This document shows, in pieces, positions 1-64,000 of a stretch of 64,000 nt of DNA (position 1 is the stretch's first letter; each line of letters starts with the position of its first letter). The stretch is taken from the NCBI RefSeq assembly GCF_014217875.1, contig NZ_CP059060.1, forward strand, positions 2,170,001-2,234,000, read 5' to 3'. The notes under the pieces are model-generated. The model was not told where the DNA came from, did no database searches, and worked only from the letters and a program-made list of their open reading frames with translations. A program made the translations under genes and the position numbers. This stretch comes from Synechococcus sp. LTW-R (GTDB taxonomy: Bacteria; Cyanobacteriota; Cyanobacteriia; PCC-6307; Cyanobiaceae).

Positions 1-126
1 GCGGGCCTGCAGGGCGTAGTACCCCTCGTCGTGGGCCAGGTAGCTGCGGGGCGCGACGCTGATCAACAGCGGCAGGAAGGGCAGCCACCGAAAACCAGAC
101 TTTTGGTATCCGTTGCTACGTGTCAT
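1..126 (-). CDS. GT39/ArnT-like membrane glycosyltransferase, N-terminal fragment
   Basis: The minus strand from an ATG at 126 is open to the window edge and gives 42 residues: a short basic N-terminus, a hydrophobic segment (residues 14-25) and the motif DEGYYALQAR. A DE-x-YYA motif just after the first membrane segment is typical of the PMT/ArnT (GT39) family, which moves sugars from polyprenyl-phosphate carriers on the outer face of the inner membrane; the acidic residues belong to the active site in that family. The rest lies outside the window, so acceptor and donor cannot be judged. It is divergent from the porin at 224. Confidence 0.6.
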   Translation of the reverse strand, partial: MTRSNGYQKSGFRWLPFLPLLISVAPRSYLAHDEGYYALQAR

Positions 127-200
127 TGCTGTTTGTGGCACATGACCGCTTTTCTGGCCCCTCAGGGGCCTTGATCATCACAAAGAGACCTCGTGTCTCG

Positions 201-226
201 ATCCTCTATTGGTGTGAGGACCAATG
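201..226 (+). promoter_or_regulatory. Hairpin carrying the ribosome binding site of porin 1
   Basis: TTGGT (209-213) can pair with ACCAA (220-224), leaving the loop GTGAGG that contains the Shine-Dalgarno-like GAGG. The A of the ATG at 224 lies in the 3' arm. The same 18 bases precede porin 2 at 2070-2087, except for the last base. A Shine-Dalgarno sequence in a loop with the start codon at the stem foot suggests translational control; this is inference from pairing alone. Confidence 0.4.
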
Positions 227-1822
227 AAACTGTTCCAGAAGCTTCTTCTGGCGCCTGCAGCTCTGGGCCTTCTGGCTCCTGTCGCTGCAAACGCCTCTGA
301 CGTCAACATTGCTGGCCTGAGCCAGTACGGCACCGAAGAGCAGGTGACTTCGATCACCCAGTTCTCCGACGTGCAGCCCACCGACTGGGCTTATCAGGCA
401 CTGAGCAACCTGATCGAGCGCTACGGCTGCGTCGCTGGTTACCCCAACGGCACCTACCGCGGCAACCGTGCGATGACCCGCTATGAAGCGGCCGCACTGC
501 TGAACGCTTGCCTCGACCGGGTCACTGAAGTGACCGATGAGCTCAAGCGCCTGATGAAGGAATTCGAGCGTGAGCTGGCTGTGCTCCGCGGTCGCGTGGA
601 CGGCCTCGAGGCCCGCGTCGGCGAGCTGGAAGCAACCCAGTTCTCCACCACCACCAAGCTGCGTGGCGTCGCCACCTTCATGCTGGGTGCTCAGAGCTTC
701 TCCGGCTCCAACAACACTGCGAACGTTGATGCCGTTAAGGCTGCTCAGGGCGGCACCACCTTCAACTACGACCTGAAGCTGTTCTTCGACACCAGCTTCA
801 CCGGCAAGGACCTGCTGCGCACCATGCTGCGCTCCGGTAACTTCGGCGCCTCTGGTCTTGCAGGTCTCTCTGCAACTGAGGTCGGCTTCGAAGAGCCCGC
901 AGGTGCAAACTCTGTCGCCGTCAACCGCCTCTTCTACAACTTCCCCGTTGGAGAAGACTTCAGCGTGACCGTTGGTGGTCGCGTTCGTGTTGACGACGCA
1001 GGCATGCTCGGCGTTTGGCCCAGCGTCTACCCCGCCGACACCATCCTCGACTTCTTCACCTACGCCGGTGCTCCTGGCGCATATGACCTCGATGGTCTGG
1101 GTGCTGGTGCCGGTATCACCTACAACAACGTTCTGGGCTTCGACGGCGTCACCCTGAGCACCAACTACGTTGCTATCAACGGCAACGATGCTGCCAACGG
1201 CGGTATCGCAACCGAGAACTCCAGTTCTGTCAGCGTGAGTCAGCTGGCTTACACCGGCAACAGCTTCCCCGTCATCGGTGGTAGCGCCTGGAGCATTGCC
1301 GCTGCTTACACCTACAGCCAAGCCAACACCCTGTTTGTTGGTACCCCTTACTCGCTGACCTACGGCGCTACCGGAACCACCAACAGCTTCGGCCTGAGCG
1401 GCTACTGGGTTCCCGAGAGCACCGGTTGGATTCCTTCCGTCAGCACCGGCTGGGGCACCAGTTCCTTCGAGAACGGCGCTGTTCGTACCGACACCTGGGC
1501 TAAGGCTCAGTCCTGGTACGTGGGTCTCCAATGGCCTGACACCTTCGTCAAGGGCAACGACCTCGGCATGGCCGTCGGCCAGGCTCCCTTCGTGACCAGC
1601 ACCGGTTACGGCGCCGTCGAAGGTCCTAAGACGCCTCTGGACTCCAACTACATGTGGGAGTGGTGGTACAAGTTCCAGGTGACCGACAACATCACCGTCA
1701 CCCCTGCGCTGTTCTACATCAACAACTTCCAAGGTCAGGACGGCAAACTTGCCTCCGACGGTCAGTACGACGCCACCCTCAACAACCTCGGTGGCATCCT
1801 GAAGACCACCTTCAAGTTCTGA
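224..1822 (+). CDS. SLH-domain outer-membrane porin (OprB/SomA type), copy 1
   Basis: This 532-residue protein has a signal peptide (residues 1-24, cleavage after AANA), an S-layer-homology domain (about 47-105, beginning FSDVQPTDWAYQAL and including the conserved MTRYEAAALL), a heptad-rich coiled-coil stretch (about 103-142) and a long beta-barrel region ending in a C-terminal Phe. This is the architecture of cyanobacterial major porins (Som proteins), in which the SLH part binds peptidoglycan-linked polysaccharide and the barrel passes small solutes or ions. The ATG at 224 follows GTGAGG. A terminator follows at 1901. Its first 400 or so bases are nearly repeated in the next gene. Substrate is unknown. 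Confidence 0.9.
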   Translation: MKLFQKLLLAPAALGLLAPVAANASDVNIAGLSQYGTEEQVTSITQFSDVQPTDWAYQALSNLIERYGCVAGYPNGTYRGNRAMTRYEAAALLNACLDRVTEVTDELKRLMKEFERELAVLRGRVDGLEARVGELEATQFSTTTKLRGVATFMLGAQSFSGSNNTANVDAVKAAQGGTTFNYDLKLFFDTSFTGKDLLRTMLRSGNFGASGLAGLSATEVGFEEPAGANSVAVNRLFYNFPVGEDFSVTVGGRVRVDDAGMLGVWPSVYPADTILDFFTYAGAPGAYDLDGLGAGAGITYNNVLGFDGVTLSTNYVAINGNDAANGGIATENSSSVSVSQLAYTGNSFPVIGGSAWSIAAAYTYSQANTLFVGTPYSLTYGATGTTNSFGLSGYWVPESTGWIPSVSTGWGTSSFENGAVRTDTWAKAQSWYVGLQWPDTFVKGNDLGMAVGQAPFVTSTGYGAVEGPKTPLDSNYMWEWWYKFQVTDNITVTPALFYINNFQGQDGKLASDGQYDATLNNLGGILKTTFKF

Positions 1823-1900
1823 TCCAGAACAACTGGGGCTCTTCCCTCACACATAGGGCCCCACTTTCTTCTCACGCACCGTCCTCGAAGACCTCGATCA

Positions 1901-1925
1901 ACCCCGGCTCTGTCCGGGGTTTTTT
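1901..1925 (+). terminator. Intrinsic terminator after porin 1
   Basis: ACCCCGG (1901-1907) pairs with CCGGGGT (1914-1920) and is followed by a T run. It lies about 80 bases after the porin 1 stop, so the two porins are probably separate transcripts. Confidence 0.8.
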
Positions 1926-2084
1926 GTTGCCGGAAGGCCTGCGATTCGGCCTGAAATTGTCTTTTCGGTGGGTGGCTCGTCGCATTTGATACGCGGATCC
2001 GTGCCCACGGTTCAGAGCCTTGGATGCACAACCAATAGTGTTTCTGCTCCCCTCTTTGGGGTTCCTCTTTTGGTGTGAGGACCA

Positions 2085-3758
2085 ATCAAACTGTTCCAGA
2101 AGCTTCTTCTGGCGCCTGCAGCTCTGGGCCTTCTGGCTCCTGTCGCTGCAAACGCCGCTGACGTCAACATCGCTGGGCTGAGCCAGTACGGCCCCTCTTC
2201 TGCGTCAGGCAGAGCAGCCGAGCAGGTGACTTCGATCACCCAGTTCTCCGACGTGCAGCCCACCGACTGGGCTTACCAGGCACTGAGCAACCTGATCGAG
2301 CGCTACGGCTGCGTCGCTGGTTACCCCAACGGCACCTACCGCGGCAACCGTGCGATGACCCGCTATGAAGCGGCCGCACTGCTGAACGCTTGCCTCGACC
2401 GGATCACTGAAGTGACCGACGAGCTCAAGCGCCTGATGAAGGAATTCGAACGCGAGCTCGCCATCACCCGCGGCCGCGTCGATGGCCTCGAGGCCAAGGT
2501 CGGCGAGCTGCAAGCGACCCAGTTCTCCACCACGACCAAGCTGCGTGGTTTCACCCGATTCGTTTTGGGTGCGAATAGCTTCACCGGCACGAATACGGCC
2601 GCTGGTGATGTTGATACGGCCTATACAACCGCTTTTAAAAAGGCCAAGCGTGGTGCCACCACGTTTAACTACGACCAGCGCCTTTATCTCGACACCAGCT
2701 TCACCGGCAAGGACCTGCTGCGCACCCTGCTGCGGGCCGGCAACTTCCAGCTAAGCGCCTACAACTACGGCCTGCTCAAGCTCGATCCTGCCTTCCAGGA
2801 ACCCGCGGGGCCCAACGTCGTTGGCGTGAACCGCCTCTTCTACGCCTTTCCTGCTGGCGAGAAGTTCAACTTCAACGTTGGCGCTCGAGTGCGAATCGAT
2901 GACCCCGGCATGCTCGCCATCGGTGTGCCCTCGGTCTACAAGCCGGGCCTGCTTGATTTCTTCACCCGTGCTGGCTCCCCCGGCGTCTACAACAAGAGCG
3001 GTTTCGGTGCCGGTTTCGGTGGCACCTACAAGACGCTGCTTGGCATCAAGGGCCTCGCCATCAGCAGCAACTACGTCTCCGCTGATGGCTCCGACGGCAA
3101 CCCCAGCACCGGCGGGATCATGACCGGCGGCTCCAACAGCGTCTCGGTGACCCAGTTGGGCTACCTCGGCAAGAACACCCCGCTCATCGGTGGTAACTAC
3201 GCCATCGCGGCGGCCTACACCTACGCCCAAAACTCCAAGCTGCACCGCGCCACCCCTTACGGCTTTGACGTGGGGCGGACCGGCAGCAACAACAGCTACG
3301 GCGTGAGCGGTTCCTGGATCCCCGAGAACACCGGTTGGATTCCGACCGTGAGCCTCGGTTGGGGTTCCACCAACTCCGAGAACGCCACCTTCCGCGGCAT
3401 TCCTTACCGCACCGACAACTGGGCCAAGACCCAGTCCTGGATGGTGGGCTTGCAGTGGAACGACGCCCTCCGTAAGGGCAACAAGGCCGGCATGGCCGTC
3501 GGTCAGGCCCCCTACGTGAGCGACAACGGTGGCGGCTCCGTTGGCACCGTCGCCGGCGCCAGCACCCCGATGGACTCCAACACCATGTGGGAGTGGTGGT
3601 ACGAGTACCAGGTCTCCGACAACATCTCGGTGAAGCCCGCGCTGTACTACATCAACAACCTCGACGGTCAGTACGGCAAGTACAACACCAGCACCGGGGC
3701 CTACAACGCCAAGGACAACGTCTTTGGCGGCCTGCTGATGACCACCTTCCGCTTCTGA
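2085..3758 (+). CDS. SLH-domain porin, copy 2, with ATC in place of the ATG start
   Basis: Aligned with porin 1, the start position (2085-2087) reads ATC. From there the frame is open for 557 codons and encodes the same signal peptide, SLH domain and coiled coil, then a diverged barrel ending in TTFRF. An in-frame TGA lies just upstream (2076-2078), and the first standard start codon downstream is GTG at 2226, which would give 510 residues without a signal peptide. The ribosome-binding hairpin is kept. Relative to copy 1 there are seven extra codons between signal peptide and SLH (about 2190-2216). Either ATC is used, expression is silenced or weak, or the base is a sequencing error. The intact barrel argues against an old pseudogene. 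Confidence 0.75.
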   Translation: MKLFQKLLLAPAALGLLAPVAANAADVNIAGLSQYGPSSASGRAAEQVTSITQFSDVQPTDWAYQALSNLIERYGCVAGYPNGTYRGNRAMTRYEAAALLNACLDRITEVTDELKRLMKEFERELAITRGRVDGLEAKVGELQATQFSTTTKLRGFTRFVLGANSFTGTNTAAGDVDTAYTTAFKKAKRGATTFNYDQRLYLDTSFTGKDLLRTLLRAGNFQLSAYNYGLLKLDPAFQEPAGPNVVGVNRLFYAFPAGEKFNFNVGARVRIDDPGMLAIGVPSVYKPGLLDFFTRAGSPGVYNKSGFGAGFGGTYKTLLGIKGLAISSNYVSADGSDGNPSTGGIMTGGSNSVSVTQLGYLGKNTPLIGGNYAIAAAYTYAQNSKLHRATPYGFDVGRTGSNNSYGVSGSWIPENTGWIPTVSLGWGSTNSENATFRGIPYRTDNWAKTQSWMVGLQWNDALRKGNKAGMAVGQAPYVSDNGGGSVGTVAGASTPMDSNTMWEWWYEYQVSDNISVKPALYYINNLDGQYGKYNTSTGAYNAKDNVFGGLLMTTFRF

Positions 3759-3777
3759 TTCTTCAGAGCACCCCCTT

Positions 3778-3805
3778 GCCCTCCGCCTTTGGCGGGGGGC
3801 TTTTT
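3778..3805 (+). terminator. Intrinsic terminator after porin 2
   Basis: GCCCTCCGCC (3778-3787) pairs with GGCGGGGGGC (3791-3800) around a TTT loop, followed by TTTTT. It begins 20 bases past the porin 2 stop. Confidence 0.85.
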
Positions 3806-3841
3806 GCTGTTTAAGGATGGGGCGACCCTCCTCTGAATTGC

Positions 3842-4528
3842 ATGCCCCAGTCCGCCCGCGATCCCTATCTGGTGCTCGGTGTGGCGGCGACAGCCAGTGG
3901 CGCCGAGATCAAGGCGGCCTATCGCGCCCTGGTCAAACAGCATCACCCCGATGCCGGCGGAGACGAAGAGGCGATCCTGGCCATCAACGCAGCCTGGGAG
4001 GTGCTCGGGGATCGCGAGCGCCGAGCCGAGCACGATCGCCATCGCGTCGTCAGCAGTCATCAGGCCACCGTGCGCTCCGCCGCTGCCGGCCGGGCGGCCC
4101 GAAAGGCCACGGCGGAATCAGCCCGCGGCGATGAAGCCTTGCTGGTCTGGCTGCAGACGGTCTACGCGCCGATTGATCGTCTGCTGGGTCAGGTCATCAA
4201 TCCTTTCCCCGCCGAATTCAAGGCGCTCTCTGCCGATCCCTATGACGATCAGCTGATGGAGGCCTTCTGTGCCTACCTCGAGCAGAGCCAAGCCAAGCTC
4301 GAAAAGGTGGAGACGCTCTACCGCTCCATGGCCGCGCCGGCCTCAGCCCAGGGCTTCAGCCTCAGCGTTTACCACTGCCTCTCCCAGGTCAAAGACGCCG
4401 TGGTGGAACTCGAGCGCTACACGATGGGCTACGTCGACAACTACCTCCACGACGGCCGCGAGATGTTGCGGGAAGCCAAGCAAAGGCGCACCCGGCTCCA
4501 GGCGGAGCGCCGTCGGTTGGACCTTTAG
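3842..4528 (+). CDS. J-domain protein (DnaJ family co-chaperone)
   Basis: This is a 228-residue protein with an N-terminal J domain (about residues 6-62), including the HPD motif at 35-37 in HHPDAGG, which stimulates the ATPase of an Hsp70 partner. It has no Gly/Phe linker, no zinc-finger CxxCxGxG repeats and no DnaJ C-terminal domain, so it is a short type III J protein rather than the general DnaJ. The rest is mostly helical and basic near the C-terminus, with no function I recognise. Its stop (4526-4528) overlaps the ndhO stop on the other strand. Confidence 0.85.
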   Translation: MPQSARDPYLVLGVAATASGAEIKAAYRALVKQHHPDAGGDEEAILAINAAWEVLGDRERRAEHDRHRVVSSHQATVRSAAAGRAARKATAESARGDEALLVWLQTVYAPIDRLLGQVINPFPAEFKALSADPYDDQLMEAFCAYLEQSQAKLEKVETLYRSMAAPASAQGFSLSVYHCLSQVKDAVVELERYTMGYVDNYLHDGREMLREAKQRRTRLQAERRRLDL

Positions 4529-4770
4529 TTGAAGGCTTCCAGTTGATCGAGCCGCAGCCAAATGTCGGGCACTGGCCGGCGGTAACGCAGTTGGGCGTAA
4601 TCCCCTTTGACCATCAGGACCTCAGCGGGGCCCTCAAAGAGATAGTCCGGCGCGGTGGTGTCGCTGGCCTTGGATTCCAGGCTGCCGCCGTAGGCCGCGC
4701 GGTTCACCTTCACCAGGGCGCCTTTCTTGATGGCGGCGGCCGCGGGTTTGCTGGCGGGCGCTTCGGCCAT
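4525..4770 (-). CDS. ndhO: NAD(P)H-quinone oxidoreductase subunit O
   Basis: This 81-residue protein begins MAEAPASKP and carries the NdhO core, with KKGALVKVNR, YLFEGPAEV and PVPDIWLRLDQLE. NdhO is a small peripheral subunit of the cyanobacterial NDH-1 complex, which serves respiration, cyclic electron flow and CO2 uptake at the thylakoid. The open frame continues upstream to about 5160, but that part is antisense to the SDR gene; the ATG at 4770 matches the usual family length. It converges on the J-domain gene with a 3-base overlap. Confidence 0.9.
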   Translation of the reverse strand: MAEAPASKPAAAAIKKGALVKVNRAAYGGSLESKASDTTAPDYLFEGPAEVLMVKGDYAQLRYRRPVPDIWLRLDQLEAFN

Positions 4771-4860
4771 GGCAACGAGGTCGGGTAGCCGCCAGGCTAG
4801 TTCCCGCTCGGAGATCCAGAGGGTCCCTAGCCTTTGCCCCAGTTCAAGGGCTCTGGGCGA

Positions 4861-5790
4861 GTGCGGATTCTGTTGGTGGGGTGCAGTGGTTTTGTCGGTC
4901 GGGCCCTCGTGCCACAGCTGCTCGCGGCGGGCCACCAGTTGGTGCTGATCAGCCGCTCCAGTGCTCCCCTGGCGGCCGTCCAGTCCCCCCAACTGCAGCG
5001 CCTTCAGGCCGACCCCGCCCAGGCGGCCACGTGGCAGCTCCCCGCCGTGCAAGAGGCCCTGGCCACAAGCGAGGCGGTGATCAACCTGGCCGGTGAGCCC
5101 ATCGCGGAGAAGCGCTGGAGCGATGCCCACCGCGCCCTGCTCACGAGCAGTCGCATCCACACCACCCGTGCGCTGGTGGCCGCCATGCAGGCGCTGCCGG
5201 AGGGCCAGCGACCCCAGACCCTGATCAGCGGCTCGGCCATCGGCTACTACGGCACTAGTGAGACCGGGCGTTTCAGCGAAACCAGCCCCGCGGGCAGTGA
5301 CTTCCTCGCCGGGCTCTGCCAGGCCTGGGAGAAAGAAGCCGAGGCGGCCTCAAGCTTTGCGCGCGTCGTGATCCTGCGGATCGGGATTGTCCTCGGCGCC
5401 GATGGCGGCGCCCTCGGCAAGATGCTGCCGGTCTTTCGGACGGGCTTCGGCGGACCGATTGGCAACGGCCAGCAGTGGATGAGCTGGATTACCCGCCATG
5501 ACCTCTGCAGGCTGATCGGCGAGGCCCTCAGCAAGACCGCCTACCAAGGCACCTACAACGCCGTGGCACCCGCTCCGTGCAGCATGGTCAACTTCGCGGC
5601 CGCCCTGGGGCAGGCCCTCGGGCGCCCCAGCCTGCTGCCGGTGCCCGCACCGATCCTTCAGCTCCTGCTGGGCGATGGCGCCAAGGTGGTGCTCGAGGGG
5701 CAGCAGGTTCTGCCGGAGCGCCTGCAGCAGCAGGGATTTGTCTTTGAAGACGCTGAGCTCAGCGCGGCTCTCGCCCGCGCCACCACTTGA
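4861..5790 (+). CDS. TIGR01777-type NAD-dependent epimerase/dehydratase (SDR39U1)
   Basis: About 309 residues. The N-terminus VRILLVGCSGFVGRAL is a Rossmann nucleotide-binding motif (GxxGFxG), followed by VINLAGEPI, SGSAIGYYG and, late, SWITRHDL, all typical of the SDR39U1 (YfcH-like) family. Substrate is unknown for the family. I prefer GTG at 4861, which starts exactly at the Rossmann strand; a TTG at 4834 would add nine residues. Its last 32 bases overlap the convergent membrane-protein gene. It is divergent from ndhO with about 90 bases between starts. Confidence 0.8.
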   Translation: MRILLVGCSGFVGRALVPQLLAAGHQLVLISRSSAPLAAVQSPQLQRLQADPAQAATWQLPAVQEALATSEAVINLAGEPIAEKRWSDAHRALLTSSRIHTTRALVAAMQALPEGQRPQTLISGSAIGYYGTSETGRFSETSPAGSDFLAGLCQAWEKEAEAASSFARVVILRIGIVLGADGGALGKMLPVFRTGFGGPIGNGQQWMSWITRHDLCRLIGEALSKTAYQGTYNAVAPAPCSMVNFAAALGQALGRPSLLPVPAPILQLLLGDGAKVVLEGQQVLPERLQQQGFVFEDAELSAALARATT

Positions 5791-6034
5791 GGGCCCAGCC
5801 CAGGATGCCGCTCAGGATCGCCGCTCCCATCAGGAGGCCGATGGCCGGCGTGAACAGGGGCTCCCAGAGGCTCTGAAAGAGGTTGAGGGGCGCCTCGATC
5901 CCACGGCTGTGGCAGACCACGGCCACGCCGAACCAGATGGCTCCGGCGATCACCACGAAGACGTCCGCGACCAGCACCGCATCCAAATAGCCCTTCAGGC
6001 GTTGGCCGGTGCTGGGTGGGGTCGCTTCAGCCAT
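5759..6034 (-). CDS. Small membrane protein of unknown function
   Basis: This 91-residue protein has two predicted membrane segments (about residues 18-42 and 60-82) joined by a short loop and a basic C-terminus (KWWRGREPR). I do not recognise the family. It overlaps the end of the LpxB-related gene upstream (6027-6034), so the TPR, LpxB-related and membrane-protein genes probably form one transcript on the minus strand. The start ATG at 6034 is the only good one. Confidence 0.65.
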   Translation of the reverse strand: MAEATPPSTGQRLKGYLDAVLVADVFVVIAGAIWFGVAVVCHSRGIEAPLNLFQSLWEPLFTPAIGLLMGAAILSGILGWALKWWRGREPR

Positions 6035-7250
6035 GGCGCTGCGCCAGACGCTCCAATAAATCAGCGCTCATCTTGGCGGCACCGCCCCCGCTGCCGATGC
6101 GCTCGTCGCCGAGCTGCCGCAGTTCCTCATGCCAGCGCTGATCCACCAGCAGGCGGTTGAGCAGTTCCTCCAGGAGCTCAGCTGTCCCCCGCAGCTGCTC
6201 CTCGCTGCCCCCGTTCCCCGGGGCGCAGAACAGGCCTGGCCCCAGCAGCCGACGCTGGGCTTCGGCGAAGTTGTCGGTGAACTGGGGCCCGTCGCCGACG
6301 AGCTGCAGGACGGGCTTGCCCAGGCCGACGCACTGTTCGGCAGCGGTCCCCGTCATCGAGAGCAGCAGGTCGCACTGCTGGATGACAGCCGCAAAACGCC
6401 CCCACTCCAACTGCAGGTGGAGGGGTCCACGCTGAAGGCTGCAACGGCTGCTGCTCTCCAGTTCCAAGCGCCAGCCCAACCGGCTCGCCAAGGGCGCGAC
6501 TTCCTGGGGCGTCAGTTTCCCCACCAGGGCCGCATGCAGTCCGAGGCGTTGGGGAGGCCGGAGCGCTTCGGGCAGGCGCTCCAGCACCCGCAGCATCAGC
6601 TCAAGGTTGTGCAGGGCCTCCGGCAGTCGGCTGCCGGGCAGCAGACCGAGCCGTTGCCGCGGCGCCCCCGCCAAGGCATCGCTCTCCCCCAGGGCCCCAT
6701 CAAAGAAGGGGTTGCCGAAAAACTGAACCGGCCGCTGCAACTGCTCGCTGAGGTCGCTCGCGGTGAGTTGATCGCGGCTGTAGACAGCCAGGGAGCGCTT
6801 GGATTTCAGGCAGCCGCCGCAGGGCCAGGGCAGCTGCAGGCGTCCTTCGTAGTGGCTGGAGTAGGCCACCAGGTACGTCGCCATCGGCCGGCGGCTCAAC
6901 CAGGCCGCCAGCACAGGAATGACATCGCCGACCACCAGGATCAGGTCGTAGCGATGGCCGATGCGCAGCAAGAGCAGCAGCCGGCTCAGCAGGTAGAGCA
7001 CCTGCCCTTGCACGACCTCGGTGATCCGTCCTATCAGGCTCGTGTAGCCGAGGCCGCCGGTGCTGTACTCGCGGGTCTTGCCCCGCGTCGTGATGCCGGC
7101 CTGGATGTAGGCCTGGCCGTGGCCCACCAGGGGCAGCGCCTCAACGCTGCACCCCTGGTGCTGGAGTGCCGTTCCAATCAGGGCGCCGCTGAGGTCTTCG
7201 CCGTGGCCGTTGCTCAGCAGCAGGATGCGCCGCTGGCCGTGGTGGGCCAT
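6027..7250 (-). CDS. Lipid-A-disaccharide synthase-related protein (GT-B fold)
   Basis: About 407 residues. The N-terminus has ILLLSNGHGEDLSGALIG, and the C-terminal half has SMTGTAAEQCVGLGKPVLQLVGDGPQFT, a UDP-sugar-binding motif as in LpxB/MurG-like GT-B enzymes. It belongs to the cyanobacterial LpxB-related family, distinct from true LpxB; the real acceptor is unknown. The ATG at 7250 shares one base with the upstream TPR stop (TGATG), which points to translational coupling; an ATG at 7265 would add five residues and overlap more. Likely membrane-associated. Confidence 0.75.
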   Translation of the reverse strand: MAHHGQRRILLLSNGHGEDLSGALIGTALQHQGCSVEALPLVGHGQAYIQAGITTRGKTREYSTGGLGYTSLIGRITEVVQGQVLYLLSRLLLLLRIGHRYDLILVVGDVIPVLAAWLSRRPMATYLVAYSSHYEGRLQLPWPCGGCLKSKRSLAVYSRDQLTASDLSEQLQRPVQFFGNPFFDGALGESDALAGAPRQRLGLLPGSRLPEALHNLELMLRVLERLPEALRPPQRLGLHAALVGKLTPQEVAPLASRLGWRLELESSSRCSLQRGPLHLQLEWGRFAAVIQQCDLLLSMTGTAAEQCVGLGKPVLQLVGDGPQFTDNFAEAQRRLLGPGLFCAPGNGGSEEQLRGTAELLEELLNRLLVDQRWHEELRQLGDERIGSGGGAAKMSADLLERLAQRHG

Positions 7251-7672
7251 CAACCGTGCAGCCAAGCTTTGACCTTTTGCAGGGCCTGCCAGTCAGGGCG
7301 CCGGCCCAAGCCGTCGGCGATGGAGGAGTCGAGTTCTTCGCCGATCTCCGGGGCCATCACCCGCACGCGCTGCACCAACTCGATGTGCTCGCGCACGCCT
7401 TTGACGTTGTTCTCGAGCATTGCCAGGCTCAGGTTGATCCGGGCCTGGGGGTCCTGGGGGTTGAGCTTGACCGCCATCCGGGCTGAGCGCAGCGCCGTCT
7501 GCGCTTGGTTGTCCAGCAGTTGCAGCCAGGCCAGGCACGTCCAGCCGGCGGACAGCCGGGGGTCCTGTTGGGTGATCTGCTGGAAGCTGGCGATCACCTC
7601 AGACAGCGGTGCGCCCTCGTTGTAGCTCTTCAGGGCCTGCTCAAACAGAGAGGGCGCGTCAGTGGCGGTCAT
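7250..7672 (-). CDS. Tetratricopeptide-repeat protein
   Basis: This 140-residue protein is built of TPR-like helix pairs, for example AGWTCLAWLQLLDNQAQTAL and ARMAVKLNPQDPQARINLSL, where the Pro at repeat ends is characteristic. TPR units bind other proteins, so it may be an adaptor; no catalytic motif is visible. It is the first gene of the minus-strand cluster and its stop is fused to the next start. There is no signal peptide. Confidence 0.75.
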   Translation of the reverse strand: MTATDAPSLFEQALKSYNEGAPLSEVIASFQQITQQDPRLSAGWTCLAWLQLLDNQAQTALRSARMAVKLNPQDPQARINLSLAMLENNVKGVREHIELVQRVRVMAPEIGEELDSSIADGLGRRPDWQALQKVKAWLHG

Positions 7673-7720
7673 GGCGGAGGGCGTGCCGTTTCGTCAGCTC
7701 AGATTCGCACCCGAGGGGGA

Positions 7721-8116
7721 TCAGACCGCGAAGGAGCTGCCGCAGCCGCAGGTTTGGGTGGCGTTGGGGTTGGTGAAGTTGAACCCACCGCCGATCAGGG
7801 CCGATGAGAAGTCGAGCTGCATCCCATAGATGTAGAGGAGGCTCTTGGGGTCGCTCACCACGGTGAAGCTGGGGGCTCCACTGGGCTCATAGATGTAGCG
7901 CTCATCGTCCTCGCGGATCTCGCTGCCATCGATGAAGTCCATCGTGTAGCTCATGCCGCTGCAGCCGCCGGAGCGCACGCCCACCCGCAGGACCTTCCCT
8001 TCCCCTTGGGCCGGCAGCAGGGTGGCCAGCTGTTTCATCGCCGGCTCGGTGATCAGGATCCCTTTGCCGTCCCGGCCGGTGTGGGTCGCGACTGGGGTGG
8101 CGGTCTCGCTGGTCAT
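7721..8116 (-). CDS. A-type iron-sulfur carrier (HesB/IscA/SufA family)
   Basis: This 131-residue protein has the three invariant cysteines of the family: C52 in SGGCSGMSY, and C123 and C125 in TCGCGSSF near the C-terminus. These bind or transfer Fe-S clusters to target proteins. The first 18 residues are variable. The ATG at 8116 is chosen because the family core begins just after it. It is divergent from crtQ; the 96-base gap holds an 11-bp inverted repeat. SufA, IscA and ErpA cannot be told apart here. Confidence 0.85.
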   Translation of the reverse strand: MTSETATPVATHTGRDGKGILITEPAMKQLATLLPAQGEGKVLRVGVRSGGCSGMSYTMDFIDGSEIREDDERYIYEPSGAPSFTVVSDPKSLLYIYGMQLDFSSALIGGGFNFTNPNATQTCGCGSSFAV

Positions 8117-8138
8117 CGGAGCAATGGCCTGTGACCCC

Positions 8139-8188
8139 ACTCTATGGAGGCCCTTTCTCCGCTGCCTTGTCACCCTTCTCCATAGAGT
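8139..8188. promoter_or_regulatory. 11-bp inverted repeat in the divergent Fe-S carrier / crtQ promoter
   Basis: ACTCTATGGAG (8139-8149) and CTCCATAGAGT (8178-8188) are perfect inverse copies separated by 28 bases. The right arm is flanked by two direct GTCACCC copies (8169-8175 and 8187-8193). The location between two divergent starts fits an operator for a dimeric or looping regulator. The binding protein is unknown. Confidence 0.45.
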
Positions 8189-8212
8189 CACCCCATTCGT
8201 GGGAGAACAAGG

Positions 8213-9688
8213 GTGCGGGTCGCCATCGTGGGTGCGGGTCTGGCCGGATTGGCGGCGGCGGTGGATCTGGTGGATGCCGGCCACGAGGTGGACCTCTATG
8301 AGGCGCGCCCCTTCATGGGCGGCAAGGTCGGCAGTTGGGTCGATGAGGGCGGCAACCACATCGAGATGGGCCTGCACGTCTTCTTCTTCAACTACGCCAA
8401 CCTTTTCGCCCTCCTCCGCAAGGTGGGGGCGATCGACAACCTCCTGCCCAAAGATCACACCCACCTGTTTGTGAACGCCGGTGGGGATCTGCGGGAGCTG
8501 GATTTCCGATTCGCCTTAGGGGCACCCTTCAACGGCCTGAAGGCCTTCTTCACCACGCCGCAGCTCGATTGGCTGGACAAGCTGCGCAATGCCCTGGCCT
8601 TGGGCACCAGCCCGATCGTGCGCGGCCTCGTGGATTACGAGGGGGCGATGAAGGTGATTCGCGACCTGGATCGGATCAGCTTCCAGGAGTGGTTCCTGGG
8701 CCACGGCGGCAGCGAGCAGAGCATCCGCCGCATGTGGAATCCGATTGCCTACGCCCTCGGTTTCATCGATTGCGAGGCGATCTCGGCCCGCTGCATGCTG
8801 ACCATCTTCATGATGTTCGCGGCCAAGACCGAGGCCTCCAAGCTCAACCTGCTGAAGGGCTCCCCCCATCGCTGGTTGACCGGTCCGATCCTTGAGTACA
8901 TCCAGGAGCGCGGGGCGCGGCTACACCTGCGGCACCGGGTGACCGAGGTCCAGTTCGAAGAAGCCGCCGGCGAAACCCGCGTGACCGGGCTGACCCTTGG
9001 CACCCCCGATGGGGATCTGCAGGTTGAAGCCGACACTTACCTGGCGGCCTGTGATGTGCCGGGCATCCAGCGGATGGTCCCGGCGGCCTGGCGCCGTTGG
9101 CCCCTCTTCGACAACCTCTACAAGCTGGAGGCCGTACCCGTCGCCACGGTTCAGCTCCGCTACGACGGTTGGGTGACCGAGCTGGGCGACTCCCCGATGG
9201 CCGAGGCCGCCCGCCGCGATGTGGCGCGCCCCGCCGGTCTCGACAACCTGCTCTACACCGCAGACGCCGACTTCAGCTGTTTTGCGGACCTGGCCCTGGC
9301 CAGTCCCGTGGACTACCGCAAGGAGGGCGTCGGCTCCCTGCTCCAGTGCGTCCTCACCCCAGGCGACCCCTGGATTCCCAAGAAGACCGAAGAGATCGTC
9401 GCGGCCACCGATGCCCAGGTGCGGCGCCTGTTCCCCTCGGCCAAGAACCTCAACCTGGTCTGGAGCAACGTCGTCAAGCTGGCCCAGTCCCTGTACCGCG
9501 AGGCGCCGGGGATGGAGCCCTACCGCCCGGATCAGGCCACGCCGGTGGCCAACTTCTTCATGGCCGGGAGCTACACCAAGCAGGACTACATCGATTCGAT
9601 GGAAGGCGCCACGATGAGCGGGCGTCTTGCCGCCGCTGCGATCCTGGGTCGTCAGGCTGAGCTGGCCACCAATTCATCCGTTGCCTAG
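8213..9688 (+). CDS. crtQ: Zeta-carotene desaturase
   Basis: This 491-residue flavoprotein begins with the FAD-binding motif [17 protein letters not shown] and continues with [14 protein letters not shown] and [13 protein letters not shown]. This is the CrtP/CrtQ-type desaturase pattern; the overall pattern fits zeta-carotene desaturase rather than phytoene desaturase. It converts zeta-carotene to lycopene at the thylakoid or plasma membrane, upstream of beta-carotene. The C-terminus has the expected [20 protein letters not shown] at 8213 starts at the FAD motif. The SRPBCC gene follows after 5 bases, so the two are likely co-transcribed. Confidence 0.9.
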
Positions 9689-9693
9689 AGACC

Positions 9694-10149
9694 ATGGGCC
9701 GTTGGCTTGAACACAGCGTCACCACCGAGGTGAAGGCACCGGCCGAACGGGTCTGGGCGGTCTGGAGTGATCTCGAGGCCATGCCCCGCTGGATGAACTG
9801 GATCGAGTCCGTCACCACCGAAGACGGCGACCCGGATCTAACCAACTGGACCCTGGCGGCCCAGGGCTTTCGCTTCCAGTGGAAGGCGCGCATCACCGAG
9901 CGGGTCGAGGCGCAACAGCTCCATTGGGAATCGGTTGGAGGACTGCCCACGAAAGGGGCCGTTCGCTTCTATCCCCAGGGGCCAATGACCACGGCCGTGA
10001 AGTTGACCGTGAGTTATGAGCTGCCGGGGGTGTTGGCGCCGCTGATGGATGCCTCCATCCTGGGGGGGATCGTGACCAAGGAGCTCCAGGCCAACCTGGA
10101 CCGCTTCCGCGATCTCGTCCAAAGCGGGTATGGCCAAGCGGCGAGCTGA
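9694..10149 (+). CDS. SRPBCC (START/cyclase-like) family protein
   Basis: This 151-residue protein has the START-like opening EHSVTTEVKAPAERVWAVWSDLEAMPRWMNW, a fold with a hydrophobic ligand pocket often annotated cyclase/dehydrase. It lies 5 bases behind crtQ, which suggests a link to carotenoid or lipid ligands, but this is context only. It overlaps the next gene by 20 bases. Confidence 0.75.
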   Translation: MGRWLEHSVTTEVKAPAERVWAVWSDLEAMPRWMNWIESVTTEDGDPDLTNWTLAAQGFRFQWKARITERVEAQQLHWESVGGLPTKGAVRFYPQGPMTTAVKLTVSYELPGVLAPLMDASILGGIVTKELQANLDRFRDLVQSGYGQAAS

Positions 10150-10624
10150 GAATTGGATGCTGGCGCTGCCTGTGCTGCTGGCCCTGGCGGCCTGCGGGAC
10201 AGGTTCGAGCAGCAGCACGGCCCCCACGACAGGTGTCGCCCTGCCCCCGGCCAGGACTCCAGAGCCCACGCCCCTCACCCCGTCAGGGGGCTTCATCGCC
10301 ATGCCGAGCCCGCAGCAGGTGGTGGAGGCGCAACCCCATGGCCGCGTGGATCCCTTTGCCCCGGTGGTGGCGGCGACCGCCACGGAGGAGCGCACGTCCG
10401 CTGAGCTGCAACTCACCGGTTTGATCGGCAGTGGCCGCAGCGCCCAGGCCCTGATCAGCCTGGGTGGCCAGAGCGGGACGGTCTGTGTGGGCCGGCAGGG
10501 CTTCTGCCCAGGGTCGGGCCTGCCCGCGTTCTTGCCTCCGGGATGGACCGTGACCGGCATTGACCTGGGGCGCGGTGAGTTGCGCTTGAACCAGGCCGGT
10601 CAGCAGCGGGTGCTCAGTCTTTAA
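10130..10624 (+). CDS. Lipoprotein with a PilP-like segment
   Basis: This 164-residue protein has a lipoprotein signal with lipobox LAAC (C22), a Ser/Pro/Thr-rich linker, then GRVDPFAPV and ELQLTGLIGSGRSAQALISL. The phrase R-x-DPF followed by a short beta-rich domain is reminiscent of PilP/GspC-type pilus or secretion alignment proteins. I see no other pilus genes nearby, so the role is open. Start ATG at 10130 lies within the end of the SRPBCC gene. Its end overlaps the convergent hemD by 11 bases. Confidence 0.6.
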   Translation: MAKRRAENWMLALPVLLALAACGTGSSSSTAPTTGVALPPARTPEPTPLTPSGGFIAMPSPQQVVEAQPHGRVDPFAPVVAATATEERTSAELQLTGLIGSGRSAQALISLGGQSGTVCVGRQGFCPGSGLPAFLPPGWTVTGIDLGRGELRLNQAGQQRVLSL

Positions 10625-11399
10625 GGGCGGCGCTGCAGGCGGCGACGAGCCCATCGAGGTCATGGGGGTTGGCCTCGCCATCCACCCGGCCCAGCACGGC
10701 CTGAAGGGTCTTCGAGGTTTGCGGTCCGATCGAGATCAGCCGCACTTGCTCCAGCGGCTCCCGCCAGTTGGTACCGAACTGCTGCTCGAGCAACTGGGCG
10801 GTGTGTTGGACGGTTTTGCCGCTGCTGAAGGTGATCGCATCCACCCGCCCCTCAGCGAGGGCGGTGGTGGTGGCGGCCGGTAGGCCTTCGGGGCAGCGGG
10901 ATTCATAGGCCGCGACTTCCACGACCCGCGCTCCAGCCTCGCCAAAGGCCTCGGCCAGCAGGGTGCGGCCACCGCTTTGCACCCGGGGGAGCAGGAGCCG
11001 CAGCCCCCAGCCGGAGACGGGGAAATGCTCAATCAGGCTGTCGGCGACGAAGGCGGGCGGCACGAAATCGGCGGCGGCCCCCAGCTCCTCCAGGCGTGCT
11101 GCTGTTTTGCGGCCCACCGCCGCAAGTTTCAAGCTGCTGGGCCGCTGGCTCAGGCTGCTGCCAAGGCGCCTGAGCCGCTGCTCCACCGCGTCGACGCCGT
11201 TGCTGCTGGAGACGATGAGCCAGTGGAACTCCTCCAGCTCCGCCAGGGCGTCATCGAGCGGCCCCCATTCATCGGGCGGACCGATGACGAGGGCGGGGAG
11301 ATCGAGGACCTCCGCTCCGGCCTGCTCAAACAGTTGGCGAGCGGCGCCCAGTTGCTGTTCCGCCCGGGTCACCGCGATGGTGCGCCCTTGCAGCTCCAT
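10614..11399 (-). CDS. hemD: Uroporphyrinogen-III synthase
   Basis: This 261-residue protein has the two-domain HemD layout: an N-terminal GRTIAVTRAEQQLGAARQLF, the mid SNGVDAVEQRL, and the late ITFSSGKTVQHTAQLL and ISIGPQTSKTL motifs. It cyclises hydroxymethylbilane with inversion of ring D to give uroporphyrinogen III, the branch point to heme, chlorophyll and cobalamin. HemD is poorly conserved, but these motifs are enough. It follows the GT2-TPR gene after 3 bases on the same strand. Confidence 0.85.
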   Translation of the reverse strand: MELQGRTIAVTRAEQQLGAARQLFEQAGAEVLDLPALVIGPPDEWGPLDDALAELEEFHWLIVSSSNGVDAVEQRLRRLGSSLSQRPSSLKLAAVGRKTAARLEELGAAADFVPPAFVADSLIEHFPVSGWGLRLLLPRVQSGGRTLLAEAFGEAGARVVEVAAYESRCPEGLPAATTTALAEGRVDAITFSSGKTVQHTAQLLEQQFGTNWREPLEQVRLISIGPQTSKTLQAVLGRVDGEANPHDLDGLVAACSAALKD

Positions 11400-11402
11400 C
11401 CC

Positions 11403-12596
11403 TCAGCCCTCGAGCTTGACCAGTTCGCCGGCCTGCTTGTGCAGCCGCTGGGCCTCTTGGGTGCGGCCCTGGTCGATCAGCAGTTGGATGGCATCGCGGA
11501 AGCTGCCGCGAGAGCCATCGATGTCGCCACCCAGCAGCAGCGCGACCGCGAGGTTCTGGTGGGTTTCGGCGTGGCCGGGGTTGACCCGTTTGGCCTCCCG
11601 GTAGGCCTCCAGGGCGCCGGCGAGGTTGCCCTGCTTCCGGCGAATCAGGCCGAGGTTGTACCAGCCCAGGCCGATCTCAGGGGCGACACGGGTGGCCCTG
11701 GCACTCAGGGTTTCCGCCTCCTCAAGTTGACCGAGCTGCAGCAGGAGCGCCGCCAGGTTGAGTTGAGCCGCCAAGTTCAGGCGCGGGGCCAGGGGGATCG
11801 CGAGGGCCTGGCGGTAGTACTGCTCCGCTTGCTTTGGGTTCTGGCCGGCTTGCGCGAGGGCCAGGTGCAGCAGCAGCTCGTAACGCTCGGGGTGGGCCTC
11901 GGCGGGGCAGTGCTTGAGGCCCTCCTCCAGGAGCGCCAGGCCGCGCTTGAGGTTCCCTTCGGCCACCTCCAGGCTGCCCAACTTGGCGCAGGCGTAGGGG
12001 TCGCTGGGGCGGGCCTTGAGTTCTTCTTCCATGGCTTGGCGCAGCCGCTCTGGCTTGTTGCCTTGGGCCAACAGCTCGGGCCGGTAGCCGTCATGGTCGA
12101 TCGCCGGCTCGGAGCAATCAGCGATGCGCCACTTCGGCTCCTCTTTGAGCAGGGCCGCGACACTGTCGTCAATCATCGAGTGGTAAGCCCGGCTCCACTG
12201 GATGCGGGGATGGCGCCGGAAGAGGCGACTGACGTTCGAGTAGGGCGATTGGATCGCGCCCCGCTCATGGCGCAGCAGGTTGATGACCAGGACATCCGGT
12301 TGGGCCATCAGGGCCCGAAGCGGCTTCCAGGCCTCCGGCTTGAGCCGTTCATCGGCATCGAGCACCAGCACCCAGTCCCCCTGCACCATCGCGAGCGCCT
12401 GGTTGCGGGCCGGGGCGAAGTCTCCAGGCCATTCGATTTGCTCGACCCGGGCGCCGGTGGCCTCGGCGAGGGCCACGGTGTTGTCCTTGGAGCCGGTGTC
12501 GACGACCACCATCTCGTCGACAAAGCCTTGAGCGGACTTCAGGCAGTCTTCGATTTGCCCGGCTTCATCCCGAACGATCATCGAGAGGCTGAGCAT
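11403..12596 (-). CDS. Family 2 glycosyltransferase fused to TPR repeats
   Basis: This 397-residue protein has an N-terminal GT-A domain (MLSLSMIVRDEAGQIEDCL, then the metal-binding DAD at residues 80-82 in VLVLDADERLKP), followed from about residue 190 by TPR units such as GLGWYNLGLIRRKQGNLAGA. Such proteins transfer sugars from nucleotide donors; the TPRs may hold an acceptor protein, as in other GT-TPR fusions. No membrane segment is seen. Acceptor unknown. It is transcribed toward hemD. Confidence 0.85.
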   Translation of the reverse strand: MLSLSMIVRDEAGQIEDCLKSAQGFVDEMVVVDTGSKDNTVALAEATGARVEQIEWPGDFAPARNQALAMVQGDWVLVLDADERLKPEAWKPLRALMAQPDVLVINLLRHERGAIQSPYSNVSRLFRRHPRIQWSRAYHSMIDDSVAALLKEEPKWRIADCSEPAIDHDGYRPELLAQGNKPERLRQAMEEELKARPSDPYACAKLGSLEVAEGNLKRGLALLEEGLKHCPAEAHPERYELLLHLALAQAGQNPKQAEQYYRQALAIPLAPRLNLAAQLNLAALLLQLGQLEEAETLSARATRVAPEIGLGWYNLGLIRRKQGNLAGALEAYREAKRVNPGHAETHQNLAVALLLGGDIDGSRGSFRDAIQLLIDQGRTQEAQRLHKQAGELVKLEG

Positions 12597-12649
12597 GGTG
12601 GGTGCCGGCGGCCGCAGAAGTCGGCCCGAGGCTAGTGGGAGCTGCCCGC

Positions 12650-14251
12650 TTAGTCGGTAAAGCCGCCCTCCAGGGCCGCCTCCGGCAACCCCAGGGCCTC
12701 CAGCAGCAGCGCTTGGGCCTGGGGCATCTGGGCTGGGCTGTAGGCCGCGGGCAGCTCCGGCGGCAGCAGCGGCTCCAGGGTCTGCCAGAGGTAGGGGCTG
12801 CCGTAGACCGCCAATCCCGCCAGACTTCCTGCCGACAGCAGTTGCCGCACGACCTGGGGCCAGGGTTCATCGCCGCCGGCGCTGCCGCGGAAGGGATTGC
12901 CCCGCACCAGGAGCTGCAGCAGCACCGGACCCTCCGGCAGGCGATCGAGGGCCAAAGGCGCTGTCGGATCGCCGCTCCAAGGGCTCGGGCTGCGGGCGTC
13001 GATCAGCCGCGCCTCGTAGCCCAGGGCTGCGGGCCGCAGCAGAGCTGGGGCCACCAGTGGCAGCTGCGGTGCGTTGAGCTGGTTGTCGAGTCGGATCAGG
13101 TTCAGCCCCGGTCCGGCGGGGAGCCCCGGGGTGCCCTGGCGCAGGAGGCTGCCGGCGAGCAGTTCGCCGCTGAGTTGCCGTTCGCTCGCGGTGATCAGCC
13201 CATCCAGTGCCCCCTGCTGTGCTTCCTGGGTACCCGTGCAGCGCGCCAGGGCCGCCCGCCGCCGCTCCAGGCTGGCCTCCACCCGCTCCCAGCTGATCCG
13301 GCCGCTCTGTACGGCCTCCACCAAGCCATCGAGGGCCTCTTGGGCCTCAGCGGGCATCAGGATCAAATCCGCCCCGGCTTCAAAGGCCAGGACGGCGGCT
13401 TCGGCGCTGCCGTGGTGCTGGCTGATGGCCTCCATGACCAGGGCATCGGTCACCACCAGGCCGGGGAACTGCAGCTCCTGGCGCAACAGACCGGTCAGGA
13501 CGGCCTCAGAGAGGGTGGCCGGTTGCGCGTTGTCCAGGGCCGGCAAGCGCAGGTGGGCGGTCATCACCGAGGCCACCCCCGCGGCAACGGCCCGCTGAAA
13601 GGGCGGCAGCTCGATCTGATCGAGGCGTTCGCGGTCGTGGGGCAGTTCGGGCAACTCCAGGTGCGAATCAGAGCTGGTGTCGCCGTGCCCGGGGAAGTGT
13701 TTGGCGCAGGCCAGCACGCCCTCGGCCTGGCAGCCCTGGATGAAGGCCGCCGCGAGGGCCCCGGCGCTCTCGGGGGTCTCCCCCCAGGCGCGCACGTTGA
13801 TCACGGGGTTGGCCGGGTTGTTGTTGACGTCGCAGACCGGACCCAGCACCCAGTTCAGCCCCAGCAGTCGTGCCTGCCGGCCAGTGCAGCGGCCGTAGCG
13901 CTCCGCTAAGACCTCCGCCTGCTCGGGATCGCGTGCATGCAGGGCCCCCAGCGCGAGGGGAGGCGCCAGCCAGGAGGCCCCCTCAAAACGTTGGCCGACC
14001 CCCTCTTCCACGTCGGCGCAGAGCAGCAGGGGCTGGCTCGCCCAGCGCTGGAGTTGCTCGCAGCGCAGGCGCAGTTCCTCGGCGCTGCCCCCCAGCAGGA
14101 TCACGCCGCCCACCCCCTGCTCGAGGAGGGTCTGCAGCTGCGCGTTGCTCAGTTCCCAGCGGGGATAGCGGCGCTGGTGGTCCCGCGCATGGCCGCTGCC
14201 CCGCACCACCAGCAGGCTGGCGAGCTGCCGCCGGAGCTCAGAAGCCTCCAT
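12650..14251 (-). CDS. Glycoside hydrolase family 3 (NagZ-like beta-N-acetylhexosaminidase)
   Basis: This 533-residue protein has the NagZ-type signature: K184-H185 and the following [12 protein letters not shown] (to residue 197), with the likely nucleophile Asp269 in VVTDALVM. The N-terminal 340 residues form the GH3 barrel; the C-terminal 190 residues are an added domain absent from short NagZ enzymes. NagZ removes GlcNAc from muropeptides in cell-wall recycling. No signal peptide is seen, as in cytoplasmic NagZ. It overlaps rbfA by 14 bases. Confidence 0.85.
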
Positions 14252-14648
14252 CCTCCTGTTGGCCTGTGCCTTCGGGAACCTCGCCGCGCTCTTGGCGCTG
14301 CTCCTCGAGCTGGTTCAGCAGACCGAGCACGGAGGTGCCCTTCTCGATGCCGCGGTCCAGCTGGAAGATCACCTCAGGGGTACGGCGCATGTTCAGCCGG
14401 CGGCCGAGCTCCCCTTTGACGTAGTTCGACGCTGAGCGCAGGCCCTCGAGGGCTTGCTGTTGCACCTCGGCGCTGCCGTAGACGCTGACAAAAATCTTGC
14501 AGTGCTGCAGATCGCCGGCCACATCGACATTGGTGATGCTCACCATCCCCAGGCTGACCCGCTCGTCCTTGATCCCTGTGACCAGCAATTCGCTGACCTC
14601 CCGGCGGATCAGAGCGGCCACGCGCTCAACGCGACGACCTTGCGCCAT
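14238..14648 (-). CDS. rbfA: Ribosome-binding factor A
   Basis: This 136-residue protein begins [20 protein letters not shown] and carries [20 protein letters not shown] and [16 protein letters not shown], the RbfA KH-like core. RbfA matures the 30S subunit by binding the 16S 5' region. Length is usual. It lies 2 bases behind ycf33 and overlaps the GH3 gene, so ycf33-rbfA-GH3 probably share a transcript. Confidence 0.92.
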
Positions 14649-14650
14649 GG

Positions 14651-14857
14651 CTATGCGATGACCTCTGGAGTCACCATGGCACGCAGAATCAGGGTGAGGC
14701 TCACCAGGCCGCTCACCAGGGCTCCGATCAGGGCGACGGCGGTGACCGGGTTGCTGCGGCGCTGGGCGAGGGGTTCCAGGACGGAGTTGGCGACGCCAAG
14801 CCCGAACGCAATCAGGTAGCGCGGATAGCGCGTGACGTTCAGAAAAAAGTCCCGCAT
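14651..14857 (-). CDS. ycf33: Ycf33/DUF751 small membrane protein
   Basis: From the ATG at 14857 this is 68 residues, [21 protein letters not shown] followed by a second membrane segment (about residues 38-60). This matches the Ycf33/DUF751 family of cyanobacteria and plastids, of unknown function. An ATG seven codons upstream is possible, but the family begins at MR(D/E)FFLNV. Confidence 0.8.
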
Positions 14858-14936
14858 GGGGGCCGGGGCGCTGATCAAACAGTGCTGGCTACTCTGCCCC
14901 CAAAGGGCACCCGTTGCCGCGCGATCTCATCTCTTG

Positions 14937-15647
14937 ATGCTGGAGCTCCATCAGTTCCGCCATTCCGCCTTCTGCGAGAAGGTCCGCTTGGTGCTGGCCT
15001 TTAAGCAACTCAGCTTCACGCCGATTGAGGTCACCCCAGGTGTCGGTCAGGTCGACCTCTACCGGCTCTCCGGCCAGCGGCAGGTGCCGGTCCTCGTCGA
15101 TGGCAGCGAGGTGATCGCTGACTCCACGGCCATCGCGTTGCATCTGGAGCAGAAGCACCCCGATCCGGCGCTGCTCCCCAGCGATCCCGCCCTGCTGGCC
15201 CAGGTGCTCTTGCTGGAGGACTGGGCCGACACTGCCCTGGCGGCTGGGGCGCGGATGGCCCTGGTGCAGGCGGCAGCCAGTGACGCGGTCCTGCGGGATG
15301 GCTTGCTGCCGGAGGCCACCCCATCCCCGCTGCGTTCCCTTGTGAGCGCCCTGCCCGGCGGGGTGCTGAGCGGCGTCGGTCAAGTGCTCGACCAGCAGGT
15401 GCTGCAGCAACTGCGCAGCAGCCTTGAGCAGCTCACGGCCCTCGTGCAGGCCCAGCCCTATTTGGTGGGGGATTCACTCAGCCTGGCGGACTTGGCGGTG
15501 ATGGCCCAGCTGTCCCTGATCAAGTTCCCCAGCTCCGCCGGGAGTCCCTTGGCGGGCCGTGGCGTGGCGGGCTTGGCTGACGATCCCCGTTTGGAATCGC
15601 TCTGGCTCTGGCGCGATCGCCTCGGGCTCCAATTGGGGCGTCCCTAG
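14937..15647 (+). CDS. Glutathione S-transferase-like protein
   Basis: This 236-residue protein has a thioredoxin-like N-terminal domain, LELHQFRHSAFCEKVRLVL, then the GSH-binding QVPVLVDGSEVIADSTAI, and an all-helical C-terminal domain ending with LSLADLAVMAQLSLI. The N-terminal Ser/Cys at SAFCEK suggests an omega- or zeta-like class. Function is probably detoxification or redox; substrate unknown. I chose the ATG at 14937 because it starts just at the first beta strand. Confidence 0.82.
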   Translation: MLELHQFRHSAFCEKVRLVLAFKQLSFTPIEVTPGVGQVDLYRLSGQRQVPVLVDGSEVIADSTAIALHLEQKHPDPALLPSDPALLAQVLLLEDWADTALAAGARMALVQAAASDAVLRDGLLPEATPSPLRSLVSALPGGVLSGVGQVLDQQVLQQLRSSLEQLTALVQAQPYLVGDSLSLADLAVMAQLSLIKFPSSAGSPLAGRGVAGLADDPRLESLWLWRDRLGLQLGRP

Positions 15648-16309
15648 GGCTGCCGCTTCAGCACGAGCGTTCCGCTCCAGTGGCGCTTGGCTTCAGCGAT
15701 GAGGCCTGCGGCGGGGGAGTCGTAACTCACCTGCCATTGCTGGGCTTCGATCCGATCGGCATCGATGCGGACATAGCGGCTGAGGGTCTCGACCTGGCTA
15801 ACGCGCGGATCGCCCGGGCCATGCAGCACCTGCAGGCTGAGTTCGTCTGCCAGGAACTGATCCATTGGCGGATGTTCGCTGCGGCGCCCCACCACGGTGG
15901 ACTCCAGGTAGCGATCTCCGCTGAGATCGGCGAGTTGTCGGTTGGGGTTCTGGGGGTCATTGCGGACCCGCTGCAGCTGCTCGCCGAGGAGCGCCCGTCC
16001 GATGGAGTTGGCGTTGAAGGCGCGGTCACCCACGATCCGTCCGGAGGGGTCTTGGATGAAGCGGACCGCGTACTCGATCTCCGGTTCCACGCCGCTGAGG
16101 TCGGCGCTGGTGGCTCGCCAATTCCCCTCAAACCAGGCGGGGTAGACGAGATCGCGCGCTCCGGGCCGCGGCAGCGGTGCCGGCAGGCTCCACGCCGGCC
16201 AACCCTCGAGCCGTTGCTCCAGGGTTGACGCCGCAGCCGGAAGGCCGCCGCTGAGCAGGACGACCAGGCTGAGCAGGAGCGCCAGCAGCGGTCGACGGAC
16301 AAGCGGCAT
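15644..16309 (-). CDS. Exported conserved cyanobacterial protein (possibly DUF6816)
   Basis: From the ATG at 16309 this is 221 residues with a signal peptide, PLVRRPLLALLLSLVVLLS then AAAS, so it is exported to lumen or periplasm. The mature part has WPAWSLPAPLPRP, YPAWFEGNWRAT and a long beta-rich region. I recall this pattern from a family found in cyanobacteria and plant thylakoids, possibly Pfam DUF6816, but I cannot confirm the name. No catalytic motif is obvious. It is divergent from the CRR7-like gene with a 49-base gap. Confidence 0.65.
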   Translation of the reverse strand: MPLVRRPLLALLLSLVVLLSGGLPAAASTLEQRLEGWPAWSLPAPLPRPGARDLVYPAWFEGNWRATSADLSGVEPEIEYAVRFIQDPSGRIVGDRAFNANSIGRALLGEQLQRVRNDPQNPNRQLADLSGDRYLESTVVGRRSEHPPMDQFLADELSLQVLHGPGDPRVSQVETLSRYVRIDADRIEAQQWQVSYDSPAAGLIAEAKRHWSGTLVLKRQP

Positions 16310-16358
16310 GCGGCACACGTGGCAGGCTGCCTGTGATCCTGCCGCCTGAGACGGCCCC

Positions 16359-16628
16359 ATGTCCGACCCCCTGATCCGCGAGCTGGATCACTACGTGGTG
16401 CTGGAGCCGGGGAAGCCCGAGCAACTCCTGACCGTCGCGGAGACCTTGGCGTGGCTGGAGCAGCAATTGAGTTTCCTCGAGTCCATCCCAGAGGACCTGT
16501 CTGGCTTGGCCACGACGGCCGATCAGGCGCAGCGCTTGCTGGAGACGGCCTGTGAGTTGGAGCTGCAGCCCGGGGTGACGGTGCAGTGGTTTGCGATTCG
16601 CCTGGAGCCGCCCGGCGCGGCTAATTGA
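16359..16628 (+). CDS. CRR7-like protein (NDH-1 assembly factor family)
   Basis: This 89-residue acidic protein has DHYVVLEPGKPEQLL, AETLAWLEQQL and TACELELQPGVTVQWFAIRLEP, which fit the cyanobacterial CRR7 (chlororespiratory reduction 7) family. In plants CRR7 assists NDH complex assembly; the cyanobacterial role is inferred from homology. Its stop lies 8 bases into the convergent aroK 3' end. Confidence 0.6.
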   Translation: MSDPLIRELDHYVVLEPGKPEQLLTVAETLAWLEQQLSFLESIPEDLSGLATTADQAQRLLETACELELQPGVTVQWFAIRLEPPGAAN

Positions 16629-17244
16629 TCGAGGTCCCCACCTCGCCGGCATCGTTGGTGACCTGCAGCTGTCCCGGGGGAGGCGCGGTGCGTTCTTTGA
16701 TGATCGAAGGCAGGGCCTCGAGGATTTGCTCGGCCACCTGCTCGGGCGGGCGGCCATCCTGAAGGATCTGCAGGTCGGCTTGGGCATAGAGCGGGCGGCG
16801 CTCGGCGAGTAAGGCCGCCAGGCGCTCGGCGCGGTCCTCCGCCTCCATCAGCGGACGCGGGGTGGGGTCGGCCTCGAGGCGCTGCAGCAGGATCGCGTCG
16901 GGGGCGTCGAGCCAGACCACGACCCCTTGATGCAGTTCGCCCCAATTGGCCGGCTGGGTGACGACACCGCCGCCGGTGGCCACAACCAGGGAATGCCAGG
17001 AGGCGATTTGGTTGAGCATGGCCGATTCCAGGGCGCGAAACCCGCTCTCCCCTTCGCTGGCAAAAATTTCGGGGATGGAGCGACCAGCCACCTGCTCGAG
17101 GCTGGTGTCGGCATCGATGAAGCGGTAGTTCAGCCCCTCCGCTAAGTGCCGGCCCACACTGCTTTTGCCGCTGCCCATCATCCCCACCAGATAGAGGTTC
17201 AGGCCCTCCAGTCGCTGCCGCAGCTGGACTCGGGTGTCCTCCAT
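16621..17244 (-). CDS. aroK: Shikimate kinase
   Basis: From the ATG at 17244 this is 207 residues with the P-loop GMMGSGKSSVG, the shikimate-binding FIDADTSLEQ and VVATGGGVVT, and a lid-like RPLMEAEDRAERLAALLAER. It phosphorylates shikimate at the 3-hydroxyl. The open frame extends to 17406, but the upstream part is antisense to the QueD-like gene. The C-terminal 25 residues are Pro-rich, beyond the usual AroK end. Confidence 0.92.
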   Translation of the reverse strand: MEDTRVQLRQRLEGLNLYLVGMMGSGKSSVGRHLAEGLNYRFIDADTSLEQVAGRSIPEIFASEGESGFRALESAMLNQIASWHSLVVATGGGVVTQPANWGELHQGVVVWLDAPDAILLQRLEADPTPRPLMEAEDRAERLAALLAERRPLYAQADLQILQDGRPPEQVAEQILEALPSIIKERTAPPPGQLQVTNDAGEVGTSIN

Positions 17245-17302
17245 CGGTTCGCCATCGCAAGTACCAACATTCTTAAGATGCGAGCTTCCGTTACTCGCTG
17301 TC

Positions 17303-18259
17303 ATGACTCCGCCAGTGATGGCGGCGCCACCGGCGAGCCCGGTGTCCGTCGCCTCCCATGCACCCCACGGCCAGGGGCGTCCCTGCGTGATCACGCGCCG
17401 GGCCACCTTTAGTGCCAGCCACCGCTACTGGCTGCCTGAGCTGACCCCGGAGCAGAACGCCGCACAATTCGGCCCCTGCAGCGTGTCCCCTGGCCATGGT
17501 CACAACTACGAGTTGATCGTCGCCATGGGCGGCGGGCTCGATGCCCACGGGATGGTGCTGAACCTCTCGGATGTGAAGCACGCCATCCGCGAGCAGGTCA
17601 CCGCCCAGCTCGATTTCCGCAGCCTGAACGAGGCCTGGCCGGAATTCGATCTGAGCCGTCCGGAGGGGGTCTTGCCCACCACCGAGGCCTTGGTGCATGC
17701 CATCTGGACGCGTCTGGCACCCCACCTGCCCCTGATGGGGCTGCGTCTTTACGAAACCGACAAGCTCTGGGCCGATGTGCTCGGCGATTCCATGGAAGCC
17801 TTCCTGACCATCCGCACCCACTTCGCGGCGGCCCATCGCTTGGCCCGTCCGGAGCTGAGCTTCGAGGAGAACACCGAGATCTACGGCAAGTGTGCCCGGC
17901 CCCACGGCCATGGCCACAACTACCTCTTGGACATCACCGTGCGCGGTGCCATCGACCCCCGCACTGGGATGGTCTGTGACCTGGCGGCCCTGCAGTCTGC
18001 GGTGGATGAGTTGGTGGTGGAACCGTTCGATCACACGTTCTTGAACAAGGACGTCGAGCACTTCGCAAGCACGGTGCCCACCGCCGAGAACATCGCGCTG
18101 CACATTGCCGACCTGCTGCAATCCCCCGTGGCAGCCCTGGGGGCCTCGCTGCACAAGGTGCGCCTGCAGGAGAGCCCGAACAATGCCGCTGAGGTGTTTG
18201 CGGAGGTGCCCCAGCTGGGCATGAACCCCCAGGCCCTCGAAGCCCTTGCCGGCGCCTAA
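17303..18259 (+). CDS. Double 6-carboxytetrahydropterin/6-pyruvoyltetrahydropterin synthase-like protein
   Basis: Two QueD/PTPS domains in one chain. Domain 1 (about residues 29-155) has zinc ligands H40, H65 and H67 and catalytic C59, but its usual Asp-His pair is D104-F105. Domain 2 (about 165-290) has H178, C197, H203, H205 and an intact D243-H244 in FDHTFLN. These enzymes convert dihydroneopterin triphosphate for queuosine or related pterins. Domain 1 may be structural. I chose ATG 17303; GTG 17387 would begin right at domain 1. It lies head-to-tail with the RibD-like gene, overlapping by 14 bases. Confidence 0.8.
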   Translation: MTPPVMAAPPASPVSVASHAPHGQGRPCVITRRATFSASHRYWLPELTPEQNAAQFGPCSVSPGHGHNYELIVAMGGGLDAHGMVLNLSDVKHAIREQVTAQLDFRSLNEAWPEFDLSRPEGVLPTTEALVHAIWTRLAPHLPLMGLRLYETDKLWADVLGDSMEAFLTIRTHFAAAHRLARPELSFEENTEIYGKCARPHGHGHNYLLDITVRGAIDPRTGMVCDLAALQSAVDELVVEPFDHTFLNKDVEHFASTVPTAENIALHIADLLQSPVAALGASLHKVRLQESPNNAAEVFAEVPQLGMNPQALEALAGA

Positions 18260-18869
18260 GGTCAGGCTGGTTCTGGCCGTCAGCCTGGACGGCCGCCTGG
18301 CTCCCGCCACAGGGGGTGCCGCCCAACTCGGTGGATCCGGTGATCGCCGCGCCTTGGAGGAGGCCCTGGCTTGGGCCGATGGCGCCCTGGTCGGCGGTCA
18401 AACCATCCGCGCCCATGGCTGCACCTGTCTGATCCGCGACGCCGATCTCTTGAAGCGGCGCCAGCAGGAGGGGCGACCGCCCCAGCCCGCGGCCCTGGTA
18501 GTGAGTCGCCAAGCGGACTGGGATCAGGACTTGCACTTGTTTCAACAGCCCCTGGAGCGTTGGCTGCTGGGCCCCCACGAGGCCGCCCCCGCTGGTTTTG
18601 ATCGGGCCCTACGCCTCACGTCCTGGCCCCAAACCTTGGCCGCGACGGGTTGTGCCCGTTTGCTCCTGCTCGGAGGAGCCCAGCTGTCCTCCCAACTGAT
18701 GGCTGAGGCGCTCGTCGATGAGCTGCAGCTCACCCTGGTGCCCCAGCTGCTGGGAGGACCCCACAGCTGGTTGCGTTCCGATCTCGCCCTGGAGTCCTAT
18801 GGCTGGCAGCTCGTGGAGCATCACCCCTTGGGGGGAGAGGAGTTGCTGCTGCGTTACCGCCGCACCTGA
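18246..18869 (+). CDS. RibD C-terminal-domain reductase
   Basis: This 207-residue protein has the DHFR-like RibD C-terminal fold: VRLVLAVSLDGRLAP, DGALVGGQTIRAHG and late LLLLGGAQLSSQLM. It resembles the reductase half of the riboflavin enzyme, without the deaminase domain. It may act on a pterin or pyrimidine intermediate; its coupling to the QueD-like gene suggests pterins, as inference. The TTG at 18246 overlaps the previous stop. Confidence 0.75.
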   Translation: MPAPKVRLVLAVSLDGRLAPATGGAAQLGGSGDRRALEEALAWADGALVGGQTIRAHGCTCLIRDADLLKRRQQEGRPPQPAALVVSRQADWDQDLHLFQQPLERWLLGPHEAAPAGFDRALRLTSWPQTLAATGCARLLLLGGAQLSSQLMAEALVDELQLTLVPQLLGGPHSWLRSDLALESYGWQLVEHHPLGGEELLLRYRRT

Positions 18870-19324
18870 GCCTTGAGGCTGTTGAAGCGCTCGGCCAGGT
18901 CCCGCAGCGGCAACCTCCCAAAGGTCTCCGGCGGAAGCCCCAGCATCCGTCCGGCGCAGCGCTTGACCACCACCTCCAGGTCATCGCCAAAGCGTCCGGC
19001 CATCAACTCGGTGATCACCCCGAGGCTGCGCCCGCTGGATTGGGTCTCAGCCACCAGGCAGCGGCTGGTGGGGGCGGCGAGGGCTTGGCAGGCCGGCGTG
19101 AGCCGCTCCGTCAGACTGCTGTTGCCCATGGCGCTCCACCGCAGGCAGGCCTCGCTGAGCTTGGCTTCCAGCTGCGGCCGCATCAGGTTGAGCACGGGGC
19201 TGAGCAACCCGGCTTGGCTGGGCGTTGCCAGGGCCCCGATGGCAAGTGCCGTAGCCGTTAGCGTTCTGCCCGCTGCCTGCCCCCTGGTCTTGAGCTGATG
19301 GCCGAGCTCACTGTTCGCTGGCAC
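18854..19324 (-). CDS. Small exported protein of unknown function
   Basis: From GTG at 19324 this is 156 residues with a signal-like segment GRTLTATALAIGALATPSQA, then an alpha-rich mature part (LSEACLRWSAMGNSSLTERL, late LRDLAERFNSLKAQVRR). I do not recognise the family. No ATG, GTG or TTG gives the signal peptide except this GTG, which overlaps the divergent acyltransferase gene start by 27 bases. The same frame runs open to 20338 upstream, but that is antisense to the acyltransferase. Its last 16 bases overlap the RibD-like gene convergently. Confidence 0.45.
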   Translation of the reverse strand: MPANSELGHQLKTRGQAAGRTLTATALAIGALATPSQAGLLSPVLNLMRPQLEAKLSEACLRWSAMGNSSLTERLTPACQALAAPTSRCLVAETQSSGRSLGVITELMAGRFGDDLEVVVKRCAGRMLGLPPETFGRLPLRDLAERFNSLKAQVRR

Positions 19325-20482
19325 CGATCGATTGAAGAGATCCCCGAGGCGCATTGGCAGGCCCTCACGGAGGCGGCTGGGCTCCCCTTCTACTCCTGGC
19401 GTTGGCTGGCCGGCCTGGAGCGCTCTGGAAGTGTCGCCCCGCGGCAAGGCTGGCAGCCCTGTCACCTGAGCCTGTGGCGCGAAGACCAGCTCATTGCGGT
19501 GGCTCCGCTCTACCTGAAGGGCCACAGCTACGGCGAATTCGTTTTCGACCAGTCCTTTGCGCAATTGGCCGCCCAGCTGGGTCAGCGCTACTACCCGAAG
19601 CTGCTCGGGATGAGCCCCCTGAGCCCCGTGGTGGGCTACCGCTTTTTTACCGCGACCGGCGAAGACCCCCAGCAGGTCACGGCGCTGTTGATGCAGTGCA
19701 TTGATCGCTTCTGCGCGGAGCATCAGATCTTCAGCTGCAACTTCCTCTACGCCGATCCTCAATGGCAGGCCCTGGCGGAGGCGTCGGGATGCGCCACCTG
19801 GCTGAACCAGCAGAGCCTGTGGAGCAACCAGAGCTATGGCTGTTTCGACGACTACCTCGCAAGCTTTAACGCCAACCAACGCCGCAACATCAAGCGCGAG
19901 CGCAAGTCCGTCGAGCGCGCGGGCATCACGGTGACACCCCTGGCGGGCCAGGACCTGCCGGCGGAGATGTTGGAGCGGATGCACCACTTCTATGCCCAGC
20001 ACTGCGCCCGTTGGGGGCCCTGGGGCAGCAAGTACCTCACGGAAGCCTTCTTTGATGAGGCGGCGGCCGACTTGCGGGAGCACCTGGTGCTCTTCAGTGC
20101 TCACCGCGGCGATCCCTTGGATCCGGTGGCGATGTCGCTTTGCGTGCACGCTGGCGACGAACTCTGGGGCCGTTACTGGGGCAGTGACGAGGAGATCGAC
20201 AACCTCCATTTCGAGGTCTGCTACTACGCCCCGATCCAGTGGGCGATTGAGCGAGGTATCCAGCGGTTTGACCCCGGTGCTGGCGGCAGCCACAAGCGCC
20301 GCCGCGGGTTTGTCGCCCGCTCCCACGCCTCCCTGCACCGTTGGTACTACGAGCCCTTTGATGCCATCGCCCGGCGTTGGTTGCCGGAGGCCAACAGCGA
20401 GCAGCTCAGTCAGATTGAGGCGGTCAATGCCGAGCTGCCCTTTACGGGGGCGACGCGATCCCTGACGGATTCAGCTGCGTAG
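19298..20482 (+). CDS. FemAB/GNAT-like acyltransferase (DUF482-type)
   Basis: This 394-residue protein begins ELTVRWHRSIEEIPEAHW and has PFYSWRWLAGLERSG, FEVCYYAPIQWAIERGI and FDPGAGGSHKRRRGF, the pattern of the large DUF482/GNAT-superfamily proteins often called peptidoglycan biosynthesis proteins. They bind acyl- or aminoacyl-CoA-like donors; the real reaction is unknown. There is no membrane segment. It is followed 9 bases later by the DUF4346 gene. Confidence 0.75.
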   Translation: MAELTVRWHRSIEEIPEAHWQALTEAAGLPFYSWRWLAGLERSGSVAPRQGWQPCHLSLWREDQLIAVAPLYLKGHSYGEFVFDQSFAQLAAQLGQRYYPKLLGMSPLSPVVGYRFFTATGEDPQQVTALLMQCIDRFCAEHQIFSCNFLYADPQWQALAEASGCATWLNQQSLWSNQSYGCFDDYLASFNANQRRNIKRERKSVERAGITVTPLAGQDLPAEMLERMHHFYAQHCARWGPWGSKYLTEAFFDEAAADLREHLVLFSAHRGDPLDPVAMSLCVHAGDELWGRYWGSDEEIDNLHFEVCYYAPIQWAIERGIQRFDPGAGGSHKRRRGFVARSHASLHRWYYEPFDAIARRWLPEANSEQLSQIEAVNAELPFTGATRSLTDSAA

Positions 20483-20491
20483 CATCCGCCC

Positions 20492-20878
20492 ATGAGCCCT
20501 TTCACCGCTGAGCAGCGCCGCAGCCTCGATGAGGGGCTCTCCCAGCGCTTCATTGCCCTCGATCCCGCTGGCTATTTCCTGATCAAGATCGACCGTGAAA
20601 CCGGGGAGTTGATCGCGGAGCACTACAGCAATGCCATTGATGATCGGGGCCTCGCCACGGATCCTGATACCGGCGAGGTGATCAGCTGCAAAGGGGCTGG
20701 ACCGCGCTCAGCTGTCGCGATCTACCGCGGGCGGAGCGCCAAGGAGCTGGGCATGGCCCTCACCGAAGGGGATGGTCCCCATCCGCTGAGTTGCTTGGAT
20801 CACGCCCTCTACCTGGGCCGTGAACTGCAGAAGGCAGAGCAGGCCCTGGAGACCGGCTCTCCCTACATCCAGGACTAG
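20492..20878 (+). CDS. DUF4346 protein
   Basis: This 128-residue acidic protein has FIALDPAGYFLIKIDRETGEL, then GEVISCKGAGPRSAVAIYR and LSCLDHALYLGREL, which match DUF4346. The domain is also found at the C-terminus of larger cyanobacterial proteins; its role is unknown. It ends with a 4-base overlap with the convergent radical SAM gene. Confidence 0.7.
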   Translation: MSPFTAEQRRSLDEGLSQRFIALDPAGYFLIKIDRETGELIAEHYSNAIDDRGLATDPDTGEVISCKGAGPRSAVAIYRGRSAKELGMALTEGDGPHPLSCLDHALYLGRELQKAEQALETGSPYIQD

Positions 20879-22470
20879 ACCGGCTGCAGTTCGCGGGCGG
20901 CCATCGGGGGCTCCGGGGGCAGGGCCGCGAGTTGTTCCTCGATCTCCTGGGTCACCACGGAGCGGTATTCCATGAAGTGCTCGTTGTGGGCGAGCACAAC
21001 CAGGAATTGCTCCAGGACAGCGGGGTTCTTCCGCGCGACCTCCAACAGGGAGAGCCAGAAGCGAACACGGGTGTTGCGCTTGAAGCCCTGACGCCAGAGC
21101 ACGATCAGCAGTGCACGCACATCGGTCCAGGCAGGTAGGGATGCCTTGCCGAAGGTCGCCGGCACGAACTCCTGCCAGCGGGGTTTGCCCATCTTCAGGT
21201 AGTAGTGCTTGACCCGATCGATGTAGGCGTTGGGTTCGTAGAGGCGACAGAAGGCGTCGACGTACTCGTTGGCGATGTCTTGAATCGGCCGGGTCGGCAC
21301 GAAGTTGAGCAGGTTGGTCTGGTTGACCCCCTTCGCATCCGCCTTCTCTTGGATGAGGCGGCCTTCTTTCTCCAACCGGTGCCAGAGGCCCGTGTTCGGC
21401 AGCGCCTGGAGCATCCCCATCATCGCGGCGGGGATCCCGGTGCGGGTCACGAATTCGACGATGCGATCGCCCGCTCCCGTCTTTTCGCCATCGAAACCGA
21501 TGATGAAGCCGGCCATCACCCGGAGCCCGTAGGAGTTGATCCGATCGACGGCTTCTTCGAGGGAGCTGCGGGTGTTCTGGTGCTTGCCGGCGACCGAAAG
21601 GCTGGCCTCGTCGGGGGTCTCAATGCCGAGGAAGACCGAATCAAAACGGCACTCGGCCATCATCTGCATCAGTTCCTCATCGGCGGCCAAGTCCACGGAG
21701 GCTTCCGTGGCGAAGCTGAAGGGATAACCCCTTTCGATCTGCCACTGCTTCAGGGCCGGCAGCAGCAATTTCGCGTTGCGCTTGTTGCCGATGAAGTTGT
21801 CATCCACCAGGAAGATCGAGCGCCGCCAGCCCAAGTCGTAGAGGTACTGGAGCTCGGCGATCAGCTGCTCAGGCGTCTTGGTCCTGGGCTTGCGGCCGTA
21901 GAGAACGATGATGTCGCAGAACTCGCACTGGAACGGGCAGCCCCTGGAGAACTGCACGCTCATGGAGTCGTAGGCGTCGAGCTTGAGTAGGTCAAAGCGG
22001 GGCACCGGTGTGGTGGTCACGTCAGGCTTCTCACCGTTGGAGCTGAAGCGACCGCCGTCCTCTCCCTTTTCGATCGCCTCGATGAACATCGGCAGGGTGA
22101 TTTCACCCTCATCGAGCACCTTGAAGTCCGCCAGGCCCAATTCCGGGGCATCGGGGGTGGAACTGGCGAAGGGGCCGCCGACCGCCACGGGTAGACCGCG
22201 CTCTTTGGCCTTGGCGATCTGCACGGCCATGTCGGCCTTCTGCACGATCATCCCGGAGATGACGACCAGCTCAGCCCAGTCCCAATCGGCTTCGCTGACC
22301 TCTTCGACGTTGCGATCCACCAGCTTCATCGGCCAGTGCTGGGGCAGCAGCGCGGCCACGGTCACCATTCCCAAAGGGGGGAGGAGCACCTTGCGATTGA
22401 CGAGCTCGAGAATTTTCTCGTAGCTCCAAAAGGTCTTCGGAAACTCGGGGTAGATGAACAGAGTGTTCAT
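20875..22470 (-). CDS. B12-binding-domain radical SAM protein (DUF4070 type)
   Basis: This 531-residue protein has an N-terminal B12-binding-like domain (residues 1-160: LLPPLGMVTVAALLP, VVISGMIVQ, VAVGGPFAS) and a radical SAM core starting at the CxxxCxxC of SRGCPFQCEFCDI. A DUF4070-like C-terminal region follows. Such proteins methylate or rearrange carbon skeletons; the substrate is unknown. The ATG at 22470 fits the family start. Confidence 0.85.
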   Translation of the reverse strand: MNTLFIYPEFPKTFWSYEKILELVNRKVLLPPLGMVTVAALLPQHWPMKLVDRNVEEVSEADWDWAELVVISGMIVQKADMAVQIAKAKERGLPVAVGGPFASSTPDAPELGLADFKVLDEGEITLPMFIEAIEKGEDGGRFSSNGEKPDVTTTPVPRFDLLKLDAYDSMSVQFSRGCPFQCEFCDIIVLYGRKPRTKTPEQLIAELQYLYDLGWRRSIFLVDDNFIGNKRNAKLLLPALKQWQIERGYPFSFATEASVDLAADEELMQMMAECRFDSVFLGIETPDEASLSVAGKHQNTRSSLEEAVDRINSYGLRVMAGFIIGFDGEKTGAGDRIVEFVTRTGIPAAMMGMLQALPNTGLWHRLEKEGRLIQEKADAKGVNQTNLLNFVPTRPIQDIANEYVDAFCRLYEPNAYIDRVKHYYLKMGKPRWQEFVPATFGKASLPAWTDVRALLIVLWRQGFKRNTRVRFWLSLLEVARKNPAVLEQFLVVLAHNEHFMEYRSVVTQEIEEQLAALPPEPPMAARELQPV

Positions 22471-22612
22471 GCCGTTCGGTGGTCTCCAGTGAGATGCGTG
22501 GAACGGCTGTCCCGAGCAGGGACATCCGAGTTGATGGCGTCCAGCCTAGGCCGAGTGACCGGGGGGCGGGCTGGTTTCTGCTCTAATAGCGCTGAGTTTC
22601 AACCACCGAACC

Positions 22613-22705
22613 ATGGGCCCCGTGATCTATCTCGCACTGGTCTGCGGTGGTTTGGTGGCCGCGGCTGCCATCTCCTTCGTTCTGCGCGGCATCAAGCTGA
22701 TCTGA
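22613..22705 (+). CDS. petL: Cytochrome b6f complex subunit PetL
   Basis: A 30-residue protein, MGPVIYLALVCGG followed by a single membrane helix and the end RGIKLI. The size, lone helix and C-terminal (R/K)-x-IKLI match PetL as I recall it from other cyanobacteria. PetL stabilises the b6f dimer at the thylakoid. It sits between the divergent radical SAM start and the MFS gene, whose stop at 22710 is 5 bases away on the other strand. TAATAG at 22583 may be part of its promoter. Confidence 0.72.
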   Translation: MGPVIYLALVCGGLVAAAAISFVLRGIKLI

Positions 22706-22709
22706 ACGT

Positions 22710-23948
22710 CTAGCTGAGCCGCATCGTGCGGTGTCGCAAGAGTTCCCAGATCCCAAGGGCGGCCCCCAGGCTTCCCAGGACAGCCAAACAGCTCCAGAGA
22801 CCCCCCGGCAGCGTTTCAGTCAGGAATGCTGCCGCGAGGCCACTGAGACCACCCCCGCCCAAGAAGGCGATCTGACCAAGGCCTGCCATTCGTCCCCGGA
22901 GCACCTGGGGTGCATGCACTTGGATGATCAGATTGGTGCCCGCCAACAGGCTGGCGGTGCCAGCTCCGATCAGAAAAGCCATGGCCAAGCTCCAGGCCAG
23001 TCCGGCTTGGCTGGATAACCCGAGTTGGGCGAGAGCGGTCAGCAGGGTCGTGCTGCCCAGTAGCCAGCCCGGGCGGCGGCTGACGGCCGCGGCGTTGCGC
23101 TGCAAGAGCACGCCACCGCAGATGCTGCCGCAGGCGAGAACACTCGTGAAGAGCCCGAGGGCCATCGGACTGGGGCCGAGGAGCTCCAGGGCCATCAGCG
23201 GGGCCAGCCCCGGGTGGAAGAAGCCCACGAGGCAGGCTGCGGCGGTGAAGCTGAGGACGTGCCGGAGCCGCTCGCCGCAGTCGCGCCACGCGGTGAAGAG
23301 GTTGGAGGCTTGCCCTTTCTCGCTGCGGCGCTCCCGCTCGCGATGGGGAGCCATCAGCCAGAGCAAGGTGAGGATCGGGAAGAGATAGGTGGTGGCATCC
23401 AAGCTGAGGGCCAGGGTTGGGCCGGTGGCCGCCAACAGGAGTCCCCCCAGGGGAGGTCCCACTAATTTGCCCACGTTGAAGATCACGGAGAAGCTGGCCA
23501 GATAGGGGCCGAGCTGCTCGGGCTCATCCACCAGCAGGGCGACGTATTTGTTGCGGGCCGTCAGTTCGTAGGTGCTGGCGACGCCGATGCCCAAGGTGCT
23601 GAGTAGCAGCAGGACGTCTTGCTGCGGTCCCACCGTCAAGGGAATGGCGATCGCCCCGAGCACGGCGGCCACCAGCAGGGCCCATTGGGCGCGAATGAGG
23701 ACTCGCTCACTGCCCAGGCGATCGGTGAGCACCCCCGCCGGACCGCTGACGACCAGGGTCGGCAGGGTGAGCATGGCGAAGTTGAGCGCCAGCAGGAACG
23801 GGTTTTCGGCCCCCTCCATCAGCAGCCAGCCCTTGGCGGTCAGCCCGGCAAAGGATCCGGCGGTGCTCACCCCGGAGGCCAGAAGAAAGGTGGTGCGTTG
23901 ATGACGCGTGAGGCGCCCCTGGAGGCGCTTCAGTCCCCGCTGGATCAA
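22710..23948 (-). CDS. Major facilitator superfamily transporter (EntS-like)
   Basis: This 412-residue protein has about 12 membrane segments, with a loop motif [16 protein letters not shown] between helices 2 and 3 matching MFS motif A (D-R-x-G-R/K), and [15 protein letters not shown] later. It resembles the EntS-type MFS_3 exporters. Substrate cannot be predicted. Its start overlaps the rimO stop by 4 bases (ATGA), so it is co-transcribed. Confidence 0.8.
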
Positions 23949-25342
23949 GAGGGGCCCCGGTGCGCGGAGAGGGCGTCACTGACCATGGCCTTGGCGCCCA
24001 CCACCTCGCCAATCAGGTCGTAGGTGTCAGCGGCGGTGATGCGGACGGGCACCATCGTTCCGGGGGCCGCGCAGAGTCCGCCCTCGCCGGGCATGACCCG
24101 CACTTCGCCGTCCACCTCCGGGGCAAAGCGAGCGCAGCGGCCGATCATTTCGCCGCTGCTGGGGTTCTCCTGCTCGATGAGCACGTCCACGATGCGTCCC
24201 ACCCAGGCGGCATTGCGCTCGGCGGCGATCGGTTGTTGCAGCGCCATTAGGCGGTCCTTGCGCTCCGCGGCGATCTCCGCGGGCACCTGGTTGGGCAGCT
24301 CAGCGGCGGGAGTCCCCTCCTCGGGCGAGAAGGTGAAGACTCCGACGTGGTCAAAGCGTTGCTCGGCGACGAAATCCAGAAGGTGCTGGAACTGCTCCTC
24401 GGTTTCGCCGGGATAACCCACGATGAAGGTCGTGCGCAGCACGGCCTCGGGGAGTTGCTCGCGAATGCGCGCCAGAACGCCGTTGGTGACATCGGCCTGC
24501 CAGGGGCGATTCATCGCCCGCAGGACGTCTGGGTGGCTGTGTTGGAGCGGGAGATCCAGATAGGGCAGCACGTTCGGCACGTCCCGGTAGGCCGCAAGGA
24601 CATCCGGTGTCAGGCCCGTCGGGTAGGCGTAGTGGACGCGAATCCAGGGGATCTCGACCTCTCCGAGGGCCCGCAGCAGCTCCGCCAATTGAGGCTTGCC
24701 CGCCAGGTCAAGGCCGTAGTTGGTGGTGATCTGACTGATCAGGACCAGCTCTTGCACGCCCTGGGCCGCCAGCTGCTGTGCCTCGGCGACGATGCTCTCG
24801 ATCGTGCGGGAACGTTGGTCCCCGCGCAGGTGGGGAATGATGCAGAACGCGCAGCGGTAATCGCAGCCCTCAGCGACCTTCAGGTAGGCGACGGCCTCGC
24901 TGGTGGTGCGGTAGCGGGGCAGGTTCTCGTCGCCGACAAAGGTGGGATTTGCGCTGACTTGGTTCACCCGCTCGCCGGCTTCGACGCGCTCGAGGACGCT
25001 GACGATGTGTTGATAGTCGCCCGTTCCAACAATCGCCTTGGCCTCCGGCAGGCTCTCCAGCAGTTCCTCTTGGAAGTGCTGGGCCAGGCAGCCGGCAATG
25101 ATCAGCTCCTTGCCTTGCTCGGCCAGCTCCACCAGGGTGCGCACGGACTCTTCCCGGGCGTCCTGGATGAAGCTGCAGGTGTTGACCACGACGACAGTCG
25201 CGTCGGTTTCATCGGCGCTGACCCCATAGCCCGCCTCCGCGAGCAGCCCGAGCATGTGCTCGGTATCGACTCGGTTTTTTTCGCAGCCGAGATGCGCGAA
25301 CGCCACGGTTTTGCCAGTGCTCTTGCGGGCGCTATCGGTCAT
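23945..25342 (-). CDS. rimO: Ribosomal protein S12 methylthiotransferase
   Basis: From the ATG at 25342 this is 465 residues: an N-terminal UPF0004 domain with [15 protein letters not shown], a radical SAM centre with the CxxxCxxC CDYRCAFC, and a C-terminal TRAM domain with [18 protein letters not shown]. It adds a methylthio group to Asp of ribosomal protein S12. The open frame extends 12 codons further upstream, but MTDSARKS is the better start. Confidence 0.9.
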
Positions 25343-25438
25343 GGATGAACTCAAGGGGTACGGCCGCGCGCTGGCCAATCCCTAACCCTACTAATCAGGA
25401 TCCCTGCCACAATCCGTGCAGATTCAAGGACCTTTGCC

Positions 25439-26380
25439 GTGAGCTCATCACGCCTGAGTGAGCGTCTTGGAAGCCAGCGCCGAAGGGGCGATAGCGGTCG
25501 CCGCTGGGTGCGGGTGGTGATGGCCGTTTTGGCCACCATCGGCGTGATTGACACCGGCTCGATCACCCTGAGCAAGTGGGGCTGGATTGGGGACCTGAGC
25601 TGCAGCTCCACCGGTCTGTTCGGCTGCAATGGCTGCGAAAAAGTCCTCTCCAGCGCCTGGGGATCGCTGCTGGGGCAACCCCTGGCGCTGTTTGGCCTGC
25701 TGGGTTACGGCGCGGTGCTGTTGATGGCCGTCGTCCCTCTGGTGCTGCAGGGAGATCTGCGGGTCAGCCTCGGACAGAAGAGCTGGTGGGGCTTGTTTCT
25801 GCTCAGCACCGGCATGGCGGTCTTCAGCGGCGTGCTGCTGGGGGTGATGGCCTTTGGGATCCGCGATTGCTGCCCCTTCTGCATCCTCTCGGCGGGTCTG
25901 AGTACAGCTCTGTTTGTCCTCAGCCTGATTGGTGGCGATTGGGAGGATCGCGGACAGCTCATCTTCAGCGGAGTGATCACGGCCCTGTTGGTGGGAGTGA
26001 TCGGTTTGGGCTGGGCCGCTTCCGTGGGCCGTCCTGTGGTCGACAGCGCTCCTGGCGTCGCCCCGCCTGTCCGCAGCCAGAGCAATGCCGGCCAGATCGC
26101 CCTGGCGGAGCACCTGACGGCCTCCGGCGCCAAGCTCTACACCGCCTATTGGTGCCCCCACTGCCACGACCAGAAGGAGCTGTTTGGTCGTCAGGCCACC
26201 GAGAAGCTGACGGTGATCGAATGCGCGCCCGATGGCCGCAACAGCCAGCGCGAGCTCTGTGAGGCCAAAAAGATCGAGGGCTATCCCAGCTGGGAGATCA
26301 AAGGACAGCTCGATTCCGGTGTGAAACCCCTGGCCAAGTTGGCCGAGGCCAGTGGCTACCAGGGCCCAGCCCTGAAGTAG
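25439..26380 (+). CDS. VKOR-thioredoxin fusion (disulfide-forming membrane protein)
   Basis: This 313-residue protein has four or more membrane helices with the VKOR active site CCPFC and an upstream loop pair (CNGC), followed by a thioredoxin-like domain with WCPHC. The fusion lets quinone-coupled VKOR oxidise its own Trx domain, which then makes disulfides in periplasmic or lumenal proteins. This is the usual cyanobacterial architecture. GTG at 25439 is the start; TACTAAT at 25389 may be its -10. It ends 3 bases before the nadB stop. Confidence 0.9.
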   Translation: MSSSRLSERLGSQRRRGDSGRRWVRVVMAVLATIGVIDTGSITLSKWGWIGDLSCSSTGLFGCNGCEKVLSSAWGSLLGQPLALFGLLGYGAVLLMAVVPLVLQGDLRVSLGQKSWWGLFLLSTGMAVFSGVLLGVMAFGIRDCCPFCILSAGLSTALFVLSLIGGDWEDRGQLIFSGVITALLVGVIGLGWAASVGRPVVDSAPGVAPPVRSQSNAGQIALAEHLTASGAKLYTAYWCPHCHDQKELFGRQATEKLTVIECAPDGRNSQRELCEAKKIEGYPSWEIKGQLDSGVKPLAKLAEASGYQGPALK

Positions 26381-26383
26381 CCC

Positions 26384-28021
26384 TTAGTCCGCCAGCGCCT
26401 CGGTACTGATGCTGAGGCCCTGGCGCTGAAGGCTGTGGCGCCTCCAGAAGGGTTGCTGGGCGGGGACGTCGACGCGGAAGTGACCGCCGCGGCTCTCGGC
26501 CCGGAACAGCGCTGACTCCATCAATAGGGCGGCCACCGTCGCCCGCTGTTGCAGGTCGTGGGCTCTGCCCAGCCAACGGGCCTGATCCTGGGGCAGCTTG
26601 ACCGCCCGGACCTTGTCCAGCGATTGCAGCACCTGGAGCAGGGGCTGCCCGCTGAGTTCCCCCTCGAGCTGCCGGCAGGCGCGGTATCCGGCTAGCAGGG
26701 CATGACCATCCCGCTCGACGCCGGCGACCTGCCAGCAGAGTTGGCGCAGTTGCTCGGTTTGCCGCGCGATCGTCTCCAGGCTGCTGCTCGGCTCGGCGGC
26801 GCTCAACGCCGTAACCGTTGGTTCATCCCTGGTGGGCCCGGCCGGGGAAAGCTCGATCTCCCGCAATTGCCGCGCATAGACGAGGCACTCCATCAGGGAA
26901 TTGCTCGCCAGGCGGTTGGCCCCATGGACGCCGCTGCTGGCGACCTCCCCGACGGCATACAGACCGGGGATGGTGGTGGCTGAGTGCCCATCGGTGCGGA
27001 CGCCGCCCATGCAGTAGTGGGCGGCGGGTGCCACCGGGATGGGGGCTTGCGTGGGCTCGAGTCCCAGTTCGCGGCAGCGCCCCAGGATCGTGGGGAATTG
27101 CCGCTCGAGCTTGCTGCTGCCCACGGGCCTGAGGTCGAGCCAGAGATGGGGAATTTGGCGCTCCCGCATGCGCTGGACGAGGGCCCGACTGACGGCGTCA
27201 CGGGGTGCCAGGTCAGCGCCGCTGAGCTGGCTGACGGGGCTGTCCCCTTGGTCATCGATCAGGCGGGCCCCTTCTCCGCGCACCGCTTCGGAGATCAGGA
27301 AGTGGGGGGCCCCCGGCAGCATCAAGGCCGTGGGGTGGAACTGGATGAACTCCAGGTCCCGCACCGCAGCACCGGCGCGATAGGCCATGGCGATGCCGTC
27401 ACCGCTGGCCTGTTTCGGGTTGGTCGTGTTCGCAAACAGGTGGCCGGCGCCGCCGGTGGCCAGCACGACCGCCCGGGACTGGAGCCAACGCACCGTTCCG
27501 TCCAAGAGAACCTGGAGGCCGCGGCAGTGGCCGTCCTGCATCCAAAGCTGAAGGGCCAGACCCCCTTGGAGGCGCTGCAGGCCTGGACGTTGCAGCACCT
27601 TGCGCTCCAGGGCGTCGACCAGGGCTCCACCGGTGCGGTCCTGGGCGTGGAGAACACGGCGATGGCTGTGGGCGGCTTCCAGGGTGGTGCTGAGCCCGCC
27701 GTCTTGGCGGTCAAAGTCCATCCCCAGCTCCAGCAGCCGTTCGACGCAGGCCGGGGCCTCACGCACGAGCAACTCCACTGCGGGGCGATCGCAGAGATCG
27801 GCGCCGGCCTTGAGGGTGTCCTCGAGATGGCTCTCGAAACTGTCTTCCGGCCGGGTCACCGCCGCGATGCCGCCTTGGGCCCAGCGGCTGGCGGAGCGGG
27901 GTGCACGGTCTTTGCTCAGCAAGAGGACGCTGAGGCCCGCGGGTAGCTCGAGGGCGGCCATCAAGCCTGCGGCACCCCCGCCCACCACGATGACGTCCCA
28001 ATTGGAGGGAATGGAGGGCAT
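26384..28021 (-). CDS. nadB: L-aspartate oxidase
   Basis: This 545-residue flavoprotein begins with the FAD motif VIVVGGGAAGLMAALEL and has ARWAQGG-like SRWAQGGIAAV, VRGEGARLID and the late GANRLASNSLMECLVY, which fit NadB. It oxidises L-aspartate to iminoaspartate, the first step of NAD synthesis. The length matches. It is downstream of psbU across the psbU terminator. Confidence 0.92.
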   Translation of the reverse strand: MPSIPSNWDVIVVGGGAAGLMAALELPAGLSVLLLSKDRAPRSASRWAQGGIAAVTRPEDSFESHLEDTLKAGADLCDRPAVELLVREAPACVERLLELGMDFDRQDGGLSTTLEAAHSHRRVLHAQDRTGGALVDALERKVLQRPGLQRLQGGLALQLWMQDGHCRGLQVLLDGTVRWLQSRAVVLATGGAGHLFANTTNPKQASGDGIAMAYRAGAAVRDLEFIQFHPTALMLPGAPHFLISEAVRGEGARLIDDQGDSPVSQLSGADLAPRDAVSRALVQRMRERQIPHLWLDLRPVGSSKLERQFPTILGRCRELGLEPTQAPIPVAPAAHYCMGGVRTDGHSATTIPGLYAVGEVASSGVHGANRLASNSLMECLVYARQLREIELSPAGPTRDEPTVTALSAAEPSSSLETIARQTEQLRQLCWQVAGVERDGHALLAGYRACRQLEGELSGQPLLQVLQSLDKVRAVKLPQDQARWLGRAHDLQQRATVAALLMESALFRAESRGGHFRVDVPAQQPFWRRHSLQRQGLSISTEALAD

Positions 28022-28045
28022 CAGGCCTGGGCTGACTGAGGCAAC

Positions 28046-28074
28046 AAAAAAGCCGTCGGGATGGCCCGACGGCG
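28046..28074 (-). terminator. Intrinsic terminator after psbU
   Basis: On the minus strand GCCGTCGGG pairs with CCCGACGGC (28052-28060 and 28065-28073), followed by a T run (28051-28046). It lies about 54 bases past the psbU stop and 25 bases before the nadB start. Confidence 0.85.
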
Positions 28075-28127
28075 GTCACCGGCTGCGGAATCTAGACCTC
28101 AGCTGTGCGCTTGAAGCGCTTGAGCAA

Positions 28128-28505
28128 TCAACGGTATTGGCCGTCGTTGATGCGATCGAAGCCTTCGTTGAGGGCGATGGACGCGGGGGTCACGGTGAAG
28201 TTGCCCTTGAACTTCTCGACCAGCTCTTTCTGGCGATCGGTCAGATCGAGGTTGAAGAGGTCATCAACACTGTTGTAAGGACCACCCAGCACGATCTTGC
28301 CGGCCAGGGTGGGGTACATCCCAGGGAAGGCCTGGAAGCGACGGACAGAGCAGTTGTTGAGGTCGATCTTGTCGCCGCGCTCGCTGATCTTGTCGTCAGC
28401 GATGTTGCGCATGGAATCGGCCTGAGCTGCGGGCGCGATGATCAGGCTGAGGAGCAGGCCGGCCATCAGCACTCCACTCATGAGCCACGAAACCAGCCGT
28501 TTCAT
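28128..28505 (-). CDS. psbU: Photosystem II extrinsic protein U
   Basis: From ATG 28505 this is 125 residues: a signal peptide (about 1-29, ending AAQA) for lumen export, then the mature protein with DLNNCSVRRFQAFPGMYP, KIVLGGPYNSVDDLF and DRQKELVEKFKGNF. PsbU (12 kDa) shields the Mn cluster of PSII. The helix-hairpin-helix character is typical. A leader hairpin GGGCTG/CAGCCC lies upstream (about 28540-28560). Confidence 0.93.
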   Translation of the reverse strand: MKRLVSWLMSGVLMAGLLLSLIIAPAAQADSMRNIADDKISERGDKIDLNNCSVRRFQAFPGMYPTLAGKIVLGGPYNSVDDLFNLDLTDRQKELVEKFKGNFTVTPASIALNEGFDRINDGQYR

Positions 28506-28621
28506 TGATAACTCCGTCTGAACGGGAACCACAGGGAGAGGGCTGCCTTGCAGCCAGCCCTGCAAACCTACAGGGAGCAGTCCTTGGGGCTGTTGGCTTT
28601 TAAAGAGGCTTTTGCAGTTCT

Positions 28622-29350
28622 TCAGATGAGGCCACTCCAGTGGGGTGACCAGAGGGCTGCGGCGAGAAAAAGTCCATCCACAGCCAGGGTTGTCGCCATG
28701 GCGGCTGCGGCGACTCTCCAGGCCCCATCGGGATGGTGCCAATAGCGCCGGCAGAGGTTCACGAGGACCGCTCCCGCCAACACGGTGACGCCGAGGGGAA
28801 TGGGCTCCAGGACTCCGATCGCGGCTTGCTGCAGCAGGAGGGTGGCTTGATCGATGGGTGCGTTGAGCACCTCGGTCCAATGGCGCATCACGCCGGTGAT
28901 GGCCATCACACCATCGGTGGCGGCGGTGCCTACAAGAGACGCCAGATAGAAGCTGGCTGCCAGGCGCCAGCGGGTGCGCAGACCGCAGAGCGCCAACGGC
29001 AGGGCAAAGGCCTCAATCGGCAAATGCCAGAGGGGGTGCAGGCGGCACCAACCCCAGAAGAGACAGCCGCCCAGCCAGCTGCCGCTGAAGCCGACCAGCA
29101 AGGTGCCGGTGGTGCTCCAGCGCTGCTGGGGGTGCTGAGAGAGGGCGATGCCCAGGAAAAGCAGGGGGGCGGTGAACAGGGCCGCACTAAAGGGGGCCAG
29201 ACGCACCCAGGGGGCCTGCAGAAAGACCGGAAGGGCCACCAGCAGGCAGCCTGAGAGCCAGAGCCCCCACCCCTTGGACTCGGCGGCGCGGCTCTGCGGT
29301 GCTGCTGGGGTCAGCGTCCGGGTGGTGAGGCTGGGCTGCACCCCGAGCAC
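28622..29350 (-). CDS. DUF3120 membrane protein
   Basis: This 242-residue protein has 6 or 7 membrane segments with SGSWLGGCLFWGWCRLHP and WHLPIEAFALPLALCGL, which I recall from DUF3120 proteins of cyanobacteria. Function unknown. The N-terminal 25 residues are hydrophilic. ATG at 29350 is used. It is divergent from uppP with a 97-base gap. Confidence 0.7.
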   Translation of the reverse strand: MLGVQPSLTTRTLTPAAPQSRAAESKGWGLWLSGCLLVALPVFLQAPWVRLAPFSAALFTAPLLFLGIALSQHPQQRWSTTGTLLVGFSGSWLGGCLFWGWCRLHPLWHLPIEAFALPLALCGLRTRWRLAASFYLASLVGTAATDGVMAITGVMRHWTEVLNAPIDQATLLLQQAAIGVLEPIPLGVTVLAGAVLVNLCRRYWHHPDGAWRVAAAAMATTLAVDGLFLAAALWSPHWSGLI

Positions 29351-29447
29351 AACGCCTGTAACGAAAGGTATCCAACCTTAAAGGGTGTGCGGCTTCTCAA
29401 TCCCCACCCCTGCGCATAAGGTCTGGCCTGATCCTTGTTGCCCCGCC

Positions 29448-30311
29448 GTGACCACCCTTCCCCCCCCTGAGTCGCTGGGGGTCTTGGAGGCCTGCTGGCG
29501 CTTCTGCGTGTTGGGGGTGGTTCAGGGGCTGACCGAGTTCCTGCCCATCAGCAGCACGGCGCACCTCAAGGTGGTGCCCGTCCTGTTGGGCTGGGGAGAT
29601 CCCGGAGTGGCGGTCACGGCGGTGATCCAGCTCGGCAGCATTGCCGCGGTGATTGGGTTTTTCCGCGAGGACCTCAAGCAGGTCATGGGTGCCTCGTGGC
29701 AGGCCTGGCGCAGCGGCCAGTGGACGACCCCTGAAGCGCGTCTCGGGCAGGCGATCCTCTGGGGCACCTTGCCGATCCTGGTGGCGGGCTTGGGCATCAA
29801 GCTGTTTGTGCCCAACTTCGATGAATCCCCCCTGCGCAGCCTGAGGTCGATCGGGGTGGTCTCCATCGTGATGGGCCTCCTGCTCGGGCTGGCTGAGCGC
29901 TGGGGCAGCCGGCGCCGGGTGCTCTCGGATGTGGTGGTGCGGGATGGCTGGCTGGTGGGCGTGGCGCAAACCCTGGCCTTGATCCCCGGGGTCTCCCGAT
30001 CAGGCAGCACCCTGACGGCCGCCCTCTTCGATGGCTGGAAACGCTCGGAGGCGGCCCGCTTTTCGTTTCTCTTGGGGATCCCCGCCATCAGCCTGGCCGG
30101 CTTGGTGGAGCTGAAGGACGCGTTTTCGGCCCCAGCCGCCGGTGGCGCGTTGCCGTTGCTGGTCGGGATCGTCTCGTCGGCCCTGGTCTCCTGGCTGGCG
30201 ATTGCCTGGCTACTGCGCTTTTTGCAGAACCACAGCACCTGGTGGTTTGTGGGGTACCGGGTCTTTTTTGGCTTGGGCGTGATTCTGTGGGCGGCCCGCA
30301 GCGTCGCTTGA
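29448..30311 (+). CDS. uppP: Undecaprenyl-diphosphatase
   Basis: From GTG 29448 this is 287 residues with the two UppP signature regions: VVQGLTEFLPISSTAHL at the N-terminus and LIPGVSRSGSTLTAALF in the second half. It has about 8 membrane helices. It dephosphorylates undecaprenyl pyrophosphate to recycle the carrier for peptidoglycan. An upstream GTG at 29385 would add 21 unmatched residues. Confidence 0.92.
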   Translation: MTTLPPPESLGVLEACWRFCVLGVVQGLTEFLPISSTAHLKVVPVLLGWGDPGVAVTAVIQLGSIAAVIGFFREDLKQVMGASWQAWRSGQWTTPEARLGQAILWGTLPILVAGLGIKLFVPNFDESPLRSLRSIGVVSIVMGLLLGLAERWGSRRRVLSDVVVRDGWLVGVAQTLALIPGVSRSGSTLTAALFDGWKRSEAARFSFLLGIPAISLAGLVELKDAFSAPAAGGALPLLVGIVSSALVSWLAIAWLLRFLQNHSTWWFVGYRVFFGLGVILWAARSVA

Positions 30312-30355
30312 TCCGCCTGCGACGCAAACTGAAGACAGTGAAGCCGTAGCGGTCG

Positions 30356-31747
30356 GTGTGGAATGAGCCTTCGGCTGGGGTCGTCCTTGCCGATACAGAA
30401 GGAGAGGTCCGGTTGCCCGCACCGGCTGTCGTCGATCGGGTGGAAGCGGATTCGATCGGGGATGAGTTGGGCATTCAGCCGGGGGATCGCCTGCTGAGCG
30501 TCAATGGGGTGCGCCCGAGGGATCTGATCGACCTTCAGTTCTTGGTTGGGGAGGAGGAGCTCTGCCTGGAGGTCCAGGACCCCGATGGCACGGTGCATCA
30601 AGTGGAGCTGGAAAAAGATGCCGATGAAGGTCTTGGTCTGGCCTTCACCGAAGCGCTCTTCGATGGCCTGAAGCAGTGCAATAACCATTGCCCGTTCTGC
30701 TTTATCGATCAGCAGCCTCCGGGGCACCGCCGCAGCTTGTACGTCAAAGACGACGACTACCGCCTGAGTTTTTTGTATGGCTCCTATCTCACCCTGACCA
30801 ACCTCTCGGCAGCGGACTGGGAGCGCATCGAGCAGCAGCGCCTCTCCCCTCTATTTGTCTCGGTCCATGCCACCAACCCGGATCTGCGCTCCCGGTTGTT
30901 GGTGAATCCCCGGGCGGCATTGCTGCTGGAGCAGTTGGCCTGGTTCCAGGAACGTCAGCTGCAGATTCATGCCCAGGTGGTGGTTTGCCCTGGCCTGAAT
31001 GACGGTGAGGCCCTGGAGCAGACCCTGAAGGACCTCTCGGGGTTTGCTGGTGGGGACTGGCCTGCGGTGCTCTCCGCCGCGGTGGTGCCGGTGGGCTTGA
31101 CCCGCTATCGCCCCGATGGGGATGGCTTGGTGCCGGTGGATCGGGCCTGCGCCCAGCGGGTGATTGCCCAGGTGGAGCCCTTGCAGGACGGCTTCCGCGA
31201 GCAGTTCGGCAGCCGTTTCGCTTGGCTCTCAGATGAGTGGTATCTGATGGCCGGCTATCCGCTGCCGGATCGGGCGGAGTACGAGGACCTGCCCCAGGAG
31301 GGCAATGGTGTGGGGAGTATCCGCTCCTTCCTGGAGGCGATGGATGAGGCCACCTCGGATCTCCCTGCTGCGCTGGCCACGCCTCGGCGGGTGAGTTGGG
31401 TCGTGGGGCTGTTGGTGGCGGAGGCCCTGCAGCCAGCGGTGGATCGCCTGAACCAGGTGGACGGCTTGGAGGTGCTGCTGCATGGTTTGCCCAGTCCCTA
31501 TTGGGGGCAAGACCAGGTGGTGACCGGCCTGCTGACGGGCTCCGATCTGCTCGAAGGCTTGGCGGGCGCTGACTTGGGGGATGAATTGCTGCTGCCGGCG
31601 GTGATGTTGCGCCAGGGGGAACCGGTTTTCTTGGACGACCAACCCTTCGATGCCGTTGCAGCGCAACTGAAGGCTCCGGTGCGCCTCGTTCATGGGGCGG
31701 ATGACATCGTGGCAGCGTGCTTGGGCGAATCAACATTCGGTCATTAA
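30356..31747 (+). CDS. DUF512 protein with PDZ-like N-terminus (TIGR03279 type)
   Basis: This 463-residue protein has a PDZ-like N-terminus (residues 22-85: VEADSIGDELGIQPGDRLLSVNG) and a radical-SAM-like domain whose cysteines C108, C112 and C115 (CNNHCPFCF) may bind a 4Fe-4S cluster. It matches the DUF512 family, called a putative FeS cyanobacterial oxidoreductase. No substrate is known. GTG 30356 is the most upstream start; a TTG near 30412 is an alternative. It overlaps the TolC frame at 31717 if that start is used. Confidence 0.82.
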   Translation: MWNEPSAGVVLADTEGEVRLPAPAVVDRVEADSIGDELGIQPGDRLLSVNGVRPRDLIDLQFLVGEEELCLEVQDPDGTVHQVELEKDADEGLGLAFTEALFDGLKQCNNHCPFCFIDQQPPGHRRSLYVKDDDYRLSFLYGSYLTLTNLSAADWERIEQQRLSPLFVSVHATNPDLRSRLLVNPRAALLLEQLAWFQERQLQIHAQVVVCPGLNDGEALEQTLKDLSGFAGGDWPAVLSAAVVPVGLTRYRPDGDGLVPVDRACAQRVIAQVEPLQDGFREQFGSRFAWLSDEWYLMAGYPLPDRAEYEDLPQEGNGVGSIRSFLEAMDEATSDLPAALATPRRVSWVVGLLVAEALQPAVDRLNQVDGLEVLLHGLPSPYWGQDQVVTGLLTGSDLLEGLAGADLGDELLLPAVMLRQGEPVFLDDQPFDAVAAQLKAPVRLVHGADDIVAACLGESTFGH

Positions 31748-31779
31748 GGTTTGGTCAGCATTTATTCGTAGAGAGCTCG

Positions 31780-33492
31780 GTGGGTCGCCTCGTTCACGCA
31801 GTTGTTGCGGCCACTGGAGTTGCGCTGTCTGGTTTTCCGGCTGTCGTCGTTGCCGCGGAACCGCAAGCCGCGCCCAAACCCAAGCTCGAGCTGATTGATC
31901 CACCGCCGGTTCCGCTGCCGTCGGCCTTCAGCACCAAGGGCCAGCGCCCCAAGTCCAACCCCAAGGTGTTGCCTCCGGCCGCCACGAAGCTGGATCCGGC
32001 CCTGCAGCGCCTGGCAGCTCCGGCGACCTTGGCCCTGCCGGACAAGACCGACCAGATCAAGATCGTCGAATTCCGTCCGCTCTCCTTGCTGGACGTCGAG
32101 AACCTCGCTGAAGTCAATAACCCCAACCTCAAGGCGGTCGCCAGCCGGGTGGATCAGGCCCAGAGCAACTTGAGGGCCACGATTGCGGCTTGGTACCCGA
32201 GCTTTGATTTCACGACGGGCAATCAGTTCCCGTCTTGGACCTACGGCCGTCAGTACAACTATTTGAACTCCATCGGTTCAACGACGGAAGGCGGCAACAC
32301 CCAGACCAACCGTTGGGCGGCGACAGCCAACCTCGGCTTCAACTGGGATCTGATCAATCCCCAGCGGGTCCCCCAGGTCAGCGCGGCCCGTGATGCCTTC
32401 GAGCAGGCCAAGAACACCTATCTGATCGCGCTGCGAGACCTGCGCCTGCAGGCCTCGCAGGCCTATTTCTCGCTCCAACTCAGCGATGACAATGTGCGCG
32501 TTGGTCAGACCTCTGTGCAGGCCTCGTTGGTCAGCCTGAGGGATGCCCGCGCCCGCTACCAGGCCGGTGTGGCCACCAAGCTGGAAGTCCTCGAGGCGGA
32601 GACCCAGCTCGCCCGTGACCAAAACATCCTGACGGAGGCCCTCGCCGAGCAGGCAAATGCAAGGCGGGATCTGGCCCGACTGCTGGATCTTCCCCAGAAC
32701 ATCACACCGACGGCCAAGCAGCCCTTGCGCCCCCTTGGCGTTTGGCTCCCTTCGCTTGAGGAGAGCATCTTGGGGGCCTATGCCTTTCGCGAAGAGCTGG
32801 ACAACGCGCTGCTGGATATCTCGGTCTCCAACAGCAACGCCAATGCCTCCTTGGGTGCGGTTCAGCCGTTCTTGAGCATCATCAACAACTTCGTGACGGG
32901 CCGAACCTTTGGTTACGCCGGTCTGAATGCCAATACAGAGGCAGGCTTCGGCATTAGCTCCGGTCAAACCTGGGCGACGGACAACACGGTCGGCTTGAAC
33001 CTGCGCTGGTCGATCTTTGATGGCGGCCGGGCCCGGGCGCAGTACCGCCAGTCCAAGCAGCAGGCTCAAGAGAACGCCTTCCGCTTTGCCGACACCCGTG
33101 ATCAGGTGCGCTTCCAGGTGGAGCAGAGCTTCAACAACCTGCGGGCCGATACCCGCACGATCCAGACGACATCGCGGGAGGTGCTCTCCGCTCGTGAATC
33201 GCTTCGCCTGGCCCGCCTGCGTTTCCAGGCCGGTGTGACCACCCAGCGGGAAGTTGTGGACAACCAGCGGGACTTGACCCAGGCCCAGCTGCGCTACGCC
33301 CGAGCTCTTGCTGACTACAACAACGGTCTGTCGGAGTTGCGCCGCCGTACCGGTCTCGATCAGATCGCGGTCTGCGAGCCGCCGAAGATGACGGCTATTA
33401 AGCCCCTGCAGGACGAGAACTACAACGTGCCCGTTCCCCCGGAGCCCCTGCCTCCGGCCTGCAGTGCGCCCATTCCGTCCACGAAGAGCTAG
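31780..33492 (+). CDS. TolC-family outer-membrane efflux protein
   Basis: From GTG 31780 this is 570 residues with a signal peptide VGRLVHAVVAATGVALSG then AVVVAAE, a Pro/Lys-rich linker, and long helical stretches with the repeat-like ALRDLRLQASQAYFSL and SARESLRLARLRFQAGV. This is the TolC outer-membrane tunnel used by type I secretion and drug efflux. A GTG at 31717 would add 21 residues and overlap DUF512 by 31 bases; I prefer 31780, which has GAGAG 5 bases upstream. Confidence 0.82.
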   Translation: MGRLVHAVVAATGVALSGFPAVVVAAEPQAAPKPKLELIDPPPVPLPSAFSTKGQRPKSNPKVLPPAATKLDPALQRLAAPATLALPDKTDQIKIVEFRPLSLLDVENLAEVNNPNLKAVASRVDQAQSNLRATIAAWYPSFDFTTGNQFPSWTYGRQYNYLNSIGSTTEGGNTQTNRWAATANLGFNWDLINPQRVPQVSAARDAFEQAKNTYLIALRDLRLQASQAYFSLQLSDDNVRVGQTSVQASLVSLRDARARYQAGVATKLEVLEAETQLARDQNILTEALAEQANARRDLARLLDLPQNITPTAKQPLRPLGVWLPSLEESILGAYAFREELDNALLDISVSNSNANASLGAVQPFLSIINNFVTGRTFGYAGLNANTEAGFGISSGQTWATDNTVGLNLRWSIFDGGRARAQYRQSKQQAQENAFRFADTRDQVRFQVEQSFNNLRADTRTIQTTSREVLSARESLRLARLRFQAGVTTQREVVDNQRDLTQAQLRYARALADYNNGLSELRRRTGLDQIAVCEPPKMTAIKPLQDENYNVPVPPEPLPPACSAPIPSTKS

Positions 33493-33578
33493 GTCTCGAG
33501 TCCGACTAACGTCAGCGACCAGCTGAGCGACTGCAGCTGTCTCTTCCTCTTCCTCTTCCTCGTCTGATCCGTCTGGGG

Positions 33579-34919
33579 TTGTTCCAGGGGTGCCTGGGCT
33601 GTCTGGCGGTGATCTTTGTCGGGATGCTGAACCGGGTGATGCTCACGGAGTTGGGCTTCCCGGGTTTGCTCGTCGGTGGGGCCCTGGCCCTGGAACAAGT
33701 CGTGGCCCCGGCCCGGATCCTGTTCGGTCAAATATCCGATAGCCGTCCCTGGGTGGGGCGCCACCGGACGCCCTACATCTGGCTGGGCTCGGCCCTCTTT
33801 TGCAGCCTGGCGGTGCTTCTGATTCCGCTGATCTTCCGGCTGCATGCGGCCTTTGGCTCCGGAGACGCCGGCGCGATCACGGCCGGCATTGCCGCCATCT
33901 GTGGGGTGGTGGCTTGCTATGGCCTGGCGGTCTCCTTGGCCACGACCCCCTATTTGGCGCTGGTGATTGACCTGACCAGCGAGGAGGAGCGCCCCCGAGC
34001 GGTGGGCCTGATCTGGTGCTTGCTCACGGTCGGCATCGTGGTGGGGGCGATTGCCACCAGCATTTGCCTCAAGGGTCTGGACGGGGTGAGCGATCCAGCC
34101 CTGCTGGAGCCCGCGCTGTTCCAGTTCTTGGCGCGTGTGGCCGTGGTGGTTTTTGCCCTAACCGTTTTCGCCACGTGGGGCATCGAGCCCCACGCCAGCG
34201 AACGCGCCATTAGCCGCTCGGAGGACCGGGAAGACGCGATCACCCTTGGGGATGCCTGGCGCTTGATCACCTGCAGCCGTCAGGTGCTGGTGTTTTTCTG
34301 CTTCCTGCTGGCCTTCACCCTGGCGGTGTTCCTGCAGGACCCGATCCTGGAGAGTTACGGCGCCGAGGTCTTCGGCCTGCCGATTGCGGCGACGGCTTCG
34401 TTGAGCGCCGTTTGGGGGGTGGGAACCCTGCTCGGTCTTCTGGTTGCGGGCCTCTGGTTGGTTCCCAAGCTTGGGAAGTTCACGGCAGCACGCTTGGGCT
34501 GTCAGTTGATCCTGTTGTCCTTGCTGCTCTTGGCGGCGGTGGGGGTCTTGGCCGATCCCAATGCATTGCGGATCGTGCTGTTTCTGTTTGGACTGGCGAC
34601 AGGGATCGGAACCAATGCCACCTTGGTTTTGATGCTGGACCTCACCCTTCCTGCCGTCGCTGGCACCTTCGTTGGTGTCTGGGGGCTCGCCCAGGCCTAC
34701 TCAAGGGCGTTGGGCAAGGTCATGGGTGGTGGATTGCTGGATGCCGCGCGTTGGCTGCTGCCCGATGCGCCAGCCCATGCGGCCTATGGCCTGGTGTTGG
34801 TGTTTGAGGCGGCCATTGCGGTCCTGGCTCTGGTGCTCTTGACCCGGGTCAGCCTGAAGCAATTCCGGGCGGATACAGCCAGCAATCTCGATCGTGTTCT
34901 CGCCGCGGAGCTGGGGTGA
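33579..34919 (+). CDS. PucC/BCH2-type MFS carrier
   Basis: From the first standard start, TTG 33579, this is 446 residues with about 12 helices; LNRVMLTELGFPGLLVGGA and DSRPWVGRHRTPYIWLG are typical of PucC-family proteins thought to handle (bacterio)chlorophyll delivery or assembly of antenna. The family usually has a few more N-terminal residues, and here they are readable upstream (LPLPRLIRLGLFQGCLG), back to CTG codons at 33537 and 33531, with an in-frame stop at 33507 and no ATG, GTG or TTG. The true start is therefore unclear. Confidence 0.78.
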   Translation: MFQGCLGCLAVIFVGMLNRVMLTELGFPGLLVGGALALEQVVAPARILFGQISDSRPWVGRHRTPYIWLGSALFCSLAVLLIPLIFRLHAAFGSGDAGAITAGIAAICGVVACYGLAVSLATTPYLALVIDLTSEEERPRAVGLIWCLLTVGIVVGAIATSICLKGLDGVSDPALLEPALFQFLARVAVVVFALTVFATWGIEPHASERAISRSEDREDAITLGDAWRLITCSRQVLVFFCFLLAFTLAVFLQDPILESYGAEVFGLPIAATASLSAVWGVGTLLGLLVAGLWLVPKLGKFTAARLGCQLILLSLLLLAAVGVLADPNALRIVLFLFGLATGIGTNATLVLMLDLTLPAVAGTFVGVWGLAQAYSRALGKVMGGGLLDAARWLLPDAPAHAAYGLVLVFEAAIAVLALVLLTRVSLKQFRADTASNLDRVLAAELG

Positions 34920-34921
34920 CG

Positions 34922-35725
34922 ATGCTTTCTCTTGCAATGCCCGAAGGGTTGGAGCGGCTCGGTGCGCTGCTCGATGAGGTGGCCGAGCGGCAACGCCAGG
35001 ACTTTGGTCAGCTCGATTCCGAGGCGAAGGCGGACGGCAGTTTGATTACCGCCTGTGACCGTTGGAGCGACGCCACCTTGGTCAAGGGGCTGGCTGAGCT
35101 CTACCCCGGAGAAGGGGTTTTGAGTGAAGAAGGCAGCCAGCGGGTTCCGACCACCGAGGCCTATTGGGTGGTGGATCCCCTGGATGGGACGACGAACTTC
35201 GCGGCGGGGATTCCCTATTGGGCGATTTCCCTGGCTCGCTTTGAGAATGGCGTGCCAGTGCTGGCGGTTTTAGATGTTCCGCCGTTGCGTCAACGGATCG
35301 TGGCCATCAGAGGCGGTGGTGCCTGGCGGAAGGACAAAAAATTGGGAGCTCCGTCGGCTCGCAACCAAGTGGCGGGCTGCGCGTCGCTCTGTAGTCGCTC
35401 GATCGGGGTGCTGCAGAAGCTTCCGAATCAGCGCTTCCCCGGAAAGATTCGTCTGCTGGGGGTGGCCAGCTTGAACCTGGTGAGTGTGGGGATGGGCCAG
35501 ACCATCTCCGCTTTGGAGGCCACACCGAAGATTTGGGACTTGGCGGCGGCCTGGCTGGTGCTCCAGGAACTGAACTGCCCGATGGATTGGTTGGTGCGCG
35601 ATCCGGGGCAGTTGGAGCCGGGTGAGGACCTCAGTGAGGCCAACTTCCCAGTGTTGGCAGCTCGCAACGAGGAGACCCTGGCGCGCTTTAAGCCCTGGGC
35701 GGACGCGTTGGTCGGCCGAGCTTGA
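34922..35725 (+). CDS. Inositol monophosphatase family protein
   Basis: From ATG 34922 this is 267 residues with metal-binding motifs GVLSEEG, WVVDPLDGTTNF and late WDLAAAWLVL, as in IMPase/CysQ-like Mg2+-dependent phosphatases. The substrate may be inositol phosphate, PAP or a sugar phosphate; not decidable here. It overlaps or abuts the PucC stop (TGACGATG). Its TGA (35723-35725) lies inside the -35 region of the rRNA promoter. Confidence 0.87.
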   Translation: MLSLAMPEGLERLGALLDEVAERQRQDFGQLDSEAKADGSLITACDRWSDATLVKGLAELYPGEGVLSEEGSQRVPTTEAYWVVDPLDGTTNFAAGIPYWAISLARFENGVPVLAVLDVPPLRQRIVAIRGGGAWRKDKKLGAPSARNQVAGCASLCSRSIGVLQKLPNQRFPGKIRLLGVASLNLVSVGMGQTISALEATPKIWDLAAAWLVLQELNCPMDWLVRDPGQLEPGEDLSEANFPVLAARNEETLARFKPWADALVGRA

Positions 35726-35753
35726 CCCCAGAGGGGCCGATGGTGTTATGGTT
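35722..35753 (+). promoter_or_regulatory. Putative rRNA operon promoter
   Basis: TTGACC (35722-35727) is a good -35, with TATGGT (35747-35752) as a possible -10 at a spacing of 19, wider than the ideal 17. It sits before the structured leader, which fits a transcription start near 35759. Other -10 choices (TTATGG at 18) are possible. Confidence 0.4.
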
Positions 35754-35789
35754 ATGTGCTGCGAGCAAACCGAAAGGCGAGTGAGCAGC

Positions 35790-35846
35790 GAACTGGAACC
35801 CGAGGTGACTTGGTGATGTAGGTTCGATCGGCGGCAGCGATGCCGC
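35790..35846 (+). repeat. rRNA-leader structural module, copy 1
   Basis: Unit 1: GAACT (35790-35794) pairs with GGTTC (35821-35825) outside; inside, CCGAG (35800-35804), loop GTGA and CTTGG (35809-35813) form a 5-bp hairpin. After a 5-base linker, GCGGCA-GCGA-TGCCGC (35831-35846) forms a second hairpin. Both loops are GNRA. Confidence 0.65.
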
Positions 35847-35850
35847 TGGT

Positions 35851-35907
35851 GAACTGAAAGCCGAGGGAACTCGGTGATGTAAGTTCAACAAGCGGTCGCG
35901 AGGCCGC
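35851..35907 (+). repeat. rRNA-leader structural module, copy 2
   Basis: Unit 2 repeats unit 1 at a period of exactly 61 bases: GAACT (35851) with AGTTC (ends 35886), inner CCGAG-GGAA-CTCGG, a 5-base linker, then GCGGTC-GCGA-GGCCGC (35892-35907). About 30 of the first 36 positions match unit 1; the changes T-G to T-A and CA/TG to TC/GG keep the pairing. Confidence 0.65.
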
Positions 35908-36218
35908 GGACCGAGAGCCCGAAAGACCTGAGAGGGTCGAGCTGAGAAGCGTGTGGCGATCGGAGCACCTGGACAACTGAACGTTTAGGAACTGACGCTT
36001 TCACTGCGTTAGTCGCGAGCTGAGGCTGAGAGGCTGAGGTGAGTGGTTAACGAAGATGCAGTGAGGGTGTGAGGTCCCGTCAAAAGTTTTTTAGTTGTGG
36101 AAGCTTGTTGCTTGCACGATCTGTCGACTCTCACGGTTGACGGTTGTGTCGGTGTGCAGCAAGTGGAGCAACGACCGGATCTGAGATCCTGGAAAGTCTG
36201 AACGAAAGAGATTTTGTT

Positions 36219-36235
36219 TTGCACTCTTTGAACGC
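36219..36235 (+). promoter_or_regulatory. boxA-like antitermination site in the rRNA leader
   Basis: TGCACTCTTTGAACG resembles the boxA consensus TGCTCTTTAACA read by Nus factors. It lies about 105 bases before 16S. Confidence 0.5.
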
Positions 36236-36340
36236 TTCTGTCAGAGGAAGTGGCATCAACTGCGACCGTGCGCCAGCGCGAGTTGTGGGTGAGGCAAGTC
36301 AAATTGAGATCACGAAAGTGATCAATAGGATTTGATCTAC

Positions 36341-37822
<1,482 letters not shown>

Positions 37823-37997
37823 ACAGGGAGACAAACAACGATTTTGATGCCTGAGTACTTTTATTCTTAGGCCGAAATCCTGTCACCTTAGGTCGATCGG
37901 TACCTCAACTTCAATCCTGTGAGTCGTAAGGCTGCACAACGATTGATTTTTAGTTCCTAAACGTTGTCTAGGTCACCCCATAGAGGGTTCACTTCCT

Positions 37998-38071
<74 letters not shown>

Positions 38072-38097
38072 TTCCAAAATCCAGTTTTGGATCATTT

Positions 38098-38170
38098 GGG
38101 GGTTTAGCTCAGTTGGTAGAGCGCCTGCTTTGCAAGCAGGATGTCAGCGGTTCGAGTCCGCTAACCTCCA
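38098..38170 (+). tRNA. tRNA-Ala (UGC)
   Basis: 73-base cloverleaf: GGGGGTT with AACCTCC and discriminator A, including the G3-U70 wobble pair that marks alanine tRNAs, and the anticodon loop TTTGCAA (TGC). It lies 26 bases after tRNA-Ile. Confidence 0.97.
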
Positions 38171-38607
38171 CTAACATATCTGAACTCCTAAGCCAGGAAG
38201 AGCTTCTGAGTTGGTGACTAGACGTTGTTCGCAGAGAATCCACTGGTTGAACCAGATGTATTCAGCCTCAGCTCATTGCTGATTCATGATTGAGTCAAGA
38301 TTGAGCTGATGCTGAATTCACTCTCGAAAGAGAGAGGATTTAGCAGAACCTTGACAACTGCATAGGTGAGTCTGGAAAGACAAAAGCATCTCATAGAGAT
38401 CAGAGCATTGTTCACCGCAAGGTGAATGGTGACCTGATAATTCTATTTTTGAGAGCCGAGACCTTCTAGCGTTCTTCCCAATCCGCCGAGGAGCGGGGAG
38501 TTTGATCCTTTTTTCTAACTGATCGAGAAGCAGAGCAATCTGATCTTTGGTTAAGAGAAAACTGAGAGAATGGGCCTCAACAGCCTGAAGCGTTAGGAGG
38601 ATTAATT
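38171..38607 (+). other. Spacer between tRNA-Ala and 23S
   Basis: No gene is seen. It contains a CTCTC-GAAA-GAGAG hairpin (38321-38334) followed after 11 bases by GAACCTTGACAACTG (38346-38360), which matches the boxA of cyanobacterial spacers, so the pair looks like boxB-boxA for antitermination. Confidence 0.55.
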
Positions 38608-41482
<2,875 letters not shown>

Positions 41483-41629
41483 AATCTCATCTCTCAAAAC
41501 ACAATGATCGCAAGGTCAATGTGGAGAGCTTTTGAATTACAGAGCGACAACCTCAAGCAAGCGAAAGCAAGCATGAGAGTTGTTCGTAACCTATGCAGTT
41601 CTCAGGGTTCACCTGAGAGCGAATATCTA
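41483..41629 (+). other. 23S-5S spacer
   Basis: Holds a CTCAGG-gttca-CCTGAG hairpin (near 41605) and no gene. The hairpin may be a processing site. Confidence 0.5.
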
Positions 41630-41748
41630 TCCTGGTGTCCATGGCGCAGTGGAACCACTCCGATCCATCTCGAACTCGGCTGTGAAACGCTGTAGCGCCG
41701 ACGATATTTGGGGGGTAGCCCCCTGAGAAAATAGGTCGATGCCAGGTA
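41630..41748 (+). rRNA. 5S ribosomal RNA
   Basis: 119 bases, from TCCTGGTGTCCATGG to ATGCCAGGTA, with the conserved CCATCTCGAACTCGG loop and a closing helix between TCCTGGTGT and GCCAGG. Position and order match a standard rrn operon. Confidence 0.94.
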
Positions 41749-41820
41749 AAACATTCGCTCCACTAACTCAATCCATGCCGCTCTCTTCTGAAGATGAGAG
41801 CCATGGGTTGAGGCGAGAAA

Positions 41821-41845
41821 GCCACCCCTTAAGGGTGGCTTTTTT
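41821..41845 (+). terminator. Terminator of the rRNA operon
   Basis: GCCACCC (41821-41827) pairs with GGGTGGC (41833-41839), then six T. It ends the rRNA transcript about 70 bases after 5S. Confidence 0.88.
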
Positions 41846-42053
41846 GTTGGCTTGAAATAACCAGGTGAGTATCCAAGCTGAGCCCCCTCGCCTCAAGACT
41901 TTGATCCCTTAGTGCTGCGGTTGTGCGGCTCGAGGAAGAGCCGCTCACCCCAAGATCTCAACCTCGGCGCATCCACCAAGAAAGAGAAAGCCGCTGGAGC
42001 ACGGGACCCAGCGGCTTTTTGACTCCAATCAGGACATTCAGATTGCCGCGTAA
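41846..42053. other. Gap between rRNA operon and the NTF2-like gene
   Basis: No gene is supported. It contains a second, probably bidirectional terminator (see 41987) and otherwise unremarkable sequence. Confidence 0.4.
41987..42020. terminator. Bidirectional terminator between rRNA operon and the minus-strand operon
   Basis: AAAGCCGCTGG (41987-41997) and CCAGCGGCTTT (42008-42018) form an 11-bp stem. The plus strand continues TT, the minus strand TTTCTCTTTCTT. It can stop rRNA readthrough and end the mutM-mtnB-mtnC-NTF2 transcript. Confidence 0.75.
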
Positions 42054-42449
42054 TCAGGAGCGATGCACGTGCACCTGCTTCCAGTTGCCATCCAGCTTTT
42101 GCCAGATGCGTGTTTCGCAGCAGCGGGCCGTCACGGGATCTCCGTTTACCAGCTTTTGCGTGAGGCGCGTATAGCTCACCACGACGGAATCGTCACTCAG
42201 CCAACGCAGGTGTGGACGCGCCATGGTCACGTTGACCGCAGGTGCCGGCTGGCTGGAGTCTCCGGGAAGTTCGAAGTAGTAGCGATGGAAGGGAAGACCT
42301 TCAACGAGGTGGCCTTCGCTCTCGGCTTCAAAGCAGCTGACATCGTGCGCGCAGACGGCCGAGTAGGCCTGCCAATCCCCGGAGGCCACGCTGCTGAGCA
42401 TGGCCTGATTGAGTTTCAGGATCTCTAGATCGCGCTCGCTAAAAGCCAT
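42054..42449 (-). CDS. NTF2/SnoaL-like (CaMKII-association-type) protein
   Basis: This 131-residue protein has ERDLEILKLNQAMLSSVASGDW, YSAVCAHDVSCFEAE, PFHRYYFEL and late TRIWQKLDGNWKQVHVH, the DUF4440/CaMKII-AD cone fold. Often a small-molecule-binding or oligomerising domain; no role is assigned here. It overlaps mtnC by 11 bases, so it is probably read from the same message. Confidence 0.75.
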   Translation of the reverse strand: MAFSERDLEILKLNQAMLSSVASGDWQAYSAVCAHDVSCFEAESEGHLVEGLPFHRYYFELPGDSSQPAPAVNVTMARPHLRWLSDDSVVVSYTRLTQKLVNGDPVTARCCETRIWQKLDGNWKQVHVHRS

Positions 42450-43182
42450 CTCGAGGATTCAGGCTGCTGTAATCGCTAATCTTCGCAAAGCGTCCGGCTT
42501 CGCGGGCTGGGTTGCCTTCTCGATCGCTGAACAGGGTCTTCATCCCGGCTATATCCGCCGCTTCCAGTTCCTGGAGGGAGTCACTGATGAAGAGCACATT
42601 CGCTGGAGTTGTCTGCATCTCCGTGGCGATCGTCAGATAACTCTCCTCTGCTTGTTTGGGGCCCGTCTTGGTGTCAAACCAGTGGGTAAAGAGCCCGGTT
42701 AAATCTCCCTCGTGGCAGTGGCCATATAGCAATTGCTGGGCTGGAACAGACCCTGATGAATACACCGCCAATGTGAATCCATCGTCACGCCACCGCCGTA
42801 GGGCTCTTGGAACATCGGTAAATAAGGGTGCGATTAATTCCCCTGAGGCGTAGCCGGATCGCCAAATGCGTCCTTGGAGATCTTTCAGGGGCGTCAACTT
42901 GATGTCCCGTCCAATCAGTTGCCTGAGGTAAGCGCTCAGAGCTTGCACGGAGAGCGTCGAAGCGGCGTCCTGTTGCTGCAGTAGTCCTTTCGCCTCTGGA
43001 TGGGAGTCCTCTCGCCACGCGACCTCCACATCCCGCATCAGCTTCGCGATGTCGACGTTCCCCTGATGCGCTTCCAGGTAAGGCTCAAGCGATGCGCGCG
43101 CATAGGGGAAGAGCACCTCAGAGACAAAGCTCACCGGGCACGTTGTTCCCTCGATGTCCAGCAGGACGTGGGTAATGCTCAT
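42439..43182 (-). CDS. mtnC: Enolase-phosphatase E1 (methionine salvage)
   Basis: This 247-residue HAD-superfamily enzyme has LLDIEGTTCPVSF as motif I (nucleophile D), AVYSSGSV as motif II and LFISDSLQELEAA as the last acidic motif. It converts 2,3-diketomethylthiopentyl-1-phosphate to acireductone via enolisation and dephosphorylation. It follows mtnB by 3 bases. Confidence 0.93.
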   Translation of the reverse strand: MSITHVLLDIEGTTCPVSFVSEVLFPYARASLEPYLEAHQGNVDIAKLMRDVEVAWREDSHPEAKGLLQQQDAASTLSVQALSAYLRQLIGRDIKLTPLKDLQGRIWRSGYASGELIAPLFTDVPRALRRWRDDGFTLAVYSSGSVPAQQLLYGHCHEGDLTGLFTHWFDTKTGPKQAEESYLTIATEMQTTPANVLFISDSLQELEAADIAGMKTLFSDREGNPAREAGRFAKISDYSSLNPRDGF

Positions 43183-43185
43183 CGC

Positions 43186-43824
43186 TTATTTGGCCTGGAT
43201 GGACTCCAGCAGAAGTTGGCGCCAGCGTTGCTCGAGGAGGAACTCCAGGATTTCCAGGTGACGCATCGCGCTGCCCAGGTTGCGGCCCCAGGCGTACAGG
43301 CCATGGCCGGCGATCAGCAGACCATGGGGAGCATCCCTCAAGAGCGGTCTGGCTTGGGCGGAGAGTTCTGCGAGGTTCTGGTTGTTGGCCAGAACGGGCA
43401 CATTCACGGAGCAGTCGTGGGTCTTGATGCCGTCGAGGCCCTTCAACATCTCTAGGCCGCTCAACTCCAGGCCTCCCTGACGGCAGGCCCACTGGGATAA
43501 CAGCGTCCCGGCCTGGGAATGGGTGTGCAGGACTGCGCCGGCTCCGCAGGTTTTCACGATTTCCAGGTGCAGGGCCGTCTCGGCGCTGGCCTTCCCGTTG
43601 CCCAAGACCACGTGGCCTTCCCGGTTCACCTGTATCAGGTCGATGGTGGCGACTGATCCCTTATGGACGCCGCTTGGGGCCATCAACAGCCGGATCGGGT
43701 CGGCCTCGAGAACGCAGCTGAAATTGCCTCCGGTCCCGTCACACCAGCCCCGGCGATGGATCTCCCCCATGGCCCCGCATAACGCCTTCGCGAGGGCCGT
43801 CGTGTTGGCATCGGGTATCGGCAC
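43186..43824 (-). CDS. mtnB: Methylthioribulose-1-phosphate dehydratase
   Basis: From GTG 43824 this is 212 residues of the class II aldolase/adducin fold with WCDGTGGNFS, MAPSGVHKGS and the metal-binding HTHSQ plus GHGLYAWG. It makes 2,3-diketomethylthiopentyl-1-phosphate, the MtnC substrate. The longer open frame upstream is antisense to mutM's end; GTG 43824 lies 8 bases after the mutM stop. Confidence 0.92.
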   Translation of the reverse strand: MPIPDANTTALAKALCGAMGEIHRRGWCDGTGGNFSCVLEADPIRLLMAPSGVHKGSVATIDLIQVNREGHVVLGNGKASAETALHLEIVKTCGAGAVLHTHSQAGTLLSQWACRQGGLELSGLEMLKGLDGIKTHDCSVNVPVLANNQNLAELSAQARPLLRDAPHGLLIAGHGLYAWGRNLGSAMRHLEILEFLLEQRWRQLLLESIQAK

Positions 43825-43831
43825 GTCCAAC

Positions 43832-44689
43832 TCAGGGGGTCTTCCCACCCTGGCAGGAGGGGCACCAGTGGCTGCTGCGGCCGCCCAACTTGTCACGTCG
43901 GATGGGTGTCCCGCAGATCCGGCAGGGGTCACCCGTGCGCCGGTAGACCCAGGCCGCATTGCCGTAGTTCCCGTTTGTGCCGGTCAAGTCCCGGAAATCA
44001 CTGAAGGTGGTCCCGCCGGCACCGATGCTCGTCGTCAGCACCTCCACGAGGGCCTCATGGAGGCGCTCGAGTTGCTTTGGCTTCAGGGCTCCAGCCCGTT
44101 CTTCGGGAGCAATGCGGCTCATGAAGAGGGATTCATCCGCGTAGATGTTCCCCACGCCGGCCACCAGGGCTTGATCGAGCAGCGCCGTCTTGATCGCACG
44201 GCTCGATCCCTTGAGCTTCCCGTGCAGGTATTGGGGGGTGAACGCCGCGCTGAACGGTTCCGGTCCCAGGCGCTTCAGGCCGGTCATCACCGACTCCAGC
44301 GGTTCCCCGGGGGGGACCCACCACATCTCACCGAAGCTGCGCAGGTCGACAAAGCGCAGCTCCTGGCCCTGGGGATTCCAGAACCGCACCCGCGTGTGGC
44401 TGCAGGGATCCTTCGGGCTCTCCATCCAAAGGAATTGCCCGGTCATCCGCAGATGGACGCCCCAATGGCCGGCCTCTGCCCCGGATCGCGTCAGCCGGGC
44501 CATCAAATATTTGCCCCGGCGCATCCACTGCTCCACGCTGCAGCCCTCCAGGGCCGAGCAGAACTGCTCCGGGACGGGCGGTGAGGCAATGGCCCGAGCC
44601 CGCAAGACCTCAACCCGCTCGATTGTGAAGCCCTGGGTCTGGCGTTCCAGGCCCCGCCGCACCGTTTCCACTTCGGGGAGCTCTGGCAC
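43832..44689 (-). CDS. mutM: Formamidopyrimidine-DNA glycosylase
   Basis: This 285-residue protein begins with the catalytic PELPEVETVRRGL (N-terminal Pro), has DESLFMSRIAPEERAG and the zinc finger RICGTPIRRDKLGGRSSHWCPSC, so it is Fpg/MutM. It removes oxidised guanine. Located upstream of mtnBC, probably co-transcribed by position only. Confidence 0.95.
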   Translation of the reverse strand: MPELPEVETVRRGLERQTQGFTIERVEVLRARAIASPPVPEQFCSALEGCSVEQWMRRGKYLMARLTRSGAEAGHWGVHLRMTGQFLWMESPKDPCSHTRVRFWNPQGQELRFVDLRSFGEMWWVPPGEPLESVMTGLKRLGPEPFSAAFTPQYLHGKLKGSSRAIKTALLDQALVAGVGNIYADESLFMSRIAPEERAGALKPKQLERLHEALVEVLTTSIGAGGTTFSDFRDLTGTNGNYGNAAWVYRRTGDPCRICGTPIRRDKLGGRSSHWCPSCQGGKTP

Positions 44690-44742
44690 CCGTCGCCCCT
44701 GGAGAGATCAGGGCCACAGACTGCCATGGAGCCCGAGACAGC

Positions 44743-44775
44743 AAAAATCCCCGACCTGCTGCCAGGCCGGGGATC
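44743..44775 (-). terminator. Terminator after psaE
   Basis: On the minus strand a stem from 44774-44765 with 44756-44747, one mismatch, is followed by TTTTT (44747-44743). It is 25 bases after the psaE stop. Confidence 0.82.
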
Positions 44776-44799
44776 GCTTGGAGAACGTGATCCGTTGGA

Positions 44800-45009
44800 T
44801 CAGGCCTTCTCGAGTTCGCTCTCGGCGAAGTTATTGGTGTTGATGCCGCCTTCGGAGCCGCTGACGCCGTTGTAGTTCACCTTCTCGAAGCGCACCACGA
44901 CGGGGTAACGGATGCCGGAGGTGTCGATGGAGGCAACGGTGCCCACATCGTTGAACCAGTAGGACTCAGGACGCTTAATGCGCACCTTGTCACCGCGGGA
45001 GATGGCCAT
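44800..45009 (-). CDS. psaE: Photosystem I subunit IV (PsaE)
   Basis: This 69-residue protein, [20 protein letters not shown] onward, has the SH3-like fold and [15 protein letters not shown] end of PsaE. It binds the stromal side of PSI and helps ferredoxin docking and cyclic flow. Length is usual. It is divergent from the unknown 45120 gene and has its own terminator, so it is likely monocistronic. Confidence 0.97.
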
Positions 45010-45119
45010 CGCTGCGCTGTAAAGGGGTGGCTGTCATTGGGAATTTACCCGTAGCGGGAGTCCTGGAAGCTGGCCCGTCACGAAACGTGGCACCATCGAT
45101 CTCCATCGAGCGTTTCCCT

Positions 45120-46163
45120 ATGGCCGAGGCCCCCTCCTTCAGCCTCGACTTGCCAGATCCCGAGAGCGAAAGCATCAGCTCGATGGAGTTCATGGCTCGG
45201 ATCGAGGAGGCCTGGGCGGTCTGCGACCGGTTCGACCTGCAGACCGAGATCTGGCGCGGCCGGATCCTCGGCAGCGTCCGGGACCGCGAACGCCGCGGTG
45301 GCGATGCCCGCGGCGGCGGTTTCCTGCAGTGGTTGCGCGAGCAGGAGATCAGTAAGACCCGGGCCTATGCCCTGATCCAATTGGCGGAATCCGCTGATCA
45401 GATGCTTGGCGAGGGGGTTCTGGAGGAGACCAGCGTCAACAACTTCTCCAAGCGGGCCTTCATGGAGACAGCCCAGTCGGACCCCGAGGTGCAGCTCATG
45501 ATCGGCGAGGCCGCCAATGACGGTCAGCAGATCACCCGCAAACAGGTTCGCCAGCTCACCGACGAGTTCACCGCCGCCACGAGTCCCCTTCTGCCGGAGG
45601 AGATTCGGCAACGCACCGCCGAGAACCTGCTGCCGCCGAAGGCCGTCGCGCCTCTCGTGAAGGAGCTCGCCAAGCTCCCCGACGAGCAGCAGGAGGATCT
45701 CCGCAAAGTCCTGCGGGATGAACCCGAGCTTGAGCGGGTCAAGGACGTCACCAGCACGGCCCGTTGGCTCAGCAAAGCCTCCGAAGCCGGTCTGGCCGTT
45801 CGCGCCTTCCAGCAGGGTGAGCTGGATCTGGACAAGGCCATGCAGGAGGCCCTCCGCCTGGACGCCTTGGGGCTGCTTTCAGATGCCGTCGGCCAAGCCC
45901 AAGCTTTGGAATCGGCCGTCCTCAAGCTCCATACCAGCTGGCGCCGACTCAATGGCTTGCAGGAGCGTCTCTGGGTGGAGAGCGGCAGCAGTACGCCCCA
46001 CCTGCGGGAGCTACTGACGGCTCTGCAAACCCTCAGTGGCAACACCATGCGGGTCTCCCTCGGTGAGCTCGCAGGCGGCAAGCGGGTGCGGCTCCAGTTG
46101 GTTGAGGAAGCCCCCGATCAGCTCGATGCTCCGACCATTGCGGTGATGGCCCAGGCCGGCTGA
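45120..46163 (+). CDS. Conserved protein of unknown function
   Basis: This is 347 residues from ATG 45120. Its N-terminal half has EFMARIEEAWAVCDRFDLQ and FLQWLREQEISKTRAYALIQ, a helix-turn-helix-like look reminiscent of ParB-like or DUF3102 DNA-binding segments; the remainder is alpha-helical. I do not recognise the family. It shares the upstream region with psaE and is followed 10 bases later by recQ. A start at 45027 would sit 17 bases from the psaE start, so 45120 is preferred. Confidence 0.6.
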   Translation: MAEAPSFSLDLPDPESESISSMEFMARIEEAWAVCDRFDLQTEIWRGRILGSVRDRERRGGDARGGGFLQWLREQEISKTRAYALIQLAESADQMLGEGVLEETSVNNFSKRAFMETAQSDPEVQLMIGEAANDGQQITRKQVRQLTDEFTAATSPLLPEEIRQRTAENLLPPKAVAPLVKELAKLPDEQQEDLRKVLRDEPELERVKDVTSTARWLSKASEAGLAVRAFQQGELDLDKAMQEALRLDALGLLSDAVGQAQALESAVLKLHTSWRRLNGLQERLWVESGSSTPHLRELLTALQTLSGNTMRVSLGELAGGKRVRLQLVEEAPDQLDAPTIAVMAQAG

Positions 46164-46173
46164 GATCCGGTTG

Positions 46174-47658
46174 ATGAGCGATCCCCTCGACTCCGCCCTG
46201 CAGGAGCACTTCGGTTGGTCGGCCTTTCGTCCCGGCCAACGTCCCGTCATCGAAGCGATGCTCGGTGGCCAGGACTGCCTCGCCGTGCTCCCGACGGGGG
46301 CGGGGAAATCGCTTTGCTATCAGCTGCCCGCCTTGGTCCGTGAGGGCCTCGTGCTGGTCATCTCACCGCTGGTGGCCTTGATGGAGGACCAGGTGCAGCA
46401 CCTCCAGCGCCGCGGGATTCCGGCGGCCTGCCTGCACCGGGGCTTGGATGCCGAGCGCCGGCGGGACCTGCTGAAGCGAGTCCGCAGTAACCGGCTGCGC
46501 CTGCTCTACCTGGCCCCGGAGCGCCTCCAGGTCGAGGCCACCCGGCGCTTGCTCGAAGAGATCCACGAGGAGGGGAAGTTGGTCGGACTGGCCATCGACG
46601 AGGCCCATTGCATCAGCGCCTGGGGCCATGACTTCCGTCCGGACTACCGCCGCTTGGGGCAGTTGCGCCGTCTCTGTCCTGGGGTGCCCGTCGTGGCTCT
46701 CAGTGCCACAGCGGCGCCTCGGGTCCGCGCCGATCTGATCCGTCTCTTGGAGCTTCGGCGCCCGCTCATTCAGGTGCGCTCCGCCCGGCGGGACAACCTC
46801 TCCTATGTGATGCGCCGCCGTCCCAAGGACCCCTTGCCCCAGGTCCTCAAGGCGGTCGAGGAGGCCCGCGGGGCCGTCTTGATCTATGCCCGTACTCGGC
46901 GCTCCGTGGAGAGCTGGGCTAAGCGCTTGAGCGACAACGGGGTTGAGGCCATCGCTTATCACGCCGGCATGGATCCGGAGAGTCGTGCCTTGGCTCTGAC
47001 CCATTTCCAGGAGCACGAGATGCCGGTCCTGGTGGCCACGGTGGCCTTTGGCATGGGGGTGGATCGACCCGATGTGGGTCTCGTCTTGCACCTCGATCTC
47101 CCCTCCAGCGCCGAGGGCTATCTCCAGGAGTCGGGCCGCGCTGGGCGGGATGGTCTCCCGGCCCGCTGCCTGGTCCTCTTCCATCCCGATGACCGCTCCA
47201 GCCTGGCTTGGGCCATCCGCTCCTCAGCCGAGGAATCCGGTGACCCCCAGGACCGCACACGGGCGGAACTCTCCCAGCAGCAGCTGCGGCGGATGGAGGC
47301 GGTTGCCGAGGGTGCCGGTTGCCGCGAGCAGGCCCTCTTGCTTTCTGTGGGTGAGCTCGTGTCCCCCTGCGGTCGTTGCGATCGCTGTAGCCAGAGCCCC
47401 CGCTGGACGGACTGGTCCGATCAAGCGTCCCAAGTGCTCGAACAGCTGGATCAGCGCAGTGGCGTTGACCTGCGCAGCTTGGGTGAGGACCTGGCCAAGG
47501 CGGAAGGGGATGAGGTGGACCAGTGGCGTTGGTTGGCGCGGCGTCTGGTGCAGGAGGACCTCATCAGCGAGAGCGATGACGGCAGTCAGCGCCTCTGGCT
47601 CAGACCCGCGGGCCGCCGTTTTCTGCGGCAGCCCTGGACGTTGAAGTTGGCGGCCTGA
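46174..47658 (+). CDS. recQ: RecQ-family DNA helicase
   Basis: This 494-residue protein begins SDPLDSALQEHFGWSAFRPG and has Walker A LPTGAGKSLCYQLP, DEAHCISAWGHDFRPDYR (motif II), SATAAP (III), and the late GRAGRDGLPARC (VI), then a zinc-binding cysteine cluster CGRCDRC. This is RecQ-like 3'-5' helicase. It lacks a long C-terminal HRDC, so it is the short cyanobacterial form. It overlaps none of its neighbours; a TTG at 46171 is the alternative start. Confidence 0.93.
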   Translation: MSDPLDSALQEHFGWSAFRPGQRPVIEAMLGGQDCLAVLPTGAGKSLCYQLPALVREGLVLVISPLVALMEDQVQHLQRRGIPAACLHRGLDAERRRDLLKRVRSNRLRLLYLAPERLQVEATRRLLEEIHEEGKLVGLAIDEAHCISAWGHDFRPDYRRLGQLRRLCPGVPVVALSATAAPRVRADLIRLLELRRPLIQVRSARRDNLSYVMRRRPKDPLPQVLKAVEEARGAVLIYARTRRSVESWAKRLSDNGVEAIAYHAGMDPESRALALTHFQEHEMPVLVATVAFGMGVDRPDVGLVLHLDLPSSAEGYLQESGRAGRDGLPARCLVLFHPDDRSSLAWAIRSSAEESGDPQDRTRAELSQQQLRRMEAVAEGAGCREQALLLSVGELVSPCGRCDRCSQSPRWTDWSDQASQVLEQLDQRSGVDLRSLGEDLAKAEGDEVDQWRWLARRLVQEDLISESDDGSQRLWLRPAGRRFLRQPWTLKLAA

Positions 47659-48798
47659 TCAGCCGGGCTTGGCCCGGCAGAGATCGGTGATCAGCTTCTG
47701 CTCAAAGTCGCTCTGGGGGGCATCCCAGGTCTTCCAGGCCCCGGACTGGCCGGTGGCGTTCAGGCGCTTGGCGTTGCAGTTGATTGCCAGGTACAGGGGT
47801 TGCCCTTCGCTGTTCAGGCTCGGCGCCACGTAGCTGCCGCCCATGGACTGCCAATTGGCCCAATCCACCTGAAGGGGGCCATAGCTGCGCCAGTCCGGAG
47901 TGCTGCCGGCTGCGGTGTTGCTCGAGGGCTCCGCTTTCGCCACGACTGCCTTCGTGACGGCGGGCTTGGGATCCTCTCGCTTGGCGACTTCCGCCTTGGC
48001 GGGCTCAGGCTTCTTCTCAGGCTGGACAGTCGCGGTCGTGGAGGTCGTCGTTGCCGCGACCGTGGTGGCCACGGAGGGCTTGATGGCGACTTCGGTCTTC
48101 GTAATTGTGGGCTCCGCTTGTTTCACGGGAGTCGTGGCGGCCACCACGGCGGGCTTGGGCTTTGGCTTCGGTTTGGCCGCCACGGTCACCGCCGGCTTGG
48201 GCTTGGGCTTCGCCGCGACGGGTTGGGGCTTCGGCTTGGGCTTGCTGGTGCTGCGCAGGACCAGGGTGCTGCCGGCCATGACCTGGTTGGGGTTGCTGAT
48301 GCCATTGATGGCAATCAGGCGCTGCATCGAAACGCCGTAGCGGTCGGAGATTGTCGAGAGGCTTTCACCCGGCTGGACCTGGTGGGTCTTGGCGTTCTTG
48401 TTCACGGCCACCCGTGGGCGGGCGCTGGCACCCGGCACTTGGATGCGGCTGCCGGCCCAGAGGTCATTGGCGTCCCGAAGGCCATTCAGGCGAACGAGGC
48501 GATCGACGCTCGTGCCATAGCGGTCCGCGATTTCCGAGAGGGTCTCACCCGCTTTGACGGTGTAGTTGCCCGAGCCGCTACCGCTGTAGACGTTGCCGGG
48601 CACCTTGATGCGGCTGCCCGCCAAGAGGTCATTGGCATCTCGCAGACCGTTCATCTCCATCAGCCGATTGACCGACGTCCCGTAGCGATCGGCGATTTCG
48701 GAGAGGGTCTCACCGCGCTTGACCACCACCTCGCCGGCAACCCCCGGAAGGGGGAGCAGAAGGGCCAGGGCTAAGGCAGCTGCAGTGCGGCGGCGCAT
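47659..48798 (-). CDS. LysM-domain protein with Lys-Pro-rich linker
   Basis: From ATG 48798 this is 379 residues: a signal peptide (1-21), three LysM units (near residues 22-66, 75-120 and 138-182) with the repeated RYGTSV and TLSEIADRYG, a long Lys/Pro/Ala-Thr linker (about 190-290) and a conserved C-terminal domain (TPDWRSYGPLQVDWANW). LysM binds peptidoglycan; the C-terminal domain is unassigned. It is convergent with recQ, directly abutting. Confidence 0.88.
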   Translation of the reverse strand: MRRRTAAALALALLLPLPGVAGEVVVKRGETLSEIADRYGTSVNRLMEMNGLRDANDLLAGSRIKVPGNVYSGSGSGNYTVKAGETLSEIADRYGTSVDRLVRLNGLRDANDLWAGSRIQVPGASARPRVAVNKNAKTHQVQPGESLSTISDRYGVSMQRLIAINGISNPNQVMAGSTLVLRSTSKPKPKPQPVAAKPKPKPAVTVAAKPKPKPKPAVVAATTPVKQAEPTITKTEVAIKPSVATTVAATTTSTTATVQPEKKPEPAKAEVAKREDPKPAVTKAVVAKAEPSSNTAAGSTPDWRSYGPLQVDWANWQSMGGSYVAPSLNSEGQPLYLAINCNAKRLNATGQSGAWKTWDAPQSDFEQKLITDLCRAKPG

Positions 48799-48883
48799 TG
48801 GGTTAAACAACGGTCGACTGGGCGCACCATACGGGGCCTGGAGGCGGGCGCCAGTCCCTCTCCCATAAGGCATGGAAATAGCT

Positions 48884-50287
48884 TCAGCCCAGCAGTCGAC
48901 GCATCAAGGGGAGACGTCCGGCGTAGGGGGGGTAGCGGAAGGGCAAATCCAGGGCAAAGGGGCGTCGCAGAACGCTGCGGCGGTGGGAAAAGGTTTCGAA
49001 TCCCGCTTGGCCGTGATAAGCCCCCATGCCGCTGGCACCGACCCCTCCGAAGGGGAGTTCGGGAACCCCGACCTGCATCACGACATCGTTGAAGCAGACC
49101 CCACCGGAGCTGGTCTGCCGGAGCACGGTTTCCTGGTGCTGCATTGAGCGGCTGAAGAGATAGAGCGCGAGGGGTTTGGGACGTTGGTTGATCCACTGGA
49201 TCGCCTGCTGCACGTCATCCACCTCCAGCACCGGCAGCAGCGGCCCGAAGAGCTCCTCCTGCATCAGTGGGTCCTCGGGATCACGGACCGCGATCACGGT
49301 CGGGGCGATGCGCCTCCGCTCTGGGTCGCAGCTTCCCCCCAGCAGGATCTGACCCCGCTCTCGGGCTTGCTCCAGGAGTCCACTGAGCCGCTGGTATTGG
49401 GCGGCATTGACGATGGAGGCCAGGTCGCTGGAGTGCAGAGGCTCCTCCCCAAAGCACGCCGTGATGCGCTCCCCCAGGGCCTGGACCAAGGCCGCGCGGA
49501 TGCTGCGCTCCACCAGGAGATAGTCCGGGGCGATGCAGGTCTGACCGGCATTGAGGCACTTGCCCCAGACCAGTCGGCGGCTGGTGACCTCAAGGTCCGC
49601 ATCGCTGAGGACCACCGCCGGGCTCTTGCCGCCGAGCTCCAGGGTCACCGGGGTCAGGTGCTGCGCGGCGGCAGCCATCACGACCTTGCCGATGCGCTCA
49701 CCACCGGTGAAAAAGATGTGGTCAAACCGCTCAGCCAGCAGGGCTTGGGCGGTGTTCCCATCCCCTTGCACGACTTGGACGATCTCCGGCGGGAAGGCCT
49801 GCGTGATCAACGCGCTGATCAACGCGGCCGTAGCTAGGGCGTGCTCAGAGGGTTTGAGGATCGCGGTATTCCCGGCTGCCAGAGCGCTCACGAGGGGCTG
49901 AAGTGCCAGGTGGAACGGGTAATTCCAGGGGCCAATGATCAGGACACAGCCCAAGGGCTCGGCGATGACCTCAGCCCGTCCCGGCCGTTGGCTCACGGGC
50001 ACGCTGACCGTCTTGGGGGCCATCCAGCGCCGCAGTCGCTTGCGGCAGAGGTTGATCTCCTGGCGCACCGCGACGACCTCGAAGTAGGCCTCCACATCGG
50101 GCTTGCCCAGGTCGCTGGCCAGGGCGGCTAGCACGGCATCACTGTTGGCGCTGAGGGCGGCTTCGAGCCGATCGAGCTGCTCCAGGCGCCATTGCAGGGG
50201 TCGGCTCGTGCCGTCGCTGATCAGCTGACGCATCGCGGCGATGGGGGCACTCAGCTGGAGCACGGGACAAGAGAAGCGCTTGGTCAC
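48884..50287 (-). CDS. Aldehyde dehydrogenase
   Basis: This 467-residue protein has CVLIIGPWNYPFHL, the VTLELGGKSPAVVL motif with the catalytic base Glu, and the active-site Cys in LNAGQTCIAPDYLLVE, so it is a class 3-like ALDH. It oxidises aldehydes with NAD(P)+, as in membrane-lipid aldehyde detoxification; substrate not given by sequence. An N-terminal MRQLISDG is an alternative start. Confidence 0.88.
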   Translation of the reverse strand: MTKRFSCPVLQLSAPIAAMRQLISDGTSRPLQWRLEQLDRLEAALSANSDAVLAALASDLGKPDVEAYFEVVAVRQEINLCRKRLRRWMAPKTVSVPVSQRPGRAEVIAEPLGCVLIIGPWNYPFHLALQPLVSALAAGNTAILKPSEHALATAALISALITQAFPPEIVQVVQGDGNTAQALLAERFDHIFFTGGERIGKVVMAAAAQHLTPVTLELGGKSPAVVLSDADLEVTSRRLVWGKCLNAGQTCIAPDYLLVERSIRAALVQALGERITACFGEEPLHSSDLASIVNAAQYQRLSGLLEQARERGQILLGGSCDPERRRIAPTVIAVRDPEDPLMQEELFGPLLPVLEVDDVQQAIQWINQRPKPLALYLFSRSMQHQETVLRQTSSGGVCFNDVVMQVGVPELPFGGVGASGMGAYHGQAGFETFSHRRSVLRRPFALDLPFRYPPYAGRLPLMRRLLG

Positions 50288-50315
50288 CCTATGGACCGCA
50301 GCGGAACCCCCGTGG

Positions 50316-50552
50316 TCAGGACTTCTCCAGGAAGCCCTTGCTTGGGGTCTTCTCTGCGGTGGTTGTGGTCACCGGAGGGCCTGAAACCTTGGCTTCGATC
50401 CAGCGGGAGAAGACATAGATGCCGATGAACATCGGCACGTAAATCACGCCAGCGCTGCGCTGGTCCAAATCCAACTGGCTGACCACGGCGACGCCAGCGC
50501 TGCTCAGCGCGAAGTAGATCAAGACTCGGCGCAGAGCGAGCGACTTCAGCAT
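50316..50552 (-). CDS. Small two-helix membrane protein
   Basis: This 78-residue protein has LIYFALSSAGVAVVSQLDL and AGVIYVPMFIGIYVFSRWIEA, two membrane helices, then a Thr/Lys-rich tail. No family is recognised. It lies 28 bases upstream of the aldehyde dehydrogenase on the same strand. Confidence 0.6.
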   Translation of the reverse strand: MLKSLALRRVLIYFALSSAGVAVVSQLDLDQRSAGVIYVPMFIGIYVFSRWIEAKVSGPPVTTTTAEKTPSKGFLEKS

Positions 50553-50699
50553 CCGTTGGAGGGCTGTGGGGTCTTCAGCATTTCACGCGCGCGGATTGCT
50601 AGGGCTCCCCTGGTCCACAAAACCCGTGTGTTTTCTTCCCTGTGCTCCCTCTGATTGCAAGAGGATTTCACTCAATCAAGGCTTTGTGATTACTAGGCG

Positions 50700-50731
50700 C
50701 AAAAACTGCCGTCTTCTCGGGAAGACGGCAG
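50700..50731 (-). terminator. Second terminator downstream of the tRNA pair
   Basis: CTGCCGTCTTC (50706-50716) and GAAGACGGCAG (50721-50731) form an 11-bp perfect stem, followed on the minus strand by TTTTTG. It lies about 84 bases beyond the tRNA-Thr terminator with no gene between them. Confidence 0.7.
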
Positions 50732-50814
50732 GTGAGTCAACGGAGGACCAAGACGATTTGGGAGCCGGAAGATGTAGCCCTGAGCGATGAATCCATTTGT
50801 CCCCTTAACAGGCA

Positions 50815-50840
50815 CAAAAAAACCGGCTCGAAAGCCGGTG
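50815..50840 (-). terminator. Terminator after tRNA-Thr
   Basis: ACCGGCT and AGCCGGT arms with loop TTCG (50823-50839) are followed by T7 on the minus strand (50822-50816). It lies about 45 bases downstream of tRNA-Thr. Confidence 0.82.
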
Positions 50841-50882
50841 GGATGACAAGTCTGGTGCCGCTTGACTTGTCGGTGTTTTGGA

Positions 50883-50954
<72 letters not shown>

Positions 50955-50964
50955 ATGTGGAAGG

Positions 50965-51046
50965 TGGGCCGGGTTGGATTTGAACCAACGTAGGCAGAGC
51001 CAGCGGATTTACAGTCCGCCCCCATTAACCACTCGGGCACCGACCC
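50965..51046 (-). tRNA. tRNA-Tyr (GUA)
   Basis: 82-base class II tRNA on the minus strand: GGGTCGG with CCGGCCC and discriminator A, anticodon loop CTGTAAA (GTA), a long variable arm TGGCTCTGCCTACG, and T-arm GGTTCAAATCC. Likely co-transcribed with tRNA-Thr. Confidence 0.95.
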
Positions 51047-51138
51047 GAACCACACCTCAAGAACTTACCAGCCGGTGGGGCCCCTCTAGGCACTCTCCCT
51101 ACGATCGCCGCAGTGGACCTTGACCTTGGCCGGCTCCG

Positions 51139-51579
51139 ATGCACCTGCTGTTGCTGAACGGCCCCAACCTCAACCTGTTGGGGCAGCGCGAGCCGGGGCT
51201 CTACGGCGCCGACACCTTGGAGGCCATCGAGCAGCGCCTGAGCGCTGAAGCCGGCGATCTGGGCGTTGCGCTCACCTGCTTCCAGAGCAACCACGAAGGG
51301 GCCCTTGTCGACCGGATCCATCAGGCCCGCGGCCAGGTGGATGGAATCTTGATCAACGCCGGGGCCTTCACCCACACCTCCGTTGCCCTGCGGGACGCTC
51401 TGCTGGGGGTCGCGATTCCCTATGTGGAGCTTCACCTGAGCAACGTCCATGCCCGCGAGGCCTTCCGGCATCACTCCTATCTGGCGGATCAGGCGCTAGG
51501 GGTGATCAGCGGCTTTGGTCCCGCCAGCTACTCCTTGGCGCTGCAGGGTTTGGTGACCAAGTTGCGGACCGTGTCATGA
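51139..51579 (+). CDS. aroQ: 3-dehydroquinate dehydratase, type II
   Basis: This 146-residue protein begins [21 protein letters not shown], has [35 protein letters not shown] and [18 protein letters not shown], all type II DHQase motifs with the catalytic Tyr near residue 22 and His in the HLSN segment. It makes 3-dehydroshikimate. It overlaps miaE by 4 bases. Confidence 0.95.
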
Positions 51580-52208
51580 CGGTGGTCCTTCAGAGCCAGA
51601 CGGCACGGGTGAAATGGTTGGCGGCCCCGAGTTCCCAGGCTTGGTTGGAGCAGGCCGTGGCACGCCCGGATTTGGTCTTGATCGATCACGCCCACTGCGA
51701 GCGCAAGGCGGCCGGGGTGGCCGTGCAGTTGATGTTTCGCTACCCCTCCGATGAGCAATTGGGGGAGCAGCTCAGCGCCCTGGCCCGCGAAGAGTTGGAG
51801 CACTTTGAGCAGGTCCTGGCCCTGTTGCAGCGCCGCGGCATTCCCTTGAAGACGCTGCCGGCCCCCGCCTATGGCTCCAGCCTGATGGCGCAGGTCCGCA
51901 AGGCCGAACCGCAACGGATGCTCGACACCTTCTTGGTGGCGGGCTTGATCGAGGCCCGCAGCCATGAGCGCATGGCCCTGTTGGCGGCCCAGAGCCCGGA
52001 CCCCGAACTTCAGGCGCTGTACGGCGAGCTGCTCGCCAGTGAGGCGCGGCACTTCGGCCTGTATTGGGTGCTGTGCGAGCAGCGTTTCGGTCGCGAGGTC
52101 ACCGTGGAGCGGCTTCAGGAGTTGGCGGCTGTCGAAGCCGAGGCCCTGAGTGGCAGCTTGGAGCGTCCCGACCTGGTGCGGATGCACTCGGTGGGAATCG
52201 GGATCTAG
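51576..52208 (+). CDS. miaE: tRNA-(ms2io6A)-hydroxylase
   Basis: This 210-residue ferritin-like di-iron protein has [30 protein letters not shown] and [11 protein letters not shown], then [11 protein letters not shown], with Glu/His ligands in the paired E-x-x-H motifs. It hydroxylates the modified adenosine 37 of tRNAs. It overlaps aroQ and converges with mtnD by 4 bases. Confidence 0.88.
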
Positions 52209-52753
52209 CTCAGGCGGGGGAAGCGATCCGCGATTGGGTCGCCGCTGAATTGCGCGACCCAACCTTCGGGGTTGTCGAAGAAGCGAATGGCGCAGAAGGA
52301 GGGTTCGGCGCCCATGTCGAACCAGTGCTTGGTGCCGGCGGGAACGCTGATCCAGTCATCGGCTTCGCAGAGCACCTGCAGGACTTCCTCGCCGAGATGC
52401 AGGCAGAACAGCCCGCGACCTTCGACGAAAAAGCGCACCTCGTCTTCGGCGTGGGTGTGCTCTGAGAGGAACTTCTGGCGGAGTGCTTCGCGATCGGGGT
52501 GATCCGGGGTCATCCGGATGGCATCGACGGTGGGATAGCTGCCGCGCGCTTGCACCGCCTGGATCTCTTGGGCATAGGCGGCGAGGACCGCATCGGGGCC
52601 GGCTCCGGCGGGGATCTCGGCGCGGGCTGGCCAGCGCTCAAAGCCGATGCCGCGTTCGGCGAGTTCAGCGGCAATGACGGTTGGATCGTTGGTGGTCAGC
52701 TTGGGCAGCTGCGCGGCCTCGCCCGTGGCGTCGAACACCTGCAGGTCGCTCAT
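52205..52753 (-). CDS. mtnD: Acireductone dioxygenase
   Basis: This 182-residue cupin has EHTHAEDEVRFFVEGRGLF, in which two His and one Glu bind the metal, then the last His in AGTKHWFDMG. It cleaves acireductone to 2-oxo-4-methylthiobutyrate (iron form), the step after MtnC. mtnBC lie 9 kb away, so the pathway is split. Confidence 0.93.
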   Translation of the reverse strand: MSDLQVFDATGEAAQLPKLTTNDPTVIAAELAERGIGFERWPARAEIPAGAGPDAVLAAYAQEIQAVQARGSYPTVDAIRMTPDHPDREALRQKFLSEHTHAEDEVRFFVEGRGLFCLHLGEEVLQVLCEADDWISVPAGTKHWFDMGAEPSFCAIRFFDNPEGWVAQFSGDPIADRFPRLS

Positions 52754-52809
52754 CGCTCATCCCGCTGAGTGGCATCAGCCTAGAAAGGGGCCGACTGAGC
52801 CCCCTGTCC

Positions 52810-53568
52810 ATGCGCCCCAGCCCTGCCGCGGCAGTCACCCTGGTGGGGGTTGGTCCCGGTGCCCCCAACCTGTTGACCCTGGCGGCGGTTCAGGCCATCG
52901 AGTCCGCGGACGTTGTCGCCTATCCGGTCGCGCGCGCCGACGCCGAGGGCATGGCGGCGCAGATTGCCGCGCCGTGGATCACGGCGGAACAGCGGCGTCT
53001 GCCCCTGCTCTTCCCAATGGTGGCTGAGGCCGAGCCGCGGCAGCAGGCCTGGCGTGAGGCCGCCGATGCCCTGGCGGCCGAGGCGGAGCGGGGGCTGGCG
53101 GTGGTCTTGCTCTGCGAGGGGGATGCCTCCCTGTTCGCGAGCTGCTCCTACGCCCTGTTGGCCTTGGCCGATCGCCATCCCTCGGTTCCGGTGGCCGTCA
53201 TTCCAGGCATCACGGCCGCGGCTGCGGCCGCGGCGGCCGCTTCCGGTCAGGGCCTGCCCTGGCCCCTGGCCCTGCAGCAGGAGGGGCTGTTGATTCGACC
53301 CACTCCCGAGACCCCCGCTGAGCTCGAGGCTTTGCTGGATTGGGCCGCTGCTCAACAGGCGGTGTTGGCGTTGCTGAAGTTGGGCCGCCGCTGGCGCTGG
53401 GTGCAGCCGCAGCTGGAGCGGCGCGGACTGCTTGGCAGCAGCCTGTTCGCCCAACGGGTGGGCTGGCCCGATCAGCTCTTGGCCCGCGCGGATGCGATCA
53501 CGGCCGATGAGCAGCCTTACTTTTCACTCCTGCTGATCCGTCAGGGTTGGCCTGAGGTTCTGCCCTGA
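52810..53568 (+). CDS. cobI: Precorrin-2 C20-methyltransferase
   Basis: From ATG 52810 this is 252 residues of the SAM-dependent tetrapyrrole methylase fold: VTLVGVGPGAPNLLTLAAVQ, VVLLCEGDASLFASCSYA and VIPGITAAAAAAAAASGQG, which fits CobI. It adds a methyl at C20 of precorrin-2 in cobalamin synthesis. It precedes the DUF4079 gene by 5 bases. Confidence 0.85.
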   Translation: MRPSPAAAVTLVGVGPGAPNLLTLAAVQAIESADVVAYPVARADAEGMAAQIAAPWITAEQRRLPLLFPMVAEAEPRQQAWREAADALAAEAERGLAVVLLCEGDASLFASCSYALLALADRHPSVPVAVIPGITAAAAAAAAASGQGLPWPLALQQEGLLIRPTPETPAELEALLDWAAAQQAVLALLKLGRRWRWVQPQLERRGLLGSSLFAQRVGWPDQLLARADAITADEQPYFSLLLIRQGWPEVLP

Positions 53569-53573
53569 ATGCC

Positions 53574-54215
53574 ATGAGCACCATCGACTGGTTCGCCCTG
53601 CTGCACCCGGTGCTGGTGATCCTCTTCGTCTATCCCTTGATGGGGGCGACGGTGCGCCTGGGGTTGCTCGTGCGCGAGAAGCGCCTGGGGATCACCAAAC
53701 AGCCCGAGCCGGTGCCCCAGGAGCACGCGGACCATGGCCTCTGGCTGACGGTGGGCGTGATCGTTGCCGTGCTGATTGCCCTGGTCTATTCCTTCAGCAA
53801 GGCCTACCTGGAGGCCGGCGCGGACTTCAGCGGCGGCGTCAGTCGTTTGGCGCTGTTGCTGTTGGTCTCGGCCGGGTCCTTGGTGGCCCTGGCGGCGCTC
53901 CTGCGGGTGCGTCGCGCCCTGTGGCGAGCCATCTTTGCGCTGCTCTGCTGGGCCGGCGTTCTGGGTTTGGGCAGTCAGCCTGAGATCTGGCGGCTCTCGG
54001 ACAACCCCTTCAGCGCTGGCTTCTGGAGCTCCCACTATTGGGCCGGGGTGCTCCTGAGCGGCCTGATGCTGTTCACCCTCTCGGCGCGGCCTGAGATCAA
54101 GCGCATCCCTCGGCTGCGGCAGCTGCACATCAGCGCCAACGTGCTGATCCTCCTGTTGTTTGCCGTCCAAGGGGTGAGCGGCACCCGCGACTTCTTGCAG
54201 ATCGGCGGCCACTAG
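53574..54215 (+). CDS. DUF4079 membrane protein
   Basis: This 213-residue protein has about 5 helices with HPVLVILFVYPLMGATVRLG, SSHYWAGVLLSGLMLFTL and LRQLHISANVLILLLF. His residues in the helices recall cytochrome b561-like heme sites, but DUF4079 has no assigned function. It overlaps the dus stop by 4 bases. Confidence 0.78.
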   Translation: MSTIDWFALLHPVLVILFVYPLMGATVRLGLLVREKRLGITKQPEPVPQEHADHGLWLTVGVIVAVLIALVYSFSKAYLEAGADFSGGVSRLALLLLVSAGSLVALAALLRVRRALWRAIFALLCWAGVLGLGSQPEIWRLSDNPFSAGFWSSHYWAGVLLSGLMLFTLSARPEIKRIPRLRQLHISANVLILLLFAVQGVSGTRDFLQIGGH

Positions 54216-55219
54216 GCCGAGAGAGCCGCGGCGGTGCGATCCAGCAGCGCCACCGCTTCGGCAGGGGTCGGTGCGCGCATCAGGGCGTGACGCAGCTGGG
54301 GTGCTCCGGTGAAGCCGTTGCAGGTCCAGCCCATGTGTTTGCGGGCAATGAGGAGTCCGTGGTCGCCTTTGGCTGCCACGAGGGCTTCCAGCTGTTCTTT
54401 GGCCAGCAGCACCCGCTCGAGTGGTGTGGGCTCCTCGGGGATCGACCGGCCGCTGAGGGCCGCATCGATCTGGCCCACCAGCCAAGGGGCCCCCATGCTG
54501 CCCCGGCCCACCATCACCCCATCGGCTCCCGTTTGCTCCAGGCAGCGCAGGGCATCGGCGGCGGAATTGACATCGCCATTGGCGATGACCGGGATCGCGA
54601 GGGCCCGTTTGACCGCGGCGATGGCCTCCCAATCCGCGCTTCCTTTAAAGGCCTGCTCGCGGGTGCGCCCATGGAGGGTGAGCAATTGGGCCCCGGCGTT
54701 CTCGAGCTGCCGGCACCAGGCCACCGGGTTCAGGTCGCTGCCGCACCAGCCCAGCCGGGTCTTCACGGTGACCGGGATCGAGACCGCCGCTGCGACCGTC
54801 TCCACAATCCGGCTGGCCAGGTCGGGCTCGCGGATCAGTCCGCTGCCACCACCTTTTTTGGCGATCTTTTTGACCGGGCAGCCCATGTTGATGTCGATCA
54901 GGAAAGCCCCGGCGGCTTCCGCCCTGCGGGCGGCATCGGCCATGGATTGCGGCCGGTAATCAAACAGCTGCACCCCGATCGGACCCTGTTCGAGGGCGAG
55001 CTCCTCTACCTTTTGCAGGCCATGGCCCAGCTCCAGGCTGGTGGCGTTGACCATCTCGGTGAACAGCAGGGCATCGGGGGCCCAGCGGCGCACCAGACCC
55101 CGGAAGATCCGATCACTCACCCCGGCGAGCGGCGACTGCAGGGCGCGGCAGCGCAGCTCCCGCGCTGCCCCACGGCCGGGGAGTTGGAGCGGAGCGCTGG
55201 AGAGGGTGGGCGTGATCAT
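54212..55219 (-). CDS. tRNA-dihydrouridine synthase
   Basis: This 335-residue flavoprotein has SPLAGVSDRIFRGLVRRWAP, INMGCPVKKIAKKGGGSGLI with the catalytic Cys, and PVIANGDVNSAADALRCL, DGVMVGRGSMGAPWL. It reduces uridine to dihydrouridine in tRNA; DusA, DusB or DusC cannot be picked. It is divergent from the DUF1823 gene. Confidence 0.9.
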   Translation of the reverse strand: MITPTLSSAPLQLPGRGAARELRCRALQSPLAGVSDRIFRGLVRRWAPDALLFTEMVNATSLELGHGLQKVEELALEQGPIGVQLFDYRPQSMADAARRAEAAGAFLIDINMGCPVKKIAKKGGGSGLIREPDLASRIVETVAAAVSIPVTVKTRLGWCGSDLNPVAWCRQLENAGAQLLTLHGRTREQAFKGSADWEAIAAVKRALAIPVIANGDVNSAADALRCLEQTGADGVMVGRGSMGAPWLVGQIDAALSGRSIPEEPTPLERVLLAKEQLEALVAAKGDHGLLIARKHMGWTCNGFTGAPQLRHALMRAPTPAEAVALLDRTAAALSA

Positions 55220-55247
55220 GGTGATCCGATTCTCGGACTCCAGGTCG

Positions 55248-55703
55248 ATGCCCGTTCCCTACCCCCTCAGTCGCGAGCTCTTGGAGGCGGTCCTGGAGGA
55301 CCGCACCAGCGACCGTTTCGTCTGCGAATTGATCTGGCCGCGCCTGGGATACGAGCCCGATGGCGCGGGGATCTGGAGCGCCGGCCCAGAGACGGAGGCC
55401 AGCTGGCTGGAGTCCTTCCCCACTGAGCCGCAGTTCATTGCCGAGCGTCCAGCCAGCGTGGCCTTAACCCGATCGGTCCCTAAGCCCTTCAAGCAATTGC
55501 TGAAGGAGCAGCTGGGTTTCGGGGGCTACAAGATCGGCGGCCTCTATCCCCGCCGGACCCGCCGGGCGACCGCCGTGAATTGGCTGTTGGCCCACTTGGC
55601 GCAGCGGGGCGAGCCCCTGCCCGTCAGCGGGCCGATGCCTTCGCTGTTGGATCAACCGGCCGATCCAGTCCAGGGGCATCCGGGCGATCTGCCGATTGCC
55701 TGA
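55248..55703 (+). CDS. DUF1823 protein
   Basis: From ATG 55248 this is 151 residues, PVPYPLSRELLEAVLEDRTS, with FVCELIWPRLGYEPDG and KEQLGFGGYKIGGLYPRRTRR. This fits DUF1823 of cyanobacteria; no role known. An ATG at 55218 overlaps the dus start. Its 3' end is overlapped on the other strand by the small membrane-protein candidate. Confidence 0.75.
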   Translation: MPVPYPLSRELLEAVLEDRTSDRFVCELIWPRLGYEPDGAGIWSAGPETEASWLESFPTEPQFIAERPASVALTRSVPKPFKQLLKEQLGFGGYKIGGLYPRRTRRATAVNWLLAHLAQRGEPLPVSGPMPSLLDQPADPVQGHPGDLPIA

Positions 55704-55803
55704 TCCCCAGCTGGTGGGCAGGCAGCGCCAAGACCCACAGGCCGACGATCAACAGCTCCAAGCTCAGGAGCTGCAGGATCCGGCTGGGACTCCCCTCCCG
55801 CAT
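55624..55803 (-). CDS. Candidate 59-residue small membrane protein
   Basis: From ATG 55803 the minus strand encodes 59 residues with one hydrophobic helix, ILQLLSLELLIVGLWVLALP, then a polar tail. The ATG is 2 bases after the L,D-transpeptidase stop (TGACCATG), so translation may be coupled. It overlaps DUF1823 antisense by about 80 bases. It is short; I support it by helix and placement only. Confidence 0.4.
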   Translation of the reverse strand: MREGSPSRILQLLSLELLIVGLWVLALPAHQLGIRQSADRPDAPGLDRPVDPTAKASAR

Positions 55804-55805
55804 GG

Positions 55806-56189
55806 TCAGGCCTGGATGCTGACGGGCGTTCCTTTGGGTGTGTTCTCAAACAACCAGCGGGCATGGGGGCTGGGAATGCGGATGCAGCCATGGCTGCGGG
55901 GCACGCCAAAGGCTTCGTTGGCCTGCTCCTGCCAAGGAGCCCCATGCATGCAGATCATTCCGTTCTGGGTGATGCACATGGCCCAGGGCACATTCGGGGC
56001 GACATAGCCCCGGCCGCGCATGGTCACGCTCCGGTACTTGTCGTAGACCTGGCCCACTCCCATCGGTGTGGGTGTGGCGCCTTTGCCACTGCTCACCAGC
56101 ACCGTGCGAACGAGCTCTTGTTGTTGGTTGTAGACGTAGAGCTTCTGGTCGGAGAGATCGACCACGATCGAGGCAATCAGTTCCACCAT
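55806..56189 (-). CDS. L,D-transpeptidase (YkuD) domain protein
   Basis: This 127-residue protein has IVVDLSDQKLYVYNQQQELV, YVAPNVPWAMCITQ and the catalytic SHGCIRI (His-Cys-Arg), the YkuD active site. It could cross-link peptidoglycan 3-3 or attach lipoprotein. No signal peptide is seen from ATG 56189, which is odd for a wall enzyme; an upstream start with an export signal is not visible. Confidence 0.85.
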   Translation of the reverse strand: MVELIASIVVDLSDQKLYVYNQQQELVRTVLVSSGKGATPTPMGVGQVYDKYRSVTMRGRGYVAPNVPWAMCITQNGMICMHGAPWQEQANEAFGVPRSHGCIRIPSPHARWLFENTPKGTPVSIQA

Positions 56190-56329
56190 CGCGGGAGACC
56201 GCCGTCGGGCGGGGGACAGAACACCCTCCCTCTAGCGAGACTCGCCTGGTCTCGTTTTGAGACTAGCGGAAAGATTTTCGCTTCTGCCGGCCTGTAGGGT
56301 CGGAATACGGCAGTTGTTGCGATAACTCT

Positions 56330-57694
56330 TTGGCGTTGCCCGTCGTTGCCATTATTGGCCGCCCCAACGTGGGCAAATCCACGCTTGTGAACCGCCTTTG
56401 CCGCAGTCGCGAGGCCATCGTTCACGACGAACCGGGGGTCACCCGCGACCGCACCTATCAACAGGGCTATTGGCGCGACCGCCATTTCAAGGTGGTCGAC
56501 ACCGGCGGCCTGGTGTTCGACGACGACAGTGAATTTCTGCCGGAGATTCGCGAGCAGGCCAACTTGGCCCTCTCGGAAGCCTCCGTCGCGGTCGTCATCG
56601 CCGATGGTCAGCAGGGCTTAACCGCGGCCGACGAGTCCATCGCCGAGTGGCTTCGGGGACACAACGTTCCGGTGCTGCTCGCGGTCAACAAATGCGAGTC
56701 GCCCGAGGCGGGTCTTGCCATGGCGGCGGAGTTCTGGAGCCTGGGCCTTGGGGAGCCTTACCCGATTTCCGCGATCCACGGTGCGGGGACCGGCGATCTG
56801 CTCGACCGGATGGTGGACCACCTGCCCGCCGCCGAGGAGCTGGAGGGGGAAGAGCCGATCCAAATGGCCATCGTTGGCCGCCCCAACGTGGGTAAGTCCA
56901 GCCTGCTCAATGCGGTCTGCGGCGAGAAGCGGGCCATCGTCAGCCCGATTCGGGGCACCACCCGGGACACGATCGACACCTCGATCGAGCGGGAAGGGAA
57001 GCCCTGGAAATTGCTGGATACCGCCGGCATTCGCCGTCGCCGTTCCGTCAACTACGGGCCGGAGTACTTCGGTATCAACCGCAGCTTCAAAGCGATAGAG
57101 CGCGCCGATGTCTGTGTGCTGGTGATCGATGCCCTCGATGGCGTCACCGAGCAGGATCAGCGCCTGGCGGGCCGCATTGAAGAAGAGGGCCGGGCCTGCG
57201 TCGTGGTGGTGAACAAGTGGGACGCCATCGAAAAGGACAGCCACACCATGCCGGCCATGGAAAAGGAGCTGCGGGCCAAGCTCTATTTCCTCGATTGGGC
57301 GCCCATGCTCTTCACCTCCGCGCTGACCGGTCAGCGGGTGGAAAGCATCTTTGCGATTGCGGCCGTGGCGGTCGAGCAGCACCGCCGCCGGGTCAGCACG
57401 TCCGTGGTCAACGAGGTGCTCCGGGAAGCCGTCAGTTGGCGCTCTCCCCCCACCAGCCGCGGCGGTCGCCAAGGCCGGATCTACTACGGCACCCAGGTGG
57501 CTGTGCGGCCTCCGAGCTTCACCCTGTTCGTGAACGACCCGAAGTTGTTTGGGGACACTTACCGTCGCTACGTCGAACGGCAAATCCGTGAGGGTCTGGG
57601 CTTTGAGGGGTCGCCGCTCAAGTTGTTCTGGCGCGGCAAGCAGCAGCGCGACGCGGAGCGGGATCTGGCTCGGCAGCAGGCCCGGGGACGCTGA
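56330..57694 (+). CDS. der: Ribosome biogenesis GTPase Der (EngA)
   Basis: This 454-residue protein has two G domains, each with a GRPNVGKS P-loop (residues about 10 and 185), VTRDRTYQ and TRDTIDTSI switches, and NKCE and NKWD specificity motifs, then a KH-like C-terminal domain. This is the double-GTPase Der, for 50S assembly. TTG 56330 is the start, one codon before the conserved core. Confidence 0.95.
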
Positions 57695-57718
57695 TCACCT
57701 GATCCCGCGTCAGCCCTG

Positions 57719-58627
57719 ATGGATTGGTTGCGGCAGATCCCCATTGGTCAGTACGTCGATGGGACGAGCAGTTGGCTGCGGCTTCTCGATGCCCGCTTGA
57801 AGCTGAGCTGGACGGTGGCCTTTTTGCTTACCCCGATCCTGGCCGGCCCCTGGTGGCGCCTGGCCCTGGTCGGCTTGCTGCTGGTGTTCACGGCGTTCAG
57901 TGGTCTGCCCTGGCGCCTCTGGCGCCGCACTCTGCCACTGTTGCTCGTGCTCTCGCTCTTGGTGGGGGGCCTGGCCACCACCCTGCCGACGGGATCACTG
58001 GCGCCAGCCTCCTTGAACCGGCCGCCCCAGGAGCTGGAGCTCGGGGCGGAACACCAGGGGATGCGTTGGGAGTTGGTGAGGTTGGGGCCGGTTCAACTGG
58101 GCCCGCTGCCCTTGGGGCCATTGGTGGTGACCCGCCGCTCAGCGGAGCTGGGGGTCAACAGCGCCACGCTGCTCTTCACGGTGATTCACAGCGCCAACCT
58201 GCTGCTGCTGACGACTCCGCCGGAGGAGTTGGTGTGGGGTTTGAGCTGGTGCATGGCTCCCCTGGCTCGCTTGGGGGTCCCCGTGGAGCGCCTCGGCTTC
58301 ACCTTGCTGCTGGCTCTCCGGTTCCTGCCGCTGGTGCAGGAGGAGTTTCAGAACCTGCTGCGCTCCCTGGCCACCCGTTCGGTCAACCTGCGGCGCTTGG
58401 GCTTTCAGGCGTCGGTCGGGCTGGTGTTGGCCCTGGGCGAGCGCCTGCTGGCCAACGTGTTGTTAAGGGCAGAACAGGGTGCGGAAGCCCTTTTGGCTCG
58501 GGGTGGTCAGTGGGTCGCGCCCTCGCAGCTGCTGCGGTCTCGCCTGCGGGCGCCCCTGCTTCAGGCCCTGGGCTGGCTCGGGCTGCTGGCGGTGTTGGCG
58601 CTGCGCTGGCGCTTCGGTGCGCTTTGA
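57719..58627 (+). CDS. Energy-coupling factor transmembrane protein (EcfT/CbiQ type)
   Basis: This 302-residue protein has 5-6 helices and the CbiQ/EcfT-type cytoplasmic helix SLATRSVNLRRLGF, with LDARLKLSWTVAFL at the N-terminus. EcfT links ABC ATPases to a substrate-binding S component for vitamins or metals; no ATPase or S component is adjacent, so the substrate is unknown. It lies 24 bases after der. Confidence 0.85.
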   Translation: MDWLRQIPIGQYVDGTSSWLRLLDARLKLSWTVAFLLTPILAGPWWRLALVGLLLVFTAFSGLPWRLWRRTLPLLLVLSLLVGGLATTLPTGSLAPASLNRPPQELELGAEHQGMRWELVRLGPVQLGPLPLGPLVVTRRSAELGVNSATLLFTVIHSANLLLLTTPPEELVWGLSWCMAPLARLGVPVERLGFTLLLALRFLPLVQEEFQNLLRSLATRSVNLRRLGFQASVGLVLALGERLLANVLLRAEQGAEALLARGGQWVAPSQLLRSRLRAPLLQALGWLGLLAVLALRWRFGAL

Positions 58628-58651
58628 TAGACGGTTGGCCGTCCTAGGCGT

Positions 58652-58918
58652 GTGAGCAACGAGCGCTACCTCAATCACCCCACCTTTGGTCTGCTGTATC
58701 GCGTGGCCGAGGCCGGTGAAGGGCGCGAGCTGTACGCCACCCTCTACGCCCAGCGGATGTTTTTCCTGGTGACCGTGCAGGGCCGCAGCGTCGAATTCGA
58801 AGTCATTCCCTTGATGGATGCGCGCCATCTCGCCGAGCAAAACCTCAACCGCGCCCGCCGCGAAGGCCCCGAAGTGCATGCGGGCTGGCGAGAATTATTC
58901 GATAAGACCTTCATCTAA
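58652..58918 (+). CDS. pipX: PII-interacting protein X
   Basis: This 88-residue protein has YLNHPTFGLLYRVAE, ELYATLYAQRMFFLV and the C-terminal helices ending LFDKTFI, matching PipX. It binds PII or the transcription factor NtcA according to 2-oxoglutarate and so links nitrogen status to gene expression. It sits just upstream of pipY. Confidence 0.92.
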   Translation: MSNERYLNHPTFGLLYRVAEAGEGRELYATLYAQRMFFLVTVQGRSVEFEVIPLMDARHLAEQNLNRARREGPEVHAGWRELFDKTFI

Positions 58919-58921
58919 CGA

Positions 58922-59569
58922 TTGGGCCCCTCCCCTGCTGCAGCCCGTCTTCAGGCCCTGAACGAGCAGTTGCCCGTCCACACCCGCCTGCTGGCGGTGA
59001 GCAAGGGGCATCCAGCAAGCAGCATCCGCGCCTTGGCTGAAGCCGGGCAGCGCAGTTTTGGTGAGAGCCGCCTGCAAGAGGCGACGGCCAAGCAGCAGGA
59101 GCTGGCCGATCTCGACGGGTTGGATTGGCATTTCATTGGTCGTCTTCAGGCCAACAAGGTGCGGCCAGTCCTCAAGCAATTCAGCGTGGTTCACTCCGTG
59201 GATTCCCTGGCCTTGGCCGAGCGGGTCTCACGGATTGCCGGTGAGGAGGGGCTCCGTCCCGCGGTCTTTCTGCAGGTGAAATTGCGCCCAGATCCGAACA
59301 AAGGGGGGCTCTCCGCTGATGCATTGGAGCAGGAATGGCCGCGGCTTCAGCAGCTCCCCAACCTGCGGATTGTGGGTCTGATGACCATGGCGCCCCTGGG
59401 GTTGGAGGCGCCTCAACGGCAGGTCCTTTTTGCGGAGTGTTCGGCTCTCGCGCAGCGTTTAGGGCTGCCGGAATTGTCGATGGGAATGAGTGGCGATTGG
59501 CCCGAGGCGGCTGCCGCCGGGAGCACCTGGGTGCGGGTGGGCTCAGCCCTGTTTGGTCCGAAGCCTTGA
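58922..59569 (+). CDS. pipY: YggS-type PLP-binding protein PipY
   Basis: This 215-residue protein has LAVSKGHPASSIRALAEAG with the PLP Lys, FIGRLQANKVRPVLK and SMGMSGDWPEAAAAGSTWVR, the YggS/PROSC fold. It controls PLP and amino-acid homeostasis and is in the conserved pipX-pipY pair. TTG 58922 is 3 bases after the pipX stop. Confidence 0.9.
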   Translation: MGPSPAAARLQALNEQLPVHTRLLAVSKGHPASSIRALAEAGQRSFGESRLQEATAKQQELADLDGLDWHFIGRLQANKVRPVLKQFSVVHSVDSLALAERVSRIAGEEGLRPAVFLQVKLRPDPNKGGLSADALEQEWPRLQQLPNLRIVGLMTMAPLGLEAPQRQVLFAECSALAQRLGLPELSMGMSGDWPEAAAAGSTWVRVGSALFGPKP

Positions 59570-59606
59570 AACCAGCAAAAAAGCCAACAATGATTCGCTG
59601 AAACCC

Positions 59607-59635
59607 TTGTCAGCACACGCGTGGGACGCTATCTA
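59607..59635 (+). promoter_or_regulatory. Putative promoter of sepF
   Basis: TTGTCA (59607-59612), a 17-base spacer and TATCTA (59630-59635) make a good sigma-70-type promoter, 29 bases before the sepF GTG, so sepF can be transcribed apart from pipXY. Confidence 0.5.
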
Positions 59636-59663
59636 AGTCAAAAGCCCAATCCGAGGTTTCACG

Positions 59664-60221
59664 GTGTCGTTGTTCTCCCGCCTGCGTGCAGTTGTCTCTG
59701 GAGACGATTACCTCGACGGTTACGACGATGAGGATCTGGATTACGACCAGGGCGACATGCCTGAAACCAGCGGTTCGACCCCCTCTGGTGCACTCGCGCT
59801 GACCAGCGATTTCGATGCCGTTGATCCCTTCGCGGGCAGCAACGTGATCGGCATGCCTGGGATCTCCACCTCGGCGGCGGAAGTCACCTTGATGGAGCCC
59901 CGCAGCTTCGACGAGATGCCCCGCGCGATTCAGGCCCTGCGCGAGCGCAAGACCGTGATCCTCAATCTCACGATGATGGAGCCCGACCAGGCTCAGCGTG
60001 CGGTGGACTTCGTGGCGGGCGGCACCTTCGCCATCGATGGCCATCAAGAGCGCGTCGGCGAAAGCATCTTCCTGTTCGCCCCCAGCTGCGTCACCGTGAC
60101 CAGCGCCGGTAGCGAGGAAGCTTCGGCTCCCACCGTCGTCTCCCGCGAGAGCGTTGACGAGCCCCAGGACATCGCCCCCACCCCCGCTTGGGGCCGTGAG
60201 TACGGCGCGAACGTCGGTTGA
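59664..60221 (+). CDS. sepF: Cell division protein SepF
   Basis: This 185-residue protein has [14 protein letters not shown] as a membrane-binding N-terminus, an acidic Gly/Ser linker, and the SepF core: [22 protein letters not shown], then [29 protein letters not shown]. SepF anchors FtsZ at the division site. GTG 59664 is used. It overlaps proC by 4 bases (TTGA). Confidence 0.93.
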
Positions 60222-61027
60222 GCACCACCTCCCCCACCACCTTTGGGGTGATTGGCCTGGGCCGTATGGCCCAGGCTTTGCTGTTTCCATGGCTCGAGAG
60301 CGGTCTGGTGCAACGCACGGCCGTCCGTGCCGTGGTCGCGTCTGAGGCTTCGGCCCAGCGGCTCCAGGGCGAGAACCTGCGGGTGAGTGTCGATGGCCAA
60401 GAGGCCTGGGCCGCTCCCGTGGTTCTGCTGGCGGTCAAACCGCAACAGCTCGACGCCGTGGCGTCCGCAGCACCCGCTCCCGCGCCGGGGACGTTGCCCC
60501 TCTTGGTTTCTGTGTTGGCGGGGGTGAAGCTCGAGCGCCTGCAGCGGCTCTTCCCCGGCTGGCGGGTGGTGCGCTCGGTGCCCAACACCCCCTGCTTGGT
60601 CCGCGCTGGCCTGACGGCATTGGCCTGGGGCGAGGGTGTGGATGCGCAGCAGAAGCGCTGGTTGCTGGAGCTGTTCGCCCAGGTCGGCGAGGTGCTCGAG
60701 CTGCCGGAAACCCAGTTGGATGCCTTTTTGGCGCTGACCTCCTCCGGACCGGCCTTTGTGGCTCTGGTGGCTGAAGCGATGGCCGATGGTGCCGTGGCGT
60801 CCGGCCTGCCTCGGGCGCAGGCCCTGCATTTGGCCCATCGCACATTGGCGGGCACGGCGGCGCTGTTGCACGAGCAGCAGCTGCACCCTGGCCAGCTCAA
60901 GGACATGGTGACCAGCCCGGGAGGCACCACCATTGCCGGGGTCCGCGCCCTTGAGCGCGCGGGTCTGCGGTCGGCCTTGATCGAGGCTGTTGTTGCGGCC
61001 GCTGAGCGCAGCCGCGCCCTGGGCTAG
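60218..61027 (+). CDS. proC: Pyrroline-5-carboxylate reductase
   Basis: This 269-residue protein has [37 protein letters not shown] and [19 protein letters not shown], with [16 protein letters not shown] at the C-terminus; all are ProC motifs. It makes proline from P5C. It ends 4 bases into the convergent plsY. Confidence 0.93.
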
Positions 61028-61677
61028 GCCTCTTTTTTCTTGTCCCCCAGGCGGGGCTCGGTGCCCGCAGTGATCCGGCTCAGGTTGCTGCGGTGGCGCC
61101 AGATCACCAGCACGGCGCTGACGATCGAGAGGCTGAGGTAGGCCGGACGGACAGCTTCGCCGAGGGAGGCGAAGCGCGCCAGCATCAGCAGCGGCAGGCT
61201 CAGGGCGGCGAGCACGCTCGAGAGGGAGACGATGCGGCTGACGCTGATCACCGTCAGGAAGACCCCGAAGCAGGCCAGGCCGACGGGCCAGGTCAGGCCC
61301 AGCAGCATCCCCAATCCGGTCGCCACGGCCTTGCCCCCACGCCAGCCCAGCCAGATGGGCCAGATGTGGCCGGCCAATGCTGCCAAACCTGCGGCGACCA
61401 CCCACCAATCACTCAGGGCGTTGTAGCCATCGGGTTGGAGTAGGGCTTTGGCCAGAAGCACCGCGGCGGTGCCCTTCAGCACATCGATCAGGAACACCAC
61501 CAAAGCGGGGCCCTTGCCGATTTGGCGCAGGACGTTCGTGGCTCCGGTGGAGCCGGAGCCCAGGGTGCGGATGTCGACGTCTTTGAGCCAACGCCCCGCC
61601 AGGTAGCCGCTGGGGAAGGACCCGAGGAGATAGGCCAGCACCAGGGTGAAGAGTGGCGCCATCAAAAAGTCGGTCAC
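61024..61677 (-). CDS. plsY: Glycerol-3-phosphate acyltransferase PlsY
   Basis: This 217-residue protein has 5-6 helices with AYLLGSFPSGYLAGRW, the SGSTGATNVLRQIGKGPA motif and GHIWPIWLGWRGGKAVATG, all PlsY signatures. It acylates G3P using acyl-phosphate to start phospholipid and glycolipid synthesis. Its ATG overlaps the DUF3086 stop by 4 bases. Confidence 0.93.
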   Translation of the reverse strand: MTDFLMAPLFTLVLAYLLGSFPSGYLAGRWLKDVDIRTLGSGSTGATNVLRQIGKGPALVVFLIDVLKGTAAVLLAKALLQPDGYNALSDWWVVAAGLAALAGHIWPIWLGWRGGKAVATGLGMLLGLTWPVGLACFGVFLTVISVSRIVSLSSVLAALSLPLLMLARFASLGEAVRPAYLSLSIVSAVLVIWRHRSNLSRITAGTEPRLGDKKKEA

Positions 61678-62579
61678 AGCAGGTCATCCTCTAGGGCGAG
61701 TTCGGTGGGGCTGCCGGCAAAGGCCAGCCAGACTGGGAATTGCAGGATCGGCACTTCGACGGCGGGCTCGGCCGCATCGACGACGATGAAGGGGAGTTCG
61801 CCGCGCTCCTCGAGGCGATCGGCCCGCTCAATGAGGGCATCGGCGCGCTCAAAGAGGACGATGCCGCTGCTGGGTCCGAAGTCTTCGCGGTTCAGGCCCA
61901 GGCAATCCTGCAGGCCGCGGCGCCATTCCCCGAGTCGCTCCGGCATGCCCGCCAGCACCAAGGTTTGGAAGCGCTCGCCGTAGAGCTCGCCCAGGATCGA
62001 GATGGCGGCGGCGGTGGTCAGGGCATTGCGGTTGCGGCTGCCGCAGCTGGGCTGGGCGCCCCGGCCGCCTTGGCCGAGGAACCAGTCCTCGAGGAGGGCC
62101 GCGCCGCCGGGCTCCAGGCTCCGGCGCAGCTTCCAGGGATCCGCATAGAAATCGGCCTGCCCTTGGAAGCTCTCGAGGCGATCGCGAATCAGGACTTCGT
62201 CATTGCTGAAGAGCCCCGCGGGTGCCTGTGCCGGGGCTTCCACCACGGCGGCGGCTTGCGCTTCGGCGGCGGCCGCTTGATCGAGGGGGGAGGGCTGAAC
62301 CACAAGCGGTTGCACCACTAGCTCCATCTGTTCGGCGGACACCGCCAGCTCCTGGAGTGCTCCGACCAGATAGTCCTGGAACCCCTTCACCCGCCGGGCG
62401 ATGGAGTCGGATTGGCCGGCAAAGCTGCTGTTGATTTCCTCCTGGAGGGCATCGCGGCGGCTCGTGAGCTCGCTGATCTCCTGTTGGAGCGCCTCGCGCT
62501 GCTGACGCAGTTCGCTGGTGGCGAGCTCCTTCCAGTCGTCGGGCTGGGGTGCTGTGGAGTTGGTGGCGTCTTCGCTCAT
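61674..62579 (-). CDS. DUF3086 protein
   Basis: This 301-residue protein has an N-terminal coiled coil (residues 22-55: QREALQQEISELTSRRDAL), a region of membrane-associated look, an Ala/Pro-rich linker and a C-terminal domain with LFSNDEVLIRDRLESF and SCGSRNRNALTTAAAISIL. It fits DUF3086; no function known. It is coupled to DUF3119 upstream and plsY downstream by ATGA overlaps. Confidence 0.8.
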   Translation of the reverse strand: MSEDATNSTAPQPDDWKELATSELRQQREALQQEISELTSRRDALQEEINSSFAGQSDSIARRVKGFQDYLVGALQELAVSAEQMELVVQPLVVQPSPLDQAAAAEAQAAAVVEAPAQAPAGLFSNDEVLIRDRLESFQGQADFYADPWKLRRSLEPGGAALLEDWFLGQGGRGAQPSCGSRNRNALTTAAAISILGELYGERFQTLVLAGMPERLGEWRRGLQDCLGLNREDFGPSSGIVLFERADALIERADRLEERGELPFIVVDAAEPAVEVPILQFPVWLAFAGSPTELALEDDLL

Positions 62580-62977
62580 GGCTGGGCGCTCACGTGACGG
62601 TTGAGCTGCTCGCGCAGGCTTGTGGCATCAAACAACACCGGCAGGAAGTGAATGCTCTGCTGTTCACGGAAATAGAACAGCACGGGGACGGGCCCCCAGA
62701 ACACCGTCCAAGTCAGCCATTCGCTGTAGGGGAAACGGCGCAGGACGGTGTCGCCGCGCCAGACGATCAGGGCATCGCCGCAGAACTGCAAACGCAGGAT
62801 CTGGCTCTGGATCAGCAGGAAGAGCCCAAAGACGCTCACCAGGGCAGCGGCCCAGAGATTGATCAGTAGGCAGGCCAGGCCCAAGGCGAGGACGCCGATG
62901 GGCACCCAGACCCTTGGCGCCAGGATCGCGCCCTGCTCTGGGTTGGGGCCCGCGCCGGTCACGGTTGAAGGGCTCAT
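62576..62977 (-). CDS. DUF3119 membrane protein
   Basis: This 133-residue protein has two helices (PIGVLALGLACLLINLWAAA and AALVSVFGLFLLIQ), then a PH-like C-terminal part with ILRLQFCGDALIVWRGDTVL and LFYFREQQSIHFLPVLF. It matches DUF3119 in cyanobacteria. Overlaps with both neighbours by 4 bases. Confidence 0.78.
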   Translation of the reverse strand: MSPSTVTGAGPNPEQGAILAPRVWVPIGVLALGLACLLINLWAAALVSVFGLFLLIQSQILRLQFCGDALIVWRGDTVLRRFPYSEWLTWTVFWGPVPVLFYFREQQSIHFLPVLFDATSLREQLNRHVSAQP

Positions 62978-63747
62978 GAGCCGAAGAGCAATTGGGTCAA
63001 GACGACGTCCATCAGGGAGACGGTCACCAAGATCATGACCACTGCACCGGTGGTGCTGGTGCCCACTTCCTTGGGGCCCCCCCGGGTGGTTAAGCCCCAG
63101 CCGCAGGCGATGACGGCAATTTGCAGGCCGAAGACCCCGGCCTTCAGCAGCATCGCCGGAAGATCAGAGGGCTGCATCCAGCCCCGCACCGAGGTCCAGA
63201 AGACGTCCGGCGGGATGTTGTAGAGGATGGCGCTGCTGACCTGACCCGACCAGATCGCCACCCCGAAGAAGGCCAGGCATTGGACCGGGGTCATCACGAC
63301 CATCGCCAGCAGGCGCGGAACTACGAGGTACTGGACCGGGTCGGTGCGCAGCATCGTGATCGCATCGATCTGTTCGGTGACTTTCATCGTCCCCAGCTGC
63401 GCGGCGTAGGCCGTGGCGACCTTCCCGGTCACCAGGGTGGCGGTGAGGATCGGCGCAATTTCCCGGGCCAATCCCAGGGCAAGAATCCCGCCCACGGTGG
63501 ATCCGGCCCCTTGTTTGACCAGTTCCGAGGCGGCTTGGATGTTGAACACCGTGCCGGCCGCCAGGCCGGTGATCAGGATGATCAGGAAGCTGCCGGGGCC
63601 GGCCTCCATCAATTCCACGATCAGGTCGTTGGGGTTGATCTGGCCCTTGGCCAGGGCCGAGACCGCTTGGCCTCCAATCAGCAAACTCTCGCCCAGGCGA
63701 GTGAGCCAGCGGGGGCGAAGCCAGGCGGGGAGGCGACGGGCGGGCAT
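62974..63747 (-). CDS. MlaE-family ABC transporter permease
   Basis: From ATG 63747 this is 257 residues with 5 helices, FIIDLITGLAAGTVF-like FLIILITGLAAGTVF, LGLAREIAPILTATLVTGKV, and AQLGTMKVTEQIDAITML, the MlaE (DUF140) pattern. It is the permease of lipid-transport ABC systems, as TGD1/MlaE. No ATPase or substrate-binding gene is adjacent. It heads the four-gene chain to plsY. Confidence 0.88.
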   Translation of the reverse strand: MPARRLPAWLRPRWLTRLGESLLIGGQAVSALAKGQINPNDLIVELMEAGPGSFLIILITGLAAGTVFNIQAASELVKQGAGSTVGGILALGLAREIAPILTATLVTGKVATAYAAQLGTMKVTEQIDAITMLRTDPVQYLVVPRLLAMVVMTPVQCLAFFGVAIWSGQVSSAILYNIPPDVFWTSVRGWMQPSDLPAMLLKAGVFGLQIAVIACGWGLTTRGGPKEVGTSTTGAVVMILVTVSLMDVVLTQLLFGS

Positions 63748-63758
63748 GGAACGTTGAG

Positions 63759-64000
63759 CTAGCTGGCGGGGGACTGACCTTGAAGGTGGAGGCCCCTCTC
63801 CGGCCAGCGGCGCGTCACCACCAAGCCAAGAACCACCAACACTGCGGGAATGATGCCCATGCACAGCCGGATCGCCACCAGGGCACTGGTGGGTTGGGCG
63901 GTATTCGCCAGGGCTTCGTCGTAGCCGCTGGCGCTCAGAACCATGCCCAACAGGGCGATCACGGCACTGATGCAGACCTTCTGGGCCAGGACCATCCAGG
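63759..64000 (-). CDS. GPH/MFS_2-type sugar transporter, C-terminal fragment
   Basis: The frame is open beyond the window edge; the visible 80 residues, WMVLAQKVCISAVIALLG, then a second helix IPAVLVVLGLVVTRRWPE, resemble the last two helices of GPH (MelB-like) cation/sugar symporters. It ends 11 bases before the mlaE ATG. The substrate cannot be inferred. Confidence 0.6.
   Translation of the reverse strand, partial: WMVLAQKVCISAVIALLGMVLSASGYDEALANTAQPTSALVAIRLCMGIIPAVLVVLGLVVTRRWPERGLHLQGQSPAS

Follow-up and report, generated by a model that had tools for sequence, protein, structure and literature searches.

A two-hairpin RNA module, occurring singly or in tandem, in the rRNA operon leaders of picocyanobacteria

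The rRNA operon and its leader

The window, which is the whole 64-kb stretch of the Synechococcus sp. LTW-R chromosome analysed here, contains one of the three rrn operons of a closed 2.4 Mb genome, with the gene order 16S, tRNA-Ile, tRNA-Ala, 23S, 5S. The 16S rRNA gene is preceded by a leader of about 580 nt, in which a probable promoter, a terminal hairpin, two similar units (units 1 and 2) and a boxA-like block follow one another (table 1). The upstream gene ends inside the probable extended -10 promoter, which is not among the sites listed by the consensus promoter scanner. A hairpin occupies the equivalent 5'-terminal place in the leaders of most relatives. A terminator reading of the leader was considered and rejected: the sole terminator-like site lies on the opposite strand, and its frequency is as expected by chance.

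The codirectional gene upstream (34916-35725), the stop codon of which overlaps the rrn promoter, encodes a protein of the inositol-monophosphatase family. Its product is matched best by histidinol-phosphatase and IMPase, the Nus factor SuhB is also matched (E 4e-18), and the score falls under the cut-off for every named equivalog. Similar C-termini precede the rrn leaders in several related genera. In E. coli, SuhB, which shares its fold with the inositol-monophosphatase family, serves as a factor in rRNA antitermination.

Table 1. Features of the rrn operon leader and its surroundings in the window (the covariance model behind the bit scores of units 1 and 2 was seeded with units of the genus, these two included)
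Feature	Position	Strand	Evidence
Probable rrn promoter: TTGACC (35722-35727), extended -10 TGTTATGGT (35744-35752), spacer 19	35722..35752	+	sequence; kept before relatives' leaders
5'-terminal hairpin GCTGCG...GCAGC, directly 5' of unit 1	35758..35789	+	predicted fold
Unit 1	35790..35847	+	covariance model, 74 bits, E 2.6e-16; structure and pair counts
Unit 1, outer helix	35790-35794/35821-35825		
Unit 1, inner hairpin	35800-35813		
Unit 1, constant strand	35814-35825		
Unit 1, 3' GNRA hairpin	35831-35846		
Unit 2	35851..35908	+	covariance model, 83.7 bits, E 1.1e-18
Unit 2, outer helix	35851-35855/35882-35886		
Unit 2, inner hairpin	35860-35875		
Unit 2, constant strand	35875-35886		
Unit 2, 3' GNRA hairpin	35892-35907		
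boxA-like block and leader strand of leader-trailer helix (CACCTGGACAACTGAACGTTTAGGAACTGACGC)	35966..35998	+	counterpart of GAACCTAGACAA..GTTTGAAAG; complement in 16S trailer
16S rRNA gene downstream of the twin-unit leader	36339..37823	+	Rfam RF00177, 1598 bits
Trailer strand of leader-trailer helix, AGTTCCTAAACGTTGTCTAGGT	37952..37973	+	exact match in window

The ACCTGGACAA block agrees with the leader consensus of cyanobacteria, and the block at 35966-35998 is similar to the boxA of the ITS, GAACCTTGAAAA (PMC8461337). In other cyanobacterial orders, GAACCTAGACAA...GTTTGAAAG lies directly 3' of a promoter-proximal hairpin. Since its complement AGTTCCTAAACGTTGTCTAGGT is present in 16S trailers, the block at 35966 is assigned to the leader strand of the leader-trailer helix. 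A motif search located an exact or near match to AGTTCCTAAACGTTGTCTAGGT in 10 of the 10 family genomes with a readable trailer; two genomes from outside the family (G158 and G154), in which the trailer is masked (N), were left out of the comparison. The helix was taken from this motif search, as the automatic search for the strongest duplex returned mostly accidental G+C-rich pairings. Because the helix is formed by the block at 35966, the two units lie outside it, in the place occupied by boxB in E. coli. The units themselves were also tried as the leader-trailer helix, and hence the RNase III site, and this assignment was rejected, as the downstream block already accounts for the helix and the duplexes between units and trailer are long and gapped.

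Two further blocks of the leader, 36066-36083 (GGTGTGAGGTCCCGTCAA) and 36172-36198 (CGACCGGATCTGAG..GGAAAGTC), show strong conservation among the family leaders compared, including those that have lost the module, and have no Rfam match. A second boxA-like sequence (TGCACTCTTTGAAC, 36220-36233), about 105 nt 5' of the 16S rRNA gene, is also conserved in the family.

Anatomy and folding of the twin units

The initial annotation had placed twin units in the rRNA leader, and the covariance model locates both of them there as the only two high-scoring copies in the window, the next matches reaching at most 16 bits. A model built from other genera only recovers unit 2 (35844-35907, E 2.6e-4), which provides independent evidence of homology. 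Each unit is a module of 58 nt with two hairpins: a helix with a nearly invariant 3' strand, UGNUGUARGUUY (the constant strand), encloses an inner hairpin that is variable, and at a fixed distance follows a second hairpin. The outer helix, the CCGAG inner hairpin, the 5-nt linker, the GCGG hairpin and the TGATGTA stretch that had been described at first are all present in the sequence.

Other parts of the initial description hold within narrower limits. The exact 61-nt period is correct for the window, but it is 59-62 in sister operons and 58 between cores in two other leaders (L009 and L210). Compensated base changes are borne out by covariation across relatives, whereas the two units of the window differ by one two-sided pair only (A-U to C-G, in the 3' hairpin), the remaining paired differences being one-sided wobbles. 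GNRA loops are characteristic of the 3' hairpin, where they cap 73% of 48 distinct stems, but the inner loop is often TTTA, TTTC or GCAG in relatives. The suggestion that tetraloops dock in the pre-16S RNA found no support, because the inner loops vary freely in the genus and are inconsistently GNRA, and because the 61-nt period is local; the 3' loop is likewise not GNRA in some relatives.

Taken alone, unit 2 is predicted to adopt exactly the structure proposed for it, and unit 1 one that comes close. For the twin array, the predicted minimum-energy fold is one long hairpin in which strands are swapped between the units (-57.2 kcal/mol, vs -48.7 kcal/mol for the intra-unit fold), a swap that is possible because units 1 and 2 are alike. 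It is predicted to be favoured in some twin operons, not in all, and operons with a single unit permit the intra-unit fold only. The existence of single-unit operons, together with the divergence between units 1 and 2, argues that the intra-unit fold would be the selected one.

Conservation and copy number in the picocyanobacterial family

Counted over 36 distinct units of the genus, 97.5% pairing is seen in the outer helix (GAACY/RGUUC) and the 3' hairpin, and their covariation exceeds that of 500/500 shuffles. In relatives, the 3' hairpin has two-sided changes in all six of its pairs and 98.2% of cells are paired, a score reached by 0/500 shuffles; none of 500 shuffles reaches the score of the whole module either. 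The stem of this hairpin has been rewritten many times, for instance as GCGGUC/GACCGC, GUCGCU/GGCGAC, GUGGCC/GGCCAC or AGUAGC/GCUACU. In both units, no other part of the pre-boxA leader is as well conserved as the constant strand, with a mean identity in the genus of 94% in unit 1 and 96% in unit 2, second only to boxA (98%); the inner hairpins reach 63-67%, and the 5' hairpin and spacer about 74%. The constant strand is thus more conserved than pairing requires.

In most genera, CUUAC pairs with GUAAG and closes the constant strand; the changes in this helix are one-sided and all wobble-compatible, so that they are consistent with pairing but do not amount to proof by covariation. The window's genus has GAACY as its 5' strand, which pairs four bases further on with RGUUC and leaves a GAA/GUA internal loop. 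Both 5'-strand options occur in a row in three leaders (CUUACGAACU in L051, CUUGCAGAACC in L086 and CUUACGAACC in L119), which are plausible intermediates of a change of register. The 3' strand has thus stayed fixed, whereas the strand that pairs with it has been exchanged.

At the gathering score, Rfam 15 recognises only rRNA and tRNA in the window, and the best match of the leader is Ysr224, with 18 bits against a cut-off of 70. Cyano-2 (RF01702) is an RNA of marine Synechococcus with GCGA-capped hairpins, and its covariance model has no match in the host genome or in any control genome. The lack of an Rfam match, the family-wide conservation and the covariation support a structured rrn-leader element that belongs to no named family. 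The initial view that no named leader element resembles these units is reasonable, but the rrn leader had already been listed as a structured element: Axmann et al. (2005) include an 'rrn operon leader' (cluster 92), predicted to be structured in four marine picocyanobacteria (Prochlorococcus and Synechococcus), as a list entry only, and the accessible text of that source describes for it neither a module nor a constant strand, nor a duplication or a change of register (PMC1242208). Cluster 92 very likely includes the single-copy module. The anatomy of the module appears to be undescribed in the open-access literature searched.

The other rrn copies of the genome, a check that the initial annotation had named, show the paired pattern again. 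Two of the three host operons carry both units in leaders that are identical over the 635-nt query, and in the third the promoter stands immediately 5' of unit 2, without unit 1. The five matches of the model in the host genome are all in rrn leaders, as is the case in the closed genomes of sister species, and between the 16S and 23S genes of the window the + strand holds no match. Sister species have twin or single units, and loci with the window's unit include those of Vulcanococcus sp., Cyanobium sp. and Synechococcus sp.

The comparison took in the leaders of about 60 more rrn operons from the family. Most have one module, the copy number is 0, 1 or 2, and wherever a leader carries the module, it is situated between promoter and boxA. 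By sequence comparison, the twin units of the window can be identified as two tandem copies of a conserved module of the rrn 5' external leader in the Prochlorococcus-Synechococcus-Cyanobium-Vulcanococcus group. Tandem pairs have periods of 58-62 in the window's genus, 72 in Synechococcus sp. AG-670-F04, 67 in two other lineages (G632 and G559), 66 in G685 and 142 in one operon of G580, and the relatives of these lineages outside the genus have one copy. As both the periods and the genera differ, these pairs suggest repeated, probably independent tandem duplication. Core counts of 2 in four leaders (L010, L103, L104 and L105) were set aside; the extra core match in L103-L105 seems to come from the promoter region, with one mismatch.

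The pair in AG-670-F04 (L187, 2324-2463, minus strand) has a GAAC..GUUC outer helix, and it apparently represents a separate duplication as well as a separate change of register. The 142-nt duplication in the G580 operon (L215) covers most of the pre-boxA domain, and another operon of G580 has apparently one copy.

The module was not recognised in seven boxA-keeping leaders of small-genome and other members (L064, L073, L079, L089, L101, L070 and L126), of which L070 retains a degenerate GTAAGTT. Among the genomes in which it went unrecognised, G116, G047, G102, G141 and G032 retain both boxA and the leader-trailer helix. Because it has been lost from leaders that keep boxA, and because the copy number differs among the operons of one cell, the module is useful but dispensable and not essential. 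Outside the family, a core-motif scan of 24 other cyanobacterial leaders found no module, and the pre-boxA stretch is much shorter in other cyanobacterial orders. A class-wide search with model R2 gave matches in the picocyanobacterial family only, under strict filters that also missed the host genome. Tandem copies with varied spacing are what is expected for an autonomous module, and the comparison shows the module to be autonomous enough for duplication and selected for a fixed strand and a fixed geometry.

Comparison with known systems and possible roles

The closest parallel in position is the boxB-boxA-boxC region of the E. coli rrn operons, which likewise has structured RNA between promoter and boxA; boxA is shared, and genes for NusA and NusB are above cut-off in the host genome. 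On the other hand, E. coli boxB is one small hairpin, whereas the module has two hairpins and 0-2 copies, and E. coli repeats boxB-boxA before 23S, whereas the window has no copy of the module there. The host genome also differs in having no Rho above cut-off, the matches being weak (20-24 bits, in frames of 524 and 486 aa). E. coli boxB has no known ligand, and the function of the pre-boxA leader is open even there. Deletion of the boxB region in E. coli has little effect on 30S activity; in the Enterobacteriaceae, this region contributes little that can be measured, whereas the leader-trailer helix is essential (PMC10250234).

The put RNA of HK022 binds the zinc-binding domain of the RNA polymerase beta' subunit without protein factors. 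Its putL and putR sites are cis-acting, about 60-70 nt long, consist of two stem-loops near the promoter and bind the polymerase directly (PMC9378689). The module also has two hairpins near the promoter, within 58 nt, and resembles putRNA in size and layout; putRNA is a phage element, and no homology of sequence or structure between the two is evident.

Our leading interpretation, to which we give a probability of roughly 45%, is that the module is a lineage-specific element acting in cis on the elongating polymerase, the Nus complex or early assembly, the mechanism being inferred only. It would work while the transcript emerges, the two flanking hairpins presenting the constant strand UGNUGUARGUUY for binding. 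The binding partner could be RNA polymerase, contacted directly as by HK022 putRNA, or the Nus complex that assembles on boxA, or else an early assembly protein. Binding could keep rRNA transcription free of pauses and coupled to 30S assembly; RNase III cutting of the leader-trailer helix would then discard the module, and where there are two copies, the second would reinforce or buffer what the first does. With no Rho above cut-off, a role in anti-pausing or assembly is likelier than protection from Rho. Counted against this interpretation are the losses of the module, its differing copy number among the operons of one cell, the lack of a copy before 23S, the mild effect of boxB deletion in E. 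coli and the one-sided changes of the outer helix in other genera. A stronger version, a cellular and protein-free put-like RNA in which the module itself binds the elongating picocyanobacterial polymerase and suppresses pausing operon-wide without Rho, copy number tuning the strength, strikes us as a long shot.

Some of these observations would fit other explanations. The hairpins might act as an insulator or folding aid that prevents mispairing of the leader with nascent 16S or shields the 5' end against nuclease attack, without recognising any particular partner: they are local and stable, their stems vary freely in sequence without loss of pairing, the pre-boxA leader is generally rich in GNRA hairpins, and the module is naturally lost. 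However, it is the strand UGNUGUARGUUY and not the stems that is most conserved, it stays constant while its partner is replaced, and pure insulation needs neither a fixed sequence nor a fixed distance to the 3' hairpin, which leaves this explanation on the unlikely side. The module might instead be a site for a ribosomal or assembly protein without any action on polymerase, for example in feedback control or in the delivery of an early 30S protein. Protein sites commonly take the form of a helix-internal loop-helix in which the unpaired bases are conserved (GAA/GUA in the window's genus), and two copies would raise the local concentration; but other genera lack this internal loop, their GUA being paired with UAC, and the module has no likeness to any r-protein leader in Rfam. 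We regard such a site as improbable.

The remaining two alternatives concern the fate and the origin of the units. Their position upstream of the leader-trailer helix means that cleavage by RNase III would free them, and the released piece could accumulate as a trans-acting small RNA with the units as functional domains; no target was found, however, the longest complementarity to the constant strand in the operon being 10 nt at one place in 23S, and we consider this highly improbable. Neutral tandem duplication of a plain leader hairpin by slippage would agree with a copy number that varies among the operons of one genome and with the many periods of the duplicates, but it has hardly any likelihood in our view, since the core of unit 1 is kept as well as that of unit 2 (94 vs 96%) although the inner hairpin has diverged, which is unexpected for neutral copies.

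Picocyanobacteria are among the most abundant photosynthetic cells on Earth, in oceans as well as in lakes. What their rrn leaders offer is a defined, conserved and repeatedly duplicated module at the pre-boxA place. The module is instructive for RNA evolution as well, in that a helix has changed its pairing register with one strand fixed. Natural strains with 0, 1 or 2 copies make its function directly testable by swapping or deleting the module.
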